Shown in pieces: positions 1 to 64,000 of a stretch of 64,000 nt of DNA (its first letter is position 1; each line of letters starts with the position of its first letter). The DNA lies in NCBI RefSeq assembly GCF_024734385.1, contig NZ_JANHAP010000008.1, positions 62,001 through 126,000 on the forward strand. Reading direction: 5' to 3'. Made by a program: the position numbers and the translations under genes. A model generated the notes under the pieces. It was not told the DNA's origin and searched no databases. It was given only the letters and a program-made list of their open reading frames with translations. This stretch comes from Dasania sp. GY-MA-18. GTDB lineage: Bacteria; Pseudomonadota; Gammaproteobacteria; Pseudomonadales; Dasaniaceae.

Positions 1-405
1 CGGCGTAGCTGTAGGGACCGCACTGCGTATCGCGCTAACGATGTTATAAAGACGCTGTGGTTCGCGCAGTAGTACTGAACCGCCATCGTTGCGGTTCACG
101 GTTTTGGCGGGGCAGCCAAAGTTGATATCTATACCGGGCGCGCCCAGTTCGGCAGCGCGGTGAGCATTGGCGGCCATGGGGTCGGGCTGGCCACCTAATA
201 ACTGTACATAGACGGGTACACCGCTAGGGGTAGTACCGCCTTGTTTTAATTCTGGGCACAATCGGTAAAACACACGGCGCGGTAGCAGTTGGTTGGTTAC
301 CCTAACAAACTCGGTAACGCAGCGATCTATGCCGCCTATGCGCGTTAGCATGTCACGCATGGTGTGGTCGACAACGCCCTCCATAGGGGCAAGCATAATT
401 CGCAT
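1..405 (-). CDS. dusC: tRNA-dihydrouridine(16) synthase DusC, N-terminal 135 residues (gene continues beyond the left edge)
   Basis: Flavoenzyme that reduces a uridine in the D-loop of tRNA (U16 for the DusC subfamily). Translating the minus strand from the ATG at 405 gives an open frame to base 1 with no stop. It begins [13 protein letters not shown], the FMN-binding first strand of the Dus TIM barrel, and reaches the family signature around the catalytic cysteine, [17 protein letters not shown], with Cys at residue 98. The TEFVRV and LLPRRVF segments and the NRNDGG variant after the cysteine motif favour DusC over DusA or DusB. It is transcribed away from oadG across a 425-bp gap. The C-terminal helical tRNA-binding domain lies outside the window, so completeness cannot be judged. 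Confidence 0.9.
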
Positions 406-830
406 AGGCTGAGTACATTGTTGGGGTGAGTACTTTTTAAGCGGTCTATTCCTTTTGTGGCGCGCATTATAAGTTTTTTGGGCGGAATAAAAAGCGTCTT
501 CTGAGGTTTGTAGTATGCCCGGCATTTTTTTGTAAATTTACTACAATGCCGGTTTAACTTGTTGATCTATAAGCTTTTTGCAAAAAGGCAGTAGTGGCGC
601 GAGATTGCTAAATTGGTTGATAAATAGCCGTCGCAACTGTGCGTAAGCGATTGAATTTTAAAGATAATGTAATTTTTTTACTTTTTGTAGTGTGGTTGCC
701 TAACGTTGTATTTATAGGTAAATTAGCGCTCCCCTACTCAGTGAGGCTGTAGATGACCCTACAGCGTTAACTAACATACTGACACGCTCCGGCAGATCCT
801 GGCGCTTGTGAGCAAATTCGAGGTAAAGCG
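406..830. other. Divergent intergenic region between dusC and oadG
   Basis: No gene of credible length is seen in this 425-bp AT-rich gap. It must hold the promoters of dusC (leftward) and the oad operon (rightward). A possible sigma-70 promoter for oad is TTGCCT at 696-701, a 17-bp spacer and TAAATT at 719-724. A perfect 7-bp hairpin, GCTGTAG/CTACAGC at 746-765, would then lie in the oad leader. The palindrome at 519-552 is listed separately. All regulatory readings here are inference from the bases alone. Confidence 0.4.
519..552. promoter_or_regulatory. Nested palindrome, possible operator
   Basis: An outer inverted repeat CCGGCATT (519-526) / AATGCCGG (545-552) encloses a perfect 10-bp palindrome GTAAATTTAC (532-541). 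The two dyads are almost concentric, with 5 and 3 bases between inner and outer arms. No T-run follows the outer arm, so a terminator is unlikely. It sits between the divergent dusC and oadG genes and could be a binding site for a dimeric regulator. Confidence 0.35.
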
Positions 831-1070
831 ATGCAACAGACATTGATGCAACAGGGCGCAGAACTCATGCTTTATGGCATGGGCACGGTCTTTGTTTTTC
901 TAACATTATTGGTTGTATTAACTACCATTATGTCTTCGTTAATACAGCGCTATGTTAAGCCTGAGCCGCCAGCTGGCCCCAGCGGAGGCGCAACAACAAC
1001 CGCTCCCCAGGCCGATAGCCAATTAGTCGCTGTGATTGCTGCCGCTATTAAACAACACCGCGCGCGTTAA
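831..1070 (+). CDS. oadG: Oxaloacetate decarboxylase gamma subunit
   Basis: Small inner-membrane subunit that assembles the biotin-dependent Na+ pump oxaloacetate decarboxylase, tying OadA to the OadB channel. The 79-aa protein has one membrane helix at about residues 13-35, then a Pro/Ala/Thr-rich linker and a short basic C-terminus, as in OadG proteins of about 80 residues. A GAGG Shine-Dalgarno at 820-823 supports the ATG at 831. It is first in a compact oadG-oadA-oadB operon, 52 bp ahead of oadA. Sequence alone is weakly diagnostic for such a small protein; the neighbours make the call secure. Confidence 0.88.
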   Translation: MQQTLMQQGAELMLYGMGTVFVFLTLLVVLTTIMSSLIQRYVKPEPPAGPSGGATTTAPQADSQLVAVIAAAIKQHRAR

Positions 1071-1122
1071 TTCGCCGCGCTGTTCACCCCTTTTTAGTTA
1101 AATTATAAAAGGCTCGTTACCC

Positions 1123-2925
1123 ATGAGTGAAACAAAAAAACCCTTAGGTATTACCGACGTCGTCTTACGTGACGCACATCAATCCTTATTTGCTACCCGC
1201 ATGCGTTTAGACGATATGCTGCCCATAGCTGAAAAGCTGGATCAGGTAGGTTTCTGGTCACTAGAAACCTGGGGTGGTGCAACTTTTGACGCTTGTATAC
1301 GCTACTTAGGCGAAGATCCATGGGATCGCATACGCCAGCTTAAAAAGGCCATGCCTAACACGCCTATGCAAATGCTGTTTCGCGGCCAAAATATTTTAGG
1401 CTACCGTCACTATGCAGACGATGTGGTTGAGAAGTTTGTTGAGCGCTGTGCGGTAAACGGCGTAGACGTATTCCGCGTATTCGACGCCATGAACGATATG
1501 CGCAATATCGAAACGGCCCTAAAAGCCGTTAAGAAACAAGGCAAGCATGCGCAAGGTACTATCTCTTATACCTTAAGCCCCGTGCATAACATAGATATGT
1601 GGGTAGAGCAGGGTAAGCGCATAGAAGATATGGGTGCTGACTCTATTGCTATTAAAGATATGGCGGGTTTGTTAAAGCCTTATGACGGCTTTGAGCTAGT
1701 GAGCAAATTAAAAGCGGCCTGTGATATCCCCATACACATGCAGTGCCATGCGACTACCGGTTTATCAACAGCTACTGCGCTTAAGTGTGTAGAGGCGGGT
1801 ATAGATAATATTGATACCGCTATCTCTTCTATGTCTATGACTTACGGCCACAGCCCCACCGAATCAGTGGTTGCTATTTTACAAGGCACCGAGCGCGACA
1901 CCGGCTTAGATTTAGTGTTATTAGAAGAAATCGCCAACTACTTCCGCGAAGTGCGTAAGAAGTACGCTCAGTTTGAAGGTTCACTGCGCGGTGTCGATGG
2001 CCGTATCTTAACGGCACAGGTGCCCGGCGGCATGTTAACCAACATGGAAAGCCAGCTTAAAGACCAAGGCGCAGAAGATAAGTTTGCCGAAGTGCTGGAC
2101 GAGATCCCCCGCGTACGTAAAGACTTGGGTTACATCCCACTAGTAACCCCTACCTCGCAAATTGTTGGTACTCAGGCGGTACTGAATGTATTAACCGGCG
2201 AGCGTTACAAGTCTATCTCTAAAGAGACGCAAGGTATTTTAAAAGGCGAATACGGCGCTACTCCCGCACCTATGAATGCCGAGCTACAAGCTCGCGTATT
2301 AGACGGTGCTGAGCCTATTACTTGTAGGCCTGCTGATTTGCTAGATCCAGAAATGGACAAGCTAACTGCCGAGTTGAAAGAAGTCGCCGCCCAAAAAGGC
2401 ATTAGCCTAACCAGCGGTGAAGGTGAGGTAGATGATGTATTGACCTATGCCTTGTTCCCACAAATTGGCTTAAAGTTTTTAGAAAATCGTGGTAACCCCG
2501 ATGCCTTCGAGCCTGTGCCTACCGGTAAAGCACCTGCAGCAGCAGAGCCTGCTCCTGCAGCAGCTGGCGATAGCGGCGTGTATACGGTAACCGTTAACGG
2601 CCAGAGCTACGTGGTAGAAGTGACTGACGGCGGTGATGTGTCTGCTATTGCCCCCACTAGCTCAGCGGCACCTGCTGCTGCCCCGGCAGCCGCAGCCGCG
2701 CCTGCTGGTCCAGCCGAGCCCGTGACAGCACCTTTAGCCGGTAACATCTTTAAAGTAAATGTTGCCGCCGGTGAGCATATCCAGCAAGGCGATGTGATAC
2801 TTATTTTAGAGGCCATGAAGATGGAAACTGAGGTGCGCGCAGCGCAAGCCGGTGTGGTTGCCTCGGTTGATGTCAAAGAGGGCGACACCGTTGCCGTTGG
2901 CGATACTCTAATTACTGTCGCATAG
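1123..2925 (+). CDS. oadA: Oxaloacetate decarboxylase alpha subunit (biotin carrier and carboxyltransferase)
   Basis: Cytoplasmic catalytic subunit that transfers the carboxyl group of oxaloacetate to protein-bound biotin, giving pyruvate; OadB then decarboxylates carboxybiotin and pumps Na+ out. The 600-aa protein has the carboxyltransferase barrel first (about residues 5-265, opening [13 protein letters not shown] with the metal-binding Asp and a later HMQCHAT motif). A conserved OADA/PYC domain (about 290-480) and an Ala/Pro-rich linker (about 500-545) follow. The biotinyl domain ends the protein, with the attachment site EAMKMETEV and biotinylated Lys566. Length and order match OadA rather than pyruvate carboxylase, which would add an N-terminal biotin carboxylase. 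It lies 13 bp before oadB. Confidence 0.96.
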
Positions 2926-2938
2926 CGGAGACTCTTGC

Positions 2939-4240
2939 ATGGAAAAGTTACTTGTACTGTGGCAAGACTCAGGCATCTATCAGGCCCAAGGTGGCCAGAT
3001 GATAATGATAGTCGTGGGTTTGTTGCTGCTGTTCTTAGCTATTCGCAAAGGTTTTGAGCCCTTGCTGCTGGTGCCTATAGGTTTTGGTGGTATTTTGGCC
3101 AATATCCCCGGTGCCGGCTTGGCTTACTCGGCGGTAGAAAATGCGGTGATGTCAGGTGATGCTGCTGTGTTACAGCAAATTGCTCATGCCCTAGGTGTGA
3201 GCAGCTGGGAGTCAGGCAAAGAGTTGTTACAGGCCTATAGCATGTCTGGCTCTGCCCCTCACCAGCATGCTGTGCAAGCGGCTACTGACGCTGGCTTTGG
3301 CAATGGCATGTTGTATAACTTTTACACCGTAGCAATTGCCAGTGGTGTAGCGCCCTTGCTGATCTTTATGGGCGTGGGTGCCATGACGGACTTTGGCCCG
3401 CTGCTAGCCAACCCTAAAACCTTGTTTTTAGGTGCCGCAGCGCAGTTTGGTATTTTTGCCACTGTGCTAGGTGCGGTAGGTTTAACCAGCTTAGGCTGGA
3501 TGGACTTCAGCATGCAGGATGCGGCGGCTATAGGTATTATCGGCGGCGCTGATGGCCCAACGGCTATCTATGTTGCTAGCTTGCTAGCACCAGACTTGTT
3601 GGGGGCGATTGCTGTTGCTGCCTACTCCTATATGGCGTTGGTGCCTTTAATTCAGCCACCTATTATGCGTGCCTTAACCACTGAGGCTGAGCGCAAAATA
3701 GAGATGGTGCAATTGCGCCCGGTGTCTAAGCTAGAAAAAATCATGTTCCCCTTAGTGTTACTGATCTTGGTGGCGCTATGTTTGCCTAGTGCAGCACCGC
3801 TATTGGGTATGTTCTGCTTTGGTAACCTGATGAAAGAGTGTGGGGTGGTTGACCGCTTGAGTGATACCGCGCAAAACGCTTTGATCAACATAGTGACCAT
3901 ATTCCTAGGTTTATCGGTAGGCTCTAAGCTTAGCGCCGATAAGTTTTTAGACTTAAATACTTTGGGTATTTTAGCGCTAGGTATTGTCGCCTTTGGTATA
4001 GGTACGGCTTGTGGGGTGTTAATGGCTAAGCTGATGAACAAGATCACTAGCACGCCAGTTAACCCACTGATAGGTTCAGCCGGTGTTTCTGCGGTGCCTA
4101 TGGCAGCCAGGGTATCGAACAAGCTGGGCTTAGAGTACAACTCACAAAACTTCTTGCTCATGCATGCTATGGGCCCCAATGTGGCGGGCGTTATAGGCTC
4201 TGCTGTGGCAGCGGGTGTGATGATTAGCCTGGTTAGTTAA
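2939..4240 (+). CDS. oadB: Oxaloacetate decarboxylase beta subunit (Na+-translocating channel)
   Basis: Integral membrane subunit that decarboxylates carboxybiotin and couples this to Na+ export. The 433-aa protein is almost wholly hydrophobic with many membrane helices. It carries the hallmark [10 protein letters not shown] at about 203-212, whose Asp205 corresponds to the essential membrane Asp of the family, and the C-terminal [20 protein letters not shown] segment also implicated in Na+ binding. It is the last gene of oadGAB, followed 28 bp later by a strong terminator. The Na+ gradient it makes would suit a marine lifestyle. Confidence 0.95.
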
Positions 4241-4268
4241 TGCCTTAATTGTGCTACTGCAATATCTT

Positions 4269-4294
4269 AAAAAGCCCGCTTGCGGGCTTTTTTT
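4269..4294 (+). terminator. Rho-independent terminator of oadGAB
   Basis: A 9-bp stem AAAGCCCGC (4271-4279) / GCGGGCTTT (4282-4290) with a 2-base loop runs into a T-tract. It lies 28 bp past the oadB stop. A-rich bases on the left flank could let it also serve the minus-strand small gene that ends at 4321. Confidence 0.9.
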
Positions 4295-4320
4295 ATGGCT
4301 GGCTGTTGGCGGCGAGCTGA

Positions 4321-4515
4321 TTAGTGTGGCAGGTTGCTGCGAGTGGTTTGGCTAAGCCCAGCGGCGTGAAAGTCTTCAACCAGGCTGCGGCTGCAATCGC
4401 GGCGTTGGTCATTTTTGCGGCGTCGTTTATGGCTGAGGTCTAATCTAGGGGCTTTGCGTCTATCGCCGCCTTGCCGTCTGTCACCTAGGGTTCTACGGTT
4501 AATAAGCATTGTCAT
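4321..4515 (-). CDS. Small arginine-rich protein with repeated DRR motifs, unknown function
   Basis: A 64-aa, strongly basic hypothetical protein. The middle is built on a repeated theme, NRRTLGDRR, GGDRR, HKRRRKNDQRR and DCSR, so DRR or QRR recurs roughly every 7-15 residues. There is no signal peptide or membrane helix. It is transcribed convergently to oadB and divergently from gspC. The Shine-Dalgarno is weak, and ATGs at 4515 and 4509 are both possible starts. The regular Arg/Asp pattern is unlikely in a random frame, which is why I list it. An RNA-binding or protein-docking role would be a guess. Confidence 0.5.
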   Translation of the reverse strand: MTMLINRRTLGDRRQGGDRRKAPRLDLSHKRRRKNDQRRDCSRSLVEDFHAAGLSQTTRSNLPH

Positions 4516-4738
4516 AATCTTGTTATATTTCTGTCGTTTAATGGGGTTAATAAGCTGTTTGGCGGCAGTATTACTGGCTCTGCGGATGTCATATATTAGT
4601 CATAACAGCGTTCAGGCGTTTTAAGATAGTCTAGTCTAGAGGGCTTGCCAGCTTTTTCTGGCAAAGTGTGAATAAGTCATATAAATGATTAGCTAGCAAG
4701 CAAAGGAAAGGATGAATCCTAAACCTGAGGAGCCTATA

Positions 4739-4807
4739 ATGGGCGGCTTAAAACTCTTGATAATAAAAAATCGAAATTGGGGTGTGTGTTGTCCAAACCA
4801 GCCATGA
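4739..4807 (+). CDS. Possible 22-codon leader ORF coupled to gspC
   Basis: An ATG at 4739 follows a textbook Shine-Dalgarno, GAGGAG at 4727-4732, at 6-base spacing. The frame runs 22 codons and stops with TGA at 4805-4807, overlapping the ATG at 4804 that can start gspC (ATGA overlap). An in-frame upstream ATG at 4712 with AAGGA before it would give 31 codons. The gspC ATG itself has no visible Shine-Dalgarno, so translational coupling is plausible. The peptide (MGGLKLLIIKNRNW and so on) resembles nothing I know, and it may be fortuitous. Confidence 0.35.
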   Translation: MGGLKLLIIKNRNWGVCCPNQP

Positions 4808-5733
4808 CATCAGTGGTGTCAGAGCGTTTGCTCGCTATTTTGCAGTCTATACAGCGCTTGCCGGTATTGGTTTGGTATCGGGGGCTGTGTATAGGCCTAT
4901 CGCTAGTGTTAGTTTATACCCTTAGTTTATGGCTGTGGTTGTTATTGCCACAGGCTGAACCTACTGCTGGCCCCGCCGTTGTCACAGGTGCCGGCTTAGC
5001 GCAACAGTCCAGCCAGCATATAGATATTGAAAAGCTGCAATCCTATAACCTGTTTGGTGCTATGCAGGCAGGGGCAGAGCAACAGCCTGCTGAGTTAGTG
5101 CAGCCCGAGCAAACGGTCAATGCTGAGCCCACCCGCTTAAAGCTACAGTTAAACGGCGTGGTGCTGGCCAGTAACCCCGATGATGCGCTGGCGATGATTG
5201 TCTACCAAGGTAAAGAAGATCAATACGCCATAGGCGACAGGTTGCCGGTAGCCAGGGTGGTGTTGTCGCAAATCTACCGCGACCATGTCATTATCGAAAA
5301 CGCGGGCCGCTATGAATCACTGTGGTTGTTTGAGGGTGATAAGGACTCCAGCCCCAGCTCCCCCAGCCCTAGCCAGCCAGAGCAGCAAGTCGATAAACGC
5401 AATAACCAACAAGTGAGCAGTATGGCCAGAGAATACCGCCAGCGGCTCTATAAAAACCCTAGCTCTTTGGCAGATGCTCTGCGCATTACCCCCTATCAAG
5501 TCGATGGGGTGATGTACGGCTACCGCATTAATCCAGGCCGAGATAAGCAGCAATTTAAACAGTTGGGGCTAAAATCTAATGATGTAGTCACTAGCATTAA
5601 CGGCATCAGGCTTAATGACCCTGCAAAGGCGGTAGAGCTGTATAAAATTATGCGTTCAGCCAAGCAGGCCACTTTTATTATTGAGCGCGATGGTCAGCCT
5701 GTAGAAATGTTGGTGTCGCTGGAAAACGAATAG
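4804..5733 (+). CDS. gspC: Type II secretion system protein C
   Basis: Bitopic inner-membrane clamp that links the inner-membrane platform to the GspD secretin and helps recruit substrates. From the ATG at 4804 it has 309 residues: a short cytoplasmic N-terminus, one membrane helix (about 28-48), a Pro/Gln-rich linker, the periplasmic homology region (about 115-180, including LNGVVLASNP and AIGDRLP), and a C-terminal PDZ domain (about 220-305, with LGLKSNDVVTSING). The start is uncertain: TTG at 4777 or 4789 would add 9 or 5 residues, the latter behind a GGGGTG stretch. It opens the gspC-N operon, 56 bp before gspD. Confidence 0.9.
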   Translation: MTSVVSERLLAILQSIQRLPVLVWYRGLCIGLSLVLVYTLSLWLWLLLPQAEPTAGPAVVTGAGLAQQSSQHIDIEKLQSYNLFGAMQAGAEQQPAELVQPEQTVNAEPTRLKLQLNGVVLASNPDDALAMIVYQGKEDQYAIGDRLPVARVVLSQIYRDHVIIENAGRYESLWLFEGDKDSSPSSPSPSQPEQQVDKRNNQQVSSMAREYRQRLYKNPSSLADALRITPYQVDGVMYGYRINPGRDKQQFKQLGLKSNDVVTSINGIRLNDPAKAVELYKIMRSAKQATFIIERDGQPVEMLVSLENE

Positions 5734-5789
5734 CCCAATGCCCATTCGTTTAACAAACAATTTAAATAACTAAATAATTAGGTAATCCT

Positions 5790-7829
5790 GTGAGTTTTAT
5801 TGTGACCCTTAGTCGTAGAGTTAAACCTTGCTTATGCTTGGCCTTTGCCGTTGTGGCGGCGTTTGCCATGCCCGTTGCTGCCCTGGAAAAAACCTGGACT
5901 TTAAACTCCAAAGAAATGGATATACAGCAGCTGATTATTAGCGTGGCCAAGGCTACCGATAAAACTATCATCATAGACCCTAAGGTGAAGGGCAAGGTGC
6001 AGGTGGTTTCGTCCAAGCCGCTAAATCGCGAACAATACTACAACTTATTTTTAACCATTTTGGACATACACGGTTTTGCCGCCATAGAAAACAGTGGCGT
6101 GGTGCGGGTAGTGCCCACCAAAGATGCGCGCAGCTCACCAGTGCCGGTAGAGTTGGACTCAGGCCCAGAAACCAGTGAAGTGATTACCCAAGTTATACAG
6201 CTGGAGAATATTTCAGCGGCAAAACTGATACCCGTATTACGCCCGCTGGCACCACAGCAATCCCATATGGCGGCCTATGCCCCCAGCAACGCCATTATTA
6301 TTTCTGATACCCGCTCTAATATTCTGCGTATTCAAAAAGTAATACAGCAAATAGATCGCTCCGCGCAAGAAAAAACCGAAATCGTCACGCTGGAACATGC
6401 CGCCGCGGAAGAAGTGGTGAAAATGTTAGAGAAGTTACAAAAGCGCGAGCAAACCAAAGGTCAGCCTGCCTCTGAAAGCACCTTGCTAGTTGCCGATAAA
6501 CGCACCAACAGTTTATTAATTAATGGCGATGAGTTAGAGCGGCAACGAATTAAAACCTTAATCAAATATTTAGATACGCCGCTAATCCAAAGCGGTAATG
6601 TGAAAGTGGTGTACTTGGAATATGCCGAAGCCGATGAGCTTGCAAAAATGCTCAGCAAGGTAATACAAAATATAGAAGGTATGTCCCAGCAAGATGGCGT
6701 GAAATCAGCTAAAAAATCGGTGGCCACCGTCGAGGCCGATATAGGCACCAATGCCCTGATTATTACTGCTGATGCCGATGTGATGCAGTCACTATTATCG
6801 GTGGTGCAGCGTTTGGATATACGCCGTGCTCAGGTGTTAGTAGAGGCCATTATTGTAGAAATGTCAGCGGATAATGGCCAAAACCTAGGGGTAGAGTGGC
6901 TGTTTTCTGATGAGAACGGTTCTTATGGTTCTTCCACCGACAGTGGTTTGGCCGGGGCGCTAGGTGCTGCCACTAGCGGTGAAGACAGTGAAGGTAATGC
7001 TATTGATCCCACTTTGGGCTTGGCCGCAGCGCTATCGCAAGTGCCGGGGCAGGTACTGGGCGTAGGCCGTTTAGATAAAAGCCTAAGTTTTAACGTGGTG
7101 CTGAATGCTTTAAAAACCAATACCCAGGCTAATATTTTATCCACCCCTTCATTATTAACCTTGGATAATGAAGAGGCCTCTATTGTTGTGGGCCAAAGTA
7201 TTCCCTTTGTGACGGGCTCGTATACCAGTACCGGTAATACCTCATCCAACCCCGGCAACCCCTTCCAAACGGTTGAGCGTGAAAATGTAGGTATTACATT
7301 AAAAGTAACGCCGCAAATTAATGAGGGGGATTCCTTAATCCTGGCGCTTTCACAAGAAGTGTCTGATGCCATACCGGGTTCAGCGATTAACGGCAATTTG
7401 ATTACTACCGAACGCAAGATAGACACCAAAATTTTAGCGGATAACGGCCAAACCATAGTGCTGGGTGGTTTGATCAAAGACAATGTCAGTGAAACGCAGC
7501 AAAAAGTCCCTTTGCTGGGGGATATTCCTTTCTTGGGAGCTTTGTTTAGAAGCACGAAAACTACCTATGGTAAAACCCATTTATTAGTGTTTTTACGCTC
7601 CAGTATTATTCGCGATAACCGCGAAATGGATGAGGTCACCGCCATTAAATATAAGTTAATACGCAAAAAACAATTAGAGCGTATAGAGGGCGGGGTAGAG
7701 TTTGTCGATCAGGCTACCATGCCTTTACTGCCAGAGTGGCAGGAGCAGCTAGAGCAGTTAGAGGATATACGCGAGCAGCAAAGGCTAGAGCAAAAGCAAC
7801 AAGCCGAAAGCGAGTTGCAGGGTGGTTGA
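5790..7829 (+). CDS. gspD: Type II secretion system secretin GspD
   Basis: Outer-membrane channel through which folded exoproteins leave the periplasm. The 679-aa precursor starts at a GTG with AGGT upstream and has a Sec signal peptide (about residues 1-31, ending PVAA). Next come the N0 domain (TWTLNSKEMDIQQLI onwards), N1-N3 repeats (about 110-340) and the secretin core (about 350-620). The core includes VLVEAIIVEMS, a Gly/Ser-rich cap-gate insert and the closing VPLLGDIPFLGALFRS signature. The last 50 residues are Gln/Glu-rich and may form the S-domain that binds a pilotin. Its stop nearly touches gspE. Confidence 0.96.
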   Translation: MSFIVTLSRRVKPCLCLAFAVVAAFAMPVAALEKTWTLNSKEMDIQQLIISVAKATDKTIIIDPKVKGKVQVVSSKPLNREQYYNLFLTILDIHGFAAIENSGVVRVVPTKDARSSPVPVELDSGPETSEVITQVIQLENISAAKLIPVLRPLAPQQSHMAAYAPSNAIIISDTRSNILRIQKVIQQIDRSAQEKTEIVTLEHAAAEEVVKMLEKLQKREQTKGQPASESTLLVADKRTNSLLINGDELERQRIKTLIKYLDTPLIQSGNVKVVYLEYAEADELAKMLSKVIQNIEGMSQQDGVKSAKKSVATVEADIGTNALIITADADVMQSLLSVVQRLDIRRAQVLVEAIIVEMSADNGQNLGVEWLFSDENGSYGSSTDSGLAGALGAATSGEDSEGNAIDPTLGLAAALSQVPGQVLGVGRLDKSLSFNVVLNALKTNTQANILSTPSLLTLDNEEASIVVGQSIPFVTGSYTSTGNTSSNPGNPFQTVERENVGITLKVTPQINEGDSLILALSQEVSDAIPGSAINGNLITTERKIDTKILADNGQTIVLGGLIKDNVSETQQKVPLLGDIPFLGALFRSTKTTYGKTHLLVFLRSSIIRDNREMDEVTAIKYKLIRKKQLERIEGGVEFVDQATMPLLPEWQEQLEQLEDIREQQRLEQKQQAESELQGG

Positions 7830-7830
7830 T

Positions 7831-9372
7831 ATGTCAACCGAGCTTAGTAATACAGATTCGCAAATTAACGCGCCAGCAATAGACGCGGAAGCCAACGCAG
7901 CCCTAGTGAAGCATAGCGTGCATGTGCCCTTTAGTTTTGCTCAACAGCACGGCGTGATTATTGATGATAAGCAAGATCCAGTAGAGTTACTGCACAGAAA
8001 AGATCTAAGCCTAGCGACTCTGTTAGAGGTGCAGCGGGTGTTAGGTAGCGACTTTGTTTGCGCCCAGCTCAGTGATGAGGAATTTCAACGGCGTTTAAGC
8101 CTGCGCTATCAGCGCGATAATAACGAAGCCGTGCAAATGGCCGAAGATATGGGCGCCGATATAGATCTTTCGCGGCTGGCCGATGAGATCCCCGATATGG
8201 GGGATTTAATGGACGCCGAAGATGATGCCCCGGTGATCCGTTTAATCAACGCCATTTTATCCCAGGCCGTACGTGAGCAAGCCTCGGATATACATATAGA
8301 AACTTTTGAAGATAAGCTCACCGTGCGCTTTCGCGTAGACGGTGTGTTAACCGAGGTGCTTACTCCTAAACGCATGCTCGCTCCTTTGTTAGTCTCGCGT
8401 TTAAAAGTTATGGCTAAATTAGACATAGCTGAAAAACGCATACCGCAAGATGGCCGTATCTCTGTGCGCTTAGCCGGGCATGCGGTAGATATACGGGTAT
8501 CGACCATTCCCTCTGCTCATGGCGAGCGGGTAGTGTTGCGTTTATTGGATAAGCAGGCTGGGCAATTGCAATTATCGCAATTGCATATGGGTGAACAGGT
8601 ACTGCAAAAATTTAAAAAATCTTTGCACACGCCGCATGGCATTATTTTAGTGACCGGCCCCACCGGCTCGGGTAAAACTACCACGCTGTATGCTGGCCTA
8701 ACCGAAATTAATGATAGCAGCCGCAATATACTCACCATAGAAGACCCCATAGAATATTTATTGCCCGGCATAGGCCAAACCCAAGTGAATGCAAAAGTGG
8801 ACATGACTTTTGCTCGCGGCCTGCGCGCCATTTTGCGACAAGACCCCGATGTAGTGATGGTGGGTGAGATACGCGATACCGAAACTGCCGACATAGCCGT
8901 GCAAGCCAGTTTAACCGGTCACTTAGTGCTATCCACCTTGCATACTAACACTGCCGTAGGTGCAGTAACTCGCTTACAAGATATGGGGGTAGAGCCATTT
9001 TTATTATCTTCCAGCGTGATTGCCCTTATGGCGCAGCGTTTAATTCGCTTACTGTGCTCTCACTGCAAAGAACCCTACCTGGCCGGTGAGGCAGAGTTGG
9101 CGCTATTAAATTTACCGGGCCAGCAGGCCGAGCTGTTTAGAGCCAAAGGCTGCTCGCACTGTAATAACAGTGGCTACCGTGGCCGTACCGGTATTTATGA
9201 GTTGATAGAAATCGACGATACCCTGCGCAATATGATACACGAGCAGGTCGGCGAGCAAGAAATGATAGCCTATGCTAGGCAATCATCTAACAGCATTTTA
9301 GAAGATGGCCGCCAGCGCATACTGGCAGGCGAAACTACCGTGGAAGAGGTGTTGCGGGTAACCGCAGCGTAA
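7831..9372 (+). CDS. gspE: Type II secretion system ATPase GspE
   Basis: Cytoplasmic hexameric ATPase that drives pseudopilus assembly. From the ATG at 7831 it has 513 residues. A GspE N-terminal domain precedes the ATPase with Walker A GPTGSGKTT at 276-284, an Asp box, Walker B around DPDVVMVGEIRD, and a His box (GHLVLSTLHTN). Near the C-terminus it has the tetracysteine zinc site of GspE (CSHC and CSHC pairs), which separates it from PilT. A GTG at 7822 would overlap gspD, but GGGTGG at 7820-7825 is better placed for 7831. It binds GspL and GspF, encoded in the same operon. Confidence 0.96.
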   Translation: MSTELSNTDSQINAPAIDAEANAALVKHSVHVPFSFAQQHGVIIDDKQDPVELLHRKDLSLATLLEVQRVLGSDFVCAQLSDEEFQRRLSLRYQRDNNEAVQMAEDMGADIDLSRLADEIPDMGDLMDAEDDAPVIRLINAILSQAVREQASDIHIETFEDKLTVRFRVDGVLTEVLTPKRMLAPLLVSRLKVMAKLDIAEKRIPQDGRISVRLAGHAVDIRVSTIPSAHGERVVLRLLDKQAGQLQLSQLHMGEQVLQKFKKSLHTPHGIILVTGPTGSGKTTTLYAGLTEINDSSRNILTIEDPIEYLLPGIGQTQVNAKVDMTFARGLRAILRQDPDVVMVGEIRDTETADIAVQASLTGHLVLSTLHTNTAVGAVTRLQDMGVEPFLLSSSVIALMAQRLIRLLCSHCKEPYLAGEAELALLNLPGQQAELFRAKGCSHCNNSGYRGRTGIYELIEIDDTLRNMIHEQVGEQEMIAYARQSSNSILEDGRQRILAGETTVEEVLRVTAA

Positions 9373-9376
9373 AGCT

Positions 9377-10606
9377 ATGGCGGCATTTGCTTACAAGGCC
9401 ATAGACGCCAACGGTAAAATGACTAAGGGCATAGTTGAGGGCGACTCCGAGCGGCAGGTGCGCAGCCAATTACGTGCTCAGCAATTAAAACCCATAGAGG
9501 TCAGCTCTAGTTCTGGTATTAGCAGTGCTGATAAAAAATCGGATAAACAGGGTGGCGGTATTTTTAAAACCCGCATTAGCTCTGCAGATTTATCCATGCT
9601 TACCCGCCAGCTTGCGACTTTAATCCAATCTAATATGCCTTTGGACGAGGCTTTAACGGCCTCGGCTCAGCAGGCGCGTAAACCCAAAATAAAAAGCCTA
9701 ATCCTGCAAGTTAGGGCGCGGGTATTAGAAGGCCATAGCCTGGCCTATGCTCTGGGCGATTTTCCGCAAGTATTCAACACCATGTATTGCGCTATGGTAA
9801 AAGCCGGTGAGCATGCAGGCTTTTTAGGCTTAGTGCTAGAGCAGCTGGCTGACTACACCGAGAACAGCCAATACACGCAGCAAAAATTAAAAATGGCGAT
9901 GATTTATCCGCTAATTTTAATGCTGGTGGCTATAGGGGTGGTAACACTGTTAATGATTTTTGTGGTGCCGGAATTAGTGGGCTTGTTTCAGCAATCTCGC
10001 GCCGAACTGCCCGGTATTACGGTACTGCTGATTAAACTCAGCGACTTTATTAATACTTCTGGGCATTGGTTGTTACTGGCAATTATCGCGATGATTATTG
10101 CGGTTAAACAATTACTAAAAAAACCTAGCCGCCGTTACCGCTGGCATAAGCTGCAGTTAAAGCTGCCCTTTATCGGTGGTTTTTATGTGGCTGCCGACAG
10201 CGCTCGTTTTGCTTCTACTTTAAGTATTTTAGCTTCCAGCGGCGTGCCCTTATTAGAGGCACTACGTATAGCTGGTGCGGTGCTAAATAATCTACAGCTG
10301 CGCGAGGCCAGTGAGCAAGTCGCCGTAGCGGTGCAAGAGGGTATGAGCCTCAATAAGGCCTTAAATCAGGCCGGGGTATTCCCGCCTATGATGGTGCATA
10401 TGGTGGCCAGTGGTGAAGCCAGTGGCGAGCTAGAAAGCATGCTAGCGCGTTGCGCCAAAAACCAAGAACGCGAATTAGAAATGACCCTAGGCAGTGTTAT
10501 GGCCATTATGGAACCCATGATGATAGTGCTGATGGCTGGCGTAGTGGGGTTAATTGTGGTGGCGATATTGCTGCCCATAATACAGATGAATAATTTAGTA
10601 GCTTAA
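9377..10606 (+). CDS. gspF: Type II secretion system inner-membrane protein GspF
   Basis: Polytopic core of the assembly platform, contacting GspE and GspL. The 409-aa protein opens with the family start MAAFAYKAIDANGK and carries two GspF domains (about 75-195 and 275-400). Membrane helices lie at about 173-195, 222-240 and near the C-terminus (AGVVGLIVVAILLPII). The repeated pattern LxRQLATLIxSxMPLDEAL and LASSGVPLLEALRIA marks the tandem domains. It starts 4 bp after gspE, so the two are co-translated. It lacks the extra features of PilC-type pilus proteins, and context fixes the assignment. Confidence 0.95.
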   Translation: MAAFAYKAIDANGKMTKGIVEGDSERQVRSQLRAQQLKPIEVSSSSGISSADKKSDKQGGGIFKTRISSADLSMLTRQLATLIQSNMPLDEALTASAQQARKPKIKSLILQVRARVLEGHSLAYALGDFPQVFNTMYCAMVKAGEHAGFLGLVLEQLADYTENSQYTQQKLKMAMIYPLILMLVAIGVVTLLMIFVVPELVGLFQQSRAELPGITVLLIKLSDFINTSGHWLLLAIIAMIIAVKQLLKKPSRRYRWHKLQLKLPFIGGFYVAADSARFASTLSILASSGVPLLEALRIAGAVLNNLQLREASEQVAVAVQEGMSLNKALNQAGVFPPMMVHMVASGEASGELESMLARCAKNQERELEMTLGSVMAIMEPMMIVLMAGVVGLIVVAILLPIIQMNNLVA

Positions 10607-10610
10607 GGGC

Positions 10611-10640
10611 AGTGGCAAGTTTCAAGCTGCAAGTGGCAAG
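10611..10640. repeat. Short direct repeat between gspF and gspG
   Basis: AGTGGCAAG occurs at 10611-10619 and again at 10632-10640, a 21-bp period, with TTTCAAGCTGCA between them. It fills much of the 65-bp gap inside the operon. It may be low-complexity filler or part of a small processing or attenuation site before the abundantly needed major pseudopilin; nothing more can be seen. Confidence 0.4.
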
Positions 10641-10671
10641 ATTAAAGATAAACAGATGAGGTTAGATAGAG

Positions 10672-11127
10672 ATGCGCACAGCTAAAGGTTTACAACAGGG
10701 TTTTAGTTTAATCGAGATTATGGTGGTGCTAGTCATTATCGGTTTATTGGTGAGTATAGTCGCACCTAATGTATTGGATAGAGCAGACGATGCTCGCGCT
10801 CAAAAAGTGCAGGCCGATTTCAGCACCATAGCCACGGCTTTAAAATTATATCGTTTAGATAACTACAACTACCCCACCAGCGAGCAGGGCTTAGAGGCTT
10901 TGGTTAACAAACCCGGCATAGACCCCATACCCACAAACTGGAAAAAAGGCGGCTATTTAGAAGAGGCCCCCAAAGATCCTTGGGGTCGCCCTTATTTATA
11001 TTTAAGCCCCGCTGAGTTTAGCGACAATGATTTTGATCTTTATACCCTGGGGGCCGACGGCATTACCGGCGGCGAGGATCAAAATGCCGATATAGGCAAC
11101 TGGAAAAAAGATAACGAGCAGGGCTAA
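10672..11127 (+). CDS. gspG: Type II secretion major pseudopilin GspG
   Basis: Main subunit of the periplasmic pseudopilus that pushes substrates through the secretin. The 151-aa prepseudopilin has a short basic leader ending QQG, the prepilin peptidase site G^FSLIE with Glu at +5, and the hydrophobic helix IMVVLVIIGLLVSIVAP. The globular domain has the GspG landmarks YPTSEQGLEALV, DPWGRPYLY and LYTLGADGITGGEDQNADI, the calcium-binding loop region. A GAGG motif lies about 12-15 bases before the ATG. Cleavage needs a GspO peptidase that is not in this window. Confidence 0.96.
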   Translation: MRTAKGLQQGFSLIEIMVVLVIIGLLVSIVAPNVLDRADDARAQKVQADFSTIATALKLYRLDNYNYPTSEQGLEALVNKPGIDPIPTNWKKGGYLEEAPKDPWGRPYLYLSPAEFSDNDFDLYTLGADGITGGEDQNADIGNWKKDNEQG

Positions 11128-11197
11128 TTGATCACTATATCTCGTCACTGCAGCTTAGGCCGTAGTTTGTACGCGAATTAGTAAAGGTAGCGTCATT

Positions 11198-11809
11198 ATT
11201 AACAGCAAGCATCTATACCAGCAGGGGTTCAGCCTAATAGAGCTATTAGTGGTGCTGCTAATCATAGGCTTTGGTATAGGCATGGTTGCGGTCAACGTAG
11301 GTGTGAGCGACACCGATGCCCGTAGCGAGGCCAAGCAGTTTGCCAATTTGACGGCCATGGTTGCCGATGAGGCGGTGCTTAATCACCAGCCTTGGGGGGT
11401 GGACTTGTTTCGCGGTATTGATGATAGCGATCAGGCCAACGAGGTATTTGGTTACCGCTGGTTGCAAAGAGTGTATTGGCAGCCGCCTGCCGATAGCGAA
11501 GAAAAACCGCGTTGGCTATGGCTGCCATTCGCACCGCCAGGCATTGCCGCCGAACTGTATTTTGCACCGCAACTGGCCCTGCGTTTGGATATGGAAGATA
11601 TAGAAAAAACCATAGAGCCAAAAGTGCAGCAGCAACAAAAGCCAGAGTTACAAAAAGAAGTTATCAAGCCAGATATTTATTTTTGGGGTAATGGCGAAAT
11701 CACGCCCTTTAAACTCACCTTATATACAGGGCAGGGTGAGCAGCAGCTGCATACTATTAGCGGCGACTTGTTGGGGCGCATAGCCTTGGATTTACCGGAT
11801 GATGAATAA
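11198..11809 (+). CDS. gspH: Type II secretion minor pseudopilin GspH, apparently with a non-standard ATT start
   Basis: Minor pseudopilin of the pseudopilus. The open frame runs from just after a TAG at 11156 and encodes the prepilin signature QQGFSLIELLVVLLIIGF at 11219-11272. No ATG, GTG or TTG occurs in frame before this motif; the first is GTG at 11249, which would remove the peptidase site and half the helix. Upstream, AAAGG (11183-11187) is well placed for ATT at 11195 or 11198, giving a normal leader NSKHLYQQG^F. From 11198 the protein has 203 residues. I infer an ATT start; a sequencing error or recent loss of the ATG are the alternatives. It overlaps gspI by 11 bp. Confidence 0.85.
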   Translation: MNSKHLYQQGFSLIELLVVLLIIGFGIGMVAVNVGVSDTDARSEAKQFANLTAMVADEAVLNHQPWGVDLFRGIDDSDQANEVFGYRWLQRVYWQPPADSEEKPRWLWLPFAPPGIAAELYFAPQLALRLDMEDIEKTIEPKVQQQQKPELQKEVIKPDIYFWGNGEITPFKLTLYTGQGEQQLHTISGDLLGRIALDLPDDE

Positions 11810-12218
11810 ATATATTCGCTTAAACAAGAAACATTCTAAGCGGCAACAGGGCTTTACCTTGATAGAGGTGATGGTTGCTCTATTTATTGTCGCCACTGCC
11901 ATTTCAGCACTGATGCTTAAAATGATGAGCCTAGTGGATGATACTGTTTACCTGGATCAAAAAACCATCGCCCACTGGGTGGCGTTAAACCAAATTGAAC
12001 TGCAGCGCATTAGTAACAAAAACAGTAACAAAGTGCTAAGCGAGCAAAAAAGCGGGCAGGAAGAAATGGCCAACCGCACTTGGTATTGGCAGATTAAACC
12101 GGTTAAAACCGCTAACGAAGGTTTTATCCAAATGCAGGTATCGGTTAGCGATGAGCCTAATAGCAATCAACCCTTGGTTACCGTGATGGCCATGGCTGAT
12201 ATCTATCATCGTCGCTGA
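11799..12218 (+). CDS. gspI: Type II secretion minor pseudopilin GspI
   Basis: Minor pseudopilin that with GspJ and GspK forms the tip complex starting pseudopilus assembly. The 139-aa protein has a Lys/Arg-rich leader (about residues 1-18), the cleavage site G^FTLIE with Glu at +5 and a hydrophobic helix VMVALFIVATAISALML. The following A/NQIELQRIS-type segment is typical of the GspI family, and total length is usual for it. The start ATG ATG at 11799 overlaps the end of gspH, indicating coupled translation, and the stop is 1 bp from gspJ. Confidence 0.93.
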   Translation: MMNKYIRLNKKHSKRQQGFTLIEVMVALFIVATAISALMLKMMSLVDDTVYLDQKTIAHWVALNQIELQRISNKNSNKVLSEQKSGQEEMANRTWYWQIKPVKTANEGFIQMQVSVSDEPNSNQPLVTVMAMADIYHRR

Positions 12219-12219
12219 T

Positions 12220-12861
12220 ATGAATACGCTTAGACAAAAAACAGTGCCAAGCGGCCAGCAAGGTTTTACCTTAATAGAGGTGGTGCTGGCCATAGCGATT
12301 ACTGCCTTTGTGGCGGCGTTGGGCTACAGCGCTATCAGCACGGCTATCAACACCGCCGAACAACATGAGCAAAAAGCGCAAGAGCTTAGCGATGTGCAGT
12401 TAGCCCTCAGTGTGTTGGAGCGCGATATACGCAATGCCGTTGCCCGCCCCATCATAGATGAGTACGGCCATGAGCAGGCGGCGCTTAGTGGCGGTGAACT
12501 GGCGGAGTATGCCCTGCAATTAACCCGCCGCGGCTGGGCCAACCCCAGCGAAGTGCGCCGTGGTGAACTACAGCGGGTGCGTTATGAATACAGCGACAAT
12601 ACTCTATGGCGCGAGCATTGGCTGGTATTGGATAGAGTGGATGAAGATAGCAGTAAGCAACGGGTAAAATTAATTAGCGGAGTAGAGTTGTTTGAATTGC
12701 GTTTTTTAAAACCCGACGCAACCACTAACAACGAGCTGGGCGGCGAGTGGCAGCCCAATTGGGATGAACAGGCTATGCCTGCGGCGGTAGAAATTAATTT
12801 TGAATTAACCCGTTTTGGCTTAGTGAGGCGTGTGTTTGAAATACTTAATACGCCACAGTAA
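12220..12861 (+). CDS. gspJ: Type II secretion minor pseudopilin GspJ
   Basis: Minor pseudopilin of the tip complex. The 213-aa protein has a leader ending SGQQG, peptidase site G^FTLIE and helix VVLAIAITAFVAALGYSA. The GspJ globular domain follows, including DVQLALSVLERDIRNAVARP and a C-terminal FELTRFGLVRRVFEI strand pair. Length agrees with the family (about 190-240). Its 3' end overlaps the start of gspK, and the Shine-Dalgarno for gspK lies inside it at 12823-12828. Confidence 0.93.
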   Translation: MNTLRQKTVPSGQQGFTLIEVVLAIAITAFVAALGYSAISTAINTAEQHEQKAQELSDVQLALSVLERDIRNAVARPIIDEYGHEQAALSGGELAEYALQLTRRGWANPSEVRRGELQRVRYEYSDNTLWREHWLVLDRVDEDSSKQRVKLISGVELFELRFLKPDATTNNELGGEWQPNWDEQAMPAAVEINFELTRFGLVRRVFEILNTPQ

Positions 12862-13834
12862 AACACAAAAAAAGCAAGCGGGGGCCGCCTTAATTGTGGC
12901 CTTGTTGATTGTGTTTATAGTGGCCTCGCTGGCGGTGACCGTTAGCAGTGATTTTTTAGTGATGTTTAGGCGGGTGGAAAACCAAATCCATGGCCAGCAG
13001 GCCTATGCCTATTTAACCGGGGCAGAGGGCTTGGGGCGCTGGGCCGTTTTAGAGGGTGACGACAACTGGAACTACGATCATCGCAGCGAAGCATTTTTGC
13101 AGCAGCCTATAGCCTTTGCCAATGATGTAGCTCAGTTTACGGGGGCTTTAAGTGATATGCAGGGCCGTATTAATATTAATTACTTGCAGTCGGTTAGTAA
13201 GAATGGGCCACCTAGTTATAGCATTGCCCAAGAACGTTTTATACGCCTGCTACAGACCTTGGATTTAGAAACACCTTTAGATGTCATCGCCGCAGAAGAA
13301 ATCGCCAATGCAGTATTTGATTGGCTGGATGTAGATAGCGACGAGCGTCAGCCCGGCGGTGCCGAGGCCTTTTATTATAGCGAAGCCACCCCACCTGGCA
13401 GAGCTGGCAACCGTGAAATGCAAAGTGTTAGCGAATTGCGCTGGGTAAAAGGCATTAGCGCAGAAATTTATCAGGCCCTGCTGCCGCATATTACGGTGTG
13501 GGGTAATGGCAAAATCAATATTAATACGGCTAGTGAGCAAGTTTTGCGTAGCTTAAATAAACCCAAAGATTTAATACCGCTGTCGCCTTTAGATGTGGCG
13601 ACTTTAGTAGAGGCACAAAGCCCAGAGGATGGCGGTTATGACGATATAAGTGTGTTTACGCAGCCGCCACTTGTAGATTTAAAAATAGATATCAGCGATT
13701 TAGTGGTTAATAGCGAGGTATTTTTATTAACCACCAAGGTGTTATTGTTAGAGCGTGAGTACGCATTAAACAGTATTATTTTACGGGCCAATGACCGCGC
13801 CACCATCATAGCTAGAAGCCAGCAACCCCTATAA
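12836..13834 (+). CDS. gspK: Type II secretion minor pseudopilin GspK
   Basis: Large minor pseudopilin capping the pseudopilus. From TTG at 12836 it has 332 residues: basic leader, an atypical pseudopilin helix (AGAALIVALLIVFIVASLAV) that lacks Glu at +5 as is normal for GspK, and a large alpha domain (DMQGRININYL, VFDWLDVDSDERQPGGAE, GKININTAS). GTGAGG at 12823-12828 sits 7 bases before the TTG but only 1 base before the alternative GTG at 12830, so I prefer TTG. It overlaps gspJ by 26 bp and ends 6 bp before gspL. Confidence 0.93.
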   Translation: MKYLIRHSKTQKKQAGAALIVALLIVFIVASLAVTVSSDFLVMFRRVENQIHGQQAYAYLTGAEGLGRWAVLEGDDNWNYDHRSEAFLQQPIAFANDVAQFTGALSDMQGRININYLQSVSKNGPPSYSIAQERFIRLLQTLDLETPLDVIAAEEIANAVFDWLDVDSDERQPGGAEAFYYSEATPPGRAGNREMQSVSELRWVKGISAEIYQALLPHITVWGNGKININTASEQVLRSLNKPKDLIPLSPLDVATLVEAQSPEDGGYDDISVFTQPPLVDLKIDISDLVVNSEVFLLTTKVLLLEREYALNSIILRANDRATIIARSQQPL

Positions 13835-13840
13835 TGAGAG

Positions 13841-15103
13841 ATGAATGTGAACGCACAAACACTCAATAATCCGCAAGCCATACAGGTGGTCAAAGCCTGC
13901 GTCGATGATAATGGCCAGCCCTATTATCAATGGCAGGATGCCGTCAGCCAGCAATTGCACAGTGGCAGCGCAACAGACTTGCTGAATAATTTACCGCAGC
14001 TTAAGCAATTAGAGTTAATCGTCCCTGCGCAGTATTGCAGTTTAAAGCACTATGCCTTTGATAGCAGCGAAAGCAAAGTACTGCGCCAAACTTTACCCTA
14101 TAGTCTAGAGGATGAGCTGCTCACGGATGTAGATGAATTGCACTTCGCCTTAGGTGAACCACAGCAAGGTAAAGTAGCAGTAGCGATTATCAACACCGAG
14201 TTAGTTGCCAACTGGCTTGGTGATTTACGCGCTGCAGCTAACACTAAGGAAGTAGATATTAAACGCCTAAGCCCTGAACTATTAGCACTGCCTTGGTTGG
14301 AACAACAGTGGACCTTGTGCGTAGACGATAGCGAAGAGACCGAGCGTTATATACTGCGATCTTCAGCCTATCAGGGCTTTGCCGTACCGGCTGCTTTATT
14401 CAACCAGGCGCTAAGCCTATTAATAGCCGAGCAGGGCCTGCCCGACAGCATAGTGCTGTATAGCGCGGATGAAAGCCGCGAGGCCATTAAGGCGGCGCTG
14501 CCAGAATCCTTGCAGCCGTTAGTTTTATGGCAAAGCGGTAGCTACTGGTTATTGATAACAGCTCAGCAGCAATTGGGGCCAGACAGCGAACCGCTTAGTC
14601 TATTGCAGGGGCTGTTTGCCCGTGGCCTGGCTTGGCGTAAATATTGGTTACAATGGCGCAAAGTGGTGGCCTTGTTTGCGGTGGTGGTGGCAGCGCAGTT
14701 GGCTTATGCCTACACCGAAAATTATCGCCTGGATGCTAAAAATTTAAAGCTGCGCAGCCAAATCGAAGCGGCGTACCGCAGCGCCATACCCAAAGGTGCG
14801 GTGATCAATCCCGAAAAACAATTAAAACGCAAAGTGGCCGCCTTACAGGGCGGCAATGGCGAAGGCTTTGTGCATTTATTGGCAAAAGTCGCAGCCATCA
14901 CTCATACCGTGCCGGGCTTTACGCTGCAAAGTATGAATTACAGCGAAAACCAAAGCGAAATGCGCCTCACAGTATTGGCCAATAGTTTTAAAGAGGTGGA
15001 GAGTGTGCGCAGTCAATTGCAGCAACAGGGTGTGCAGGCCGAACTTACTGGTAGTAGTAGCGAAGGAGGCAAAACCCGTGCGCGTTTGCGTATTAGAGGT
15101 TAA
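13841..15103 (+). CDS. gspL: Type II secretion system protein L
   Basis: Bitopic inner-membrane protein that anchors the GspE ATPase and binds GspM. The 420-aa protein has an actin-like cytoplasmic domain (about 1-255, with RQTLPYSLEDELLTDVDELH typical of the family), one membrane helix at about 274-292 (VALFAVVVAAQLAYAYT) and a periplasmic ferredoxin-like domain (about 340-420). GAGAG precedes the ATG. It lies between gspK (6 bp) and gspM (6 bp), the standard order. Confidence 0.93.
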   Translation: MNVNAQTLNNPQAIQVVKACVDDNGQPYYQWQDAVSQQLHSGSATDLLNNLPQLKQLELIVPAQYCSLKHYAFDSSESKVLRQTLPYSLEDELLTDVDELHFALGEPQQGKVAVAIINTELVANWLGDLRAAANTKEVDIKRLSPELLALPWLEQQWTLCVDDSEETERYILRSSAYQGFAVPAALFNQALSLLIAEQGLPDSIVLYSADESREAIKAALPESLQPLVLWQSGSYWLLITAQQQLGPDSEPLSLLQGLFARGLAWRKYWLQWRKVVALFAVVVAAQLAYAYTENYRLDAKNLKLRSQIEAAYRSAIPKGAVINPEKQLKRKVAALQGGNGEGFVHLLAKVAAITHTVPGFTLQSMNYSENQSEMRLTVLANSFKEVESVRSQLQQQGVQAELTGSSSEGGKTRARLRIRG

Positions 15104-15109
15104 CAAATT

Positions 15110-15610
15110 ATGGAAACCATAAAAAATATACAGCAACAGTTATTAGAGCGCTTTAATCAGCTCAAGCGTAAAGAACAGTACTATATTGTTGCTTTATTGC
15201 TACTGCTAGTACCTTATGTGTTTTATATGCTGCTGTGGAAGCCGGTAGTGGCTGAAAATACGCAATTAAAACAAGCTAATGTTCTTGCTCAGCAGCAATT
15301 GCAAACTGTGCAGCAGCTGGCTCAAAAATATAAACAACTCAGCAGCAGCGGTGCTAGCAATAATACGGAGGTGAATTTGCCGCAGCTTATAGATACTAGC
15401 TTGCTGCGCCATAAATTAGCCTTAAAACGCATGCAACCTTCGGCTAGCGGTGATATACAGCTGCGCTTTGAAGAAGTGTCCTTTAATCATTTGGTTGCCT
15501 GGTTGCATGAGTTGGAAACTGTGTACGGTGTTGTTGTTAAAGATGCTTCGATTACCCCCGGTAATAGTGATGGGGTGGTGAGCAGTTCAGTACGCTTACG
15601 TAAGGGTTAA
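15110..15610 (+). CDS. gspM: Type II secretion system protein M
   Basis: Small bitopic inner-membrane protein that stabilises GspL and joins the assembly platform. The 166-aa protein has a short cytoplasmic segment (QLKRKEQYYIVA), one membrane helix at about 25-45 (LLLLLVPYVFYMLLW), a coiled-coil stretch rich in Gln (about 50-85) and a C-terminal ferredoxin-like domain whose FNHLVAWLHELETVYGV motif is characteristic. The TAA stop overlaps the gspN ATG by one base (TAATG). Confidence 0.92.
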   Translation: METIKNIQQQLLERFNQLKRKEQYYIVALLLLLVPYVFYMLLWKPVVAENTQLKQANVLAQQQLQTVQQLAQKYKQLSSSGASNNTEVNLPQLIDTSLLRHKLALKRMQPSASGDIQLRFEEVSFNHLVAWLHELETVYGVVVKDASITPGNSDGVVSSSVRLRKG

Positions 15611-16377
15611 TGGTGTTAGAAAAAATTTGGCAGTGGCGTTATAAAATTTATGCCCTGGTATTTTGTATTTGTGTGCTGGTAACTGCGCCAGCGTCGTTAT
15701 TAACTTTGTTGCTTAAAGATACGCTGCCTAAGCTATGGTTAAGTGAAGCTAAAGGGTCGTTTTGGCAGGGTGAAGTTGATCAGGCCATTATCAAAGTCAA
15801 TGGCGGCAGTCTTAGTTTAGGTAAAGTGCAGTGGTCACTAAAGCCCAGCAGTTTATTGTTATTAAGCCCCACAATAGAGCTTAAAACGCTGGCGCCGGGG
15901 CAAAGTTTGATTGCTACCGCTAGTGCTTACCCCAATGGCAAGTTGCAGCTGGCTAATCTGCGTGGTGAATTTCCTCTTAGTATTCTCGAACCCTGGGTGC
16001 CGTTGCTGATGAGTGGCCAGGTGTTTTTCGATATTGCCAAGCTTACGCTTAAAGATAATGCCGTAACGCAGTTGCAAGGGCGCATCAACCTGCGCGATAC
16101 CGTGTGGCGCGGCGGCGATGTGCCTATGCCGCTGGGGCATTATCAAGCCGATATTAGTAGTGATGATAAGGCAATTAGCGTACTGCTTAGTGATCAAAAG
16201 GCCCAGCTAGGTTTGCAGGGTAGTATTAACGCCATGTTGGCCGGTCAGTATCAAATGGCTTTAAGCTTGAGTGCTACTCAAGGATTAAACCCGGCAGTCA
16301 TTAAGTCAGTGGCGTGGCTGGGTAAAAAGCAGGGCGATAGTGTGGTAGTCATTAAGCGTAGCGGACAGTGGCGTTAA
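15610..16377 (+). CDS. gspN: Type II secretion system protein N
   Basis: Accessory inner-membrane protein found at the end of many gsp operons; its precise job is unsettled. The 255-aa protein has an N-terminal membrane anchor (about 12-35, IYALVFCICVLVTAPASLLTL) and a beta-rich periplasmic part with the GspN pattern LWLSEAKGSFWQGEV and LGKVQWSLKPSSLL. It is translationally coupled to gspM and is the last gene of the operon. No gspO, gspA, gspB or pilotin gene follows, so peptidase and pilotin must lie elsewhere. Confidence 0.9.
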   Translation: MVLEKIWQWRYKIYALVFCICVLVTAPASLLTLLLKDTLPKLWLSEAKGSFWQGEVDQAIIKVNGGSLSLGKVQWSLKPSSLLLLSPTIELKTLAPGQSLIATASAYPNGKLQLANLRGEFPLSILEPWVPLLMSGQVFFDIAKLTLKDNAVTQLQGRINLRDTVWRGGDVPMPLGHYQADISSDDKAISVLLSDQKAQLGLQGSINAMLAGQYQMALSLSATQGLNPAVIKSVAWLGKKQGDSVVVIKRSGQWR

Positions 16378-16420
16378 ATATTGATAATTACAGGGTTATT
16401 GTATAAACATATTCTTTGCT

Positions 16421-17641
16421 ATGCACAATGCGAAAACATATCAAACAAACACGGGTAGCGTACTCGAAGTCTTTCTTGCTTTTTTAAAGCTAGGCCTAAC
16501 ATCTTTTGGTGGGCCTATAGCCCACTTGGCTTATTTTAGAACGGAGTTTGTTGAGCGGCGCCGCTGGCTTAGCGAACAACAATTTGCCCAGCTATTAGCT
16601 ATTTGCCAATTTTTACCGGGGCCTGCGAGTAGCCAGTTAGGATTTAGCCTAGGCCTATTGCGTGTTGGTTGGTTAGGGGCGATAGCTGCTTTTGTAGCTT
16701 TTACGCTACCGTCTGCTATTTTGCTATTACTGTTTGCAACAGCGCTGCCTTTTTTATCGGGTACTGTTGCACTGGCGGCGCTGCATGGGCTAAAGCTAGT
16801 GGCTTGTGCTGTTGTTGCTGATGCGGTTTTGGGGATGTTTAGCAAGCTTTGTGTTGATTTGCGCAGGAAGCTTGTTGCTTTACTCGCCGCAGTCATTTTA
16901 ATGGCTGCCAGCGGCGTTTGGCTGCAATTAACAGTGGTGGTTTTGGCGGCAATAGTTGGTGTACTTTTTTTTAATAATAGGGACGATTCTAATAATAACA
17001 GCTGGTCGCTAGTGCTTTGTTATGGGGTAAATACTGGAGCCGTGTTGCTTGTATTGTTTCTGGCTTTGTTAATGGCTCTACCTATTGTTGCTACGAGCAA
17101 TGAGGGTTTGTACGCCGTGGCAGATGTGTTTTATAGAGCAGGGGCTTTGGTTTTTGGTGGCGGCCACGTGGTATTGCCATTGCTAGAGGATGCGCTGGTT
17201 GCTCCCGGTAAAGTTTTACCTGAGCAATTTTTGGCAGGCTACGGTGCCTCGCAGGCTATACCGGGCCCCATGTTTGCTTTTGCCGCCTATCTTGGTGCGC
17301 TATTATCGCCAGTAGCCAGCCCAATGCTTAGCGCTGCTACTGCTTTATTATTTATTTTTCTTCCAGGATTTTTACTGCTGGCAGGTGTGCTCCCTTTTTG
17401 GCGCGCGGTATCACATAACGCCGTTGCACTACGTGCCATTGCAGCTGTTAATGCCGCGGTGGTGGGGATGTTGGGTGCGGCTTTATATGACCCTATATTG
17501 ACCTCGGGGATAACAAGCGTGGTTGATTTAGCCATAGTGCTGATAGCTATTGGGCTATTGATTAGGTGGCGAGTGTCGCCATTGCTGGTGGTGTTGTGGT
17601 GTGTGGGGTTAAGTGTGGGGCAGACGTATTTACATTTTTAG
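16421..17641 (+). CDS. chrA: Chromate transporter family (CHR) membrane protein, long form
   Basis: Inner-membrane protein of the CHR superfamily; characterised members export chromate. The 406-aa sequence has two homologous halves. The first has SFGGPIAHLAYFR and FLPGPASSQLGFSLG, and the second GALVFGGGHVVLPLLED and YGASQAIPGPMFAFAAYLG; these are the two copies of the GGP and PGP motifs of long-chain CHR proteins. About ten membrane helices fit the profile. No clear Shine-Dalgarno precedes the ATG. It is 43 bp after gspN on the same strand but unrelated in function, and faces pcm convergently. The true substrate in a marine organism could be another oxyanion such as sulfate. Confidence 0.88.
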   Translation: MHNAKTYQTNTGSVLEVFLAFLKLGLTSFGGPIAHLAYFRTEFVERRRWLSEQQFAQLLAICQFLPGPASSQLGFSLGLLRVGWLGAIAAFVAFTLPSAILLLLFATALPFLSGTVALAALHGLKLVACAVVADAVLGMFSKLCVDLRRKLVALLAAVILMAASGVWLQLTVVVLAAIVGVLFFNNRDDSNNNSWSLVLCYGVNTGAVLLVLFLALLMALPIVATSNEGLYAVADVFYRAGALVFGGGHVVLPLLEDALVAPGKVLPEQFLAGYGASQAIPGPMFAFAAYLGALLSPVASPMLSAATALLFIFLPGFLLLAGVLPFWRAVSHNAVALRAIAAVNAAVVGMLGAALYDPILTSGITSVVDLAIVLIAIGLLIRWRVSPLLVVLWCVGLSVGQTYLHF

Positions 17642-17698
17642 AACATTGTTTGGCGAGTATATAAATTCCCTAAGTTTTTTATCTTCTGCTCATGTCGC

Positions 17699-18367
17699 TT
17701 AGTTGCTAGCGGCTAATCCTTGTAAAGGTACAAAGCTCACTGCCAACCGTATTTGCTTTTTTATTTCACCCTTAAGATTTTTGTCTAGTGTAATGAGGTC
17801 TTGGCTTAAGTCGGCATTTTTTATAGGGGCGACTAGCCGCCCCCCTGGTTTTAATTGTTCGACTAAGGCTGGAGGGATAGATCCTGCGGCGGTGATAATA
17901 ATAGCATCGTAGGGAGCATGTTTTGGCCAACCTGAGCAACCGTTAGCGCATTTACTGATTATGTTGGTATAAGCTAATGCTATAAATTTACTTTTTGCTT
18001 GCTCGGCCAGCGGCGCTATTAGCTCTATGCTGTAAACCTGTTTAACAAGTTGTGCGAGTATAGCTGCTTGGTAGCCAGACCCAGTCCCTATTTCTAAAAC
18101 GCTATGCTGCGGCTGCGGTTTTAGCAGCTGGGTCATCAATGCCACTATGTAGGGCTGCGATATAGTTTGGCCATAGCCTATAGGCAGAGGTGAATTTTGA
18201 TAAGCCTGCTCTTGGTAGCCCTGGCCAATAAATTGCTGCCTAGGCACCTGCGCTAGGGCAGCAATTAGCCGCGGGTCTAGTTGTGGTACACCGGTTAAAT
18301 GCGCTGTTCTTGCTATGTCCTGCTGTATGGCATTTAGCATGGTGGATTTTGTGTGCTCTGTGTTCAT
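17699..18367 (-). CDS. pcm: Protein-L-isoaspartate O-methyltransferase
   Basis: Repairs aged proteins by methylating isoaspartyl residues with S-adenosylmethionine. The 222-aa protein carries the SAM-binding VLEIGTGSGYQAAILAQL motif at about 93-110, the substrate-site segment SPLPIGYGQTISQPYIVALM before it, and a post-II motif YDAIIITAAGSIPPALVEQLKPGG. Length fits bacterial Pcm. It is often next to surE, but here it stands alone between chrA and a PEP-CTERM protein gene. The start ATG at 18367 is followed by a second possible ATG at residue 10. Confidence 0.93.
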   Translation of the reverse strand: MNTEHTKSTMLNAIQQDIARTAHLTGVPQLDPRLIAALAQVPRQQFIGQGYQEQAYQNSPLPIGYGQTISQPYIVALMTQLLKPQPQHSVLEIGTGSGYQAAILAQLVKQVYSIELIAPLAEQAKSKFIALAYTNIISKCANGCSGWPKHAPYDAIIITAAGSIPPALVEQLKPGGRLVAPIKNADLSQDLITLDKNLKGEIKKQIRLAVSFVPLQGLAASN

Positions 18368-18881
18368 AGCTGCTTCGATATAACAATGGCTTAGATTAAG
18401 CTTAGTCGATATTTTTTGGCAGTATCAACTGGAATGTGTGGCTACATATTAGTGTTGGCTTATAGGCGATAAGGTATAGCCGCCAGTTTTTTTATTGCAA
18501 AATAGTTATTGGTTTGCCACTTTTTTGTGAAATATTTACGTGTTAATAGCAATTGATTTGGTTACGGTAGTCAACACCAAGTCAGGATGCACTTGGTTAA
18601 TAGCTGCGAATAATTCAACTGATAATTACGTTAGCTAATAGCTAATCACTGCAATGCAGTTGATGCTAGCTCGTTGTTAAAAATAACAGGCATACGGATA
18701 TGCTCACTTCTTGAGTTTTTCTCCCTCCTGTTTGATTTTATAGTCGCTAGTCGTCATTTTTTATATGGAAGCATTACACAAGGATGTTTTTTATTAATGT
18801 ATGGCTAGTAAGGTTTAGCCTAGCTACCGGCATAGCCTAGAGTTGTAAAGCATAGTCTTGCTATAGGATAGGAGATCAAGG
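18368..18881. other. Intergenic region upstream of the PEP-CTERM gene
   Basis: An AT-rich stretch of 514 bp without a credible ORF. It must carry the pcm promoter (leftward) and that of the PEP-CTERM gene (rightward). A small perfect dyad, ACTGCA-A-TGCAGT, lies near 18648-18660. I looked for a -24/-12 sigma-54 promoter, because some PEP-CTERM genes use one, and saw no GG-N10-GC match I trust. Confidence 0.4.
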
Positions 18882-19670
18882 ATGAAGTTAAGCCATTGTA
18901 TACGTTATTTATTTGTTATTTTGCAGAGTTTTAATGCAGCCCAAGCTGCATTAGTAGGCCCTGGGGATATAGCTTTTACCGGCTGGAATGCCGATAGCCG
19001 AGATGCTTTTTCTTTTGTTGCGCTAACAGAGATTAATCCGGGCGAGACGATTATTTTTACTGATAATGAGTGGGATGGGGCTAGTTTTAATAGTGGCGAA
19101 GGTGAGTTAAGTTGGACAGCTAATAGCGTGGTAGCTGCTGGTACGGTCGTGGCGCTAAGTGATATTAACTCTAGCACTCAACTTGCTGCTAGTACGGGGT
19201 TGGCGTCAGGCCGTATTAACCTGAATGCCTCAAATGAGGGCTTGTTTGCATTGCTGGGTAGCTTAGCCGCGCCTAGCAGTTTTTTAACCGCGTTTGCCAG
19301 TGATGGAGCAGCAGGTTTTACTAGTCTTGCTGGCACCGGCTTGAGTGTGGGTTTAAATGCTATAGATTTTCATGCTACAGCAGCTCAGGATGCCGATATA
19401 TTTGCTTATGCAGGGGCGCGGTCTGGGCAGTTTATTTTTAGCGACTATTTAGCGCAGCTTAACAATACTAGCAACTGGTTATTTCAAGGCGGTAGCGGTG
19501 ATCAAAGTGATGATGGCATAGGCCCTGATGCCCCCTTTGACAATTCAAGCTTTAGCTTACAGGGCAGTGTTGTAAATGTAAGTGAGCCGGCAGGTTTATC
19601 ACTACTATTTGCCTGTGCCGTTGCGATAACGGTATGCAACCGGCGCTTAAGGTTTAGCATAAGCTCTTAA
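18882..19670 (+). CDS. Secreted PEP-CTERM anchor protein, unknown function
   Basis: A 262-aa exported protein. It has a signal peptide (about 1-22, ending AAQA), then a beta-rich domain beginning GPGDIAFTGWNADSRDAFSF with FTDNEW, like the lamin-tail-like domains often found in secreted proteins. The C-terminus is SEPAGLSLLFACAVAI followed by a basic end with RRLR. This tripartite tail (PEP-like motif, hydrophobic stretch, Arg cluster) is the PEP-CTERM sorting signal recognised by exosortase and linked to exopolysaccharide or biofilm matrix. The motif here reads SEPA. No exosortase or polysaccharide gene is in the window. GGAG upstream of the ATG supports the start. Confidence 0.7.
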   Translation: MKLSHCIRYLFVILQSFNAAQAALVGPGDIAFTGWNADSRDAFSFVALTEINPGETIIFTDNEWDGASFNSGEGELSWTANSVVAAGTVVALSDINSSTQLAASTGLASGRINLNASNEGLFALLGSLAAPSSFLTAFASDGAAGFTSLAGTGLSVGLNAIDFHATAAQDADIFAYAGARSGQFIFSDYLAQLNNTSNWLFQGGSGDQSDDGIGPDAPFDNSSFSLQGSVVNVSEPAGLSLLFACAVAITVCNRRLRFSISS

Positions 19671-19722
19671 GCGCGATTGCTGAAAGCCCACAGGGTAAAC
19701 CACCGGTATTAATTGCCTGCTG

Positions 19723-20211
19723 TTATTTAATTTTATTGATCAGCTCTTCGCATTGTTGCTTAATTTCCTGCGCAGCTTTTACCGCTGCTTGTGTGGCTGT
19801 GGCTTTGGAGTGCTTATACTGTTCGGTTACTTTGTGCGCTGACTCGCTCATAAAGTCTCTAGCTTCCATAGTCGCTAAATGAGCCTGTAAGGCTGAGTGA
19901 TCAATTACCGGTTGCGTTTTTTGCTTGGCACTGAGGCCTATATCTCGCAGGTGAAGCTTTAGCCCCTGCCAGTGGTCACCGGCATCCATGGCGGCTAGGT
20001 GGGCTTGCAGTAAAGCCTCATCGGTGTTGGTTTCTATATGATGGCTGGCTTCGATTAATCGGGCCTTTAGCTGTTCCAGCTGTCGTTTGCTGCGTTGCCA
20101 TAATTGCTGGCTCTCATCCGCCAATTCATCAACACTGTCCTCTATTTGTTCGCCAAGTTTGCTTAGCTTTTCACTGGCTTCTTTAACGGTGTTATCTAAT
20201 TGTTTAAGCAT
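19723..20211 (-). CDS. Helical coiled-coil protein with an internal duplication, unknown function
   Basis: A 162-aa, charged, Gln/Glu/Lys-rich protein with no signal peptide or membrane helix, predicted to be almost wholly alpha-helical. A segment is duplicated: LLQAHLAAMDAGDHW at about 68-82 and ALQAHLATMEARDFM at about 108-122. The N- and C-terminal thirds (KEASEKLSKLGEQIEDSVDE and AAVKAAQEIKQQ) look like heptad-rich coiled coil, broadly like phasins or stress-associated helical proteins, but I recognise no family. It is convergent with the PEP-CTERM gene. Confidence 0.65.
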   Translation of the reverse strand: MLKQLDNTVKEASEKLSKLGEQIEDSVDELADESQQLWQRSKRQLEQLKARLIEASHHIETNTDEALLQAHLAAMDAGDHWQGLKLHLRDIGLSAKQKTQPVIDHSALQAHLATMEARDFMSESAHKVTEQYKHSKATATQAAVKAAQEIKQQCEELINKIK

Positions 20212-20723
20212 GGCGGGGTCCTTCTGCTGTATCTGAAAATAAGAGCGATTTGCGATGACTGGCTACAGTATAGATTGTTTATGAAAATGCGATGGGCTAT
20301 TTAAGGGGTAGTGGAGTTAGGATAGTGGCTGTTTTATAGCTGGCTGTGGTTAAGGTTATCGCACAGCTAGATCACGCATAATAATCCTCTATTGAGGTGG
20401 AACTATAGGCTAGCCTAATACACCAATAGGGGGCGCGATAATACGCAAATACATCCAGTCTGGGGTTATGGGCTCATTATTGTTAGCGCATCGTATTGCC
20501 ATGAGGGCTAGAGCTTTGCTGCTGCCCAAGATCAGTAGTTGATTATTGGTTGGGTGGCCTATAAATGCTGTTTTGCCCTATAGGTAGTTATCGCATTTGT
20601 CATTGCCATGTTAAAAAGGTAATAATGTCGTGCTGACGCCTGCCTATAGGCTGATTTATATTAATAAGTATATGTTTTAATTGGGTTTTTATGCCCCTTT
20701 TAGTTATAGATGAGGAAACTGAG
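20212..20723. other. Intergenic region upstream of the aldehyde dehydrogenase
   Basis: About 510 bp with no credible gene. The right part carries the promoter listed at 20597-20626. An in-frame ATG at 20691 would extend the dehydrogenase by 11 residues but has no good ribosome site. The left part should hold the promoter of the helical-protein gene on the minus strand; I saw no clear boxes there. Confidence 0.4.
20597..20626 (+). promoter_or_regulatory. Sigma-70-like promoter of the aldehyde dehydrogenase gene
   Basis: TTGTCA at 20597-20602, an 18-bp spacer and AATAAT at 20621-20626 (5 of 6 matches to each consensus box). Transcription would start near 20633 and give a leader of about 90 bases. 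Judged by eye only. Confidence 0.45.
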
Positions 20724-22067
20724 ATGATCGACGAGATGATCGCCAAGGCGAGAGTAGCCCAGGCTGAGTATGCAAAGTTCTCGCAAGAGCAGGTGGATGA
20801 GATTGTTCGCGCTATCGGTAAGGTTATCTACGATAACGCCGAAGAGTTAGCTAGAAACGCGGTTGAAGAAACGCGTATGGGTAACTTTGAAGATAAGTTG
20901 GTCAAAAAGTTAGGTAAGTCACGGGCTATTTGGAACAGCCTTAAAGGCAAGCGTTCTATAGGCATCATCGAAGAAAAGGACGAAAACGGCCTAGTTAAAA
21001 TCGCCAAGCCCGTAGGTGTGGTCGGTGCGGTAACACCTACCACCAACCCCGTAGTGACACCTATGTGTAACGCCATGTTTGCCCTAAAAGGCGGCAATGC
21101 CATTATTGTTGCACCGCATCCACGCGCGAAAAAGTGTAGTGCGCAAGCGGTAGATTTAATGAACGGTGAAATTAAACGCCTAGGTGGCCCCGATAACTTG
21201 ATTCAGTGCATACGCGAGCCCAGCATAGCGGCTACTAATGAGCTAATGCAAAAAGTTGACGTACTCGTCGCCACCGGTGGCCCTGCCATGGTTACCGCAG
21301 CTTATAGCAGCGGCAAACCTTCATTTGGTGTAGGCCCAGGTAATGTGCAGGTGATTATTGATACCGATGTGGATTATAACGATGCTGCCGCCAAGGTCAT
21401 TGCCGGTCGTAAGTTTGACTACGGTATTATCTGCTCGGGCGAGCAATCAGTGATTGCCCAAAAAGATGATTACAGCAAAGTCATAGAGGCTTTCAAAGCT
21501 AACGGCGCTCACTATGTAGAAGATGAAGCCACCGCCGATAAGCTGCGCGCTACCATTTTTGAAGATGGTCATATCGCCGCCGACGTAGTAGGCCAAAGTC
21601 CACAGCGTATTGCTGAAATGGCAGGTATAGAAATAGCCGACGACGCTAAGATTATTTTGATTAAATCTAATGGTCGCGATGACGATATACTGCGCAAAGA
21701 AAAAATGTGCCCAGTGATGGTTGCTCACGAGTACACAGACTTTGATAATGCGATAGCCATTGCTCAGCAAAACCTTGGGGTAGAGGGTAAAGGTCACACC
21801 TGCGCTATACACTCCAACAATGATGAGCATATACGCCAGGCTGGTATTGCCTTGCCAGTGAGCCGTTTAGTAGTTAACGAGGCTAGCTCATTAACAGCTG
21901 GCGGCAGCTTGAAGAACGGTTTTGCACCTACCACGACTTTAGGTTGTGGCTCTTGGGGTAATAACTCAATTTCTGAAAACTTAAACTATCATCACTTAAT
22001 CAATGTGCACCGCATAGGTTATGTGCACGATAAGCCCGCACCGACAGATGATGAAATCTGGTCATAA
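20724..22067 (+). CDS. CoA-acylating aldehyde dehydrogenase (AdhE N-domain / SauS / EutE-like)
   Basis: Oxidises an aldehyde to its acyl-CoA with NAD(P)+, or the reverse. From ATG 20724, behind GAGGA at 20712-20716, it has 447 residues. Features include the aldehyde dehydrogenase fold with VGAVTPTTNPVVTPMCNA (about 102-119), the catalytic cysteine in FDYGIICSGEQS (Cys237), and the C-terminal LGCGSWGNNSISENLNYHHL ending in NVHRIGY. These are hallmarks of the acylating family rather than ordinary ALDHs, and no alcohol dehydrogenase domain is attached. Acetaldehyde and sulfoacetaldehyde are candidate substrates; the sequence does not decide. It stands alone with its own promoter and terminator and has no microcompartment targeting peptide or shell genes nearby. 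Confidence 0.82.
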   Translation: MIDEMIAKARVAQAEYAKFSQEQVDEIVRAIGKVIYDNAEELARNAVEETRMGNFEDKLVKKLGKSRAIWNSLKGKRSIGIIEEKDENGLVKIAKPVGVVGAVTPTTNPVVTPMCNAMFALKGGNAIIVAPHPRAKKCSAQAVDLMNGEIKRLGGPDNLIQCIREPSIAATNELMQKVDVLVATGGPAMVTAAYSSGKPSFGVGPGNVQVIIDTDVDYNDAAAKVIAGRKFDYGIICSGEQSVIAQKDDYSKVIEAFKANGAHYVEDEATADKLRATIFEDGHIAADVVGQSPQRIAEMAGIEIADDAKIILIKSNGRDDDILRKEKMCPVMVAHEYTDFDNAIAIAQQNLGVEGKGHTCAIHSNNDEHIRQAGIALPVSRLVVNEASSLTAGGSLKNGFAPTTTLGCGSWGNNSISENLNYHHLINVHRIGYVHDKPAPTDDEIWS

Positions 22068-22081
22068 CGGGTAACTAGCGA

Positions 22082-22110
22082 AAAGGCCAACTTTATGTTG
22101 GCCTTTTTTA
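22082..22110 (+). terminator. Rho-independent terminator after the aldehyde dehydrogenase
   Basis: A 10-bp stem AAAGGCCAAC (22082-22091) / GTTGGCCTTT (22097-22106), 5-base loop, followed by more T. It begins 14 bp after the stop codon. Confidence 0.9.
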
Positions 22111-22163
22111 TAAGTGTTATAGCATCGTTATTTAATTGCCATAGTAAGGGGAGCAAACTATCA

Positions 22164-22433
22164 ATGGCAGAATATGTACAGCAAGGTTTGTTAGCGGCAG
22201 ATTTGCTCTGCCCCCATTGCCAGCATAAGGGCTTGGTGAACGCTAATCTGTGGCAGTGTAAGAGTTGCCAAAAACAGTATGACTTTTCGATTTACTGTGA
22301 GCTTTGTGGTGACGCTGTGCAGCGTTTAACCGGCTGTGGTAGCTCAGAGCATTATTACTGCCGTACTTGTAAAACTCCGGTATCGCGTAAGGCGGTGCTG
22401 TATACCATGACTGAAGCAAATAATTTGTCATAG
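22164..22433 (+). CDS. YfgJ-like double zinc-ribbon protein
   Basis: An 89-aa cytoplasmic protein of unknown function. It has four Cys pairs, CPHC, CKSC, CELC and CRTC, which form two zinc ribbons, and between them AVQRLTGCGSSEHYYC. The pattern, with a closing SRKAVLY, matches the small YfgJ family of gammaproteobacteria. I chose ATG 22164 because AAGGGGA lies about 11 bases upstream. An upstream ATG at 22095 falls inside the terminator of the preceding gene and would add an unlikely hydrophobic tail. Confidence 0.75.
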   Translation: MAEYVQQGLLAADLLCPHCQHKGLVNANLWQCKSCQKQYDFSIYCELCGDAVQRLTGCGSSEHYYCRTCKTPVSRKAVLYTMTEANNLS

Positions 22434-22517
22434 TGTTTTGCCTGGAATAATTTGGCTGTCATAAATACTTCATTAATCTGTCACTTAGCCTTAATAAGCC
22501 TTAGCTAGATTAAAGCT

Positions 22518-23039
22518 ATGACAGTATTTGATGGCATTACACATTACGATAGGCGCATGCTGATATGGTGTAGCAAGTCGCGTTACTATCCTTGTTTAAT
22601 TACTGGCTTTAGAGTTATTTCGCGCAGTGGCGACGGCTATGTGCAGCTGTTATTGCCATTGTTATTACTAGCGTTTGACTATCAAGCTTATAGTGCCTTT
22701 GTGCAATTGATGATGATGGCCTTTGCCATAGAGCGGCTGTTGTATCTACTGTTAAAAAACGCCCTTAAGCGCCCGCGTCCACCTGAGGCCATTCCCAGCT
22801 TTTGCAGCATAGTACGAGCTTCCGATCAATTTAGCTTTCCCTCCGGTCATACCATGGCGGCGTTTTTACTTGCTGGCCTTTGTGCTATGCAATTTCCCTA
22901 TTGGGCCTTGCCTTTGTATGGCTGGGCTTTGTTAGTGGGCGTGTCGCGGGTGATTATGGGCGTACATTTTCCCAGCGATATACTGGCGGGGGCGACCCTG
23001 GGTTGCAGTATTGCTGCTGTAGTTAGGTTTATGGTTTAA
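22518..23039 (+). CDS. PAP2-family membrane phosphatase
   Basis: Membrane phosphatase of the phosphatidic acid phosphatase 2 fold, acting on a lipid phosphate or pyrophosphate. The 173-aa protein has about five membrane helices and all three PAP2 motifs: KNALKRPRP, PSGH with the catalytic His, and SRVIMGVHFPSDILAG with the second His and Asp. It lies 12 bp ahead of a glycosyltransferase gene and is probably co-transcribed. The pair suggests handling of a lipid-linked sugar or glycolipid, perhaps removing phosphate from a lipid acceptor. Confidence 0.88.
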   Translation: MTVFDGITHYDRRMLIWCSKSRYYPCLITGFRVISRSGDGYVQLLLPLLLLAFDYQAYSAFVQLMMMAFAIERLLYLLLKNALKRPRPPEAIPSFCSIVRASDQFSFPSGHTMAAFLLAGLCAMQFPYWALPLYGWALLVGVSRVIMGVHFPSDILAGATLGCSIAAVVRFMV

Positions 23040-23051
23040 AGGATAATCAGT

Positions 23052-24137
23052 ATGAAAATTTTATATGGCGTGCAAGCTACTGGTAATGGCCATATCTCTA
23101 GGGCGAGAATGATGGCTAGGTATTTTTCTAAGAAAAATATTGCGGTAGATTACTTGTTTACGGGGCGAGATAAAAAAGATCTTTTTGATATGCAATGCTT
23201 TGGTAGTTACTCTCACCGTAAAGGATTAAGTTTTAATGTGTCGGAAGGGCAGATTAACTATTTTAAAACCTGCACGGATAATCAGTTGTTGAGATTTTTT
23301 TATGATGTGCTGCGCTTAGATCTGGCTAGCTATGATTTGATTATTAGCGATTTCGAGCCAGTAAGCGCATGGGCCGGTAAGCTAAAGCATAAACCGGTGC
23401 TAGGTGTAGGTCACCAGTATGCCTTTGCTGATAAAACACCTATGGCCGGTGATAATTTGTTAACTCGCAGCATTATGAAATACTTTGCACCGGTAGACTA
23501 TCCCGTAGGTCTGCACTGGGCGGCGTATAATGATTACACCTTGCCGCCTATTATCAATACCGATTTAAAACGGCAACATAGTAATAATAAAATTGTGGTG
23601 TATCTGCCATTTGAAAATCAACAAAGGGTCACGCGTATTCTTAATCAATTTCCTCAGTATAATTTTATTCAGTACGCTCCCGCAGTTCATGAGGCTGAGT
23701 CTTATAATGTTACTACCAAAAAAACCTGTTATGAGGGGTTTAAAGAGGATTTGAGTTTGGCGGCGGCTGTGATCTGTAATGCCGGTTTTGAACTGGTGAG
23801 CGAATGCCTGTATTTGGGCTTGCCGGTATTGGTGAAGCCCGTGGCAGGGCAAATGGAACAGGCCTCTAACGCCCGCGCTCTGCAATCGCTAGGCTATGCT
23901 GAGGTGATGAATGTGGTGAACTTTACCTCTATTGCCAGCTGGTTAAACACGGTGGCAGCGGCTGGGCCGGTTAAGCCTTTGCCCATACCGAATGTGGCGG
24001 AAGCTTTAGTGGATTGGATAGAACAGGGGCAGTGGCAGGATAGAAAAACCTTAGCGCAACAATTGTGGCAGCCTTTGCAGCCGGCTATGGGCTGTGATCA
24101 GCGTTATAGTTTTAATCAGCCGCAGTATAGTTTTTAG
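23052..24137 (+). CDS. MJ1255/VC2487-type glycosyltransferase
   Basis: A GT-B fold glycosyltransferase of a family known mainly by the names MJ1255 and VC2487. The 361-aa protein begins MKILYGVQATGNGHISRARM, a Gly-rich donor-site start like MurG and UGT enzymes, and has a C-terminal domain with VICNAGFELVSECLYLGLPVL (the family acceptor/donor helix) and GQMEQASNARAL. No signal peptide is present, so it should work at the cytoplasmic face of the membrane. It follows the PAP2 phosphatase by 12 bp and converges on an AraC-type gene with only 3 bp between stops. Donor and acceptor are unknown. Confidence 0.85.
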   Translation: MKILYGVQATGNGHISRARMMARYFSKKNIAVDYLFTGRDKKDLFDMQCFGSYSHRKGLSFNVSEGQINYFKTCTDNQLLRFFYDVLRLDLASYDLIISDFEPVSAWAGKLKHKPVLGVGHQYAFADKTPMAGDNLLTRSIMKYFAPVDYPVGLHWAAYNDYTLPPIINTDLKRQHSNNKIVVYLPFENQQRVTRILNQFPQYNFIQYAPAVHEAESYNVTTKKTCYEGFKEDLSLAAAVICNAGFELVSECLYLGLPVLVKPVAGQMEQASNARALQSLGYAEVMNVVNFTSIASWLNTVAAAGPVKPLPIPNVAEALVDWIEQGQWQDRKTLAQQLWQPLQPAMGCDQRYSFNQPQYSF

Positions 24138-24140
24138 CCT

Positions 24141-25157
24141 TTATTTAGCATTGCTGTTTTTCTGGCCGCGAAATTGTTGCGGGGTAAGCCCAGTCCAATT
24201 TTTAAAGGCGCGGTTAAGTGAGGCCGACTCAGAAAAACCTACCAGCTGAGCTATATCGGCAATGTTCATATTGCTACGGCTGAGTTTATCCATGGTGAGG
24301 TCACGGCGTATTAGTTCTTTTAAGTGCCTATAGCTGGTGTTTTCGGCAGCCAATTTACGGCCTAGTGAGGTGCGACTCATATGTAGTGAGTCGGCTAATT
24401 GCTCTAGGGTGGGGAATTTAAGATGCTCTCTGGATTGTTTTAAAATTAAAATTTTAATACGAGTTTCTAAGCTGGAATCTTTACCGGGGATTGATAAAAA
24501 ATCATCAGGCAGGCTATTTAAAAAATCATAGAGTTCACTGCGTGAGCGTATAGGTTGCAGATCTTTAAAGTTGTCATTAAAAATCAGTGCATTTCTTTCC
24601 CGGTTAAAATGTATAGGGCACTGAAATAATAATTTATACACTTCAGAGTGTGCGGGCTCGGGGTAAGCAAACTCGGCGTATAAGGGCTTTATTTTTTGAT
24701 TGCTAAACCAGCAAGATAATCTATGCCAGTAGAATAAAATATATTCAATACTGAAATGTTGAATATCATAGGAGGGCGCGTGGTTGACAACGCTAAGTGC
24801 TTGTTTGTCATCCACAGCTTCTAGCGACATGATGATATCACTGTCTACTAAGGTGTAAAAACGCGTCATCTCCTTAAAAAAATGGGCGAAGTTTGTGCTG
24901 CGACGCGCTAACTTGCAGGCGGTGGCAAAAGTACCGCGCTTGCAGGGCCTCTGAGTAAAGCCCAAGAACTCATCATCCATGGCATCCCATAAATAGCGCC
25001 ACAAATTTGAAAACTCTTGATTAGTGACGGTACTTGTCGGGTCATCTAGTTTGGCGACATCTATATTCAGCGCCTTACAGATGGCGGCGGGCCGCAAGCC
25101 TTTACGCTTGGCGCTGTGTAGAGCGATATGAAAATAGTGCGCGGGTATATCTGACAT
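24141..25157 (-). CDS. AraC-family transcriptional regulator
   Basis: A 338-aa regulator. The N-terminal about 230 residues match the ligand-binding domain seen in OruR/ArgR-type AraC proteins (LWRYLWDAMDDEFLGFTQRP, CKLARRSTNFAHFFKEMTRF). The C-terminal about 95 residues hold two helix-turn-helix motifs, with the usual IADIAQLVGFSESASLNRAF and WTGLTPQQFRG. An AAAGG stretch lies just before the ATG. It is downstream of, and on the same strand as, the acyl-CoA dehydrogenase gene across the palindromic element at 25314-25419. Regulators of this subtype often control fatty-acid or amino-acid catabolism, so control of that gene is possible but unproven. Confidence 0.88.
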   Translation of the reverse strand: MSDIPAHYFHIALHSAKRKGLRPAAICKALNIDVAKLDDPTSTVTNQEFSNLWRYLWDAMDDEFLGFTQRPCKRGTFATACKLARRSTNFAHFFKEMTRFYTLVDSDIIMSLEAVDDKQALSVVNHAPSYDIQHFSIEYILFYWHRLSCWFSNQKIKPLYAEFAYPEPAHSEVYKLLFQCPIHFNRERNALIFNDNFKDLQPIRSRSELYDFLNSLPDDFLSIPGKDSSLETRIKILILKQSREHLKFPTLEQLADSLHMSRTSLGRKLAAENTSYRHLKELIRRDLTMDKLSRSNMNIADIAQLVGFSESASLNRAFKNWTGLTPQQFRGQKNSNAK

Positions 25158-25313
25158 TAACCTTTAAGGCCCTGTGATGAGTTAGCGCTAGGGATTATAA
25201 AGGGGTTTGAGCCAATATAAAAATGGTGGGTTGCTGGCTTGCTAGGGTACAAGGTCAGTTGGTTATTTTGCTGTGCAGTATTAGCAGCGCGTGGGCTAGT
25301 GATTTCGGCTGCC

Positions 25314-25419
25314 AGCAAGTAAGGGTAGTGTTGCTAAGACACGCCGTGAATATGTCCCTATAGGCTAGGCGCTGGCATCCATGCCAGCGACTGTCTTAGC
25401 AACATTACCCTTACTTGCT
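25314..25419. repeat. Large nested palindrome (106 bp)
   Basis: Outer arms of 28 bases, AGCAAGTAAGGGTAGTGTTG and eight more at 25314-25341, pair with 25392-25419 with a single mismatch. Inside are a perfect 9-bp hairpin CGCTGGCAT/ATGCCAGCG (25370-25389, loop CC) and an 8-bp palindrome CCTATAGG (25357-25364). The core from CCGTGAATATGTCCC to the inner hairpin resembles, from memory, a palindromic intergenic repeat common in marine gammaproteobacterial genomes. It lies between the stop of the acyl-CoA dehydrogenase gene and the start of the AraC-type gene. Only one copy was seen in this window. No T-run follows it, so a plain terminator role is doubtful. Confidence 0.8.
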
Positions 25420-25454
25420 TTTGAGATCCGAGCTTAGCGAAAGATTTAACAGCT

Positions 25455-27191
25455 TTAAAAAGCCGCCTCTTCCATAGCCATTAAGGCGCTATGATCCGCC
25501 ATGATTTGCAGCTTCAAGCTATCAATACGTGGCAGCAGGTTGCTGTAGTAAAACTGGGCTATCGTGCGCTTATTGCGGTGCAGCTCGCTATCGCTGTTGG
25601 CGGCAGCGGCCATTTTGGCCCACATATAGGCGAAAATAACGTAGCCGATCAGGTCTTGGTAATACACGGCAGTGGCGCCAATTAACTCTGGCGAGCCTTG
25701 CTCGACTATATATTGGGTGCACTCTTGCAGCTGTTGGCAGGCTGCCAGCAGCGCGCTTTTCATCTCTGTCGTCAGTGTGGCGCTATCGGCAAACTGTTGC
25801 GCTTCGGCGATTAAATGGGCAACGCTGGCGCCTTGGTTGGGGGCGACTTTACGGCCTAATAAGTCCATGGCCTGTATGCCGTTGGTGCCTTCATAAATTT
25901 GGGTGATGCGCACATCGCGTACTAGCTGCTCTTGCCCCCACTCCCTAATAAAACCGTGGCCGCCCAAGACTTGTTGCCCCAATACGCAGGTCTCTAGGCC
26001 GCGGTCGGTGCAAAAGCCTTTCACTATAGGGGTGAGCAGAGCCACTTGCTCGGCAGCTTGTTGCTTGGCTTGCTCATCGTCTGAGAACTTGGTGATGTCT
26101 AATAGGTTGGCGGTGTAGGTGCTAAAGCAGCGGCCAGCCTCGGTAAAGGCGCGCATAGTGAACAACATGCGACGCACATCGGGGTGTACTAACAGGCTTT
26201 CAGCTTGATCGGGGCTGACGCCCTTACGGCGGCCTTGTAGGCGTTCGCGGGCGTATTGGGCTGCGCATTGGTAGGAGCGCTCGGCCGGGCCTATGCCCTG
26301 TATGCCAACGCCTACACGCTCGTAGTTCATCATGGTAAACATGGCCATGAGGCCGCGGTTTTCCTGACCTACCAAATAGCCGGTAGCTCCATCAAAATTC
26401 ATCACACAGGTGGGCGAGGCTTTAATGCCCATTTTATGCTCTATAGAGCCGCAGCTCAGCTTATTGGCTTGGCCGTTGTTCAGTATTTTGGGTACCAAAA
26501 ACATCGATATACCCTTGGGGCCAGCGGGGGCGTCGGGCAGCTTGGCCAATACTAAGTGGATGATATTGTCGGTGAGGTCGTGTTCGCCACCGGTAATAAA
26601 AATCTTGGTGCCGCTAATGGCGTAGCTGCCATCGTCTTGGGCTGTGGCTTTGCTGCGTATAATGCCTAGGTCGGAGCCGGCGTGAGGCTCCGTTAGGCAC
26701 ATAGAGCCAGCCCATTCACCGCTGTACATTTTGGGCAGGTATTGTTGTTTTAACTCATCGCTGCCGTGCTCATTAAGCGCTAAACAAGCACCGGCTGTGA
26801 GCATGGGGAATAAGGAAAACGAGAGGTCGGCACTGGCAAACATCTCTTCACAGTGCACGGCTAGCGCCTTGGGCATACCCAATGCGCCAAAGTCTGGGTT
26901 GCCGGTTAGGCCGCCCCAGCCACCCTCACTAAGCGCTTGATAAGCGGCCTTGTGACCTTTGGCGGTGGTAACTTTACCTTCGGAAAATGAGCAGCCCTGT
27001 TCGTCGGCCTCACGGCTAAAAGGCGCTATCATATCGCGGCTGAGCTTGGCGCACTCGGCTAACATGGCACTGGCAGTATCGGCATCTACCCGCTCGGCCA
27101 GTATGGGGTTGTTAGCCCACTGCTGGGGCAAATTAAACACCTCGTTAAGCAAAAATTCTATATCGGCTACGGGCGGGTTAAATTCTGACAT
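25455..27191 (-). CDS. Acyl-CoA dehydrogenase (long form with C-terminal extension)
   Basis: FAD enzyme that introduces the alpha-beta double bond in an acyl-CoA. From ATG 27191 (Shine-Dalgarno GGAAGTGAG just upstream) it has 578 residues. It has an N-terminal extension, the acyl-CoA dehydrogenase N and middle domains (SMCLTEPHAGSDLGIIRSKA; KIFITGGEHDLTDNI), and the flavin domain with the catalytic Glu in QIYEGTNGIQAMDLLGRK. About 120 further residues follow. This long architecture is shared by FadE-like and DmdC-like enzymes, the latter acting on 3-methylmercaptopropionyl-CoA. Substrate cannot be told from sequence. An upstream ATG at 27275 lacks a ribosome site. Confidence 0.9.
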   Translation of the reverse strand: MSEFNPPVADIEFLLNEVFNLPQQWANNPILAERVDADTASAMLAECAKLSRDMIAPFSREADEQGCSFSEGKVTTAKGHKAAYQALSEGGWGGLTGNPDFGALGMPKALAVHCEEMFASADLSFSLFPMLTAGACLALNEHGSDELKQQYLPKMYSGEWAGSMCLTEPHAGSDLGIIRSKATAQDDGSYAISGTKIFITGGEHDLTDNIIHLVLAKLPDAPAGPKGISMFLVPKILNNGQANKLSCGSIEHKMGIKASPTCVMNFDGATGYLVGQENRGLMAMFTMMNYERVGVGIQGIGPAERSYQCAAQYARERLQGRRKGVSPDQAESLLVHPDVRRMLFTMRAFTEAGRCFSTYTANLLDITKFSDDEQAKQQAAEQVALLTPIVKGFCTDRGLETCVLGQQVLGGHGFIREWGQEQLVRDVRITQIYEGTNGIQAMDLLGRKVAPNQGASVAHLIAEAQQFADSATLTTEMKSALLAACQQLQECTQYIVEQGSPELIGATAVYYQDLIGYVIFAYMWAKMAAAANSDSELHRNKRTIAQFYYSNLLPRIDSLKLQIMADHSALMAMEEAAF

Positions 27192-27430
27192 GGTGCTCAC
27201 TTCCAATAGTGGGTTGGTTAACAAAGTATTGTGTATTAGGGGGTAGCCTGCTTGACGGCTTACCCCAGCTTTCATGGCTTTTTGGCTCTATTGAGCCCAG
27301 ATCAGTGATCTTGTTTACTGGTTGCTGCGCAGTTCAAGCCGTTTTGACTATAGTTTAGGATGACAAAAGCGCGCTGAATTATGAAAAATAAATAATAACT
27401 AATAAATAAAAGTGCAGAGGTGTAGCGACG

Positions 27431-28966
27431 ATGAGTCAATTCCTAAAGCGAGTATTGCTAAGCCTATTAGCTGTTGTGGTATTGCTATTACTAACGGCAA
27501 AGCTATGGCTGGGGGAGGAGTTTGAGACCAGCGCTAAAGTGTTACTTAACACTGTGGCCGGCTATAGCGTGGCTAGCCCCAGCCAGCAGCAGGTAGACCA
27601 ACGCTTTACCGTGCCGCCAGGTTTTAGAGTAACCGTCTATGCTAGCGACTTGGGCAAGGTGCGCATGTTAGAGATGAGCCCAGCCGGTGATTTACTCGCC
27701 AGCCAGCCGCGCAAAGGCACGGTCACTATACTGGGGCGTGACAATAACCGCGATGGCCTGCCCGATAACCGCCGTGTGTTATTGGCGGGCTTAACTCGGC
27801 CCCACGGTTTGGAGCTGGTTGATGGCTGGTTATATGTGGCAGAGTCGAATCAGATAGGCCGCATAGCCTTTGATGCGCAAAGCGGGCAGGTGCAGGGTGA
27901 CTACCAAGTCCTGATTAAGGGCTTAAGCGACAGTGGCAATCACTGGACCAAATCACTGCGCGCCGGTGACGATGGTTGGTTGTATGTTAGCTCAGGTTCT
28001 AGCTGCAATGTCTGTGTAGAGGAGGATGAGCAGCGCGCTGCCATTAGCCGCTTTAAATTAGCAGACCAAAATCCACGCCTAGAGTTGTTTGCCAGCGGCC
28101 TGCGCAACAGCGTAGGCATGGATTGGTCGCCCTGGGAGCAGGCGTTATACGCTACTGATAATGGCCGTGACTTATTAGGCGATGACTACCCACCTTGCGA
28201 GCTCAATCGTATTGTTAAAGGGGGCTTTTATGGCTGGCCTTATATCAACGGCTATGCCGAGCTAGATCCTGATTTGGGGCAGGGGCGGGAGGATTTATTA
28301 AACGATGCTATTTCGCCGGTGCATGGTTTTCGCGCCCATAACGCGCCTTTGGGGATGCGCTTTATTTCCGCGGGTGATTGGCCAGCACAGTTTCATAAAA
28401 CCGCCTTGGTGGCCTTGCATGGCTCTTGGAATCGCTCTAGCCGTGACGGATATAAAGTGGTGTCCTTGCATTGGCAGCCCAATGGCAAGGTTATCGAGCG
28501 CGATTTTATGAGCGGCTTTTTGCGCTCGGATATGGCGCAACCGCAGGGCGAGTCTGTAATAGGTAGGCCGGTGGATATAGCGCAGGGCGAGGATGGCGCA
28601 GTGTATATTTCCGATGATTACTCCGGCACTGTCTTTAAAGTGGTTTATAGCGGGGAGTCAGAGCCGCTAGCAGCTAGCTACGGGGCCAATGCCAAAACGG
28701 CTGTGCAAGTTAAAGTTAGTGGTGCTAGTAGCCTAGAGTTACAACAGCAGGGGGCAGCGGTATTTAAACATTACCACTGCGCTAGCTGTCACGACGCGCG
28801 CTATGCACAAGCCAATCGCCCAGTGCGGCCACTAGAGAATTTAGCCAGCCGTTACACCGCAGAAGGCTTGCAAGATTTCTTGTTAAGCCCTACGCCGCCC
28901 ATGCCTTTATACCCGCTAAGCGAGCAACAGCGTATAGCTCTAGCTGCTTATTTACTTAATCGCTAG
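27431..28966 (+). CDS. PQQ-type sugar/sorbosone dehydrogenase with C-terminal cytochrome c domain
   Basis: Periplasmic, probably membrane-anchored dehydrogenase. The 511-aa protein has an N-terminal helix (about 7-26) and no obvious cleavage site. A six-bladed propeller of the soluble glucose/L-sorbosone dehydrogenase family follows (about 50-415: FTVPPGFRVTVYAS, GLTRPHGLELVDGWLYVAES, GLRNSVGMDWSPW, NRIVKGGFYGWPY). A haem-c domain ends it, with CASCH at 450-454 and a late Met-rich PTPPMPLYPL that could supply the axial ligand. The haem would pass electrons from the PQQ site to the respiratory chain. Divergent from the acyl-CoA dehydrogenase gene; stop is 4 bp from tag (convergent). Confidence 0.85.
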   Translation: MSQFLKRVLLSLLAVVVLLLLTAKLWLGEEFETSAKVLLNTVAGYSVASPSQQQVDQRFTVPPGFRVTVYASDLGKVRMLEMSPAGDLLASQPRKGTVTILGRDNNRDGLPDNRRVLLAGLTRPHGLELVDGWLYVAESNQIGRIAFDAQSGQVQGDYQVLIKGLSDSGNHWTKSLRAGDDGWLYVSSGSSCNVCVEEDEQRAAISRFKLADQNPRLELFASGLRNSVGMDWSPWEQALYATDNGRDLLGDDYPPCELNRIVKGGFYGWPYINGYAELDPDLGQGREDLLNDAISPVHGFRAHNAPLGMRFISAGDWPAQFHKTALVALHGSWNRSSRDGYKVVSLHWQPNGKVIERDFMSGFLRSDMAQPQGESVIGRPVDIAQGEDGAVYISDDYSGTVFKVVYSGESEPLAASYGANAKTAVQVKVSGASSLELQQQGAAVFKHYHCASCHDARYAQANRPVRPLENLASRYTAEGLQDFLLSPTPPMPLYPLSEQQRIALAAYLLNR

Positions 28967-28970
28967 GGTG

Positions 28971-29549
28971 TTAAGGGCTGACTTGGCTATGGCGATAGCA
29001 GCTTACCAAGTGGTCATTGACCATGCCGGTGGCCTGCATAAAGGCGTACATAATGGTGGGGCCAACAAAATTAAAGCCGCGCTTTTTTAACTCTTTGCTC
29101 AGCTGCCGCGACAATTCCGTTTCAGCAGGTACGTCTTCTAAGCGGGCATAACGGTTTTGTATAGGCTGGTGGTTAACATAGCGCCATAAAAACTCGTTTA
29201 GGGAACCAAACTCATTTTGTATGGCCATAACTGCCTTAGCATTATTACGTGCAGAATAAACTTTTAAGCGGTTGCGTATAATGGCTGGATTGCTTAATAG
29301 TTGCTCGAGTTTTTTGTCGCTGTAGTTAGCTACAGTTGCTATGTCGAATAAGTCGAACAGCTCTCTATAGGCTGTGCGTTTGCGCAGCACGGTAATCCAG
29401 GCCAAACCAGCCTGTGCGCCTTCTAGGCATAAAAACTCAAATAAGCGCTGGTCGTCGTGTAAGGGGACGCCCCACTCTTGGTCATGATACTGTTCATACA
29501 AGCTGTCACCATGGCACCAACCACAGCGTGATAAGATTTTATTTGTCAT
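28971..29549 (-). CDS. tag: DNA-3-methyladenine glycosylase I
   Basis: Base-excision repair enzyme that removes 3-methyladenine. The 192-aa protein begins near the family start with CGWCHGDSLYEQYHDQEWGVP, including the zinc-binding Cys and His, and continues with DDQRLFEFLCLEGAQAGLAW and VLRKRTAYRELF of the helix-hairpin-helix fold. The C-terminal NDHLVSCYRH provides the remaining His/Cys zinc ligands. Length fits Tag. It stands alone, convergent with the PQQ-type dehydrogenase gene and divergent from the RND pump genes. Confidence 0.95.
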   Translation of the reverse strand: MTNKILSRCGWCHGDSLYEQYHDQEWGVPLHDDQRLFEFLCLEGAQAGLAWITVLRKRTAYRELFDLFDIATVANYSDKKLEQLLSNPAIIRNRLKVYSARNNAKAVMAIQNEFGSLNEFLWRYVNHQPIQNRYARLEDVPAETELSRQLSKELKKRGFNFVGPTIMYAFMQATGMVNDHLVSCYRHSQVSP

Positions 29550-29634
29550 AATGAGTATCTTTATAGTGACTTTATAGAATGATTACACTAATAAGCACTT
29601 TAACTGAAAGTATTAATCAGGCAAACAGGGCCCT

Positions 29635-30792
29635 ATGAGCAGCGATAAAAACATCAAGCTATTAAAATGGGCCTTGCCCGTCATTATTATTGTCGGCGCT
29701 TACGCACTGGTACAAATCATGATAGCCGCTAAGGCTTCTGCTCCCAAGAAGCCGGCTGCAGCCAGCGCGGTGTTGGTGGAGGTGGCCACCATAGCCTTGC
29801 AGCCCATTCAGCTGACGGTGCAGTCTCAGGGCACTGTTAAACCTAAGCAGCAAATTGAGGTGGTCAGCGAAGTGGCGGGTACCGTTTTATGGGTATCCCC
29901 CAAGCTGGTTAATGGCGGCAGAGTTGAACAGGGTGAGCTATTACTGAAAATAGACCCTATTAACTACCAAGTGGCTGTCGCCGAAGCCAGGGCCAGCCTA
30001 GCACAGGCCGAACTTAACCTAGCCGATGAGCAGGCCGAATATAAGCGCGGTGCGGCTTACGGTATAGAAAATAAAGTAGCTAGTGCCTCTTTACGTAGCC
30101 GAAAACTGGCGTTGGTAGAGGCTGAGCATAAAGCGAGCCTGGAAAGGCTACGGCAAGCTGAACAGCAATTAGCCAAAACTCAAATCACCGCAGCTTTTGC
30201 TGCCTTTATTACTGCTAAGGCGGTAGATGTAGGCCAGTATGTGGCGGTGGGCAAGGTGTTAATGAATTTGCAGGGGGCTGAACTCGCGGAAATCCGCTTG
30301 CCTATTAGCCATAGCGAGCTGGCGTATTTGCCACAGCAATTACCTACCCCGGTCAGTTTACAGGCGGCTAATCAGCAGCAGTGGCAGGCGCAAGTGGTGC
30401 GCGTGGATGCGATGTTGGATGAACAAACGCGGGTGGTTAATGCAGTTGCCCAAGTAGCTCGGCCCTATGACTTAACACCCCAGCCCTTAAATTTAGGTAT
30501 GTTTGTAAAGGCGCAGATACAAGGCCTACAGCTGCCGGAGGCAGTAAGGTTACCGCTAGCAGCGCTGCATGGCGACGAGGTTTATGTGGTAGAGCAGGGC
30601 CGCTTGCAGCTGCGCAAAGTGCATGTGTATAGGCGCGAAAGCCAACATGCCATTATCGATAGTGGTTTAAACAACGGTGATCAAGTGGTGATGACTAAAT
30701 TGGACTTGATGATTGCCGGTATGGCTGTCGATACCCGGGTTAATCAAGCGTTGTTGTCTGCGCCTGCAGGCTACAGTGAGGGCGCTGATTAA
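29635..30792 (+). CDS. RND efflux periplasmic adaptor (membrane fusion protein)
   Basis: Periplasmic adaptor that joins an RND pump to an outer-membrane channel. The 385-aa protein has an N-terminal membrane anchor (about 12-30, no lipobox), the lipoyl half-motifs (VKPKQQIEVVSEVAGTV and ITAAFAAFITAKAVDVGQYV) on either side of a helical hairpin rich in Ala/Glu (about 110-180), and beta-barrel and membrane-proximal domains. AGGG precedes the ATG. Its TAA overlaps the ATG of the pump gene by one base, so both are co-translated. No outer-membrane TolC-type gene is next to them. Confidence 0.9.
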   Translation: MSSDKNIKLLKWALPVIIIVGAYALVQIMIAAKASAPKKPAAASAVLVEVATIALQPIQLTVQSQGTVKPKQQIEVVSEVAGTVLWVSPKLVNGGRVEQGELLLKIDPINYQVAVAEARASLAQAELNLADEQAEYKRGAAYGIENKVASASLRSRKLALVEAEHKASLERLRQAEQQLAKTQITAAFAAFITAKAVDVGQYVAVGKVLMNLQGAELAEIRLPISHSELAYLPQQLPTPVSLQAANQQQWQAQVVRVDAMLDEQTRVVNAVAQVARPYDLTPQPLNLGMFVKAQIQGLQLPEAVRLPLAALHGDEVYVVEQGRLQLRKVHVYRRESQHAIIDSGLNNGDQVVMTKLDLMIAGMAVDTRVNQALLSAPAGYSEGAD

Positions 30793-33700
30793 TGATACAG
30801 GAGCGTGGTGTCATTGCTTGGATGGCGCGCAACTCAGTTGCCGCTAATTTGCTAATGTGGGTTGTGATTATGGCGGGGGTTAATGCGCTGTTCACTATTA
30901 CCAAAGAGGTGTTCCCCAGTTTTCCTTCCGAGGTGCTAACCATTACGGTGCCTTACCCCGGCTCTTCACCCGAAGAGGTGGAAGAAGGCATACTGATAAA
31001 AATCGAAGAGCAAATTCAAGACTTAATAGGCATTGATGAAATTATCTCGCGCGCCAGCGAGGGCAGTGGTGTGGTCACGGTGAAGGTTAAGCCCGGCACC
31101 GATATCGCTACGTTTATGAACAAGGTGAAGTTGCGAGTAGATGGCATTTCTTCGTTTCCCTTAAATGCTGAACCCGCCATTATTGAAGAGCAATTATCGC
31201 GTACCCGTGCCATCAACCTGACCTTATACGGTGAATTGAGCGAGCATGATTTAAAGCGGCTAGCGGATAAAATGCGCGATGATTTACTCGCTATTAAGGG
31301 GATTACCGAAGTCGTTATGGTGGGTACCCGCGACTATGAAATCAGTATAGAAATCTCCGATATCGCCTTGCAGCAATACGGCCTCAGTTTTGATCAAGTG
31401 GTTAACGCCATACAAAATCAATCAAAAGATTTACCCGGCGGTAAGCTGCGTACTGAAGGCGGTACGATTACTTTGCGCTCTATAGGTCAGGCTTATACTG
31501 CCGATGAGTTTTCCGAGCTAAGCATTATTAATCAAGCCGATGGTACTCGCATCAGCTTAGGGGATATTGCCGTTGTTAAAGATGCTTTCGCCGACCAGCC
31601 GGTGCTTAGCGAGCTTAACCAAGTGCATGGTATTACGCTACAAGTAGAAAGAGTGGGGGAGCAGGATGTACTGGCCATCAGTGAGCAGGTGAAACAATAT
31701 GTAGCGCAGCAGACGCCCTTATTACCCGAGGGTGTTGGGGTAAGCCACTGGCAAGATCGCACCGAAATTTTAAAAAGCCGCATTAATCTAATGCTCAAAT
31801 CGGCCTTTCAGGGCATGGTGCTAGTGGCCATATCGCTGGCCTTATTGTTAGAGCTGTCACTGGCTTTTTGGGTGGTAGTGGGGCTGCCCTTTTGTGTGCT
31901 GGGCACTATTTTTATTATGGATTTAGCCTTTGTTAATCTGTCGATTAATATAGTTTCGCTGTTTGGTTTTATTTTAGTGCTGGGTATTTTGGTGGATGAT
32001 GCCATCGTCACTGCAGAGAGTGCCTACACCCAACTGGAAGAAGAAAACGACGGTGTTAACAGTATTATCCGGGGGGTAAGGCGGGTAGCGGTGCCCACTA
32101 CATTTGGGGTGCTCACTACTATATTTGCTTTTATGCCCTTGGTGCTGGCCACCGAAGGCATAGCCCGTTTTTTTAGCGTAATGGCGCCGGTTATTATTAT
32201 CGCGCTATTGTTTTCTTTGCTAGAGACTAAATTAATCCTGCCATCGCATTTGCGCCATATCAAAATCCGCCGCGCTCATGAGGCCGGCGTTGATAAGGGT
32301 ATGGGGGCTGTTTTTAGACGTATGCAAAGCTACTGCAGTGGCAAAATGGCCAGCTTTGCTCAGCAACGATATATGCCCGCCTTAGATTGGGCGTTGCGTT
32401 ATCGTTATATCACGCTATCGATTTTTGTGGCTGTATTAATATTGGCCTTGGGCTTGGTGCAGTCGGGGATAGTGCGGCAGGTGTTTTTTCCTTCGGTACC
32501 CTCAGATGGCATGTCGGTGGATATGACTATGCCCCAAGGCAGCTCCTATACGCTCACGCATGATTATGCCCGTCGTATAGAAAGGGCGGCTATGGCACTT
32601 AATGAGCACTACCATGAAGTCAGTGGTAGTGGTGTAGATGTGGTGAAGCAAATCTATACCTTGTCCGAAAGTGACACTCAGGCGAAAATACGAGTGGAAT
32701 TAATTAATAGCACTGAGCGCAGTATTACCTCGGTGGAAATTGCTAAATGGTGGCGTGAAAAAATTGGCGAGCTGCCGGGGGTTAAATCATTCACCATAGA
32801 TGCCAACGCTGGCCATGCCGGTATTCCTATAGATGTAGAGTTGCAAAGCGACAATTTAGAACAGCTGCGCTTAGCCTCTGAGGATATACGCAAGCAGCTA
32901 CTGTTGTTTGATGGTGTGTTTGATGTGCGCGATACCTTTGATGCCGGCGGCCCCGAAATCGATGTGCAGCTCACCCGTGAGGGTGAGGCTCTGGGCTTGG
33001 GGCAAGCGGAACTGGCCAGGCAGGTGCGGCAGGCATTTTTCGGTGCCGAGGTGCAGCGTATACAGCGCGGCAGGCATGAAGTGCGGGTGTATGTACGCTT
33101 TCCTGAGCATGAGCGTAACAGTTTAAGTACATTGCAGCATATGTGGGTGCAATTGCCTGATGGTGGCAAAGTGCCTTTTGCGGTTGTGGGGCGTGCAGTT
33201 GAGCGCAAGGGCGTAAGTACAATCAACCGTATAGATCGGCGCCGTGTGGTGAATGTGCAGGCTGATGTCGACAAGGTCAAAGTGTCACCCAGTGACGTGA
33301 TATTGTCTTTGCAAAGCGAGATATTGCCCGAGGTTTTACAGCGCTATCCAGATGTTAATTACCGCTTCACCGGTGAAGAAGAGGCTAGGGCCGAAAACAT
33401 CGCCAGCTTGAGCACTGGCGTGTTAGTGATGCTAATGATTATATACGCTGCTTTAGCCATCCCCTTGCGCTCCTATGGTTTGCCGCTGATTATTATGGCG
33501 GTTATACCCTTTGGAGTGGTGGGGGCGATACTGGGCCACTTATTGCTGGGCCAGGATATTAGTATTATTTCCATTGTGGGTATTATCGCGCTCAGCGGCA
33601 TAGCCGTTAACGATAGTTTGGTACTGGTAGATTATATTAACCATCGCTACCACAGCGGGCTCAGTTGGCGCGCGGCTATTAAAGAGTCTGGCCCGCGGCG

Positions 33701-33938
33701 GTTTAGGGCGGTAGTGTTAACCTCGGTGACTACCTTTGCCGGTTTGCTGCCTATACAGTTAGAGCGCTCTATACAGGCGCAGTTTTTAAAACCTATGGCG
33801 GTGTCTGTGGCGTTCGGCGTAATATTTGCCACCGTGGTGACCTTAATTTTGGTGCCAGTGCTTTGCTATATTGCCGGTGATTTTAAGCAGTGGATTAAGC
33901 GTCGCAGGGGGCAATTTGTTCAGCCCTTAACAGAGTAA
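30792..33938 (+). CDS. RND efflux permease
   Basis: Proton-driven inner-membrane pump of the AcrB/MexB superfamily. The 1048-aa protein has the duplicated layout: helix 1 (about 15-32), a large periplasmic porter domain with FPSFPSEVLTITVPYPGSSP near its start, helices 2-6 with the proton-relay aspartates in GILVDDAIVTAES (Asp402 and Asp403), then the second half with SIVGIIALSGIAVNDSLVLVDYIN. The N-terminal MARNSVAANLLMWV is common in VexK-like or uncharacterised RND pumps of marine gammaproteobacteria. Substrate unknown. Coupled to the adaptor gene upstream. Confidence 0.93.
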   Translation: MIQERGVIAWMARNSVAANLLMWVVIMAGVNALFTITKEVFPSFPSEVLTITVPYPGSSPEEVEEGILIKIEEQIQDLIGIDEIISRASEGSGVVTVKVKPGTDIATFMNKVKLRVDGISSFPLNAEPAIIEEQLSRTRAINLTLYGELSEHDLKRLADKMRDDLLAIKGITEVVMVGTRDYEISIEISDIALQQYGLSFDQVVNAIQNQSKDLPGGKLRTEGGTITLRSIGQAYTADEFSELSIINQADGTRISLGDIAVVKDAFADQPVLSELNQVHGITLQVERVGEQDVLAISEQVKQYVAQQTPLLPEGVGVSHWQDRTEILKSRINLMLKSAFQGMVLVAISLALLLELSLAFWVVVGLPFCVLGTIFIMDLAFVNLSINIVSLFGFILVLGILVDDAIVTAESAYTQLEEENDGVNSIIRGVRRVAVPTTFGVLTTIFAFMPLVLATEGIARFFSVMAPVIIIALLFSLLETKLILPSHLRHIKIRRAHEAGVDKGMGAVFRRMQSYCSGKMASFAQQRYMPALDWALRYRYITLSIFVAVLILALGLVQSGIVRQVFFPSVPSDGMSVDMTMPQGSSYTLTHDYARRIERAAMALNEHYHEVSGSGVDVVKQIYTLSESDTQAKIRVELINSTERSITSVEIAKWWREKIGELPGVKSFTIDANAGHAGIPIDVELQSDNLEQLRLASEDIRKQLLLFDGVFDVRDTFDAGGPEIDVQLTREGEALGLGQAELARQVRQAFFGAEVQRIQRGRHEVRVYVRFPEHERNSLSTLQHMWVQLPDGGKVPFAVVGRAVERKGVSTINRIDRRRVVNVQADVDKVKVSPSDVILSLQSEILPEVLQRYPDVNYRFTGEEEARAENIASLSTGVLVMLMIIYAALAIPLRSYGLPLIIMAVIPFGVVGAILGHLLLGQDISIISIVGIIALSGIAVNDSLVLVDYINHRYHSGLSWRAAIKESGPRRFRAVVLTSVTTFAGLLPIQLERSIQAQFLKPMAVSVAFGVIFATVVTLILVPVLCYIAGDFKQWIKRRRGQFVQPLTE

Positions 33939-33996
33939 ACGGCTGAGTTAGCCAAACCTATTTTTGATTAACCTGTAAAAATGATTAAGGATTGTT

Positions 33997-34407
33997 ATGT
34001 TAAAAAAAATACTATCAACCATGTTATTCGTGGCAGCCGCGAGCCAGGCTACTGCACAAACAGCCTCACCTGCAGGCGCTAAGGTGTATATCATTAGCCC
34101 AGCAGATGGTGCGGTGGTGACCTCGCCGGTTACGGTTACCTTTGGCCTTAAGGGTATGGGGGTTGCGCCGGCTGGTACCGATAGAGCGAATACTGGCCAT
34201 CACCATTTATTAGTAGATGCCAAGGCCTTACCCGCAGCAGGTCAGCCTATGGGCGGTGAGGTTATCCACTTTGGTGGCGGCCAAACTGAAACTACATTGG
34301 AGTTAGCGCCAGGTAAGCATAGCCTGCAGTTGATTATGGGCGATATGGCTCATGTGCCGCACAACCCTATAGTGGCTTCGGAAAAAATTACCATTACCGT
34401 TAAGTAA
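33997..34407 (+). CDS. Secreted DUF4399 protein
   Basis: A 136-aa periplasmic protein of unknown function. It has a signal peptide (about 1-21, ending ATAQ), then a beta-sandwich domain with VYIISPADGAVVTSPVTVTF, NTGHHHLLVD and LAPGKHSLQLIMGDMAHVPH. The conserved His clusters and this order are typical of DUF4399, often annotated as rod shape-determining protein RodA by mistake. The histidines could bind a metal. It follows the RND permease by 58 bp on the same strand and may share its transcript. Confidence 0.85.
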   Translation: MLKKILSTMLFVAAASQATAQTASPAGAKVYIISPADGAVVTSPVTVTFGLKGMGVAPAGTDRANTGHHHLLVDAKALPAAGQPMGGEVIHFGGGQTETTLELAPGKHSLQLIMGDMAHVPHNPIVASEKITITVK

Positions 34408-34471
34408 ACAGCAGCTTGTTGGCACAGTAGCCCCTAGCCATAAAAGGGGCGCTGTGTTGTGGCGCTGACTA

Positions 34472-34648
34472 TTAGTGATGTTGGTGGGCTTCCAGTTCTT
34501 GTAATAGTGTTTTCAGCGTTGCTAATTCTTGTTCTTTGGCTAGGCTAATTTCCCTGGTTTTAGCCACTAGCATATCTAGTTCTTGTGCGCTTATATGTTG
34601 GTGAGCGGCTCGGTCTAAAATTTCCTCTATGACACTTTTGCTATTCAT
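34472..34648 (-). CDS. Small helical protein (58 aa), unknown function
   Basis: The minus strand from ATG 34648 to TAA 34472 encodes 58 residues: MNSKSVIEEILDRAAHQHIS, then a leucine/glutamate heptad pattern (ELDMLVAKTREISLAKEQEL) and a His-rich end EAHQHH. GAGGT sits 6 bases before the ATG, a strong ribosome site for so short a gene. It reads as one or two amphipathic helices, perhaps a dimerising coiled coil. It is downstream of yciH and the 168-aa membrane protein gene on the same strand, 196 bp away. I recognise no family. Confidence 0.65.
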   Translation of the reverse strand: MNSKSVIEEILDRAAHQHISAQELDMLVAKTREISLAKEQELATLKTLLQELEAHQHH

Positions 34649-34844
34649 GTTTTACCTCTATAGCGACTACCAGTACAGATAGGTCGGTAAGCGCTAGTCA
34701 GCATTTTGTTGTTACCTTGGGTTGCCTCTAAGGCGCTAAGGAGCCAGCCTATAGTCATAGAGTAATAGAAATAAAAAGCCGCATTAGAACAATGGGCTAT
34801 TAACAGAGTAGTTGCTAAGCCAATGTCGTTGTTAGGTTTTTTGC

Positions 34845-35351
34845 TTAACCGGCAGCTTGATCATAACGCTCGCTGAGGGTGTCATAAAACTGGTCGCGTA
34901 TGCTGGCTAGTTCTTTTTTAAAGGCTGTGGTTTGCTCGCTGCTGTGATAGCGGCCGGGGTAGAACTGTTTTCTAAACTGAGCCATTTTACCGGTATAGAG
35001 CTTCATTAGTTTTTGTAGCCTTTTTTCACCCAGTAAAAGCAGCTTGGCATCGGCCACGGAGACTTGCTCAAAAATATCGACAAATTGACTGCTTAATGCG
35101 TCCAGCTCTTTCTGCTGTTTTAAGGACATGCGCTCGGCTTTGGGGCCTATTTCGTTAATTAGCGAGGCATATTTAGAATAAGTATGGCTCACTTTGCCTA
35201 GGTGTTCGGCGACTTCTTCTAGCAGGGTGCTGCGGCGTTGGCTTTTGTGCTCGCTGACTAGCCTGAGTTTTTCTTTGACGGAGTAGTAAACGCTAAGCCC
35301 GCCAAACAGCGCCCCTAGCAGTATCATGGCGATGGTTTCGATAATTTCCAT
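34845..35351 (-). CDS. Membrane-anchored helical protein, unknown function
   Basis: A 168-aa protein with one N-terminal membrane helix (about 5-24, IAMILLGALFGGLSVYYSV), then a long charged, mostly helical cytoplasmic or periplasmic domain (LLEEVAEHLGKVSHTYSKYASL; LLLLGEKRLQKLMKLYTGK). No known family motif was recognised. It lies 56 bp downstream of yciH on the same strand and could be in its operon. Confidence 0.7.
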   Translation of the reverse strand: MEIIETIAMILLGALFGGLSVYYSVKEKLRLVSEHKSQRRSTLLEEVAEHLGKVSHTYSKYASLINEIGPKAERMSLKQQKELDALSSQFVDIFEQVSVADAKLLLLGEKRLQKLMKLYTGKMAQFRKQFYPGRYHSSEQTTAFKKELASIRDQFYDTLSERYDQAAG

Positions 35352-35407
35352 AGAGTGTTTCTTTTATTGGGTTATTGTAAGCAGCTTTTTTATTAGTACT
35401 TTATAGC

Positions 35408-35755
35408 CTATCCGCCACTGATTTTCACCGCATAGCCTTTGCTCTCTAGTAAGCTTTTGAGCAGTTCCCGGTGGTCGCCCTGAATCTCAACGACCCCTTG
35501 CTTGATGGCGCCGCCGGTACTGCAGCGTTGTTTGAGCTCTTTGGCTAAGGTTTTAAGCTCTTTGGCATTGAGGGGAAGGCCGCTGATTAGAGTTACCCCT
35601 TTACCTTTGCGGCCTTTGGTTTCCCTTTGTATGCGCACTATGCCATCGCCCAAGGGGATGTCGTTTTTAAGTTGTTGGCAGTGACATTGCTTGATAGCTT
35701 GTTGGCATTCGGGGCAGACCTTGCCGACTTCGGTTGAGAATACCACACGCTTCAT
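35408..35755 (-). CDS. yciH: SUI1/eIF1-family translation factor YciH
   Basis: Small protein related to eukaryotic eIF1; in E. coli YciH affects the stringency of initiation and is implicated in stress. The 115-aa protein has an N-terminal cysteine cluster (CPECQQAIKQCHC, possibly zinc-binding) and the SUI1 domain at about 38-113, with GRKGKGVTLISGLPL and CSTGGAIKQGVVEIQGDHRE as family landmarks. It is divergent from slyX across 106 bp. Confidence 0.93.
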   Translation of the reverse strand: MKRVVFSTEVGKVCPECQQAIKQCHCQQLKNDIPLGDGIVRIQRETKGRKGKGVTLISGLPLNAKELKTLAKELKQRCSTGGAIKQGVVEIQGDHRELLKSLLESKGYAVKISGG

Positions 35756-35861
35756 AGTGAATTCCTATTGGTTTATCGTTGCAGACGATTATAATGGCGG
35801 CAGTGGTGATTCGAAAGCATTGAATTGCAATCCTCAATATTTAGGAATAAAGGTCTATACC

Positions 35862-36083
35862 GTGGCAGAACCTGACAGCGATATGCGTGAGCAATTGGTC
35901 GACTTGCAGTCGCAATTGGCGTTTCAAGAGGATACTATTTATACACTTAACCAAATAGTGACTGAGCAGCAGCAGCAATTGGAGCGGCTCAATGAAATGA
36001 TCAATCAGTTAAAGTTGCAGATAGAGGCGGCTCCTGACGGTCAAAACAATCAAGCCCTGTCAGAAAGGCCTCCGCACTACTAA
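35862..36083 (+). CDS. slyX: SlyX family protein
   Basis: Small coiled-coil protein of unknown role that usually accompanies slyD. The 73-aa protein from GTG 35862 (AAAGG at 35849-35853, 8-base spacing) reads LVDLQSQLAFQEDTIYTLNQ, then IVTEQQQQLERLNEMINQL, the SlyX coiled coil, and ends with a Pro/His tail as in SlyX (RPPHY). A longer frame opens at 35691 inside yciH but its N-terminus is unrelated, so I reject that start. slyD is not in the window. Confidence 0.9.
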   Translation: MAEPDSDMREQLVDLQSQLAFQEDTIYTLNQIVTEQQQQLERLNEMINQLKLQIEAAPDGQNNQALSERPPHY

Positions 36084-36246
36084 GAAGTAATTCTATCGCT
36101 TGGGTTGATTCGAATGCAGCCTGAGCTAAGCTCTAATAATAAGAAACCAGCCTTAAGTTGATACTAAGGTTAAATAATGCGGTCAATAATGCACAGCAAT
36201 ATAATACTAATAAATTCCTTTATTGTTGCAGCATGGATGGAGTGAT

Positions 36247-36852
36247 ATGTCAGCTATAGCATTTAATGAAGATATACGCGATGGCATACAGGAAGTAGCT
36301 AATGTTGCTGTCGGTATGGCGGCCAAAAATATAGCTAAAAGCTTTTCGGCTTCGGTGAAATTGCCGGTGCCGGAAGTGCACCTGATTGAGGCGGTAGATA
36401 TACAGATGGCGCTGGGGGCAGTATTTAGCGGCGAAGCGATTACCGCAGTGACCCAGCCCTTTTATGGCAACAGCATTAGTGGCGAGGCGCTGTTGATCTT
36501 TACCGATACCAGCATGGAGGCCTTATCGGCCTTAATGGGTTATGAACCCGGTTACGAGCACAACGAAGTGGAGCTGGTCTTGGAGATGGCCTCATTGTTG
36601 AACGGCTCTTGTATTACCGGTTTTTGTGCCCAGTTAGATATGAGTGTGTTGCTCAAACATCCTGAGGTCTATGGCCGTCATCTCTCGCTGGCCACTATAT
36701 TGCAGCAGCAAAGCTTTCCCTGGCGACAAACTTTGGCTATAGAGTTTAACTATACGTTTGAAGGCTATGATGTTGGCTGTGACTTAATTCTGTTGTTTCA
36801 TGAAGATTCATTGCCCAGCCTTTTCGAAAACGTACAAATTTTGATTGATTAA
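36247..36852 (+). CDS. CheC-like/CheX phosphatase family protein
   Basis: Member of the CheC/CheX/FliY family, which dephosphorylates response regulators such as CheY. From ATG 36247 (GGAG at 36239-36242) it has 201 residues. The first active-site helix has the ExxN motif E16-V-A-N19 in IQEVANVAVGMAAKNIA. The second half has LEMASLLNGSCITGF, where the matching position is E113-x2-S116, so one of the two sites may be lost or altered. It lies 17 bp before a PAS-GGDEF gene, with no receiver domain gene adjacent. A role in resetting a response regulator that feeds into cyclic-di-GMP signalling is inference. Confidence 0.75.
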   Translation: MSAIAFNEDIRDGIQEVANVAVGMAAKNIAKSFSASVKLPVPEVHLIEAVDIQMALGAVFSGEAITAVTQPFYGNSISGEALLIFTDTSMEALSALMGYEPGYEHNEVELVLEMASLLNGSCITGFCAQLDMSVLLKHPEVYGRHLSLATILQQQSFPWRQTLAIEFNYTFEGYDVGCDLILLFHEDSLPSLFENVQILID

Positions 36853-36869
36853 GCGAGCCTTATTTTAAT

Positions 36870-37841
36870 ATGGATAGTTCAACTTTTAGGGAACTGCATT
36901 GGTTATTAGATATTATTCAGAGTGCTGATATAGGCATTGTGGTAATAGATAAGGATCTCAAGATTGAGGTTTTTAACCGCTTTATGCAGGTGCATAGCAA
37001 GATTGTGGCTGAAAATATTATTGGCCAAAATATTACTGAAGTTTTCCCCCACCTTAATGATGAATGGTTTACTCGCCGGGTTCGATCGGTATTTGAATTA
37101 GGCATACCTGTGTACACCACTTTTCAGCAGCGCAAAAGTTTATTTGATTTTGCATTGCGCCTGCCTATACATCATGCCAATAGTGAGATGTACCAAAATA
37201 CTACCTTTGTACCTTTGCGCTCGTCTACCGATGTTGTTGAGAAGCTGGCGATAATTATTTATGACGAAACCGCTATGGCTATTAGCCAGGGCAAGCTAGA
37301 AGAGGCAAAAGACGAGTTATTAGTACTTAGCCGCACCGATAAGTTGACGGGTTTAAATAACCGGGGATACTGGGAGGAGCGCTTAAAAGAAGAGTTTTTA
37401 CGTAATAGCCGCTCTAGTGAGACCGTGTCGCTAGTGATTTTTGATATAGATCACTTTAAGCGCATTAATGATACTTTTGGTCACACGGTTGGGGATGACG
37501 CCATACGGTTTATTGCCAAGGCTTTGCTAGAGCATGCCCGAGAGGTGGATGTTTGTGGCCGTTATGGTGGTGAGGAGTTTACCGTTATTTTACCCAACAC
37601 CAATATACAGGGTGCCAAGGTTTTTTGTGAGCGCTTTCGCGAGCTAGTTGCTGCTAATGTTGTTCACAGTGGCGGCCATGACATTAGCTTTACGATAAGT
37701 TTGGGTATATGCCAATTGGATCAAAGTATAGATAGCGCGCATAAATGGTTGATTAACGCCGATGCGGCTTTATATAAGGCTAAAGAGGGGGGGCGTAATA
37801 AAACAGAGGCTTTTGTTGCCTGTGCAGGTTCTGAGGTTTAG
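36870..37841 (+). CDS. PAS-GGDEF diguanylate cyclase
   Basis: Cytoplasmic enzyme making cyclic di-GMP from two GTP. The 323-aa protein has a PAS domain (about 8-130, DIIQSADIGIVVIDKDLKIE), a short coiled coil and a GGDEF domain (about 160-315). The active site is GGEEF at 233-237, with an intact I-site RxxD (R224-E-V-D227) five residues before it, so product inhibition is expected. There is no membrane helix. It follows the CheC-like gene by 17 bp and precedes a strong terminator, so the two form a likely operon. The PAS domain should bind the signal. Confidence 0.92.
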   Translation: MDSSTFRELHWLLDIIQSADIGIVVIDKDLKIEVFNRFMQVHSKIVAENIIGQNITEVFPHLNDEWFTRRVRSVFELGIPVYTTFQQRKSLFDFALRLPIHHANSEMYQNTTFVPLRSSTDVVEKLAIIIYDETAMAISQGKLEEAKDELLVLSRTDKLTGLNNRGYWEERLKEEFLRNSRSSETVSLVIFDIDHFKRINDTFGHTVGDDAIRFIAKALLEHAREVDVCGRYGGEEFTVILPNTNIQGAKVFCERFRELVAANVVHSGGHDISFTISLGICQLDQSIDSAHKWLINADAALYKAKEGGRNKTEAFVACAGSEV

Positions 37842-37869
37842 TTGTTAGCTATTGTGCTGTTTTAGAGCC

Positions 37870-37902
37870 AAAAAAAATCCCGCGATTAGCGGGATTTTTT
37901 TT
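37870..37902. terminator. Bidirectional terminator between the cyclase gene and the cold-shock gene
   Basis: An A-run, stem AATCCCGC (37876-37883) / GCGGGATT (37889-37896) with loop GATTA, and a T-run. It is symmetric, so it can stop transcription of the cyclase gene (plus) and of the cold-shock-domain gene (minus). Confidence 0.9.
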
Positions 37903-37911
37903 ACTGGTGTT

Positions 37912-38316
37912 TTAGCCTTTTGATAAAGGCTCTACATCATCAGCTTGCGGGCCTTTGTCACCTTCAGATACACGAAATGACACGGTTTGGCCTTCGTGCA
38001 AAATACGTCTGCCTTTACCCTTGATGGAACGGAAGTGTACAAAAACGTCATCGCCATTTTGACGAGTAACAAAACCATAGCCTTTGCTGACGTTAAACCA
38101 CTTCACGGTGCCTTCTTCTTTAGGTACAGAAGAAAACTCAATGTTGTCGAACAGAGGGTTTACAAAGATAGCAACAGCGAACAGCGCAAGCAGTGTCCAG
38201 AATTCGCTAGCGTTAAAGCTAAAGTTGTCCAGGTTGCCAAACTCGGCTAAATCGAAAATAACAGTCGCTAAAAAGGCCAGCAAGGCGCTGAATGCAAGTC
38301 GTAATAGTGGGATCAT
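37912..38316 (-). CDS. Membrane-anchored cold-shock-domain protein
   Basis: A 134-aa fusion. Residues about 1-20 and 40-57 are two hydrophobic segments ([36 protein letters not shown]). Residues about 66-132 form a full cold-shock domain with RNP1 KGYGFVTRQ and RNP2 DDVFVHF, and the usual start [13 protein letters not shown]. The result is a nucleic-acid-binding domain tethered to the inner membrane, facing the cytoplasm if both segments span. Shine-Dalgarno-like AAGAAGA precedes the ATG. It is not a typical free CspA (compare the 71-aa protein at 60697), and no partner gene is obvious. Confidence 0.85.
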
Positions 38317-38614
38317 GATAGTCTTCTTATATTAAATGGTCGTTAAAAAATGGTTAATAGCAGCTCTCAGTGAGGGCGATAGTAGGCTATTAACAGGTTG
38401 CGTTGCCAGTTTAGCACGAGCTGAAATGAATAGGTATGTGGCAGGGCAATCAATTAAATCATAATAAAATCAATGGCTAAGTGAATTAGACATTGGCGTA
38501 AGCGCGGCTGACTTGCTAAGCTCAGCAAAGATTAATGACTAAGAATATAGGCTATAAGCGTCACAGCTTGGGGCCATAGTTACTGTGTAGTCACTGTATA
38601 TAGATAGGCAGGGA

Positions 38615-39559
38615 ATGATTCAATTTTTTGGTGACACCCATAAGGGTAATCGCAAGCATAATGAAGATTGTGTGGCGGCAGATAATGAGCTGGGCCTAGG
38701 TTTAGTGGCCGATGGCATGGGTGGTTATGCCTGTGGCGAAGTGGCCAGCGCACTGGTGCGTGAAACCTTGGTTGATGCCTTAATACATCATCAGGGCTTA
38801 TCGGAGGCGATAGTGCGAGCGCACTATCTAATTCGCAGCGAATCCACTAATGATCCTGACAAAAAAGGCATGGGCTCAACAGTGGTGGCGGCCAAGTCGC
38901 AGGGCAATAGTTATGAGATCGCCTGGGTAGGTGATAGTCGCGCTTATATTTGGGATGGCCAGCTCAAGCAAATTACCCGCGATCACTCCTATGTAGAGTC
39001 TTTATTAGCTTCCGGCAGCATTAGCTTGGCAGAAGCTAAAACTCATCCCAACCGCAATTTAATTACACAGGCGGTAGGGGCTGCCGGTGAAGAGGGCCTA
39101 GAGGTTAGCGTGGTTAATGGCCAGCTGGCCGCGGGCCAGATGTTATTGCTGTGCAGTGACGGCCTGGTGGATGAGGTCTCCGATGCGGAGATCGCCACCT
39201 TGCTTAACGAGAGTGCAGAGGGCCCGGTATTAGTCGACATGTTGATACAGGCAGCGGTAGCGGCTGGTGGCCGCGATAACATCAGTGTTGTTATTGCACA
39301 GGCCGATTCGGTGATGGTGGATGATGATGTGGCCAGAGAGCCTTTTGTGGTTTGTACCACCGGCTTAGATGGTGTCTCTGAGCGCCACCCCTTACCCGCG
39401 GCGTTGAGCACCAGTGCGTACAAAGGGGCTGCGATAACTACGGATAGCGAAACCCTAGAAATTGTAGATAATAGCGCTGGCTTGCGGGCAAATTATTTTT
39501 GCTTTGCGATAGGCCTTGCCGTGCTAGTATGCGCGGTCTTGCTATGGAAAGGCGTTTAA
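38615..39559 (+). CDS. PP2C-family Ser/Thr protein phosphatase with C-terminal membrane anchor
   Basis: Metal-dependent phosphatase. The 314-aa protein has the PP2C metal and catalytic motifs along residues about 5-235: GNRKHNEDC, VADGMGGYACGEVAS, WVGDSRAYIW, LCSDGLVDEVSD and GGRDNISVVIAQ. After a linker it ends in a hydrophobic helix (about 292-310, YFCFAIGLAVLVCAVLLW), so the enzyme sits on the cytoplasmic side of the membrane by a tail anchor. In many bacteria such phosphatases lie in type VI secretion loci with a kinase; none is found here. The next gene is a chemoreceptor, 39 bp away. Confidence 0.9.
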   Translation: MIQFFGDTHKGNRKHNEDCVAADNELGLGLVADGMGGYACGEVASALVRETLVDALIHHQGLSEAIVRAHYLIRSESTNDPDKKGMGSTVVAAKSQGNSYEIAWVGDSRAYIWDGQLKQITRDHSYVESLLASGSISLAEAKTHPNRNLITQAVGAAGEEGLEVSVVNGQLAAGQMLLLCSDGLVDEVSDAEIATLLNESAEGPVLVDMLIQAAVAAGGRDNISVVIAQADSVMVDDDVAREPFVVCTTGLDGVSERHPLPAALSTSAYKGAAITTDSETLEIVDNSAGLRANYFCFAIGLAVLVCAVLLWKGV

Positions 39560-39598
39560 TTTAAGTCGTCCATTAACCCTTTGCCGTACAAGGATTAT

Positions 39599-41449
39599 AT
39601 GAAAGCGTTCAACTTCTCTATTAAGCAGAGCTTGATATTTATTGCCGTAATTACCGTTTTAGGTTTAGCTATCTTAGCTGCAACCACTGTTAAAACCCTC
39701 TCCGATATTAATAAACTGCACCAAAGTCGCGTGTTGCTGGATGAATTTCATACCAGTTTGCTGAGTTTGCGTCGCCATGAAAAAGATTTTCAAAGCCGTT
39801 TAGATCTACGCTATGTACAGCGCTTTAATCAAACTATGAAGCAGACTCTGCAGCAACGCGATAGCTTGGCTGCGTTGTTAGATGAGCTGTCTATAGATAC
39901 TACGGTATTGGCCAAACAAACAGATTACCTAGCTGCTTATCGCCAACAATTTGCACGCTACACAGCCTTGCAGCAAACCATAGGCTTGGATGCGCAGTCG
40001 GGGCTATATGGCAAGCTGAGAGCCGCTATACATAATGTCGAGCGGCTGTTGGGTTCGGAACTTGAAGCTAAGATTGAAATGCTAATGCTCAGGCGTCATG
40101 AAAAAGACTTTATGCTGCGTCGAGATTTAAAATATGTGGATAAGTTTGATAGCAGCCGCGAAGAGTTTGCCGCTTTATTGGCCAATAATGACCAGTTACT
40201 GTTAGGCCTAGGTGAATATGCGCGCTCCTTTCATGCCCTAGTGGATAAAGAGGTGGCCAAGGGTTTGGATACCAGTAGTGGGGTAAGCGGCGATATGCGG
40301 GCAGCTGTGCATCAGGTCGAAGAGGGTTTTGAGCTGATGCGCAAGTCGGTAGAGCAGGCGGTAGATCAAGGCTTTGCCCAAGCACATGCCAGCATGCTTA
40401 TAGCGCTATTACTGATCGCGGTAGTACTGATAGCTCTGGTGTTATTAGTAGCATTTCGGATTGTTAGGGCGTTATCGCAATTTAATCGAGAAATCCTTGC
40501 CATCATTGACGATAAAGATTTAACCCGCCAGGTCGCGGTGCAAGGGGGCAGTGAAATTGAGCAAGTGGCCACCGCCTTTAATGAATTAATCACTAACCTA
40601 CATGGCATCATAGAGGCTATATACCAAGCCTCAGATCATATGTCTGCCGCAGCTGGTGAGATGGCGAGTATTTCGACTAAGGTTGATGGCGCGTCTAAAG
40701 AACAAGGTATGGAGGTTGATCAAGCGGCAGTGGCGGTTACCGAAATGTCACAAACCATACAGGAGATAGCCCGAAATGCAGCCAGTGCAGCCGACAGCGT
40801 TAATATCGTGCATGAGCAATTGCAAGAGGGTGTGAAAGTTGGCAGCGACGCCCGCGATAATATTCAATTGCTTACCCAAGAGGTGCAAGAGGCCGCAGCC
40901 GCTATACAAGAGCTAGAAAGAAACAGTAACAACATAGGCCAGGTATTGGATGCGATACAAAATGTCGCCGAGCAAACCAACCTGTTGGCGCTAAACGCGG
41001 CTATAGAGGCTGCGAGAGCAGGCGAGCAGGGCAGAGGTTTTGCGGTAGTGGCCGATGAAGTAAGAACGCTGGCTCAGCGTACTCAAGAATCTACCGAAAC
41101 GATTAGAAAAACCATTGTTGAGTTTCAGCAGGGTACCAATGAGGTGGTGCAAACCGTTAGCAAGTCTAACCAGCGTGCTGAAGTAGGCATAGAGAAGGTG
41201 ACCCGTTCTACAGAAATACTCAACGAAATATCCTCTATGGTCAGCAGCATGAGCGATATAAACATGCAGATTGCCGCTGCATCTGAGGAGCAAAGCGTGG
41301 CTTCTAACGAAATTAACCGCAATGTTACTCGTGTCTCAGATCTATCCTTGAATGTACGCGGCCAAACCCAACAGGCTAGCAAGGCCAGTGCCGAATTGAC
41401 CCGTTTGGGCGAGTCGCTATGCGATAGGGTAAAGGTTTTCAAGCTCTAA
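39599..41449 (+). CDS. Methyl-accepting chemotaxis protein with HBM-type sensor domain
   Basis: Inner-membrane chemoreceptor. From ATG 39599 (AAGGA at 39590-39594) it has 616 residues: membrane helix 1 (about 7-28) and a helical periplasmic domain (about 35-258). In that domain the motif [17 protein letters not shown] recurs about 108 residues later as [17 protein letters not shown], the two modules of a helical bimodular (HBM) domain. Membrane helix 2 (about 262-286), HAMP (about 288-340) and the signalling hairpin tip [20 protein letters not shown] follow. HBM sensors of known ligand bind organic acids. A TTG at 39581 is a less likely start. Confidence 0.93.
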
Positions 41450-41468
41450 GCCTTAGTGCTTATTGCTA

Positions 41469-41530
41469 GCAATAGTACCGAGCCTGCTAGAAAAGCAGTG
41501 TTTCTAGGTGCTATTGCGGGCTTTTGTTGC
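41469..41530 (+). terminator. Probable terminator of the chemoreceptor gene
   Basis: Arms GCAATAGTACC (41469-41479) and GGTGCTATTGC (41507-41517) pair over 11 positions with one G-U. Inside, CTGCT/AGCAG forms a second hairpin. GGGCTTTTGTTG follows, a modest T-run. It lies 20 bp past the stop. Confidence 0.65.
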
Positions 41531-41665
41531 TCAATAATGGCTGCTTAACGGCTAGCTTTCGCGTAAAATACCCCGCCTTTAGAAAGCACTATTAATAGCC
41601 TGCTGGCCAGCGGTGCTGACAATAGTTATACCGTGTTCTTATTTTTCGACAAAGGGTTGGTCTAC

Positions 41666-42538
41666 ATGAATATAGATGGCAAACAGGTCGCTGCAGATTT
41701 ACGTCAGTCATTAGCGCAAGAAGTGGCAGAGCTAAAACAGCAAACGGGTATTACCCCGGGTTTAACCGTAGTATTGGTAGGTGAAGACCCAGCCAGCCAA
41801 GTGTATGTGCGCAACAAGGTTAAGCAAACCCAGGAAGTGGGCATGATTAGCAATGAGTTTCGCATGGCTGCCGACACCAGCGAAGAGGCCTTGCTGGCCA
41901 AGCTGGACGAGCTAAACAACGACCCCGCTGTACACGGTATTCTGGTGCAGCTGCCACTGCCCAAGCACATCAACGAAAGCCGAATTATAGAAAGCATAGT
42001 GCCTGAAAAAGACGTGGACGGTTTTCACGCCATGAACTCTGGTCGCCTGATGAATGGCGAAGAGGGCGCCTTAGTACCCTGCACCCCGCAGGGCTGTGTG
42101 ATTTTGGCTAAAAAACACCTAGGTGATGATCTTTCAGGTAAGCATGCGGTAGTGATAGGCCGCTCAAATATTGTAGGTAAGCCTGTGGCCATGTTGCTGC
42201 TGCAAGAAAGCTGCACCGTAACTATCGCCCATTCACGCACTAAAGATCTACCCGCGCTGTGCCGCGAGGCCGACATCTTAGTCGCCGCCGTAGGCCGCCC
42301 AGAAATGGTTAAAGGCGATTGGATTAAGCCCGGTGCAACCGTTATTGATGTGGGTATTAACCGCATAGCAACCGAAGACAGCAAAAGCCGTTTAGTGGGT
42401 GATGTGGATTTTGCCGAGGCCGAAAAAGTTGCCGCTGCCATTACCCCCGTGCCCGGTGGCGTAGGCCCCATGACGATTGCCTGTTTGCTAAAAAACACCA
42501 TAGAAGCTGCGCGCCGTTTTGGTGTGCGCCCGCAATAA
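41666..42538 (+). CDS. folD: Bifunctional methylenetetrahydrofolate dehydrogenase/cyclohydrolase
   Basis: Interconverts 5,10-methylene-, 5,10-methenyl- and 10-formyl-tetrahydrofolate using NADP+, feeding purine and formyl-methionyl-tRNA synthesis. From ATG 41666 it has 290 residues. Catalytic and folate-site motifs include [16 protein letters not shown] (with the essential Tyr and Lys), [18 protein letters not shown], the NADP motif [18 protein letters not shown] and [13 protein letters not shown] near the end. An upstream start at 41633 would add 11 residues with no better ribosome site. It lies 26 bp ahead of ridA, probably co-transcribed. Confidence 0.96.
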
Positions 42539-42564
42539 TTTCACCCTATTCACGGAGCATCAAC

Positions 42565-42948
42565 ATGATAGAAACCATTGCAACAGATAACGCCCCTGCA
42601 GCTATAGGCCCTTACTCACAGGCTAAATTAGTGGGCAATACCTTATATTGCTCAGGCCAAATTCCCCTGTGCCCTAAAACTGGCGAGATGCTGGGGGGCG
42701 AAGATGTAGCCAGCCAGGCCAAGCAGTCTTTAGAAAACTTAAAAGCGGTATTGGAAGCGGGTGGCAGCTCTTTAGATAAAGTGGTTAAAACCACTTGTTA
42801 CCTAGTGAGCATGGATGACTTTGCAGCGTTTAATGCGGTATACGCTGAGTACTTTGGCGAGTCGGTACCGGCTAGAGCCTGTGTGGCCGTTGCTGAGCTA
42901 CCCAAAGGCGCACTTTGCGAGCTGGATGCTATAGCTATAGTAGGCTAA
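42565..42948 (+). CDS. ridA: 2-iminobutanoate/2-iminopropanoate deaminase
   Basis: Hydrolyses reactive enamine/imine intermediates released by PLP enzymes. The 127-aa protein has the RidA signature: [20 protein letters not shown] at the start, [14 protein letters not shown], and [24 protein letters not shown], with the active-site Arg in PARACV and the conserved Glu near the end. Length and fold (trimer) fit the family. Shine-Dalgarno CGGAG precedes the ATG. Second gene after folD. Confidence 0.95.
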
Positions 42949-43025
42949 AGGGCCTGCGAGCGACTTAGCTGGTATTGGTTATACTTAGAGCACTATCCTC
43001 TGTTTTAGGCAGGTAGTTGCTCTTT

Positions 43026-43868
43026 ATGCCGCAGATTGTATTTGGCCTATATCTTGTTACCGCTCTGCTATTGCTTTCAGCCATGGCAGAGCAGTATTCC
43101 TCCCCTCCCGCTGGTTCAGCGAGCAGAACGCAAGCGACTAAAATTCTCTATGTTGCCGCCGATGTATGGCTGGGTGATACCAATGCCGATGGCAGTGGTG
43201 CATATTACGACATTATACGTAGGCTGTTTGAGCCTTTAGGTTATCGCATACAGCATAGGGTACTGCCCATGAGGCGCGGTATCGCTGCGATTCATAGCGG
43301 CGCCGAGATTGATATATTGCTGGCCGACTGGTCACGAGAGCATTTACGGCTAGGCGGGCAATACCAAATGGACAGGGTGTTAATCCCTGAGCATCCCATG
43401 TCTGTAGAGTATGTAATAGCGTCTTTTCCGCCGCAATCAACACTGCGATGGGCGGATATTGCAACAGATAAATCCAAGCGCGTGGCTTGGGTTAAGGGCT
43501 ATAACTACCATAAGCACCTAGCTTTGGATGAGCATGCTATCACTCGTATATCCAATAGTACGCAGGGTATTAAAATGCTTTATACGGGGCATATAGATTG
43601 TTTTCTAGATGATCAAACTGAGGTTTCTAGGCTGCTAAAGCAGGATAAATTTAAGAAAGTGTCGCTAAGGCAAGAAGTGGTGATGATGCGTAAACTCTAC
43701 CCCATATTTCATAATGATAAGGAGGGTAGGGCATTAATGCATAAGTATGATGAAGGTATGGCAGCGTTGATCAGCAGCGGCGAAATCTATCCCTTATACC
43801 TGCGTTATGGCAAGAATTATCGGGCAGTACAGGCCGATGAGATAGCGCCGCCAATTGCAAATCAGTAA
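43026..43868 (+). CDS. Periplasmic solute-binding (SBP family 3-like) protein
   Basis: A 280-aa exported protein with an N-terminal signal sequence (about 1-20, FGLYLVTALLLLSAMA) and a two-lobed binding domain (about 35-265). The layout ILYVAADVWLGDT, YYDIIRRLFEPLGYRIQHRV, LPMRRGIAAIHSGAEIDIL and HIDCFLDDQTEVSRLLKQD follows PF00497-like amino-acid-binding proteins. No ABC permease or ATPase gene is nearby, so it may be an orphan binding or sensing protein. Start is uncertain between ATG 43026 and TTG 43017. Convergent with the TetR gene. Confidence 0.72.
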   Translation: MPQIVFGLYLVTALLLLSAMAEQYSSPPAGSASRTQATKILYVAADVWLGDTNADGSGAYYDIIRRLFEPLGYRIQHRVLPMRRGIAAIHSGAEIDILLADWSREHLRLGGQYQMDRVLIPEHPMSVEYVIASFPPQSTLRWADIATDKSKRVAWVKGYNYHKHLALDEHAITRISNSTQGIKMLYTGHIDCFLDDQTEVSRLLKQDKFKKVSLRQEVVMMRKLYPIFHNDKEGRALMHKYDEGMAALISSGEIYPLYLRYGKNYRAVQADEIAPPIANQ

Positions 43869-43885
43869 GTCATGTTAGGCTGTCA

Positions 43886-44503
43886 TTAGGGCTTGGGCTG
43901 ATTGATGATTTTTTCTATCAAGCTTTTTATATGCTGCTCATAAATTTGCAGAGACTCTTGTTGGTCCTCTTTACTTAAATGCCCTAAATCGTAATAGCTA
44001 ATATTGTTGATTTTATAAATCAGTCGGCCGCTATTAAGCAGGCTGTGTTGCGGCCATTTAGAGCCATAGAACGTGAACATCCGGGCATAAAATTCGGCTA
44101 TGCGTTGCTCGTGTTCCAGCTCCATGGCCATCAAATCTTCGTTAGTGTATATGGCGTAATCCAGAGCTCTTACCAATTTAACGTGGTGGGTGTCGGTAAT
44201 AAGTTCTTTTTCCATTAAATCAAACAGCTGTTCCCAGCTTAGGGTGGGCATCAGCCCTTCATAGCGTTTGCAGCCCTCTATGACCTCATCCAGCATTTTG
44301 CGATTTATGGCATACACTAATGCTTCTTTATTAGGAAAATATTGGTATAGCGAGGCTATATTGATATTGGCATCTTTGGCGACACGGTTGGTGGAAAAAT
44401 TATCGTAACCTTCGTTGGCCAGTAAGGTTTCAGCTGCGGCTAAAATATCGGCAACTCGTTGTTTGGCGCGGGCTTGTTTAGGGGTTTTTCTCGGTTGAAC
44501 CAC
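43886..44503 (-). CDS. TetR-family transcriptional regulator
   Basis: A 205-aa repressor-type protein. Residues about 12-60 form the helix-turn-helix, KQRVADILAAAETLLANEGY then FSTNRVAKDANINIASLYQY and FPNKEALVYAI, canonical for TetR. The rest is the variable all-helical ligand and dimerisation domain. It is divergent from the amidohydrolase gene across 187 bp that hold a good promoter with a dyad over it, which suggests it controls that gene and itself. Inducer unknown. Confidence 0.92.
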   Translation of the reverse strand: MVQPRKTPKQARAKQRVADILAAAETLLANEGYDNFSTNRVAKDANINIASLYQYFPNKEALVYAINRKMLDEVIEGCKRYEGLMPTLSWEQLFDLMEKELITDTHHVKLVRALDYAIYTNEDLMAMELEHEQRIAEFYARMFTFYGSKWPQHSLLNSGRLIYKINNISYYDLGHLSKEDQQESLQIYEQHIKSLIEKIINQPKP

Positions 44504-44607
44504 AATTATTCACTTATTTTGATTGTAAGGTAGTGTAAGCAGCGGGCTAGTTTACCCAGCAATAGCGACAGTCACAAGTCGATTTGTAAGTTTAAGCTTA
44601 TTTTTTG

Positions 44608-44656
44608 TTGACCGGCACGGGGAGTTTGCTTATGCTGCTAAAAATGAGTGCAAACT
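44608..44656 (+). promoter_or_regulatory. Promoter of the amidohydrolase gene with overlapping dyad
   Basis: TTGACC (44608-44613), 17-bp spacer and TATGCT (44631-44636) form a strong sigma-70 promoter with a start near 44643. A dyad AGTTTGC (44623-44629) / GCAAACT (44650-44656) straddles the -10 box and start site and is a candidate operator for the divergent TetR protein. Confidence 0.55.
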
Positions 44657-44690
44657 TATATTTAGCAAAAGCAAGCAAAAGGTATTAATA

Positions 44691-46454
44691 ATGAGAGCAG
44701 CTAAAAAATTATTTAGCCATATCGCCCTAGGCGCATTTGTGGCGGGAGCCTGTATTAGCCAGGTATTGGCAGAGCAGGCAGACTATGTGTTCAAAAATGC
44801 CAAAGTCTATACCCAAAACCAAGCGCAGCCATGGGCTGAATCCGTTGCGGTCAGGGGTAATAAAATTATATATGTGGGCTCGAATAAGGGCGCCGAGGAT
44901 ATTATTGCTGGTGGCACCCAGGTAATTGATGCCGCTGGCAAAATGATTATGCCTGGTTTTATTGATACCCATGCCCACCCTGTTATGGCTGCGGGTGGAT
45001 TTCACGCCTTTACCTTAGACTTAAATGACAGTGTTGAGCAATGGTTGGCCGTAGTGGAGGAATATGTCGAAAGCCATCCTGAGGTTCAGGCAATTTATGG
45101 GGCCGGGTTTATGGCTTCTACTTTTGGACCTGAAGGGCCCAATAAAGCCTTGTTGGATAAAATTGTTGCCGACAAACCAGTACTAATTATTGATGAGGGC
45201 GGGCACAGTGCTTGGGTTAATAGCAAGGCGCTGGAGTTGGCGGGTGTTAATAAAGATACTCCCGACCCTATACCAGGCACCCATTTTTATCAGCGTGATG
45301 CGCAGGGCGAGCCCACTGGCTGGCTGGTGGAGGCCATGGCTTTTATGCCTATGCTGGCTAAGTTAGGCATGATCTCTGAGCAAACGATCTTAACCGGCGC
45401 AGAGCAGGTGTTTCCGCTGTTTAGCCAGTTTGGTATCACCACGGTTTACGATGCCGGTTTTTCGCAATTTGAACAATTGGCTTATGACAGTGTTGTAAAA
45501 CTGGCTAAGGCCGATGCCATACCTTTCCGTATGGTAACGTCCAATATGATACAAAGTCCCAACCACGTTGCCGATGCTATTAGCACATTGCAGAGCTATC
45601 AGCAAAAGTACACCTCTGAGTTAGTGCAGCCACGAGTGATGAAAATCCATAACGATGGTACTAAAGAGGCGTCCACCGCAGGCCAGTTTGAGGATTACAA
45701 CAACCAGCCTGGTAATAAGGGTAGTGTGTTATTAGAGGGCAAGGTATTACAAGATTTTGTAGTCGCTATTGATAAGGCTGGCTTCGATATTCACATACAT
45801 GCCATAGGCGACAGAGCTGTGGATGAGGCCTTAGATGCTTTTGAAGTGGCGCGAAAAATTAACCCTGATAGTCCTAACCGTTACTCAATAGGGCATACTG
45901 AACTGGTGCGCGATCAGGATTTAAAACGCTTTGCTCAACTGGATGTAATCGCGCAAACCACACCTTTTTGGTTTGCTACTGACGGCGAGATGGAAATAGC
46001 TCAGGTAGGTAAAGAGCGTGCCGGCAAACTCTATCGTTTTAGAAAAATCATTGATCTAGGCGGTAAGGTCAGCTTCGGTAGCGATTTCCCGGTTACTGGT
46101 GAAGTGTTTGGTTTGTCACCCTTGCCCAATATAGAAATGGGCATGAGCAGAAAATACTACGGCGAAAAAGGTATGCCAGTCACGCCACCAGTAGACGCCT
46201 TATTAAGCCTGGAAGAAATGATTAGAGGCTACACCCTGGATGCTGCCTATCAGCTTAATATGGAAAATGAAGTGGGTTCATTGGAAGTAGGCAAGTTGGC
46301 GGACCTAATTATTGTAGATAAAAACTTATTCGATTTGGATGTGTACGATATACATAAAGCCAAAGTTGAAATGACCATGATGAATGGCAAAGTGGTTTTT
46401 GAACGCAATGATGAGATAAAAGCCTTTGAAAAAGTAATGGGCTTCCCCCACTAA
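44691..46454 (+). CDS. Exported YtcJ-type amidohydrolase
   Basis: Metal-dependent hydrolase of the amidohydrolase superfamily, YtcJ/AepA-like branch; members act on amide or ester bonds of diverse substrates. The 587-aa precursor has a signal peptide (about 1-27, ending VLA), an N-terminal beta domain, the metal-binding FIDTHAHPVM (His94, His96), DEGGHSAWVNSKALELAG, the carboxylated-Lys or acidic region KIHNDGTKEA, HIHAIGDRAVDEALDAFE, and SFGSDFPVTGE with the final Asp. A C-terminal segment ELGKLADLIIVD-like closes the barrel. AAAGG precedes the ATG. The periplasmic location and neighbouring transporter genes point to processing of an external compound. Confidence 0.88.
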   Translation: MRAAKKLFSHIALGAFVAGACISQVLAEQADYVFKNAKVYTQNQAQPWAESVAVRGNKIIYVGSNKGAEDIIAGGTQVIDAAGKMIMPGFIDTHAHPVMAAGGFHAFTLDLNDSVEQWLAVVEEYVESHPEVQAIYGAGFMASTFGPEGPNKALLDKIVADKPVLIIDEGGHSAWVNSKALELAGVNKDTPDPIPGTHFYQRDAQGEPTGWLVEAMAFMPMLAKLGMISEQTILTGAEQVFPLFSQFGITTVYDAGFSQFEQLAYDSVVKLAKADAIPFRMVTSNMIQSPNHVADAISTLQSYQQKYTSELVQPRVMKIHNDGTKEASTAGQFEDYNNQPGNKGSVLLEGKVLQDFVVAIDKAGFDIHIHAIGDRAVDEALDAFEVARKINPDSPNRYSIGHTELVRDQDLKRFAQLDVIAQTTPFWFATDGEMEIAQVGKERAGKLYRFRKIIDLGGKVSFGSDFPVTGEVFGLSPLPNIEMGMSRKYYGEKGMPVTPPVDALLSLEEMIRGYTLDAAYQLNMENEVGSLEVGKLADLIIVDKNLFDLDVYDIHKAKVEMTMMNGKVVFERNDEIKAFEKVMGFPH

Positions 46455-46530
46455 AAATTATATAGCTGGCCGGGCTGAATGATTATTGGTAATGGTAAAT
46501 CAAACAGCCCACAATCTCTGTAGACTGAAT

Positions 46531-47859
46531 TTATAGCGGCCAGCTAATTACAAATTTTGCCCCCCCTAAGGGCGAAACCTCAACATGGATGTTACCCTCA
46601 GTTTTTCTAATAATCTCTAAAACTATCGCTAGCCCTAAGCCGCTACCACCGGTTTGTCGACTGCGGCTGCTGTCTATACGATAAAAGGGTTGGAATATAT
46701 TTTCCCGCTCTTGTTCCGCTATGCCTATGCCGTCATCTTCCACGGTGAGTTGGTAGGCTTGCTCAGTTTTCGCTAGCTTGATCAAGATGCATTGTTTGGC
46801 GTATTTACAGGCATTGTTAATCAGGTTGGCGCAGGCAGTTTCTATTAGGCTATTGTTGGCTGTGAGCACTATGTCGTGCTGGCAGTGAAACTGTATGCGA
46901 GTGTCACTGATATTATTCAGCAAATTGTTAATTACTTGCCGTATAGAGATCTGCTTTTGCGAGCTGGAGTTGTTTTGTAAATAAGCCTTGGAGAGTTGCA
47001 AGACATTGGTGGTTAGGTGGTCTAAATCGTTGAGGGCTTTATCCATTTCGCTGCCCATAGCTTTAATGGTGTCGGGGTCACTACTGGCATTGAGTATATC
47101 TAAGGCTAAGCGCAGGCGGGTAATAGGACTGCGCAATTCATGGCTAATGGCACCGTTAAAAATTTGTTGTTTTATTTCGTCGTCTTGCAGCTTGGCCGAC
47201 ATGGTGTTGATATCATTGGATAATAATCTAAAGGCAGCTACGGAAGTGGTGGGGGCTTTGGTTTTATAGTGGCCTGCGGCAATGGATTTAACCGACTTAC
47301 TTAAAGCTTGTAGATAGCGGTATAAATAATAGGTGATCAGATACACTAGGCTGGCGGTAATAATAAATATCATGGCATAGCCTATATAAAAGCTGGTTTT
47401 GAAATAGCTATCATAGGCGTCGTGAAACTGTATTAGCAGGGCTTTTTGACTGTGCAATGAGTGTGAGGGAAAATTTAACCGCTCTACTATAGGCTTGAGT
47501 GGTACCGCTAATTCTGCAGTATCTAAAAACCGGCTTATAGATAAAGATAAAAATCGGCTATGGGTTAGTGGCGTTACCGGGGCTAGTCTTTGGTCGCTAA
47601 TATCAACGATTTCTATATGTTTAATATTGTAAAAGTTTAATTCCGAGCGCTGTTTCCACCATTGCATTAGCTCATGCAAATCGGTATTGCTGTTTTTATG
47701 TTCTCTTAAAAGTGATTCGGCCAGCGTTTCAGCGTAATAGGTTGTTTCTTTAGCAAACTGATTTTTGTAGGTGGTATTTAGCAAGTATTGATTTAAAAAG
47801 CTGTTTAATAAAAAACAGCCAATAATAAGTATATAAAGTCGTATAAATAGGCCTTTCAA
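46531..47859 (-). CDS. Sensor histidine kinase
   Basis: Membrane sensor of a two-component pair. The 442-aa protein has a first membrane helix (about 5-25), a periplasmic sensor region (about 30-155), a second helix (about 158-180) and HAMP (about 182-230). The DHp helix has the phospho-accepting His240 in GAISHELRSPITRLRLALD, and the ATPase domain carries N (LINNACKYA), G1 (VEDDGIGIAEQE) and G2 (GGSGLGLAIVLEII) boxes. It is 25 bp downstream of the response regulator gene on the same strand. The signal is unknown; the adjacent TonB-dependent receptor gene is a natural target. Confidence 0.93.
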   Translation of the reverse strand: MKGLFIRLYILIIGCFLLNSFLNQYLLNTTYKNQFAKETTYYAETLAESLLREHKNSNTDLHELMQWWKQRSELNFYNIKHIEIVDISDQRLAPVTPLTHSRFLSLSISRFLDTAELAVPLKPIVERLNFPSHSLHSQKALLIQFHDAYDSYFKTSFYIGYAMIFIITASLVYLITYYLYRYLQALSKSVKSIAAGHYKTKAPTTSVAAFRLLSNDINTMSAKLQDDEIKQQIFNGAISHELRSPITRLRLALDILNASSDPDTIKAMGSEMDKALNDLDHLTTNVLQLSKAYLQNNSSSQKQISIRQVINNLLNNISDTRIQFHCQHDIVLTANNSLIETACANLINNACKYAKQCILIKLAKTEQAYQLTVEDDGIGIAEQERENIFQPFYRIDSSRSRQTGGSGLGLAIVLEIIRKTEGNIHVEVSPLGGAKFVISWPL

Positions 47860-47884
47860 GACAACTACTCCGGGTAAGGCGGGT

Positions 47885-48583
47885 TTATTTGATAAGAATA
47901 TAGCCTTTGTGACGCAAGGTTTTAATATATTCGTTATCGGGATTGTTTTTTTGTAGTGCTTTTCTGAGCACGGAAATGCGCATATCTATAGATCTGTCTA
48001 TGCCGTCGTAGGGTTTGCCGCGTAACATCAGAAATAGATCGTCACGCTTAACGGTTTCGCCAGCTTGCTGGGCCAGTATCCAGAGTAACTCAAATTCTGA
48101 GTCGCTAAGGGCAATAGGTGTTTCGTCGCGTAATACTGTGCGGTTGGCTTTATTAATGAGTAGATCTTGCACTTGCACTGTGGTTTTGGGTTGGGCTGCG
48201 GATAAGCGCCTAAGCAAGGCGTTAATATGCGCCAGCAGCACATGGGGCCTAACGGGTTTGGTGAGGTAATCATCTATGCCTGAGTTTAGCGCCATGGTCT
48301 CATTGAGATCATCGTCCTGTGCGGTCAGCATGATGATGCCTTTGTTGTAGAAAGGCCTTACTTCTCGGCAGATCTCTATGCCGTCTTTACCGGGTAGTAA
48401 CATATCCAGTAGTACGATTTCTGGCAGGCATGTTTTGATGTGCTCTGCTGCATCATAGCCATTGTCACAATGCTCGACATAAAAACCTTCGCTTAGCAAA
48501 AAGCGTTCAAGTAGCTTGGCAATATGGCTGTCGTCTTCGACTATAAGTAATCGGATTTTACTGTTGCTGCTTTGCTCGGACAT
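47885..48583 (-). CDS. OmpR/PhoB-family response regulator
   Basis: A 232-aa DNA-binding response regulator. The receiver domain (about 10-125) has the acidic pair IVEDD, phospho-acceptor Asp60 in IVLLDMLLPGKDGIE, and KPVRP with the conserved Lys. The winged helix (about 135-230) has LSDSEFELLWILAQQAGETVKRDDL and IDMRISVLRKALQKN. It heads the operon with the histidine kinase and is divergent from the TonB-dependent receptor gene, whose upstream region carries spaced TGACA repeats. Confidence 0.94.
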   Translation of the reverse strand: MSEQSSNSKIRLLIVEDDSHIAKLLERFLLSEGFYVEHCDNGYDAAEHIKTCLPEIVLLDMLLPGKDGIEICREVRPFYNKGIIMLTAQDDDLNETMALNSGIDDYLTKPVRPHVLLAHINALLRRLSAAQPKTTVQVQDLLINKANRTVLRDETPIALSDSEFELLWILAQQAGETVKRDDLFLMLRGKPYDGIDRSIDMRISVLRKALQKNNPDNEYIKTLRHKGYILIK

Positions 48584-48685
48584 TATTAAGTATTCGCTTG
48601 TTAAACGTAGAGTTATAGCATAGTTGAATATGGGCTTGGGTGGTATATGCCGCTTAGTGGTTTATTTTTAATTGCTTACAAGGGC

Positions 48686-48710
48686 TGACAAATTGATACG
48701 GTTGTTGACA
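48686..48710. promoter_or_regulatory. TGACA direct repeats between the response regulator and receptor genes
   Basis: TGACA occurs at 48686-48690 and 48706-48710, 20 bp (about two helical turns) apart, the spacing seen for tandem OmpR-family sites. The second copy is part of TTGACA. The site lies in the divergent region between the two-component genes and the TonB-dependent receptor gene. Whether the adjacent regulator binds here is inference. Confidence 0.3.
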
Positions 48711-48786
48711 GCAGTGTCGCTTATTTTGGGTTTTAATGTTAGTTCAAATATCGATCAGTCTAATTATAATAAGCCGGTATCAAACT

Positions 48787-51147
48787 ATGAGAAAATCCAA
48801 TAATAGCTCCCCAAGTTTTAGAAAAAAACTATTAGCAAACTCTATCAAGTCGCTCACCTTAGCCACGGTAGCAGTATTGCCCTCTTTTGCGGTGGCTGCG
48901 CCCATGGCATTAGAGGAGGTGGTGGTAACAGCAACCAAACGTTCCGAATCTATACAGGATGTGCCCCTGGCCATTAATGCTATTTCTGGCGACTTTGCCA
49001 GAGAGGTTAACCTTAATGATGTTAAAGACATGATTAAATTTAGCCCGGGTATTAGTGGTAATAGCCAAGACAGCTTTTTGGATACTATTTCTGTTAGGGG
49101 CATAGTGTCTAATGATTTTGGTAATGGTGGCGACCCTTCTATAGGGGTGTATAAAAACGGTAATTATCAGGGGCGCAATGGCAGTGCTGTCAGCAGTCTT
49201 TTTGATATTGACAGGGTAGAGGTATTACGTGGTCCACAAGGGTTTCTGTTTGGTCGCAATGCCATATCAGGCGCTATTAGTTCGCACAGCAATAAGGCTA
49301 GCCTGGAAAGCCAAGAGGGCTATTTAGAGCTGGATGTTGGCGAACGCAATGTGTTTGTGGCCGAAGGCGCTATTAACATGCCCGTCAATGATAGCTTTGC
49401 CTTACGAGTAGCAGGCTATCATTCGGAAGAAGATGGTTGGGTGGATCATCTGCCTAGCGGCGATAAATTATTGGGGCATAACAAAGATGCCGCGCGTATA
49501 TCGGCCAAATTTGTTAGTGAAAAAATCGATGCCAATTTCTACGTTGAGTACGAAGATAGGAAGCAGGGCGGCACAGTGTATGTGGCTAGAGAAGATCAGG
49601 CCTATCAAGCTTTAAATGGGGTGTTAACCGGTGCCGGCTTGCCGGCTTTGGCGGCTAGGCCTAAACATGGTGAGGATGTGAGTGATTTAGATCTCAATGG
49701 CACGGGCCAAGGCATTTATGACGATGGCAATGTGTTAAGTGTAGGTCTACAAATTGATTATGATATGGAGAATCTAGTACTGACTTCTATCACGGGCTAT
49801 AAATCTCATCACTACGCTTATGCGGAAGATTATGACGGCAGCAGCGCCCAGTTGTTTTGGTATAGCCAAGATCAAGAGGGTGACTACCTAGAGCAGGAGT
49901 TTAGGTTGACCTCGAATAGTGATGGCGCCCTGAGTTGGTATGCTGGGCTTTCGTATTATGAGGAAGATATAGACACGATTTTTACGGGCAATCAGGCTGA
50001 AGAAATCTACTGTAATATCTACTGGGGTGGAAGCTGTGCCTATGCTGTTTATCTGGACAATGCTTATTACAGTTCTGCTTACTTTGGTTCACCGGGCGGT
50101 TTTACCCCTGCCTCTAGTGGTCTCATAGAAGATAAAAATAGAACTATAGGTCAGTACCAAGGCTATGCTGGCTATGTGGATTTGAGTTATCAGTTTACTG
50201 AAACTGTTAGTGTTAGTGCCGGTGTGCGCTATACCTACGACGAAAAAGAAATGTCGCAGCAGTCTTTGCCTGCGGAGTCACTTTTTAATGGTGGCGTGCA
50301 AGCGCCCCTCACTGAGGGTGTTATAAAAGACAAAGAAGATTGGGATGAAGTGACTTGGCGCGTTGTGATTAACTACCAGCCCAATGATGATACCTTGTTG
50401 TATTTCAGCACTACTACGGGGTCAAAGTCTGGCGGTTTTAATAGCTTTAGTTTAACGCCTGCTGGTGATAAACCTGCTTCCTTTGATGAAGAGTCGGTGA
50501 TTTCCTATGAGTTGGGTTACAAAGGTACCCTGCTCGATGGTAGGGCGCAGCTAACGGCCAATACTTTTTACTACGACTATACTGACCAACAGCTCACCTT
50601 TGCTTACCCTGATAGCCCCAATATCACCCGGGTAGGCAATATAGGGCAAGTTGACGGTTACGGTTTTGAGGGTACTGCTCAAGCCGTGCTTACCGATACG
50701 CTGCGTTTTATGCTAGGCGTTTCTTGGTTTGATAGCGAGGTAAATGAGGTAGAGAACTTTTGTGAAAACCTTGATGTGTGTGAGGGTGAGCCGCAACCCG
50801 GTGCGCCAGAGTGGACTTTCTTTGCCAGTTTAAATACCGCTATACCTGTAGCAGGTGGTGAGTGGTTTGGCAGCCTCAATTATAGCTGGGAAGATAAGCG
50901 TGCTAGCAGCTTAAACCCCAACCTATCTAAAGACCTTAGAGGGCCGCGCGAGCTGCAACTCTCGGCGGGTTATCGCTCAGAGCAGCAGTGGACGGTTTCG
51001 GTTTATGTGGAAAACCTGACCGACGAAGAGTATTACGATGGCGGCGTCAGTAATGCCGCAGCCGATGGCTCATCCTTCTACCCCGATTCTGATATCAACC
51101 CCAGCCGCCCGCGCACAGCGGGTATACGTTTGGGCTATGAGTTCTAG
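48787..51147 (+). CDS. TonB-dependent outer-membrane receptor
   Basis: Energy-coupled outer-membrane channel. From ATG 48787 it has 786 residues: a basic N-terminus and signal peptide (about 1-38, ending AVAA), the TonB box region MALEEVVVTATKR, a plug domain (about 45-155, SIQDVPLAINAISG, FDIDRVEVLRGPQGFLFGRN) and a beta-barrel ending in the C-terminal aromatic RLGYEF. The plug style is that of receptors for organic compounds rather than classical siderophore receptors. ATG 48736 would add 17 residues before the signal peptide; neither start has a clear ribosome site. The ligand is probably handled by the neighbouring amidohydrolase and permease. Confidence 0.92.
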   Translation: MRKSNNSSPSFRKKLLANSIKSLTLATVAVLPSFAVAAPMALEEVVVTATKRSESIQDVPLAINAISGDFAREVNLNDVKDMIKFSPGISGNSQDSFLDTISVRGIVSNDFGNGGDPSIGVYKNGNYQGRNGSAVSSLFDIDRVEVLRGPQGFLFGRNAISGAISSHSNKASLESQEGYLELDVGERNVFVAEGAINMPVNDSFALRVAGYHSEEDGWVDHLPSGDKLLGHNKDAARISAKFVSEKIDANFYVEYEDRKQGGTVYVAREDQAYQALNGVLTGAGLPALAARPKHGEDVSDLDLNGTGQGIYDDGNVLSVGLQIDYDMENLVLTSITGYKSHHYAYAEDYDGSSAQLFWYSQDQEGDYLEQEFRLTSNSDGALSWYAGLSYYEEDIDTIFTGNQAEEIYCNIYWGGSCAYAVYLDNAYYSSAYFGSPGGFTPASSGLIEDKNRTIGQYQGYAGYVDLSYQFTETVSVSAGVRYTYDEKEMSQQSLPAESLFNGGVQAPLTEGVIKDKEDWDEVTWRVVINYQPNDDTLLYFSTTTGSKSGGFNSFSLTPAGDKPASFDEESVISYELGYKGTLLDGRAQLTANTFYYDYTDQQLTFAYPDSPNITRVGNIGQVDGYGFEGTAQAVLTDTLRFMLGVSWFDSEVNEVENFCENLDVCEGEPQPGAPEWTFFASLNTAIPVAGGEWFGSLNYSWEDKRASSLNPNLSKDLRGPRELQLSAGYRSEQQWTVSVYVENLTDEEYYDGGVSNAAADGSSFYPDSDINPSRPRTAGIRLGYEF

Positions 51148-51206
51148 CAGTAATACCTAGTCTTTAGCGATGACGGCGTTAGGGCAGAGTGGTAGCTGCC
51201 TACCTT

Positions 51207-51225
51207 AGCCAAGGATGGCTTTTTT
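51207..51225 (+). terminator. Probable terminator of the receptor gene
   Basis: Stem AGCCA (51207-51211) / TGGCT (51216-51220) with a 4-base loop followed by six T. Short stem but a clean T-run, 60 bp after the receptor stop. Confidence 0.55.
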
Positions 51226-51352
51226 ACAATCGTGTATATAGCGGCTGTCATGCTGTGAATTGCAAAGCTGCTGCTATCTTCCGTTATTGTTGTTATAAAA
51301 TGGCTATTTTGCGTTAAACTAACGCCTTTGTGCATTTTATGAGAATAATAAT

Positions 51353-52807
51353 ATGAGTGATTCAAAAAGCATGTTAGGCACTAATTCTGTTGCGGCCAAA
51401 CCTTTAGCAGGGGATAAATCCTTAGGTACTTGGGACGTATTTGTTGCCGGTGTGGCGCTAGTAGTAGCCGCCAGTACCTTAGTGAGCGACTTCAATGGTT
51501 ACTTTACCTTGGGGGGCGCTTTTGTTATCGCCCTGATCATGGGGTTTTTAATTAACTTATTCCTAGCGGTATCCGCCGCCGAGCTCAGTGCCCGCTACCC
51601 AAAGTCGGGAGCGATTTACAACTATGCCAAGGCCATTTTTGCGGGCCATAGTGGTGTGTTTATAGGCACCTTTTTAGGTCTGAGCTTTTTCGGCATGTTT
51701 GCCTTTACCGCTGCGGGTGAAACCGCCGCCGGTGCCTTGGGTTTACAGGCCTTGATTGGGCAGGAGTTACCGCTAAATTATTTTATTGTCAGCATGATGG
51801 TGTTAGCGGCCCTGCCCAGTGTGTTTGGTACTAAAGAGGCGGCCTGGGTTAGCGCCGGCCTGTTATTGTTTATGCTGGGCATACGTTGGGTGTTTGGTCT
51901 GTCGGGTTTTTTTGGTTGGGGCCATGATCACAGTTGGCAGTTTGCCAATATTATGGACGGTGTCGAGCTGTTTAATTTTAGGGGTGAAAATGGCATTTTA
52001 ATGGTGGGCTTAGCCTTGGCTTTTTGGAGTTTTGTAGGGGTAGAGTTTGCCTGCTCACTGGCAGAGGATGTGCCTAATCCCAAGCGCTCTATGCCTAGGG
52101 GCTTAATCATTGGTCTGTTAGGTATATTAGTTACCTCCTTGGTGATGGGTTTAGGTGTGACCGGCATTATGCCCTTGAGTGAGTGGCATGTATTGGTGCA
52201 GGGTGACTTAGGCCAAAACGGCGAAGCCCCGCAGTTAGCCGCTGGCCAGGTTATGTTTGGCGAAGCAGGTTATTACTTAATGGCCCTGGCTTCGGCAACG
52301 GCGACCTTGGGCACCCTAACGATTGCCTTTAACGCTATTCCTAGAATCTTGCATACCATTGCCAAAGATGGCTATTTACTAGGGCCACTATCACCCTTTA
52401 TCGCTCAGCTACACCCTAAGTTAGGAACGCCAGTTAATGCTATTGCCATTACTTTTATCACTTTTGTTTCGGTAGCGGTTTCCACCAATGCGGTAGTCGA
52501 TTGGATCTTGTCGGCGGCTTATGTGTGGATACTGATTTATATAGGTTTTCATCTGCTGGCATTTATTAGCCGCTGGGATAAAAACAGCGAAGCCGGAGCC
52601 TTTAAGCGTAGCCTGGTATTGGGCAACGCTGTCGTAGGCAGTATCGCTACAGTCATAGCTTTGTATTATGCATTTATAGGTGACCACGCTAATTACGGTG
52701 GCAAGGCCTTAATTGTTCTGGGTATCGCTTTTGCGCTGGCGGCGCTGTCTTATTATTTTCATCGCCATGAGGTGGCTGAACAGGGGCTAGAGGTTGAGGG
52801 TTTGTAG
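51353..52807 (+). CDS. APC-superfamily amino-acid permease
   Basis: Inner-membrane amino-acid or amine transporter. The 484-aa protein has about 12 membrane helices, with the APC opening LGTWDVFVAGVALVVAASTL, SAAELSARYPKSGAIYNYAK of helix 2, and EFACSLAEDVPNPKRSMPRG after helix 6, all typical of the family. A small perfect hairpin GCGTTA-AAC-TAACGC (51311-51325) lies in its upstream region. It sits between the TonB-dependent receptor gene and avtA (convergent), consistent with importing an amino acid freed in the periplasm. Substrate not determinable. Confidence 0.9.
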   Translation: MSDSKSMLGTNSVAAKPLAGDKSLGTWDVFVAGVALVVAASTLVSDFNGYFTLGGAFVIALIMGFLINLFLAVSAAELSARYPKSGAIYNYAKAIFAGHSGVFIGTFLGLSFFGMFAFTAAGETAAGALGLQALIGQELPLNYFIVSMMVLAALPSVFGTKEAAWVSAGLLLFMLGIRWVFGLSGFFGWGHDHSWQFANIMDGVELFNFRGENGILMVGLALAFWSFVGVEFACSLAEDVPNPKRSMPRGLIIGLLGILVTSLVMGLGVTGIMPLSEWHVLVQGDLGQNGEAPQLAAGQVMFGEAGYYLMALASATATLGTLTIAFNAIPRILHTIAKDGYLLGPLSPFIAQLHPKLGTPVNAIAITFITFVSVAVSTNAVVDWILSAAYVWILIYIGFHLLAFISRWDKNSEAGAFKRSLVLGNAVVGSIATVIALYYAFIGDHANYGGKALIVLGIAFALAALSYYFHRHEVAEQGLEVEGL

Positions 52808-52875
52808 ATGCTATTGATGGATGTTGATGGGGGCAGGGTAACTGCCTCCTAAGACAGGCCGTCAATACATCCTGC

Positions 52876-52926
52876 AAGCAGTACACTAATTCCTAGTTAT
52901 TGCACCTAGGAATTAGTTTACTGCTT
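52876..52926. repeat. Long inverted repeat between convergent genes
   Basis: Arms of 21 bases (52876-52896 and 52906-52926) pair with one mismatch; the inner 12 bp ACTAATTCCTAG / CTAGGAATTAGT are perfect and the loop is 9 bases. It lies in the 138-bp gap between the convergent permease and avtA genes, so it may act as a bidirectional terminator, though no T-run follows the stem on either side. Confidence 0.75.
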
Positions 52927-52945
52927 AATCAAGCGGGCTGCTGCC

Positions 52946-54202
52946 TTAGGCCTGCTGGTATGCCTTACGAACTTCTTCAGCAATTATGCTTATGCCTTGT
53001 TTTACGGCGGCCTCAGGCTGCGCATAGGACGCCCGTATACATTCATGTTGATGCTGCCAATCATCGGCTATGCCTACAAAAAAGTTATGGCCGGGGACTA
53101 CTAACACGCCACGTGCTTTTAAACGTTGGTATAACTCTTGGCTGCTAATAGGCAGGCCTTCAAACCACAGCCATAAAAAGATTGCGCCTTCGGGTTTGTG
53201 TATATGGTAGTTGAGTCCTTGCAAGGCTTGTTGAAACCACTGGCAGCTGAGTTGCGAGCGCTGCTGGTAAAAGGGCTTAACATGCTGGTTGCTCAAGCTT
53301 AAAATTTTATCGTCAGTAAATAATTGCTTGGCTATGGCTGGCCCCAGGTTACCGCAGGCCAAACTGGTAATCGTATTGGCGTTGGTATAAGCCTGTATGA
53401 GTTCTTCATTGGCAACGATGATGCCCGTGCGCGCACCCGGCAGGCCCAGCTTGGATAAGCTTAGGGCTAGTATGGTGTTTTCATCCCAGTGGGGTTTGGC
53501 ATCGCAAAATAAAATATTAGGGAAGGGCAGGCCGTAGGCGCCATCAATAATTAAGGGTATGCCCTGTGCTTTGGCTATGCTGCTGAGGTGCGCCAGCTCA
53601 TCGTCGGTTAATACATTGCCGGTGGGGTTGGTGGGGCGGGATACACATAGGGCTGCAGTGCTCTGGCTTAATTGCAGCTTAGAAAAATCTACATGGTATT
53701 TAAATAAGCGATTATCCAAATGTTCAATGTTGGGCTTGGTGGCGCTAAACAGTGGCTCGCTAAGGCCGGTATCACCATAGCCTATATACTCTGGTGCTAA
53801 GGGTAAGTGTATTTGGCGCTGGCTGCCGTCGGCCATTTTGCCGGCCAGCAAGTTAAATAAAATAAAAAAAGCGGCTTGGCTACCATTGGAAATGGCGATA
53901 TTGGCAGCACTTAGCTGCCAGCCAAATTGCTTATTTAAAAACTGGGCTAGCTCGCTGCGAAACTGGCGCTCGCCTTGGGGCGATTGGTATATGCCCAATA
54001 GGCTGTGACGACTGTCGGGGTTGTTAAGAATATTCTCCAAGCACTGTTGAAACTCTTCTTCAACATGAGGGATACGGGCAGGGTTACCGCCCCCCATAAA
54101 GATCATGTCGGGGTTTTCGTTAAGGGCGCTGCCCAAATCGTCCATTAAATCGACGATACCGGAGTGGCCAGCAAATTTTTCACCAAAAGCGGATAATTTC
54201 AC
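52946..54202 (-). CDS. avtA: Valine--pyruvate aminotransferase
   Basis: PLP-dependent fold-type I aminotransferase that exchanges the amino group between valine and pyruvate (alanine). The 418-aa protein begins with the AvtA-specific KLSAFGEKFAGHSGIVDLMD and MGGGNPARIPHVE. It carries SNGSQAAFFILFNLLAGK, the cofactor Asp/Tyr region LIIDGAYGLPFP, and the PLP-binding lysine in ALSLSKLGLPGARTGI. Length is usual. It is often a stand-alone gene; here it closes a group with an amino-acid permease, receptor and exported amidohydrolase, so it may serve catabolism as well as biosynthesis. Confidence 0.93.
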   Translation of the reverse strand: MKLSAFGEKFAGHSGIVDLMDDLGSALNENPDMIFMGGGNPARIPHVEEEFQQCLENILNNPDSRHSLLGIYQSPQGERQFRSELAQFLNKQFGWQLSAANIAISNGSQAAFFILFNLLAGKMADGSQRQIHLPLAPEYIGYGDTGLSEPLFSATKPNIEHLDNRLFKYHVDFSKLQLSQSTAALCVSRPTNPTGNVLTDDELAHLSSIAKAQGIPLIIDGAYGLPFPNILFCDAKPHWDENTILALSLSKLGLPGARTGIIVANEELIQAYTNANTITSLACGNLGPAIAKQLFTDDKILSLSNQHVKPFYQQRSQLSCQWFQQALQGLNYHIHKPEGAIFLWLWFEGLPISSQELYQRLKARGVLVVPGHNFFVGIADDWQHQHECIRASYAQPEAAVKQGISIIAEEVRKAYQQA

Positions 54203-54337
54203 GTCTGCTCTACATTAATTCAAGTAAGTGGGCTTGGCAGCTTATATGAAAATGCATGCCTATTTATAAAAGCAGGATTATAACTCATTATAGGTGCTTT
54301 GAGTCTCTAGTCGCTAGCGCAAAGTCTGTGAGCAAAG

Positions 54338-54402
54338 TCCTTAGAACAAAAGCCTCTAGATCCCTCTAGAACATAAGCCTCTAGAACAAAGCCCCTAGAG
54401 CT
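54338..54402. repeat. Imperfect tandem repeat with CTCTAGA motifs
   Basis: About four units of 14-15 bp, with consensus CCTCTAGAACAAAAG: TCCTTAGAACAAAAG, CCTCTAGATC, CCTCTAGAACATAAG, CCTCTAGAACAAAG, CCCCTAGAGCTAATG. It lies upstream of the S-formylglutathione hydrolase gene (start 54452) and may affect its expression or simply reflect slippage. Confidence 0.7.
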
Positions 54403-54451
54403 AATGCGCTAAGCTAATGCCTATAAAGTTGTTATTTAAAGAGGATGTACT

Positions 54452-55294
54452 ATGTCGTTAGAGAAGGTGAGTGAGAATAAATGCTTTGCTGGCAGGCAGT
54501 TGCGTTACAGTCATCAGTCGGCAGTATTAAACTGCAGCATGAATTTTTCGATTTATCTGCCTGCAGAGGCTGGCAGCCACAAAGTGCCGGTTTTATATTG
54601 GCTATCAGGTTTAACTTGTACTGATGAAAACTTTGTTACCAAGGCCGGTGCTCAGCAGTTTGCAGCCCAACATGGCGTTGCCATTGTTGCTCCCGATACC
54701 AGTCCACGCGGGGAGGGAGTACCCGATGACGCCGATGCTGCCTATGATTTTGGCCTAGGCGCTGGCTTTTATGTTGATGCCACCCAAGCTCCCTGGTCGC
54801 AGCACTACCATATGTATAGCTATATCTGTCAGGAGTTACCCGAGCTAATCAATGCTAATTTCCCTGTGGATGGCCAGCGCAGCTCTATTTTTGGGCACTC
54901 TATGGGCGGCCATGGTGCCTTAACCATAGCACTAAAAAATACCGATAAATACCAGTCCGTCTCGGCCTTTGCTCCTATAGCTTCAGCTATGCAATGCCCC
55001 TGGGGTGAAAAAGCTTTGAGTAATTATATAGGCACCAACAAAGAGGACTGGCGCCAGTATGATGCCACTGAACTGGTGGCAAAAGCTGAGCGGCAAATCC
55101 CCATGCTGGTTGATCAAGGCACGGCTGATAATTTTTTGGTCGAGCAGCTTAAGCCGGTGTTATTACAGCAGGCTTGTGATGCCGCAGGCTATCCAGCCAC
55201 TATACGCATGCAAGAGGGCTACGATCACAGCTACTTTTTTATGAGTAGCTTTATGGCTGATCATATTGCCTTTCATGCTAAGTATTTAAAGTGA
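54452..55294 (+). CDS. fghA: S-formylglutathione hydrolase
   Basis: Serine esterase that hydrolyses S-formylglutathione to formate and glutathione in formaldehyde detoxification. The 280-aa alpha/beta hydrolase has the family stretch VLYWLSGLTCTDENFVTKAG, then PDTSPRGEGVPDD, the nucleophile elbow GHSMGGHGAL with Ser150, and the late catalytic GYDHSYFFMSSF with His. All match the FrmB/FghA (esterase D) family. Shine-Dalgarno GAGGA precedes the ATG. The usual partner, glutathione-dependent formaldehyde dehydrogenase, is not adjacent; a terminator follows directly, so it is monocistronic. Confidence 0.95.
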   Translation: MSLEKVSENKCFAGRQLRYSHQSAVLNCSMNFSIYLPAEAGSHKVPVLYWLSGLTCTDENFVTKAGAQQFAAQHGVAIVAPDTSPRGEGVPDDADAAYDFGLGAGFYVDATQAPWSQHYHMYSYICQELPELINANFPVDGQRSSIFGHSMGGHGALTIALKNTDKYQSVSAFAPIASAMQCPWGEKALSNYIGTNKEDWRQYDATELVAKAERQIPMLVDQGTADNFLVEQLKPVLLQQACDAAGYPATIRMQEGYDHSYFFMSSFMADHIAFHAKYLK

Positions 55295-55308
55295 TAAAAG
55301 TATTTTTA

Positions 55309-55337
55309 ATATACCGGCTTACAGCCGGTATATTTTT
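55309..55337 (+). terminator. Terminator after the S-formylglutathione hydrolase gene
   Basis: A perfect 11-bp stem ATATACCGGCT (55309-55319) / AGCCGGTATAT (55323-55333) with loop TAC and a T-run. It begins 15 bp after the stop. Confidence 0.92.
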
Positions 55338-55439
55338 AACCTATGTATACGCTGTTATCAGCTATACTCTATAGTCTTGAAAAATATCATCGGGAAGATA
55401 AATTAGAACTGCACCAGTTATAAATATAATGAGGGGACT

Positions 55440-57161
55440 ATGGCCGATAAAAATAAAAACAGTGGCTTTACTATAAAATTAAAACATTTACTTATAGTTG
55501 TTTTTATTTTTATTTCTGCGGTGCCGTTATTTTTCAGCCTGCAGTATCTCAATCAATACGCACAAAACCAATATCGTGAGCAAGTGGGCGAGAAATTAGA
55601 GGCCTTATCGCTGATAGCCAAGCAACGCATTTTAACCTCTGTCGCTAGGCTGGAAGATAGCGCCGCGCTGATAGCTAGCCGCACTCAAATGCGTGCATAT
55701 TTGGCACAATGGGGGCAACAACAATCACCAGAGCTATTAGAACAAATCAATAAAATAATCTTTGATGCCAGCGCTGCGGTTCCGCATCTGCATGAGATTA
55801 GTCTTTATAATAATGAAGGCGCTCCTCTCACATCTACTATAGAAGCTTCGCTAGAAGAAAAGCTACTGTCGCCGCCTGTTAAAGGCACTAAGGTTCAGGC
55901 CGAACCTTTTGAAAACTCACTTTTGCTTACCGCAGTAACACCGTTAATCTTGGATAGGAAGAAGGTGGGGTACTTAAAGGTGGCTTTTTTTGCTGATTTT
56001 TTGTTAGAGCTTATAGAAGAAAGAGCCGGTTTAGGAACGACTGGGGAATGGTTGATTGTTACACGCAGTGCCGAGGGGCATGCTCTTTTTGTTACCCCGC
56101 TAAAATACGATAAAAATGCTGCCTTTACCCGCATCATTGATAAAGCTCAAATAGATATACCCACGACGCAAGCATTGTTGGGTAATGAAATATTAATGGA
56201 TCAAGCGCCTGACTATATGGGGCAGCCGGTGATGGCTTATACCCGCTATCTACCTAAGCAGGACTGGGGTTTAGTAGTAAAGATGCATGAATCTGAAATC
56301 GCTCAATTAACGGTAGAGTTTAAGCGCGTGTTACTGCTACTGGAGACGGTGATTATTGCTTTGGCGGTTATTATTGGAGTGATAGTTTCCTTTTATATTG
56401 CCATGCCCATAGAGCGCTTAAGAAGTTTTACCCAAAAGGTTAGCTCTGGTGATTATAGTCATAATGTTGAGCCTAGCGGTTGGCTGGAAGCCAAAGAGTT
56501 GACTCATTCGTTTAATACTATGACCAAGTCTTTGCGCGATTTAAATGAAAATCTATTAAAAAAAGTTGAGGAACGCACTCAAGAGTTAGATAAAGCTAAT
56601 CAGCGTTTGCTAGAGTTGGCGAATAAAGATGAATTGACTGGTGTAAATAATCGGCGTTATTTTGAGGAAAGATTAGGTCAAGAGATCAAACGCGCTAAAC
56701 GAAATGGCAGCTCTTTAGCCTTGGTCATGTTAGATCTTGATTATTTTAAGGTGGTCAATGATACCTGGGGGCACTTGGCAGGGGATCAAGTCTTAAAAAC
56801 GGTATCACAAAAATTACAGTATTGCCTGAGAGATACCGATATTATTGCCCGTATAGGTGGCGAAGAATTTTGCTTGGTGATGCCAGATGGCTCTTATGAT
56901 GGCGTTATTGCCCATCTAGAGCGTATACGTATAGATATTGCAGCGCTAAAAATTATTTATGAATCCCATGATATATCCATAAGCTGCAGCATGGGGCTGG
57001 CGTTTTGCCGCGAGTCCGATACGATCCAAAGCTTAATGGAAAGGGCTGACGATGCCTTATACCTTTCTAAAAACGCTGGGCGCAATAAGCTTAGTGATGA
57101 AAATGGAGTGGTGCAGTCTGTGATGGCTAGTAATACAGAGGCTAAAAAAACGGGCGAGTAG
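55440..57161 (+). CDS. Membrane diguanylate cyclase with periplasmic sensor domain, HAMP and GGDEF
   Basis: Signal-dependent cyclic di-GMP synthase. The 573-aa protein has membrane helix 1 (about 13-32) and a large extracytoplasmic domain (about 35-285), Cache-like in its length and final strand pattern (VMAYTRYLPKQDWGLVVKMHESEI). Membrane helix 2 (about 300-322), HAMP (about 323-375), a coiled coil and a GGDEF domain (about 400-560) follow. The active site is GGEEF at 473-477 and the inhibitory I-site RDTD at 464-467, both intact. GAGGGG precedes the ATG. Monocistronic as far as the sequence shows. Confidence 0.93.
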   Translation: MADKNKNSGFTIKLKHLLIVVFIFISAVPLFFSLQYLNQYAQNQYREQVGEKLEALSLIAKQRILTSVARLEDSAALIASRTQMRAYLAQWGQQQSPELLEQINKIIFDASAAVPHLHEISLYNNEGAPLTSTIEASLEEKLLSPPVKGTKVQAEPFENSLLLTAVTPLILDRKKVGYLKVAFFADFLLELIEERAGLGTTGEWLIVTRSAEGHALFVTPLKYDKNAAFTRIIDKAQIDIPTTQALLGNEILMDQAPDYMGQPVMAYTRYLPKQDWGLVVKMHESEIAQLTVEFKRVLLLLETVIIALAVIIGVIVSFYIAMPIERLRSFTQKVSSGDYSHNVEPSGWLEAKELTHSFNTMTKSLRDLNENLLKKVEERTQELDKANQRLLELANKDELTGVNNRRYFEERLGQEIKRAKRNGSSLALVMLDLDYFKVVNDTWGHLAGDQVLKTVSQKLQYCLRDTDIIARIGGEEFCLVMPDGSYDGVIAHLERIRIDIAALKIIYESHDISISCSMGLAFCRESDTIQSLMERADDALYLSKNAGRNKLSDENGVVQSVMASNTEAKKTGE

Positions 57162-57254
57162 TGTGTGAGGGTTAGGCTGCACAGCTAACACTTTAGTTGT
57201 TATAGCATTATTTATGCAGCCTGATGTTAAGTTAATAAGCTCAGGGTGTAAGAG

Positions 57255-57914
57255 TTAATTACAGCTTTCGCTGATGACAACTCTTGAGATGGGGCTGCCA
57301 TCGTGGGCCTCATTCATGGTTTGCTGTAAAAAGTTTGATAATGCTCGTTCTATATTTAGCTGCAATTTTGGGTCTGCCAGATAGGCGTCAGCCTTTTCTT
57401 TAATTTTTTGGCTCATCCGTTCTCTGACATCTTGTTGCACCACAGCCTCTAAGTCAGTGTAGAAAATGCCGTCTATAGTGGTGCCTCGGTCTGGGTTGAT
57501 GGAAATCTGCTTATTGGTCCATACCACGGCAGGGGCGCGCACTTGCACCACACCTTTTTGTGGGTCTAGTACTTTTGAGCACCAATCCCAATCTTGTAAA
57601 TCGTAGCCAAATGTAAAGGTGTAGTCGGTAGAGTAAAAGGCATGTACCAGGTCTTTTAAGACCCCAGCACCACCTGCGGGCCTATCGTATTTTTCCTTAA
57701 GCTCTAAAATAAAAGTTGTGGTAACTTGAGCAAACTCAAAGGTTAGTGCATCTTTTAAAATGCCGTCTAGAGCTTTTATTTTGCGCAGTTTCTCCAGCTC
57801 TTCAACTCTTTGTTTTTGTTTTATCCAGTCTTGGGTGATATAACTGCCCGCAGCACCAAGGGCGATGAGTATAATTACGAGTACTAGATTGATGTTTCCT
57901 TTTTGCTTGCTCAT
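57255..57914 (-). CDS. Membrane-anchored protein, DUF4230-like
   Basis: A 219-aa protein with an N-terminal membrane helix (about 9-27, NLVLVIILIALGAAGSYIT), a coiled-coil stretch (about 30-50) and a beta/alpha domain. FTFGYDLQDWDWCSKVLD, then VQVRAPAVVWTNKQISINPD and a helical end QKIKEKADAYLADPKLQLNI follow the pattern of DUF4230 proteins, of unknown function. The assignment is by eye and tentative. The helix orientation suggests a periplasmic domain. Convergent with the second cyclase gene; upstream lies the terminator of the sulfide quinone reductase gene. Confidence 0.6.
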   Translation of the reverse strand: MSKQKGNINLVLVIILIALGAAGSYITQDWIKQKQRVEELEKLRKIKALDGILKDALTFEFAQVTTTFILELKEKYDRPAGGAGVLKDLVHAFYSTDYTFTFGYDLQDWDWCSKVLDPQKGVVQVRAPAVVWTNKQISINPDRGTTIDGIFYTDLEAVVQQDVRERMSQKIKEKADAYLADPKLQLNIERALSNFLQQTMNEAHDGSPISRVVISESCN

Positions 57915-58013
57915 AGTGCTGTCCTTTAGGTTTTATAATAAGTCTCTATCTGGGCTAGGTTGGTATTGATTATTACAGGCTTAAGCGTAGACCTTAACTG
58001 AAATTGCAGGCAT

Positions 58014-58048
58014 AAAAAAGCCGAGAGCTGCATTGCAACTCTCGGCTT
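58014..58048 (-). terminator. Terminator of the sulfide oxidation operon
   Basis: On the minus strand a 10-bp stem AAGCCGAGAG / CTCTCGGCTT (58018-58027 with 58039-58048) is followed by a T-run (A-run on the plus strand, 58014-58019). It lies 15 bp past the stop of the sulfide:quinone oxidoreductase gene. Confidence 0.9.
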
Positions 58049-58062
58049 AATTATTATAGGCG

Positions 58063-59283
58063 CTAGCCCTTGGGTTTGGTCAACCACTCTTTGCCTTTTA
58101 GCATGTGGTTAAAATACACATAAGGCAGTACTTTGGCCTTTAAAAACCAGGCTAAGCGAGTAGGTTTTAAACCATTGAGTAAGCAGGTGGGGAAAGTGGG
58201 TGTGACCTTACCGCCATAACTAAACTCAGCTAATACTATCTTGCCGTGCTCAACAGTTAAGGGGCAGGCGCCGTAGCCGCCGTAGTTATCGAGCAGGGCG
58301 CTGCCATTGAGTAGGCGTAGAACATTTTCAGCGACTATGGGGGCCTGCTGCCTGACTGCAGCGGCAGTTTTAGCATTAGGGGTAGTGGTGCAGTCGCCCA
58401 AGCCAAAGATGTTTTTATGCTGGCTATGCTGCAATGAACCTTGGTTTACATCTAACCAGCCTGCTTCGTTAGCCAGCGGGCTGGCTTTGATAAAGTCAGG
58501 GGCCGACTGCGGCGGGCATACGTGTAGCATGTCAAATTCGCGCTCTACGGTAACGTCGTTGCCATCGGCGTCTTTACCGGCGAAAGTTGCAATTTTTTTG
58601 TCGCCATCTACCGCGATAAGGTTGTGATTAAACTGTAGGTCGGCGTTATATTTTTTCACGTACTCCATCAATGCCGGGATATAGTCGGCAACGCCAAATA
58701 GAGCGGGGCCGGCGTTGTAAAAGCTGATGTCTATATTGTTTATGCTGCCATTTTGAGTCCAGTGGCTGGCCGATAAGTACATGGCTTTTTGCGGCGCACC
58801 TGCGCATTTAATCGGCATGGGCGGCTGGGTGAATAGGGCGGTGCCCGATTTTAGATTTTGCACCAGCTCCCAGGTATAGGGGGCTAAATCGTAGCGGTAG
58901 TTGGAGGTAACGCCGTTTTTGCCTAGTGTCTCTTCTAAACCTGCGACCTTAGCCCAATCTAATTGTAGGCCGGGGCTAACCACTAGCGCATCGTAGCTGA
59001 GGGTGTCGCCGTTATCTAAAGTTACTTGGTTTTGCTCTGGCTGAAAGCTGCTAACGGAGGCTTGTATCCATTTTACGCCGCTGGGTATTAGGCTTTGGGT
59101 GGGGCGTGCGGTTTCGGCTTGTTTGAAGATGCCGCCGCCTACCATAGTCCAGCCGGGTTGATAGTAGTGTTCGCTCTGCGGCTCTATCAGGCTGATATTT
59201 ATTGAGGCGTTGCGTTTTAGCAAGCTGGCAGCGGTTGCAATGCCGCCGGCGCCACCGCCTATGATGACTATGTTCTGGCTCAT
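58063..59283 (-). CDS. sqr: Sulfide:quinone oxidoreductase (FAD)
   Basis: Membrane-associated flavoprotein that oxidises sulfide (to polysulfide or an acceptor thiol) and reduces quinone. From ATG 59283, behind GGAGA, it has 406 residues; ATG 59295 lacks such a site. It starts with the FAD-binding VIIGGGAGGIATAASLL, has a YYQPGWTMVGGGIF segment typical of SQR types close to the mitochondrial enzyme, the cysteine in PPMPIKCAGAPQKAMYLSA, a second in MLHVCPPQSAP, and the C-terminal FAD motif NIFGLGDCTTTPNAKTAAAVR. It is 79 bp downstream of the persulfide dioxygenase gene on the same strand. Confidence 0.9.
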   Translation of the reverse strand: MSQNIVIIGGGAGGIATAASLLKRNASINISLIEPQSEHYYQPGWTMVGGGIFKQAETARPTQSLIPSGVKWIQASVSSFQPEQNQVTLDNGDTLSYDALVVSPGLQLDWAKVAGLEETLGKNGVTSNYRYDLAPYTWELVQNLKSGTALFTQPPMPIKCAGAPQKAMYLSASHWTQNGSINNIDISFYNAGPALFGVADYIPALMEYVKKYNADLQFNHNLIAVDGDKKIATFAGKDADGNDVTVEREFDMLHVCPPQSAPDFIKASPLANEAGWLDVNQGSLQHSQHKNIFGLGDCTTTPNAKTAAAVRQQAPIVAENVLRLLNGSALLDNYGGYGACPLTVEHGKIVLAEFSYGGKVTPTFPTCLLNGLKPTRLAWFLKAKVLPYVYFNHMLKGKEWLTKPKG

Positions 59284-59362
59284 GGTATTCTCCATATGTC
59301 TTTATTAGTAGGTTTGAATTGCTAAGCTGCTGACCGCATTTGCCGCTTATAGCCTGTGCTAG

Positions 59363-60499
59363 TTATAAATTAAGGGCCTGTTTAGCTAGGCTGAGATCGT
59401 ACCCCAATGTTTTCGCATGTTCTATAGCTTGTGCTTGCTCGGCACCTTTTAAGGTGCATAGCCACAGGTTGGTGGAGCGCGTTCCGGTGCGGCAAAAAGC
59501 AAAGCTTGGGCCTTGAGCCTTTTGTAGTTGGCTGGCCATTTCGTCTATAGCATTTTGTGGCAGGCTACGTTGTATAGGGATGTGGGCATATTGCAGGCCT
59601 GCATCCGCAGCGGCCTGGGCTATCTCGTCGCTGCTGGGTTGACCTTCGGCTTCGTTATCGGGGCGGTTGTTAATGATCAAGCTATAGCCTTTGGCTGCTA
59701 TGGCAGCCACATCGCTGGGCTGTATTTGTTCTGCGGTAGTAAAGGCTGCGGTATGGCGCTTCATTTTAAGCTTACTCTCATCAAAGGGCTGGCTGGTTTT
59801 TTGCCCGCACTGCAGGTTCGCGGGGATGGCGACATCCATCATTTTGGGGTTGGCTAATTTCAAGTTGTGCATGATGTCTACAAACTCGCTGGCTTGCGAG
59901 ACTTGCAGGCGCGGATTGTTGGCTTTTTCCTCGCCTATGCTGGATTGCGTCCAGCCCTTGTAGTCGTGAGCGGGGTAGACCAAGGTGTCATCGGCCAGGG
60001 TTAGTACTTTGTTAAATAAGCTGTGATATAGCGTCTCGGCGCTGCCATTTTGGAAATCGGTGCGGCCGGTGCCGCGGATTAACAAAGTGTCACCGCTAAA
60101 GAGGTAGCCCTGTGGGTTGCTGGCACTGGGTGCCAAGTAAAAGCATAGTGAGTCGTCCGTATGGCCAGGGGTAGCTAGCACAGTAAGGGCTATTTTACCG
60201 CAGTGAATTTTGTCACCATCGGCCACATGTTGATCGGCGCAAGCCAGCCCAGAAATATGCGAGACTATGGTTTGGCAGCCTAGGCGTTCACGTAATGCCC
60301 CTAAGGCGGTGATGTGGTCGGCGTGTACGTGAGTGTCTAGTGCGTATTTAAGGCTGAGTTTGAGTTCGCTAAGTAGTTGTATATAAAGATCGGTTTGTTC
60401 AAACACCGGATCTATCAGTAGGGCTTCGCCACTGTCGGTATCAGCGAGTAAATAACTATAGGTATAGCTGGCTTGATCGAAGAGTTGTCGTATAAGCAT
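59363..60499 (-). CDS. Persulfide dioxygenase fused to a DUF442 sulfurtransferase-like domain (Blh type)
   Basis: Bifunctional sulfur enzyme. Residues about 1-240 are a metallo-beta-lactamase fold of the ETHE1/persulfide dioxygenase group, with the metal motif THVHADH (His57, His59, Asp61, His62), ATPGHTDDSLCFYL, FSGDTLLIRGTGRTDFQNGS and YPAHDYKGWTQSSIGEEK. It would oxidise glutathione persulfide to sulfite. Residues about 245-375 form a DUF442 domain (GYSLIINNRPDNEAEGQPSS) with a phosphatase/rhodanese-like loop FCRTGTRSTNLW, nucleophile Cys336. The same fusion is known as Blh in plant-associated bacteria. It lies upstream of the sulfide quinone reductase gene, forming a two-step sulfide oxidation unit. 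Confidence 0.9.
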   Translation of the reverse strand: MLIRQLFDQASYTYSYLLADTDSGEALLIDPVFEQTDLYIQLLSELKLSLKYALDTHVHADHITALGALRERLGCQTIVSHISGLACADQHVADGDKIHCGKIALTVLATPGHTDDSLCFYLAPSASNPQGYLFSGDTLLIRGTGRTDFQNGSAETLYHSLFNKVLTLADDTLVYPAHDYKGWTQSSIGEEKANNPRLQVSQASEFVDIMHNLKLANPKMMDVAIPANLQCGQKTSQPFDESKLKMKRHTAAFTTAEQIQPSDVAAIAAKGYSLIINNRPDNEAEGQPSSDEIAQAAADAGLQYAHIPIQRSLPQNAIDEMASQLQKAQGPSFAFCRTGTRSTNLWLCTLKGAEQAQAIEHAKTLGYDLSLAKQALNL

Positions 60500-60610
60500 G
60501 CGCGAGTCTCTATAACACTATGGATAGGCTTTTGACGTAGGCGTTGCAAGATACGCTAGCGAGGAACGCCCAAGGCGATTATACATTTTTTTACAAAAAG
60601 AACTGACTTA

Positions 60611-60664
60611 AAGCGCATGCTCTGCCGTTTTTTACCGCTGGTAAAGGCTGCAGAAAATGCGCTT
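60611..60664. other. Nested three-tier hairpin structure
   Basis: Three sets of arms are concentric: AAGCGCAT (60611-60618) / ATGCGCTT (60657-60664), CTGC (60622-60625) / GCAG (60650-60653) and TTTACC (60631-60636) / GGTAAA (60640-60645) with loop GCT. It lies 33-86 bases downstream of the cold-shock gene (minus strand) and upstream of the persulfide dioxygenase gene. It could be the 3' end of the csp transcript, a small RNA or a regulatory leader. Confidence 0.5.
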
Positions 60665-60696
60665 GCCGTAATGCTAGCTGTGGCCCGGGGGAACCC

Positions 60697-60912
60697 TTAG
60701 GCCGAAACTTTTGCGACTTCCTCAGCCTGCAGGCCTTTAGGGCCATCAACAAGGTTGTATTCTACCAGTTGCCCCTGCTCTAAGGTTTTATAACCTTCGC
60801 CGGCAATAGCGCGAAAATGTACAAAGACATCATCGCCAGATTCTTGATTGATAAAGCCAAAACCTTTGGCATTGTTAAACCATTTTACGGTGCCAGTAAT
60901 ACGTGATGACAT
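60697..60912 (-). CDS. CspA-family cold-shock protein
   Basis: A 71-aa single cold-shock domain that binds single-stranded RNA or DNA and can melt RNA structure. It has [16 protein letters not shown], with RNP1 KGFGFI and RNP2 DDVFVHF, and the ending [11 protein letters not shown]. Length fits CspA. It is followed downstream by the nested hairpin at 60611-60664 and preceded by a 277-bp gap that must hold its promoter and probably a long cold-shock leader. It is a second cold-shock-domain gene beside the membrane form at 37912. Confidence 0.93.
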
Positions 60913-61130
60913 TGTTTTACCTCATTGTTGTTATTTTTGAAGAGTAAACAGGCGCCCTTAGAATAAGCATTGCTAGCTTAGGCTGCGGCGTAGTAGCCGC
61001 CATGCCAGCGTTGCTATTGATTATGTTTATTCACAACTGGCGTCTATAAATATTACTCACTCAACATTATCGACACAAAATCGATTATGTCTAGTTTCTG
61101 CGGCGTATAGAGGCGGAAATGTAAATATTA

Positions 61131-61166
61131 CCAAAAAGAAAAGGCGATACCCGTGGGTATCGCCTT
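61131..61166 (-). terminator. Terminator of valS
   Basis: A perfect 12-bp stem AAGGCGATACCC / GGGTATCGCCTT (61141-61166, loop of 2). On the minus strand it is followed by a T-rich tract (61131-61140). It lies 24 bp past the valS stop. Confidence 0.9.
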
Positions 61167-61189
61167 GTGCTTGTGACTAACAGTTAATT

Positions 61190-64000
61190 TTATAACTGTT
61201 TTATGCTTTGCAATTGCTGCTCTAGTTTATCCATGGATTGCTGCTGTGCGGCCTGTTTTTCTTTTTCTTTGGCAACTACGTCGGCGGGGGCTTTGTCCAC
61301 AAATTTGGGGTTGCTCAGCTTGCCTGAAATCCGTGCCAGCTCTTTGGCCAGCTTGTCGATTTCTTTATTAAGCCTGCTGATCTCAGCTTCTTTATCGATT
61401 AGCCCGGCCATGGGTACCAGTATTTCCATGCCGCCGACTATGGCTGTCGCTGACATGGGGGCATCGTCACCGGGGTTTAGCCAGGTGATTTGCTCTAGCT
61501 TGGCCAGGGTTTTGAGGAATTGTTCGTTGTCCTTAAGGCAGCGCTGATCGTCAGCTGAGCCATTTTTAATAAACACTGGCAGGGCTTTAGCGGGGGAGAT
61601 ATTCATCTCGCCGCGTATATTGCGTATGCCTATAATCACGCCTTTTAGCCAAGCGATATCGGCCTCGGCTTGCGTATCGATTTTACTGGCGTCTGCTTCG
61701 GGGTAGGCAGCCAGCATAATGGTTTCGCCTTCAACACCGGCTAGGGGCTTAATGCGCTGCCAGATTTCTTCGGTGATAAACGGCATTAGCGGGTGAGCTA
61801 AGCGCAGCACGGTTTCTAACACGCGGATTAGGGTGCGGCGGGTGCCTTTCTTTTGTGCGGCGCTGGCGTTGTCATCCCATAGTACGGGTTTAGACAGTTC
61901 TAAGTACCAGCTGCAGTACTCGTTCCAAATAAAGTCGTATAGCGCTTGTGAGGCTAAGTCCAGGCGGTAGCTGTTAATGCCATCGGCTACCGCTTTTTCT
62001 ACTTTCTGTAACTCACTAGTAATCCAGCGGTCGGCCAGTGATAGTTCGTAGCCGCCATCGTTGTTTTGGTCACAGTCCTGGCCTTCGGTATTCATGATGG
62101 CGTAGTTGGCGGCGTTCCAAATTTTATTACAGAAGTTGCGGAAGCCTTCTATGCGGCCTACATCAAAGTTAATGTCGCGGCCGGTAGAGGCTAGCGAGTA
62201 GTAGGTGTAGCGCAGTGCATCGGTGCCGTAGCCATTAATGCCCTCGGGGAATTCTTTGCGGGTTTGCTTTTCAACTTTTTCACGCAGGCGTGGCTGCATC
62301 ATGCCAGCGGTGCGTTTGGCCACTAGGCTTTCTAGGTCTATGCCGTCGATTAAGTCTATGGGGTCTAGTACATTACCCTTGGACTTGGACATTTTTGCAC
62401 CTTGGCTATCGCGCACCAAGCCGTGTACGTAAACGGTATGGAAGGGCACTTCTTTTTTGAAATGCAGGGTTAGCATAATCATGCGTGCTACCCAGAAGAA
62501 GATAATGTCAAAACCAGTCACTAATACATCGGTAGAGTGGAAGGTTTTTAAGAAGTCAGTTTGCTCCGGCCAGCCCAGGGTGCCGAAAGTCCATAGGCCT
62601 GAGCTAAACCAGGTGTCTAATACATCGTTGTCCTGTTTAAGGTTGATGTCGCCCAAGTTGTGCTTTTGGCGCACTTCGGCTTCGTCACGGCCTACGTAAA
62701 CATTGCCGGCATCGTCGTACCAGGCGGGGATGCGGTGGCCCCACCACAGTTGTCGTGAGATACACCAGTCTTGTATGTCGCGCATCCAAGAAAAGTACAT
62801 GTTTTCATACTGTTGCGGCACAAACTTAATGTCACCACTCTCTACCGATTTAATGGCTTCATCGGCCAAAGGCTGGGTTTTTACATACCATTGGTCGGTG
62901 AGATAGGGCTCTATAACCACGCCGGTACGGTCGCCGCGGGGGACTTTTAACGTGTGGTCGTCGGTTTTAACAAGCAGGCCTAAGCTGTCGAATTCGGCGA
63001 TGATTTGCTTGCGCGCGTCGAAGCGATCCAGTTTGTGATAGCTCTCAGGCAGGGGGCGGTCTTGAGACTCTAGGCGGGTGCCGTCCATGCGGTAGGCATC
63101 GGCTACGCAGCGCATGGCGGCATCGTCATCTAGCACATTGATCATGGGTAGGCTGTGGCGCTTGCCCATTTCATAGTCGTTAAAGTCGTGGGCGGGGGTG
63201 ATTTTTACACAGCCGGTGCCGAAGTCTTTGTCTACATAGTCGTCGGCGATAATGGGGATTTCGCGGTTAACTATAGGCAGCATGATAGTTTTGCCGATTA
63301 AAGCTTTATAGCGCTCGTCTTCGGGGTGTACGGCTACGGCGGTGTCGCCCAGCATGGTTTCGGGGCGGGTGGTGGCTACCACGACGTGGCCTGAACCGTC
63401 GCTGAGTGGGTATTTAAACTGCCACATATGGCCTTTTTCTTCTTCAGAGATAACCTCTAAGTCAGAGATGGCGGTGTGTAGTTTAGGGTCCCAGTTAACT
63501 AGGCGTTTGCCGCGGTAGATCAGGTCGTCTTCATACAGCTGTACAAACACTTCTTGCACGGCTTTGTAAAAACCGTCGTCCATGGTGAAACGCTCGCGGC
63601 TCCAGTCCGGTGAGGCGCCCAAGCGGCGCAATTGTTGGGTGATATTGCCACCGGATTCGGCTTTCCACTCCCAGACTTTTTCTAAAAACTTTTCGCGGCC
63701 CAGGTCGTGGCGGGTAACGCCTTGGGCATCCAGTAGGCGTTCAACCACCATTTGGGTGGCGATACCGGCATGGTCGGTGCCCACCTGCCAAAGGGTGTTT
63801 TTACCCTTCATGCGATTGTAGCGGATTAGCGCATCCATAATGGCTTCTTGAAAGCCGTGGCCCATGTGCAGGCTGCCGGTAACATTGGGGGGCGGGATCA
63901 TAATGCAGTAAGGGTCGCCCTTACCTGAGGGCTTGAAGTAGCCCTTGTTTTCCCAGTTTTGGTACCACTTAGTTTCAATGTCGGCGGGTTGGAAGGTTTT
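61190..64000 (-). CDS. valS: Valyl-tRNA synthetase (5' end beyond the right edge)
   Basis: Class I synthetase that charges tRNA-Val and edits misactivated threonine. The frame is open to base 64000 and gives 936 residues, apparently lacking only the first one or two: it begins [20 protein letters not shown]. Features in order are the HIGH-type [13 protein letters not shown], the editing domain with [19 protein letters not shown], the KMSKS loop [14 protein letters not shown], the anticodon-binding region, and a C-terminal coiled coil (about 870-936, [20 protein letters not shown]) typical of ValRS. The downstream terminator makes it the end of its transcript. Confidence 0.97.

Follow-up and report, generated by a model that had tools for sequence, protein, structure and literature searches.

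A palindromic repeat related to TwoAYGGAY RNA in Dasania sp. GY-MA-18, with putative CsrA sites on its GGA strand

A long nested palindrome at positions 25314-25419 of a 64,000-nucleotide stretch from Dasania sp. GY-MA-18 (the window) is probably best explained as a copy of a mobile dispersed repeat whose GGA-strand RNA presents putative CsrA sites. Its closest known counterpart is the RNA family TwoAYGGAY (RF01731), found on the minus strand, and by sequence it appears to be a divergent, sub-threshold relative of that family. The proposed repeat unit would be roughly 110-140 bp long, and its functional product would be the RNA of the strand with the GGA loops, which is the minus strand at the window. 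In this RNA, a long self-pairing stem would display one or two hairpins with A-N-G-G-A-N loops that a CsrA dimer could grip. The RNA may work as a decoy for CsrA, or it may give CsrA a binding site within the transcript that contains it; for the window copy, that transcript would be the acyl-CoA dehydrogenase message, with the site in its 3′ part. The GGA strand would then be transcribed, CsrA would bind it, and the binding would matter to the cell. The labels G, C and L used below denote genomes, contigs and loci, G000 being the genome of the window.

The palindrome, its fold and its locus

The outer arms (25314-25341 and 25392-25419) are 28 nt each, separated by a spacer of 50 nt, and pair at 27 of 28 positions (96%), as an earlier note on this DNA had described. 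Among seven listed inverted repeats with arms of at least 20 nt within 300 bp, this pair has the highest complementarity. The perfect inner hairpin (25370-25389, CGCTGGC/ATCCAT/GCCAGCG) that the same note reported is likewise present, and a short inner palindrome lies at 25351-25362. Read as minus-strand RNA, 25392-25419 provides the 5′ arm of the outer stem and 25314-25341 its 3′ arm, both paired in the predicted fold, and 25370-25389 becomes hairpin 1, with a 7-bp stem and the loop AUGGAU (25377-25382). The whole dispersed, TwoAYGGAY-like element, as aligned and modelled from the RF01731 match and our own covariance model R1, covers 25310-25423 on the minus strand. Other short inverted repeats of the window, perhaps terminator-like hairpins, lie at 52876-52926, 58012-58054 and 61132-61175.

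Predicted folding energies were compared with those of dinucleotide shuffles. The plus-strand RNA (126 nt) reached −66.6 kcal/mol (z −8.5) and the minus-strand RNA (114 nt) −62.9 kcal/mol (z −8.9), and in neither case did any of 200 shuffles fold equally low. The 54-nt core without the arms is ordinary on its own (z −0.66; 51 of 200 shuffles fold equally well), so the unusual energy comes from the arms. Hairpin 1, which matches the hairpin helix of an 11-sequence consensus, exposes ANGGA in its loop in the predicted fold and is a predicted ANGGA-type, CsrA/RsmA-like site. Hairpin 2 (25351-25362, minus strand) is weak, with UAU/AUA around AGGGAC (25354-25359); it has three base pairs only, a pair probability of 0.002 and no place in the minimum-energy fold, is thus not predicted to form, and costs 2.8 kcal/mol when forced. 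At the corresponding site, a sister copy on contig C18 reads UAC/AUGGAU/GUA. Hairpin 1 therefore appears to be the only good putative CsrA site of the window copy, by its predicted structure. The single arm mispair of this copy is A.C on the GGA strand, not G.U.

An Rfam search matched RF01731 at 25308-25425 on the minus strand with 32.5 bits (E 0.0027). The C18 copy scored 36.9 bits, and the copies on C21, C4 and C9 gave no RF01731 match at E 0.5, so that no copy of the host genome reaches the curated cut-off of 43 bits. A scan of the entire window (1-64000) returned no Rfam family at its cut-off. The window copy has the outer stem enclosing the hairpins, and its first loop, AUGGAU, fits the AYGGAY pattern; the second, AGGGAC, does not, while the C18 copy carries AUGGAU in both. 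Given the cut-off and the second loop, the window copy is not filed as a formal TwoAYGGAY member. Among 57 genomes (G000 and relatives), 15 contain an RF01731 match at E 1 or better and four contain one above the cut-off; G043 holds 37 RF01731 matches. TwoAYGGAY shares the Rfam clan CL00106 with E. coli CsrB. The family is listed in a table of a 2010 paper (PMC2864571), and its binding by CsrA was proposed in 2014 on grounds other than those given here, as far as the accessible portion of that article goes (PMC4333381). Literature searches on TwoAYGGAY/RF01731 returned no test of the proposed CsrA role in the passages retrieved.

The element sits in a 228-bp intergenic stretch (25227-25454), in a tandem sense arrangement between an acyl-CoA dehydrogenase gene on its 5′ side (25455-27275, minus strand), whose stop codon is 35 bp from the arm, and a gene for an AraC-family regulator on its 3′ side (24141-25157, minus strand). 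For the latter, a search of solved structures added nothing. Upstream of the AraC gene, a motif search located a promoter-like TTTATA-16-TATAAT (25194-25221, minus strand), one instance against 0.7 expected in shuffles, in a stretch that is almost identical in the congener G001. In this congener the gene order at the locus is kept, the element is absent and the gap measures 38 bp instead of 228 bp; gain in the host and loss in the congener cannot be told apart.

Copies, dispersal and movement

The host genome (3.8 Mb, 21 contigs) was searched by DNA and by pattern. A genome-wide search with the core, which the earlier note had suggested, located CTGGCATCCATGCCAG at five places with at most one mismatch (four exact), against none for a backward-read control: on C20 (the window), C18, C21, C4 and C9. 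The palindrome is thus neither a single copy nor the sole bearer of its core. The C9 copy has one mismatch and no arms, and the C18 copy has about 70 bases in common with the window copy at 92% identity. Inserts of about 36 nt separate the two hairpins in C21 (one insert) and C4 (two). The outer arms of the C20, C18, C21 and C4 copies are unlike one another in sequence, with pairing kept in each.

As a separate observation, copies from G000, G001 and G003 (L026 on C21, L027 on C4, L309, L310, L313, L314, L316-L318 and L325) share a hairpin insert of about 35 nt, of the GAGCCTGCCCCATGA...GTGCTTTGGGTA type, always at one position ahead of hairpin 2; in C4 and L310 it is doubled in tandem. L031 (G000 C21:173740-173810) carries an arm-like CTGTCTTAGCAA stretch and is flanked by GCGCTTCGAAG; this fragment may be what remains of an element.

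The C18 element is present at the orthologous locus in G001, where all 101 of 101 inner positions are identical, compared with 572 of 677 in the adjoining genes (p 2e-7). Identity over the entire Rfam match is 113/118, and the 52-bp flank of this element is itself fairly conserved (48/52). In G001, three copies lie at the counterpart of the C4 locus, and a pair at that of the armless C9 remnant. On the 3′ side of the conserved C18 element, G001 seemingly has a degenerate second copy (L102/L312) that is missing in G000.

The covariance model R1 was trained on 11 sequences, including the window copy, which as a training sequence scores 95.8 bits (G000:C20:87306-87428). At E 1, R1 yielded 109 matches in six genomes; removal of eight low-scoring rows (E 1e-4 to 0.6, three of them in G000) and eight opposite-strand shadows left 93 places, 11 of which are training sequences (G028 34, G049 22, G003 16, G001 11, G056 7 and G000 3). 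At E 0.001, R1 also matched in Glaciecola (9), Luteimonas (11), Shewanella abyssi (37), Pseudomonas viridiflava (9) and G043 (5), and gave no match in Ruminiclostridium. All five G043 matches lie elsewhere than the RF01731 places of that genome, whose RF01731 copies R1 did not recover. The G043 copies are consequently tied to the family through RF01731 and their GGA hairpins only, which slightly lowers confidence in the CsrA-site reading. One R1 match in G043 (C1:6235487-6235611) adjoins an RF01731 match, and the R1 places there may be a second subfamily. A pattern scan for double hairpins found at least 119 stretches, and the 80 matches listed are mostly from Pseudomonas, with some from Clostridia and others. 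The likeness to a short palindromic repeat of many marine gammaproteobacteria that the earlier note proposed is right in substance: the repeat to which the core belongs is present in many gammaproteobacteria and some Clostridia.

Counts of gene context, promoter signals, loops and mispairs rest on a set of 129 elements: 89 found by R1, 36 of G043 found by RF01731 and four of G000. A place on G056:C16 and a weak match in G043 (E 0.43) are outside this set. Among the 93 R1 places, neighbours within 1.5 kb are oriented head-to-head in 16 of 18 pairs (p 2e-8 against an expected quarter). Of the 15 pairs with both flanking genes called, 11 lie between tandem and 4 between convergent genes. No gene was called between the members of 16 of 17 opposite-orientation pairs, and the remaining one (G049 L370, 782 bp) has two weak calls. 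In three pairs of G003 (L315, L321 and L325), the members look by eye like two subfamilies, one per side.

Two copies in the relative G028 (L330 and L353) are 99.3% identical over 138 bp, with no further match within 500 bp on either side; this pair shows recent movement of a defined unit in that genome. By eye, no clear target-site duplication accompanies it. The idea that the arms are inverted target duplications was rejected, since recently moved copies take their arms along (L330/L353) and L311 and L314 have common arms. A search with PF01797, the one search made for a parent transposase, found none. A RAYT/Y1 transposase was rejected as the mover because in seven genomes no PF01797 match is flanked by copies; the domain is absent from G049, which has 22 places, and its nearest approach to a copy is 2.1 kb, in G043 (6121127-6121486 and 6123582). 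At three Pseudomonas loci with pairs, no transposase was evident by eye among the listed open reading frames, part of L149 being masked. The mobile palindromic unit proposed earlier is accordingly supported by one clear move in a relative, while its REP/RAYT form failed the tests applied.

Movement of this kind would also be expected of a MITE- or REP-like repeat acting purely as DNA, in which a transposase recognises a single-stranded DNA hairpin and any RNA is incidental. Besides the 138-bp unit moved within G028, the head-to-head pairs, which resemble REP doublets, and the absence of the element from the orthologous window locus in the congener agree with this alternative. It leaves loop conservation and csrA co-occurrence unexplained, and it sits poorly with the distance or absence of PF01797, with a GTAG-type head, as in REPs (PMC2817692, as excerpted), not being evident, and with the full identity of the C18 copy over 101 bp at a locus that two species have in common. 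We judge it a serious though rather unlikely account.

Arms, loops and strand

The earlier note regarded the long arms as an elaboration of the core; instead, arms of about 30 bp are standard in the family, variable in sequence and with complementarity kept. An alignment of 22 sequences at first had several misplaced by a hairpin, and 11 sequences from four genomes were kept. Their consensus has two hairpins and a long stem in two parts, with 32 pairs in all. Pairing is found in 91.8% of 451 cells, compared with 64.4% in shuffles and 34-43% in slid controls, a level that none of 500 shuffles reached, and 32 of 41 consensus pairs changed on both sides in a sequence-only alignment. For 12 elements of 10 genomes, arms pair on average with −39.8 kcal/mol within a copy and −12.4 kcal/mol between copies; the gap is small within G043 (31 elements with related arms), at −27.0 versus −22.2. 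This energy test took 55 elements and used 43, after prior removal of L028 and the duplicate L100; the 12 dropped, including the window copy, had a predicted fold without two GGA hairpins or an enclosing stem. The same covariation bears on the proposal of a double-stranded binding site for a dimeric DNA-binding protein. A perfect inner palindrome would suit such a site; the arms, however, change sequence among copies and still pair, which would not be expected of a site recognised by its sequence, and we consider this reading very improbable.

A letter-blind search of the 129 elements recovered 125 hexaloops, with A at position 1 in 109, G at position 3 in 112, G at position 4 in 114 and A at position 5 in 109. 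Positions 2 and 6 are more variable. The loops are thus mostly A-N-G-G-A-N, and ANGGA is described as a CsrA-type motif in the portion consulted of PMC7366521.

By context, 33 of the 129 elements are convergent, 5 divergent, 37 tandem sense and 41 tandem antisense, with 4 in open reading frames and 9 at locus edges. Strand preference relative to host genes is therefore absent (37 sense versus 41 antisense); an antisense placement suggested by crude ORF calls (34 of 45) was rejected, having vanished with codon-model gene calls over all 129 elements. This balance, together with the few copies in divergent, promoter-containing gaps (5 versus 33 convergent), is in keeping with the DNA-level repeat. 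Upstream sigma-70 signals are not enriched over the 129 elements (p 0.21; for G043 by itself, an uncorrected p of 0.02), and an own sigma-70 promoter was rejected on this basis. Without strand preference or sigma-70 enrichment, the source of the RNA is not evident.

Tandem or convergent contexts hold 111 of the 129 elements, as would suit a long stem serving to terminate or protect the transcript of the preceding gene on either strand. The 35 bp between the acyl-CoA dehydrogenase stop codon and the element point the same way, as does the congener, where a short hairpin followed by T was read from the sequence at that place. No terminator-like site was found in 25100-25600, and the conserved GGA loops would go unexplained, which makes this 3′-end role improbable. 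Both mRNA stabilisation and a double-stranded binding site fit less well than the CsrA-site reading.

Mispairs in the outer arms bear on an RNA reading of the element. With orientation set from the loops alone (125 of 129 elements, four being ambiguous), the GGA strand shows 197 G.U against 61 A.C mispairs across seven genomes, an excess inflated by shared descent in G043 and G001. G003, G028, G049 and G056 together give 80 versus 40, with little excess in G003 (11:8) and G056 (4:4) individually. Among elements over 80 bits in these four genomes the ratio is 45 to 21, making model bias unlikely, and the excess appears in both tandem contexts (sense 45:18, antisense 70:16). It was not reproduced in Clostridia loci (6:8; 10 of 20 usable), in G102 (1:8; seven usable of nine near-identical copies) or in the pattern-found set (34:29; 31 of 81 usable). 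Wobble could also arise from G.T in single-stranded DNA, as the DNA-level repeat would have it. Strand evidence favours an RNA reading of the element within this order, without proving it.

The CsrA link and comparison with known systems

The gene csrA is present in 55 of the 57 genomes of the relatives' set, with four CsrA matches in G000, and in all 15 genomes chosen among the double-hairpin pattern matches listed. G003 has 11 CsrA matches. A broader sample took 293 genomes from the class to which a Lachnospiraceae genome belongs, a class that we take to be Clostridia. Here RF01731 was found in 27 genomes and csrA in 104, and 25 of the 27 carriers have csrA (all except G226 and G350); carriers are undercounted, since at most nine candidates were scored per genome under strict filters. 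With the centre genome excluded, csrA accompanies 24 of 26 RF01731 carriers and 79 of 266 non-carriers (p 3e-10, with shared ancestry not removed). The fliW gene occurs in the same 104 genomes as csrA and in one more, so the association is with the csrA-fliW module, whose parts are inseparable. In the Lachnospiraceae genome G059, seven CsrA matches, six of them weaker and in longer frames, were seen beside nine strong TwoAYGGAY copies.

Like TwoAYGGAY RNA, the element has adjacent GGA-loop hairpins within a long outer stem, belongs to gammaproteobacteria and Clostridia, and is linked through the clan to CsrB; unlike it, the window copy scores under the cut-off, and its second hairpin is short and has the loop AGGGAC in place of AYGGAY. 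In the literature passages retrieved on TwoAYGGAY, CsrA with repeats, marine palindromes and R178, TwoAYGGAY is nowhere described as a mobile repeat. Relative to these published accounts, the family's dispersal, the movement of the 138-bp unit, the variable self-complementary arms, the head-to-head pairs and the csrA/fliW association are new here.

Structured RNAs exposing A(N)GGA are also found among the CsrB/RsmZ-type sponge RNAs and in Aln1a-c of Alteromonas. According to the sections available of PMC5864184, the three Aln1a-c RNAs lie next to each other, have mapped start sites and offer many sites; the present element, in contrast, occurs in many copies with one or two sites apiece, and no promoter signal was found for it. 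REP/BIME sequences with RAYT, in the excerpted account of PMC2817692, share dispersed extragenic palindromes, frequent inverted doublets and complementary stem changes; the element differs in its greater length (~110-140 bp), its GGA loops and the lack of an evident GTAG-type head or a linked Y1 transposase. R178 of Pseudomonas fluorescens, a 101-bp intergenic repeat with internal 11-bp inverted repeats in the part seen of PMC2718517, is similar in size by its published description. According to that same part, intergenic repeats of this species concentrate at the 3′ ends of genes and seldom lie between head-to-head genes, and the element resembles them in both respects.

The CsrA-site reading draws on the RF01731 match, the CsrB clan, covariation, arm pairing and hexaloop conservation, and further on the G.U excess, the identity of the C18 copy in the congener, csrA in the host genome and co-occurrence in the Clostridia sample. 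Weighing against it are the sub-cut-off score of the window copy, its weak hairpin 2, its A.C mispair and its absence from the congener locus, along with the lack of a G.U excess outside the seven genomes and the inseparability of csrA from fliW. The absence of strand preference and of sigma-70 enrichment, the fairly conserved flank of the C18 element and the G043 copies missed by R1 count against it as well. If this reading is correct, a repeat met in many genomes would be explained, and repeats that deliver CsrA sites while moving would link mobile DNA to a global post-transcriptional regulator. More tentatively, and as a possibility that we do not favour, the elements may be transposable CsrA decoys: a selfish or domesticated repeat that seeds bacterial genomes with RNA hairpins aimed at a global regulator, with arms rewritten in each lineage and pairing kept. 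In that event, copy number and the messages hit by insertion would rewire CsrA control.
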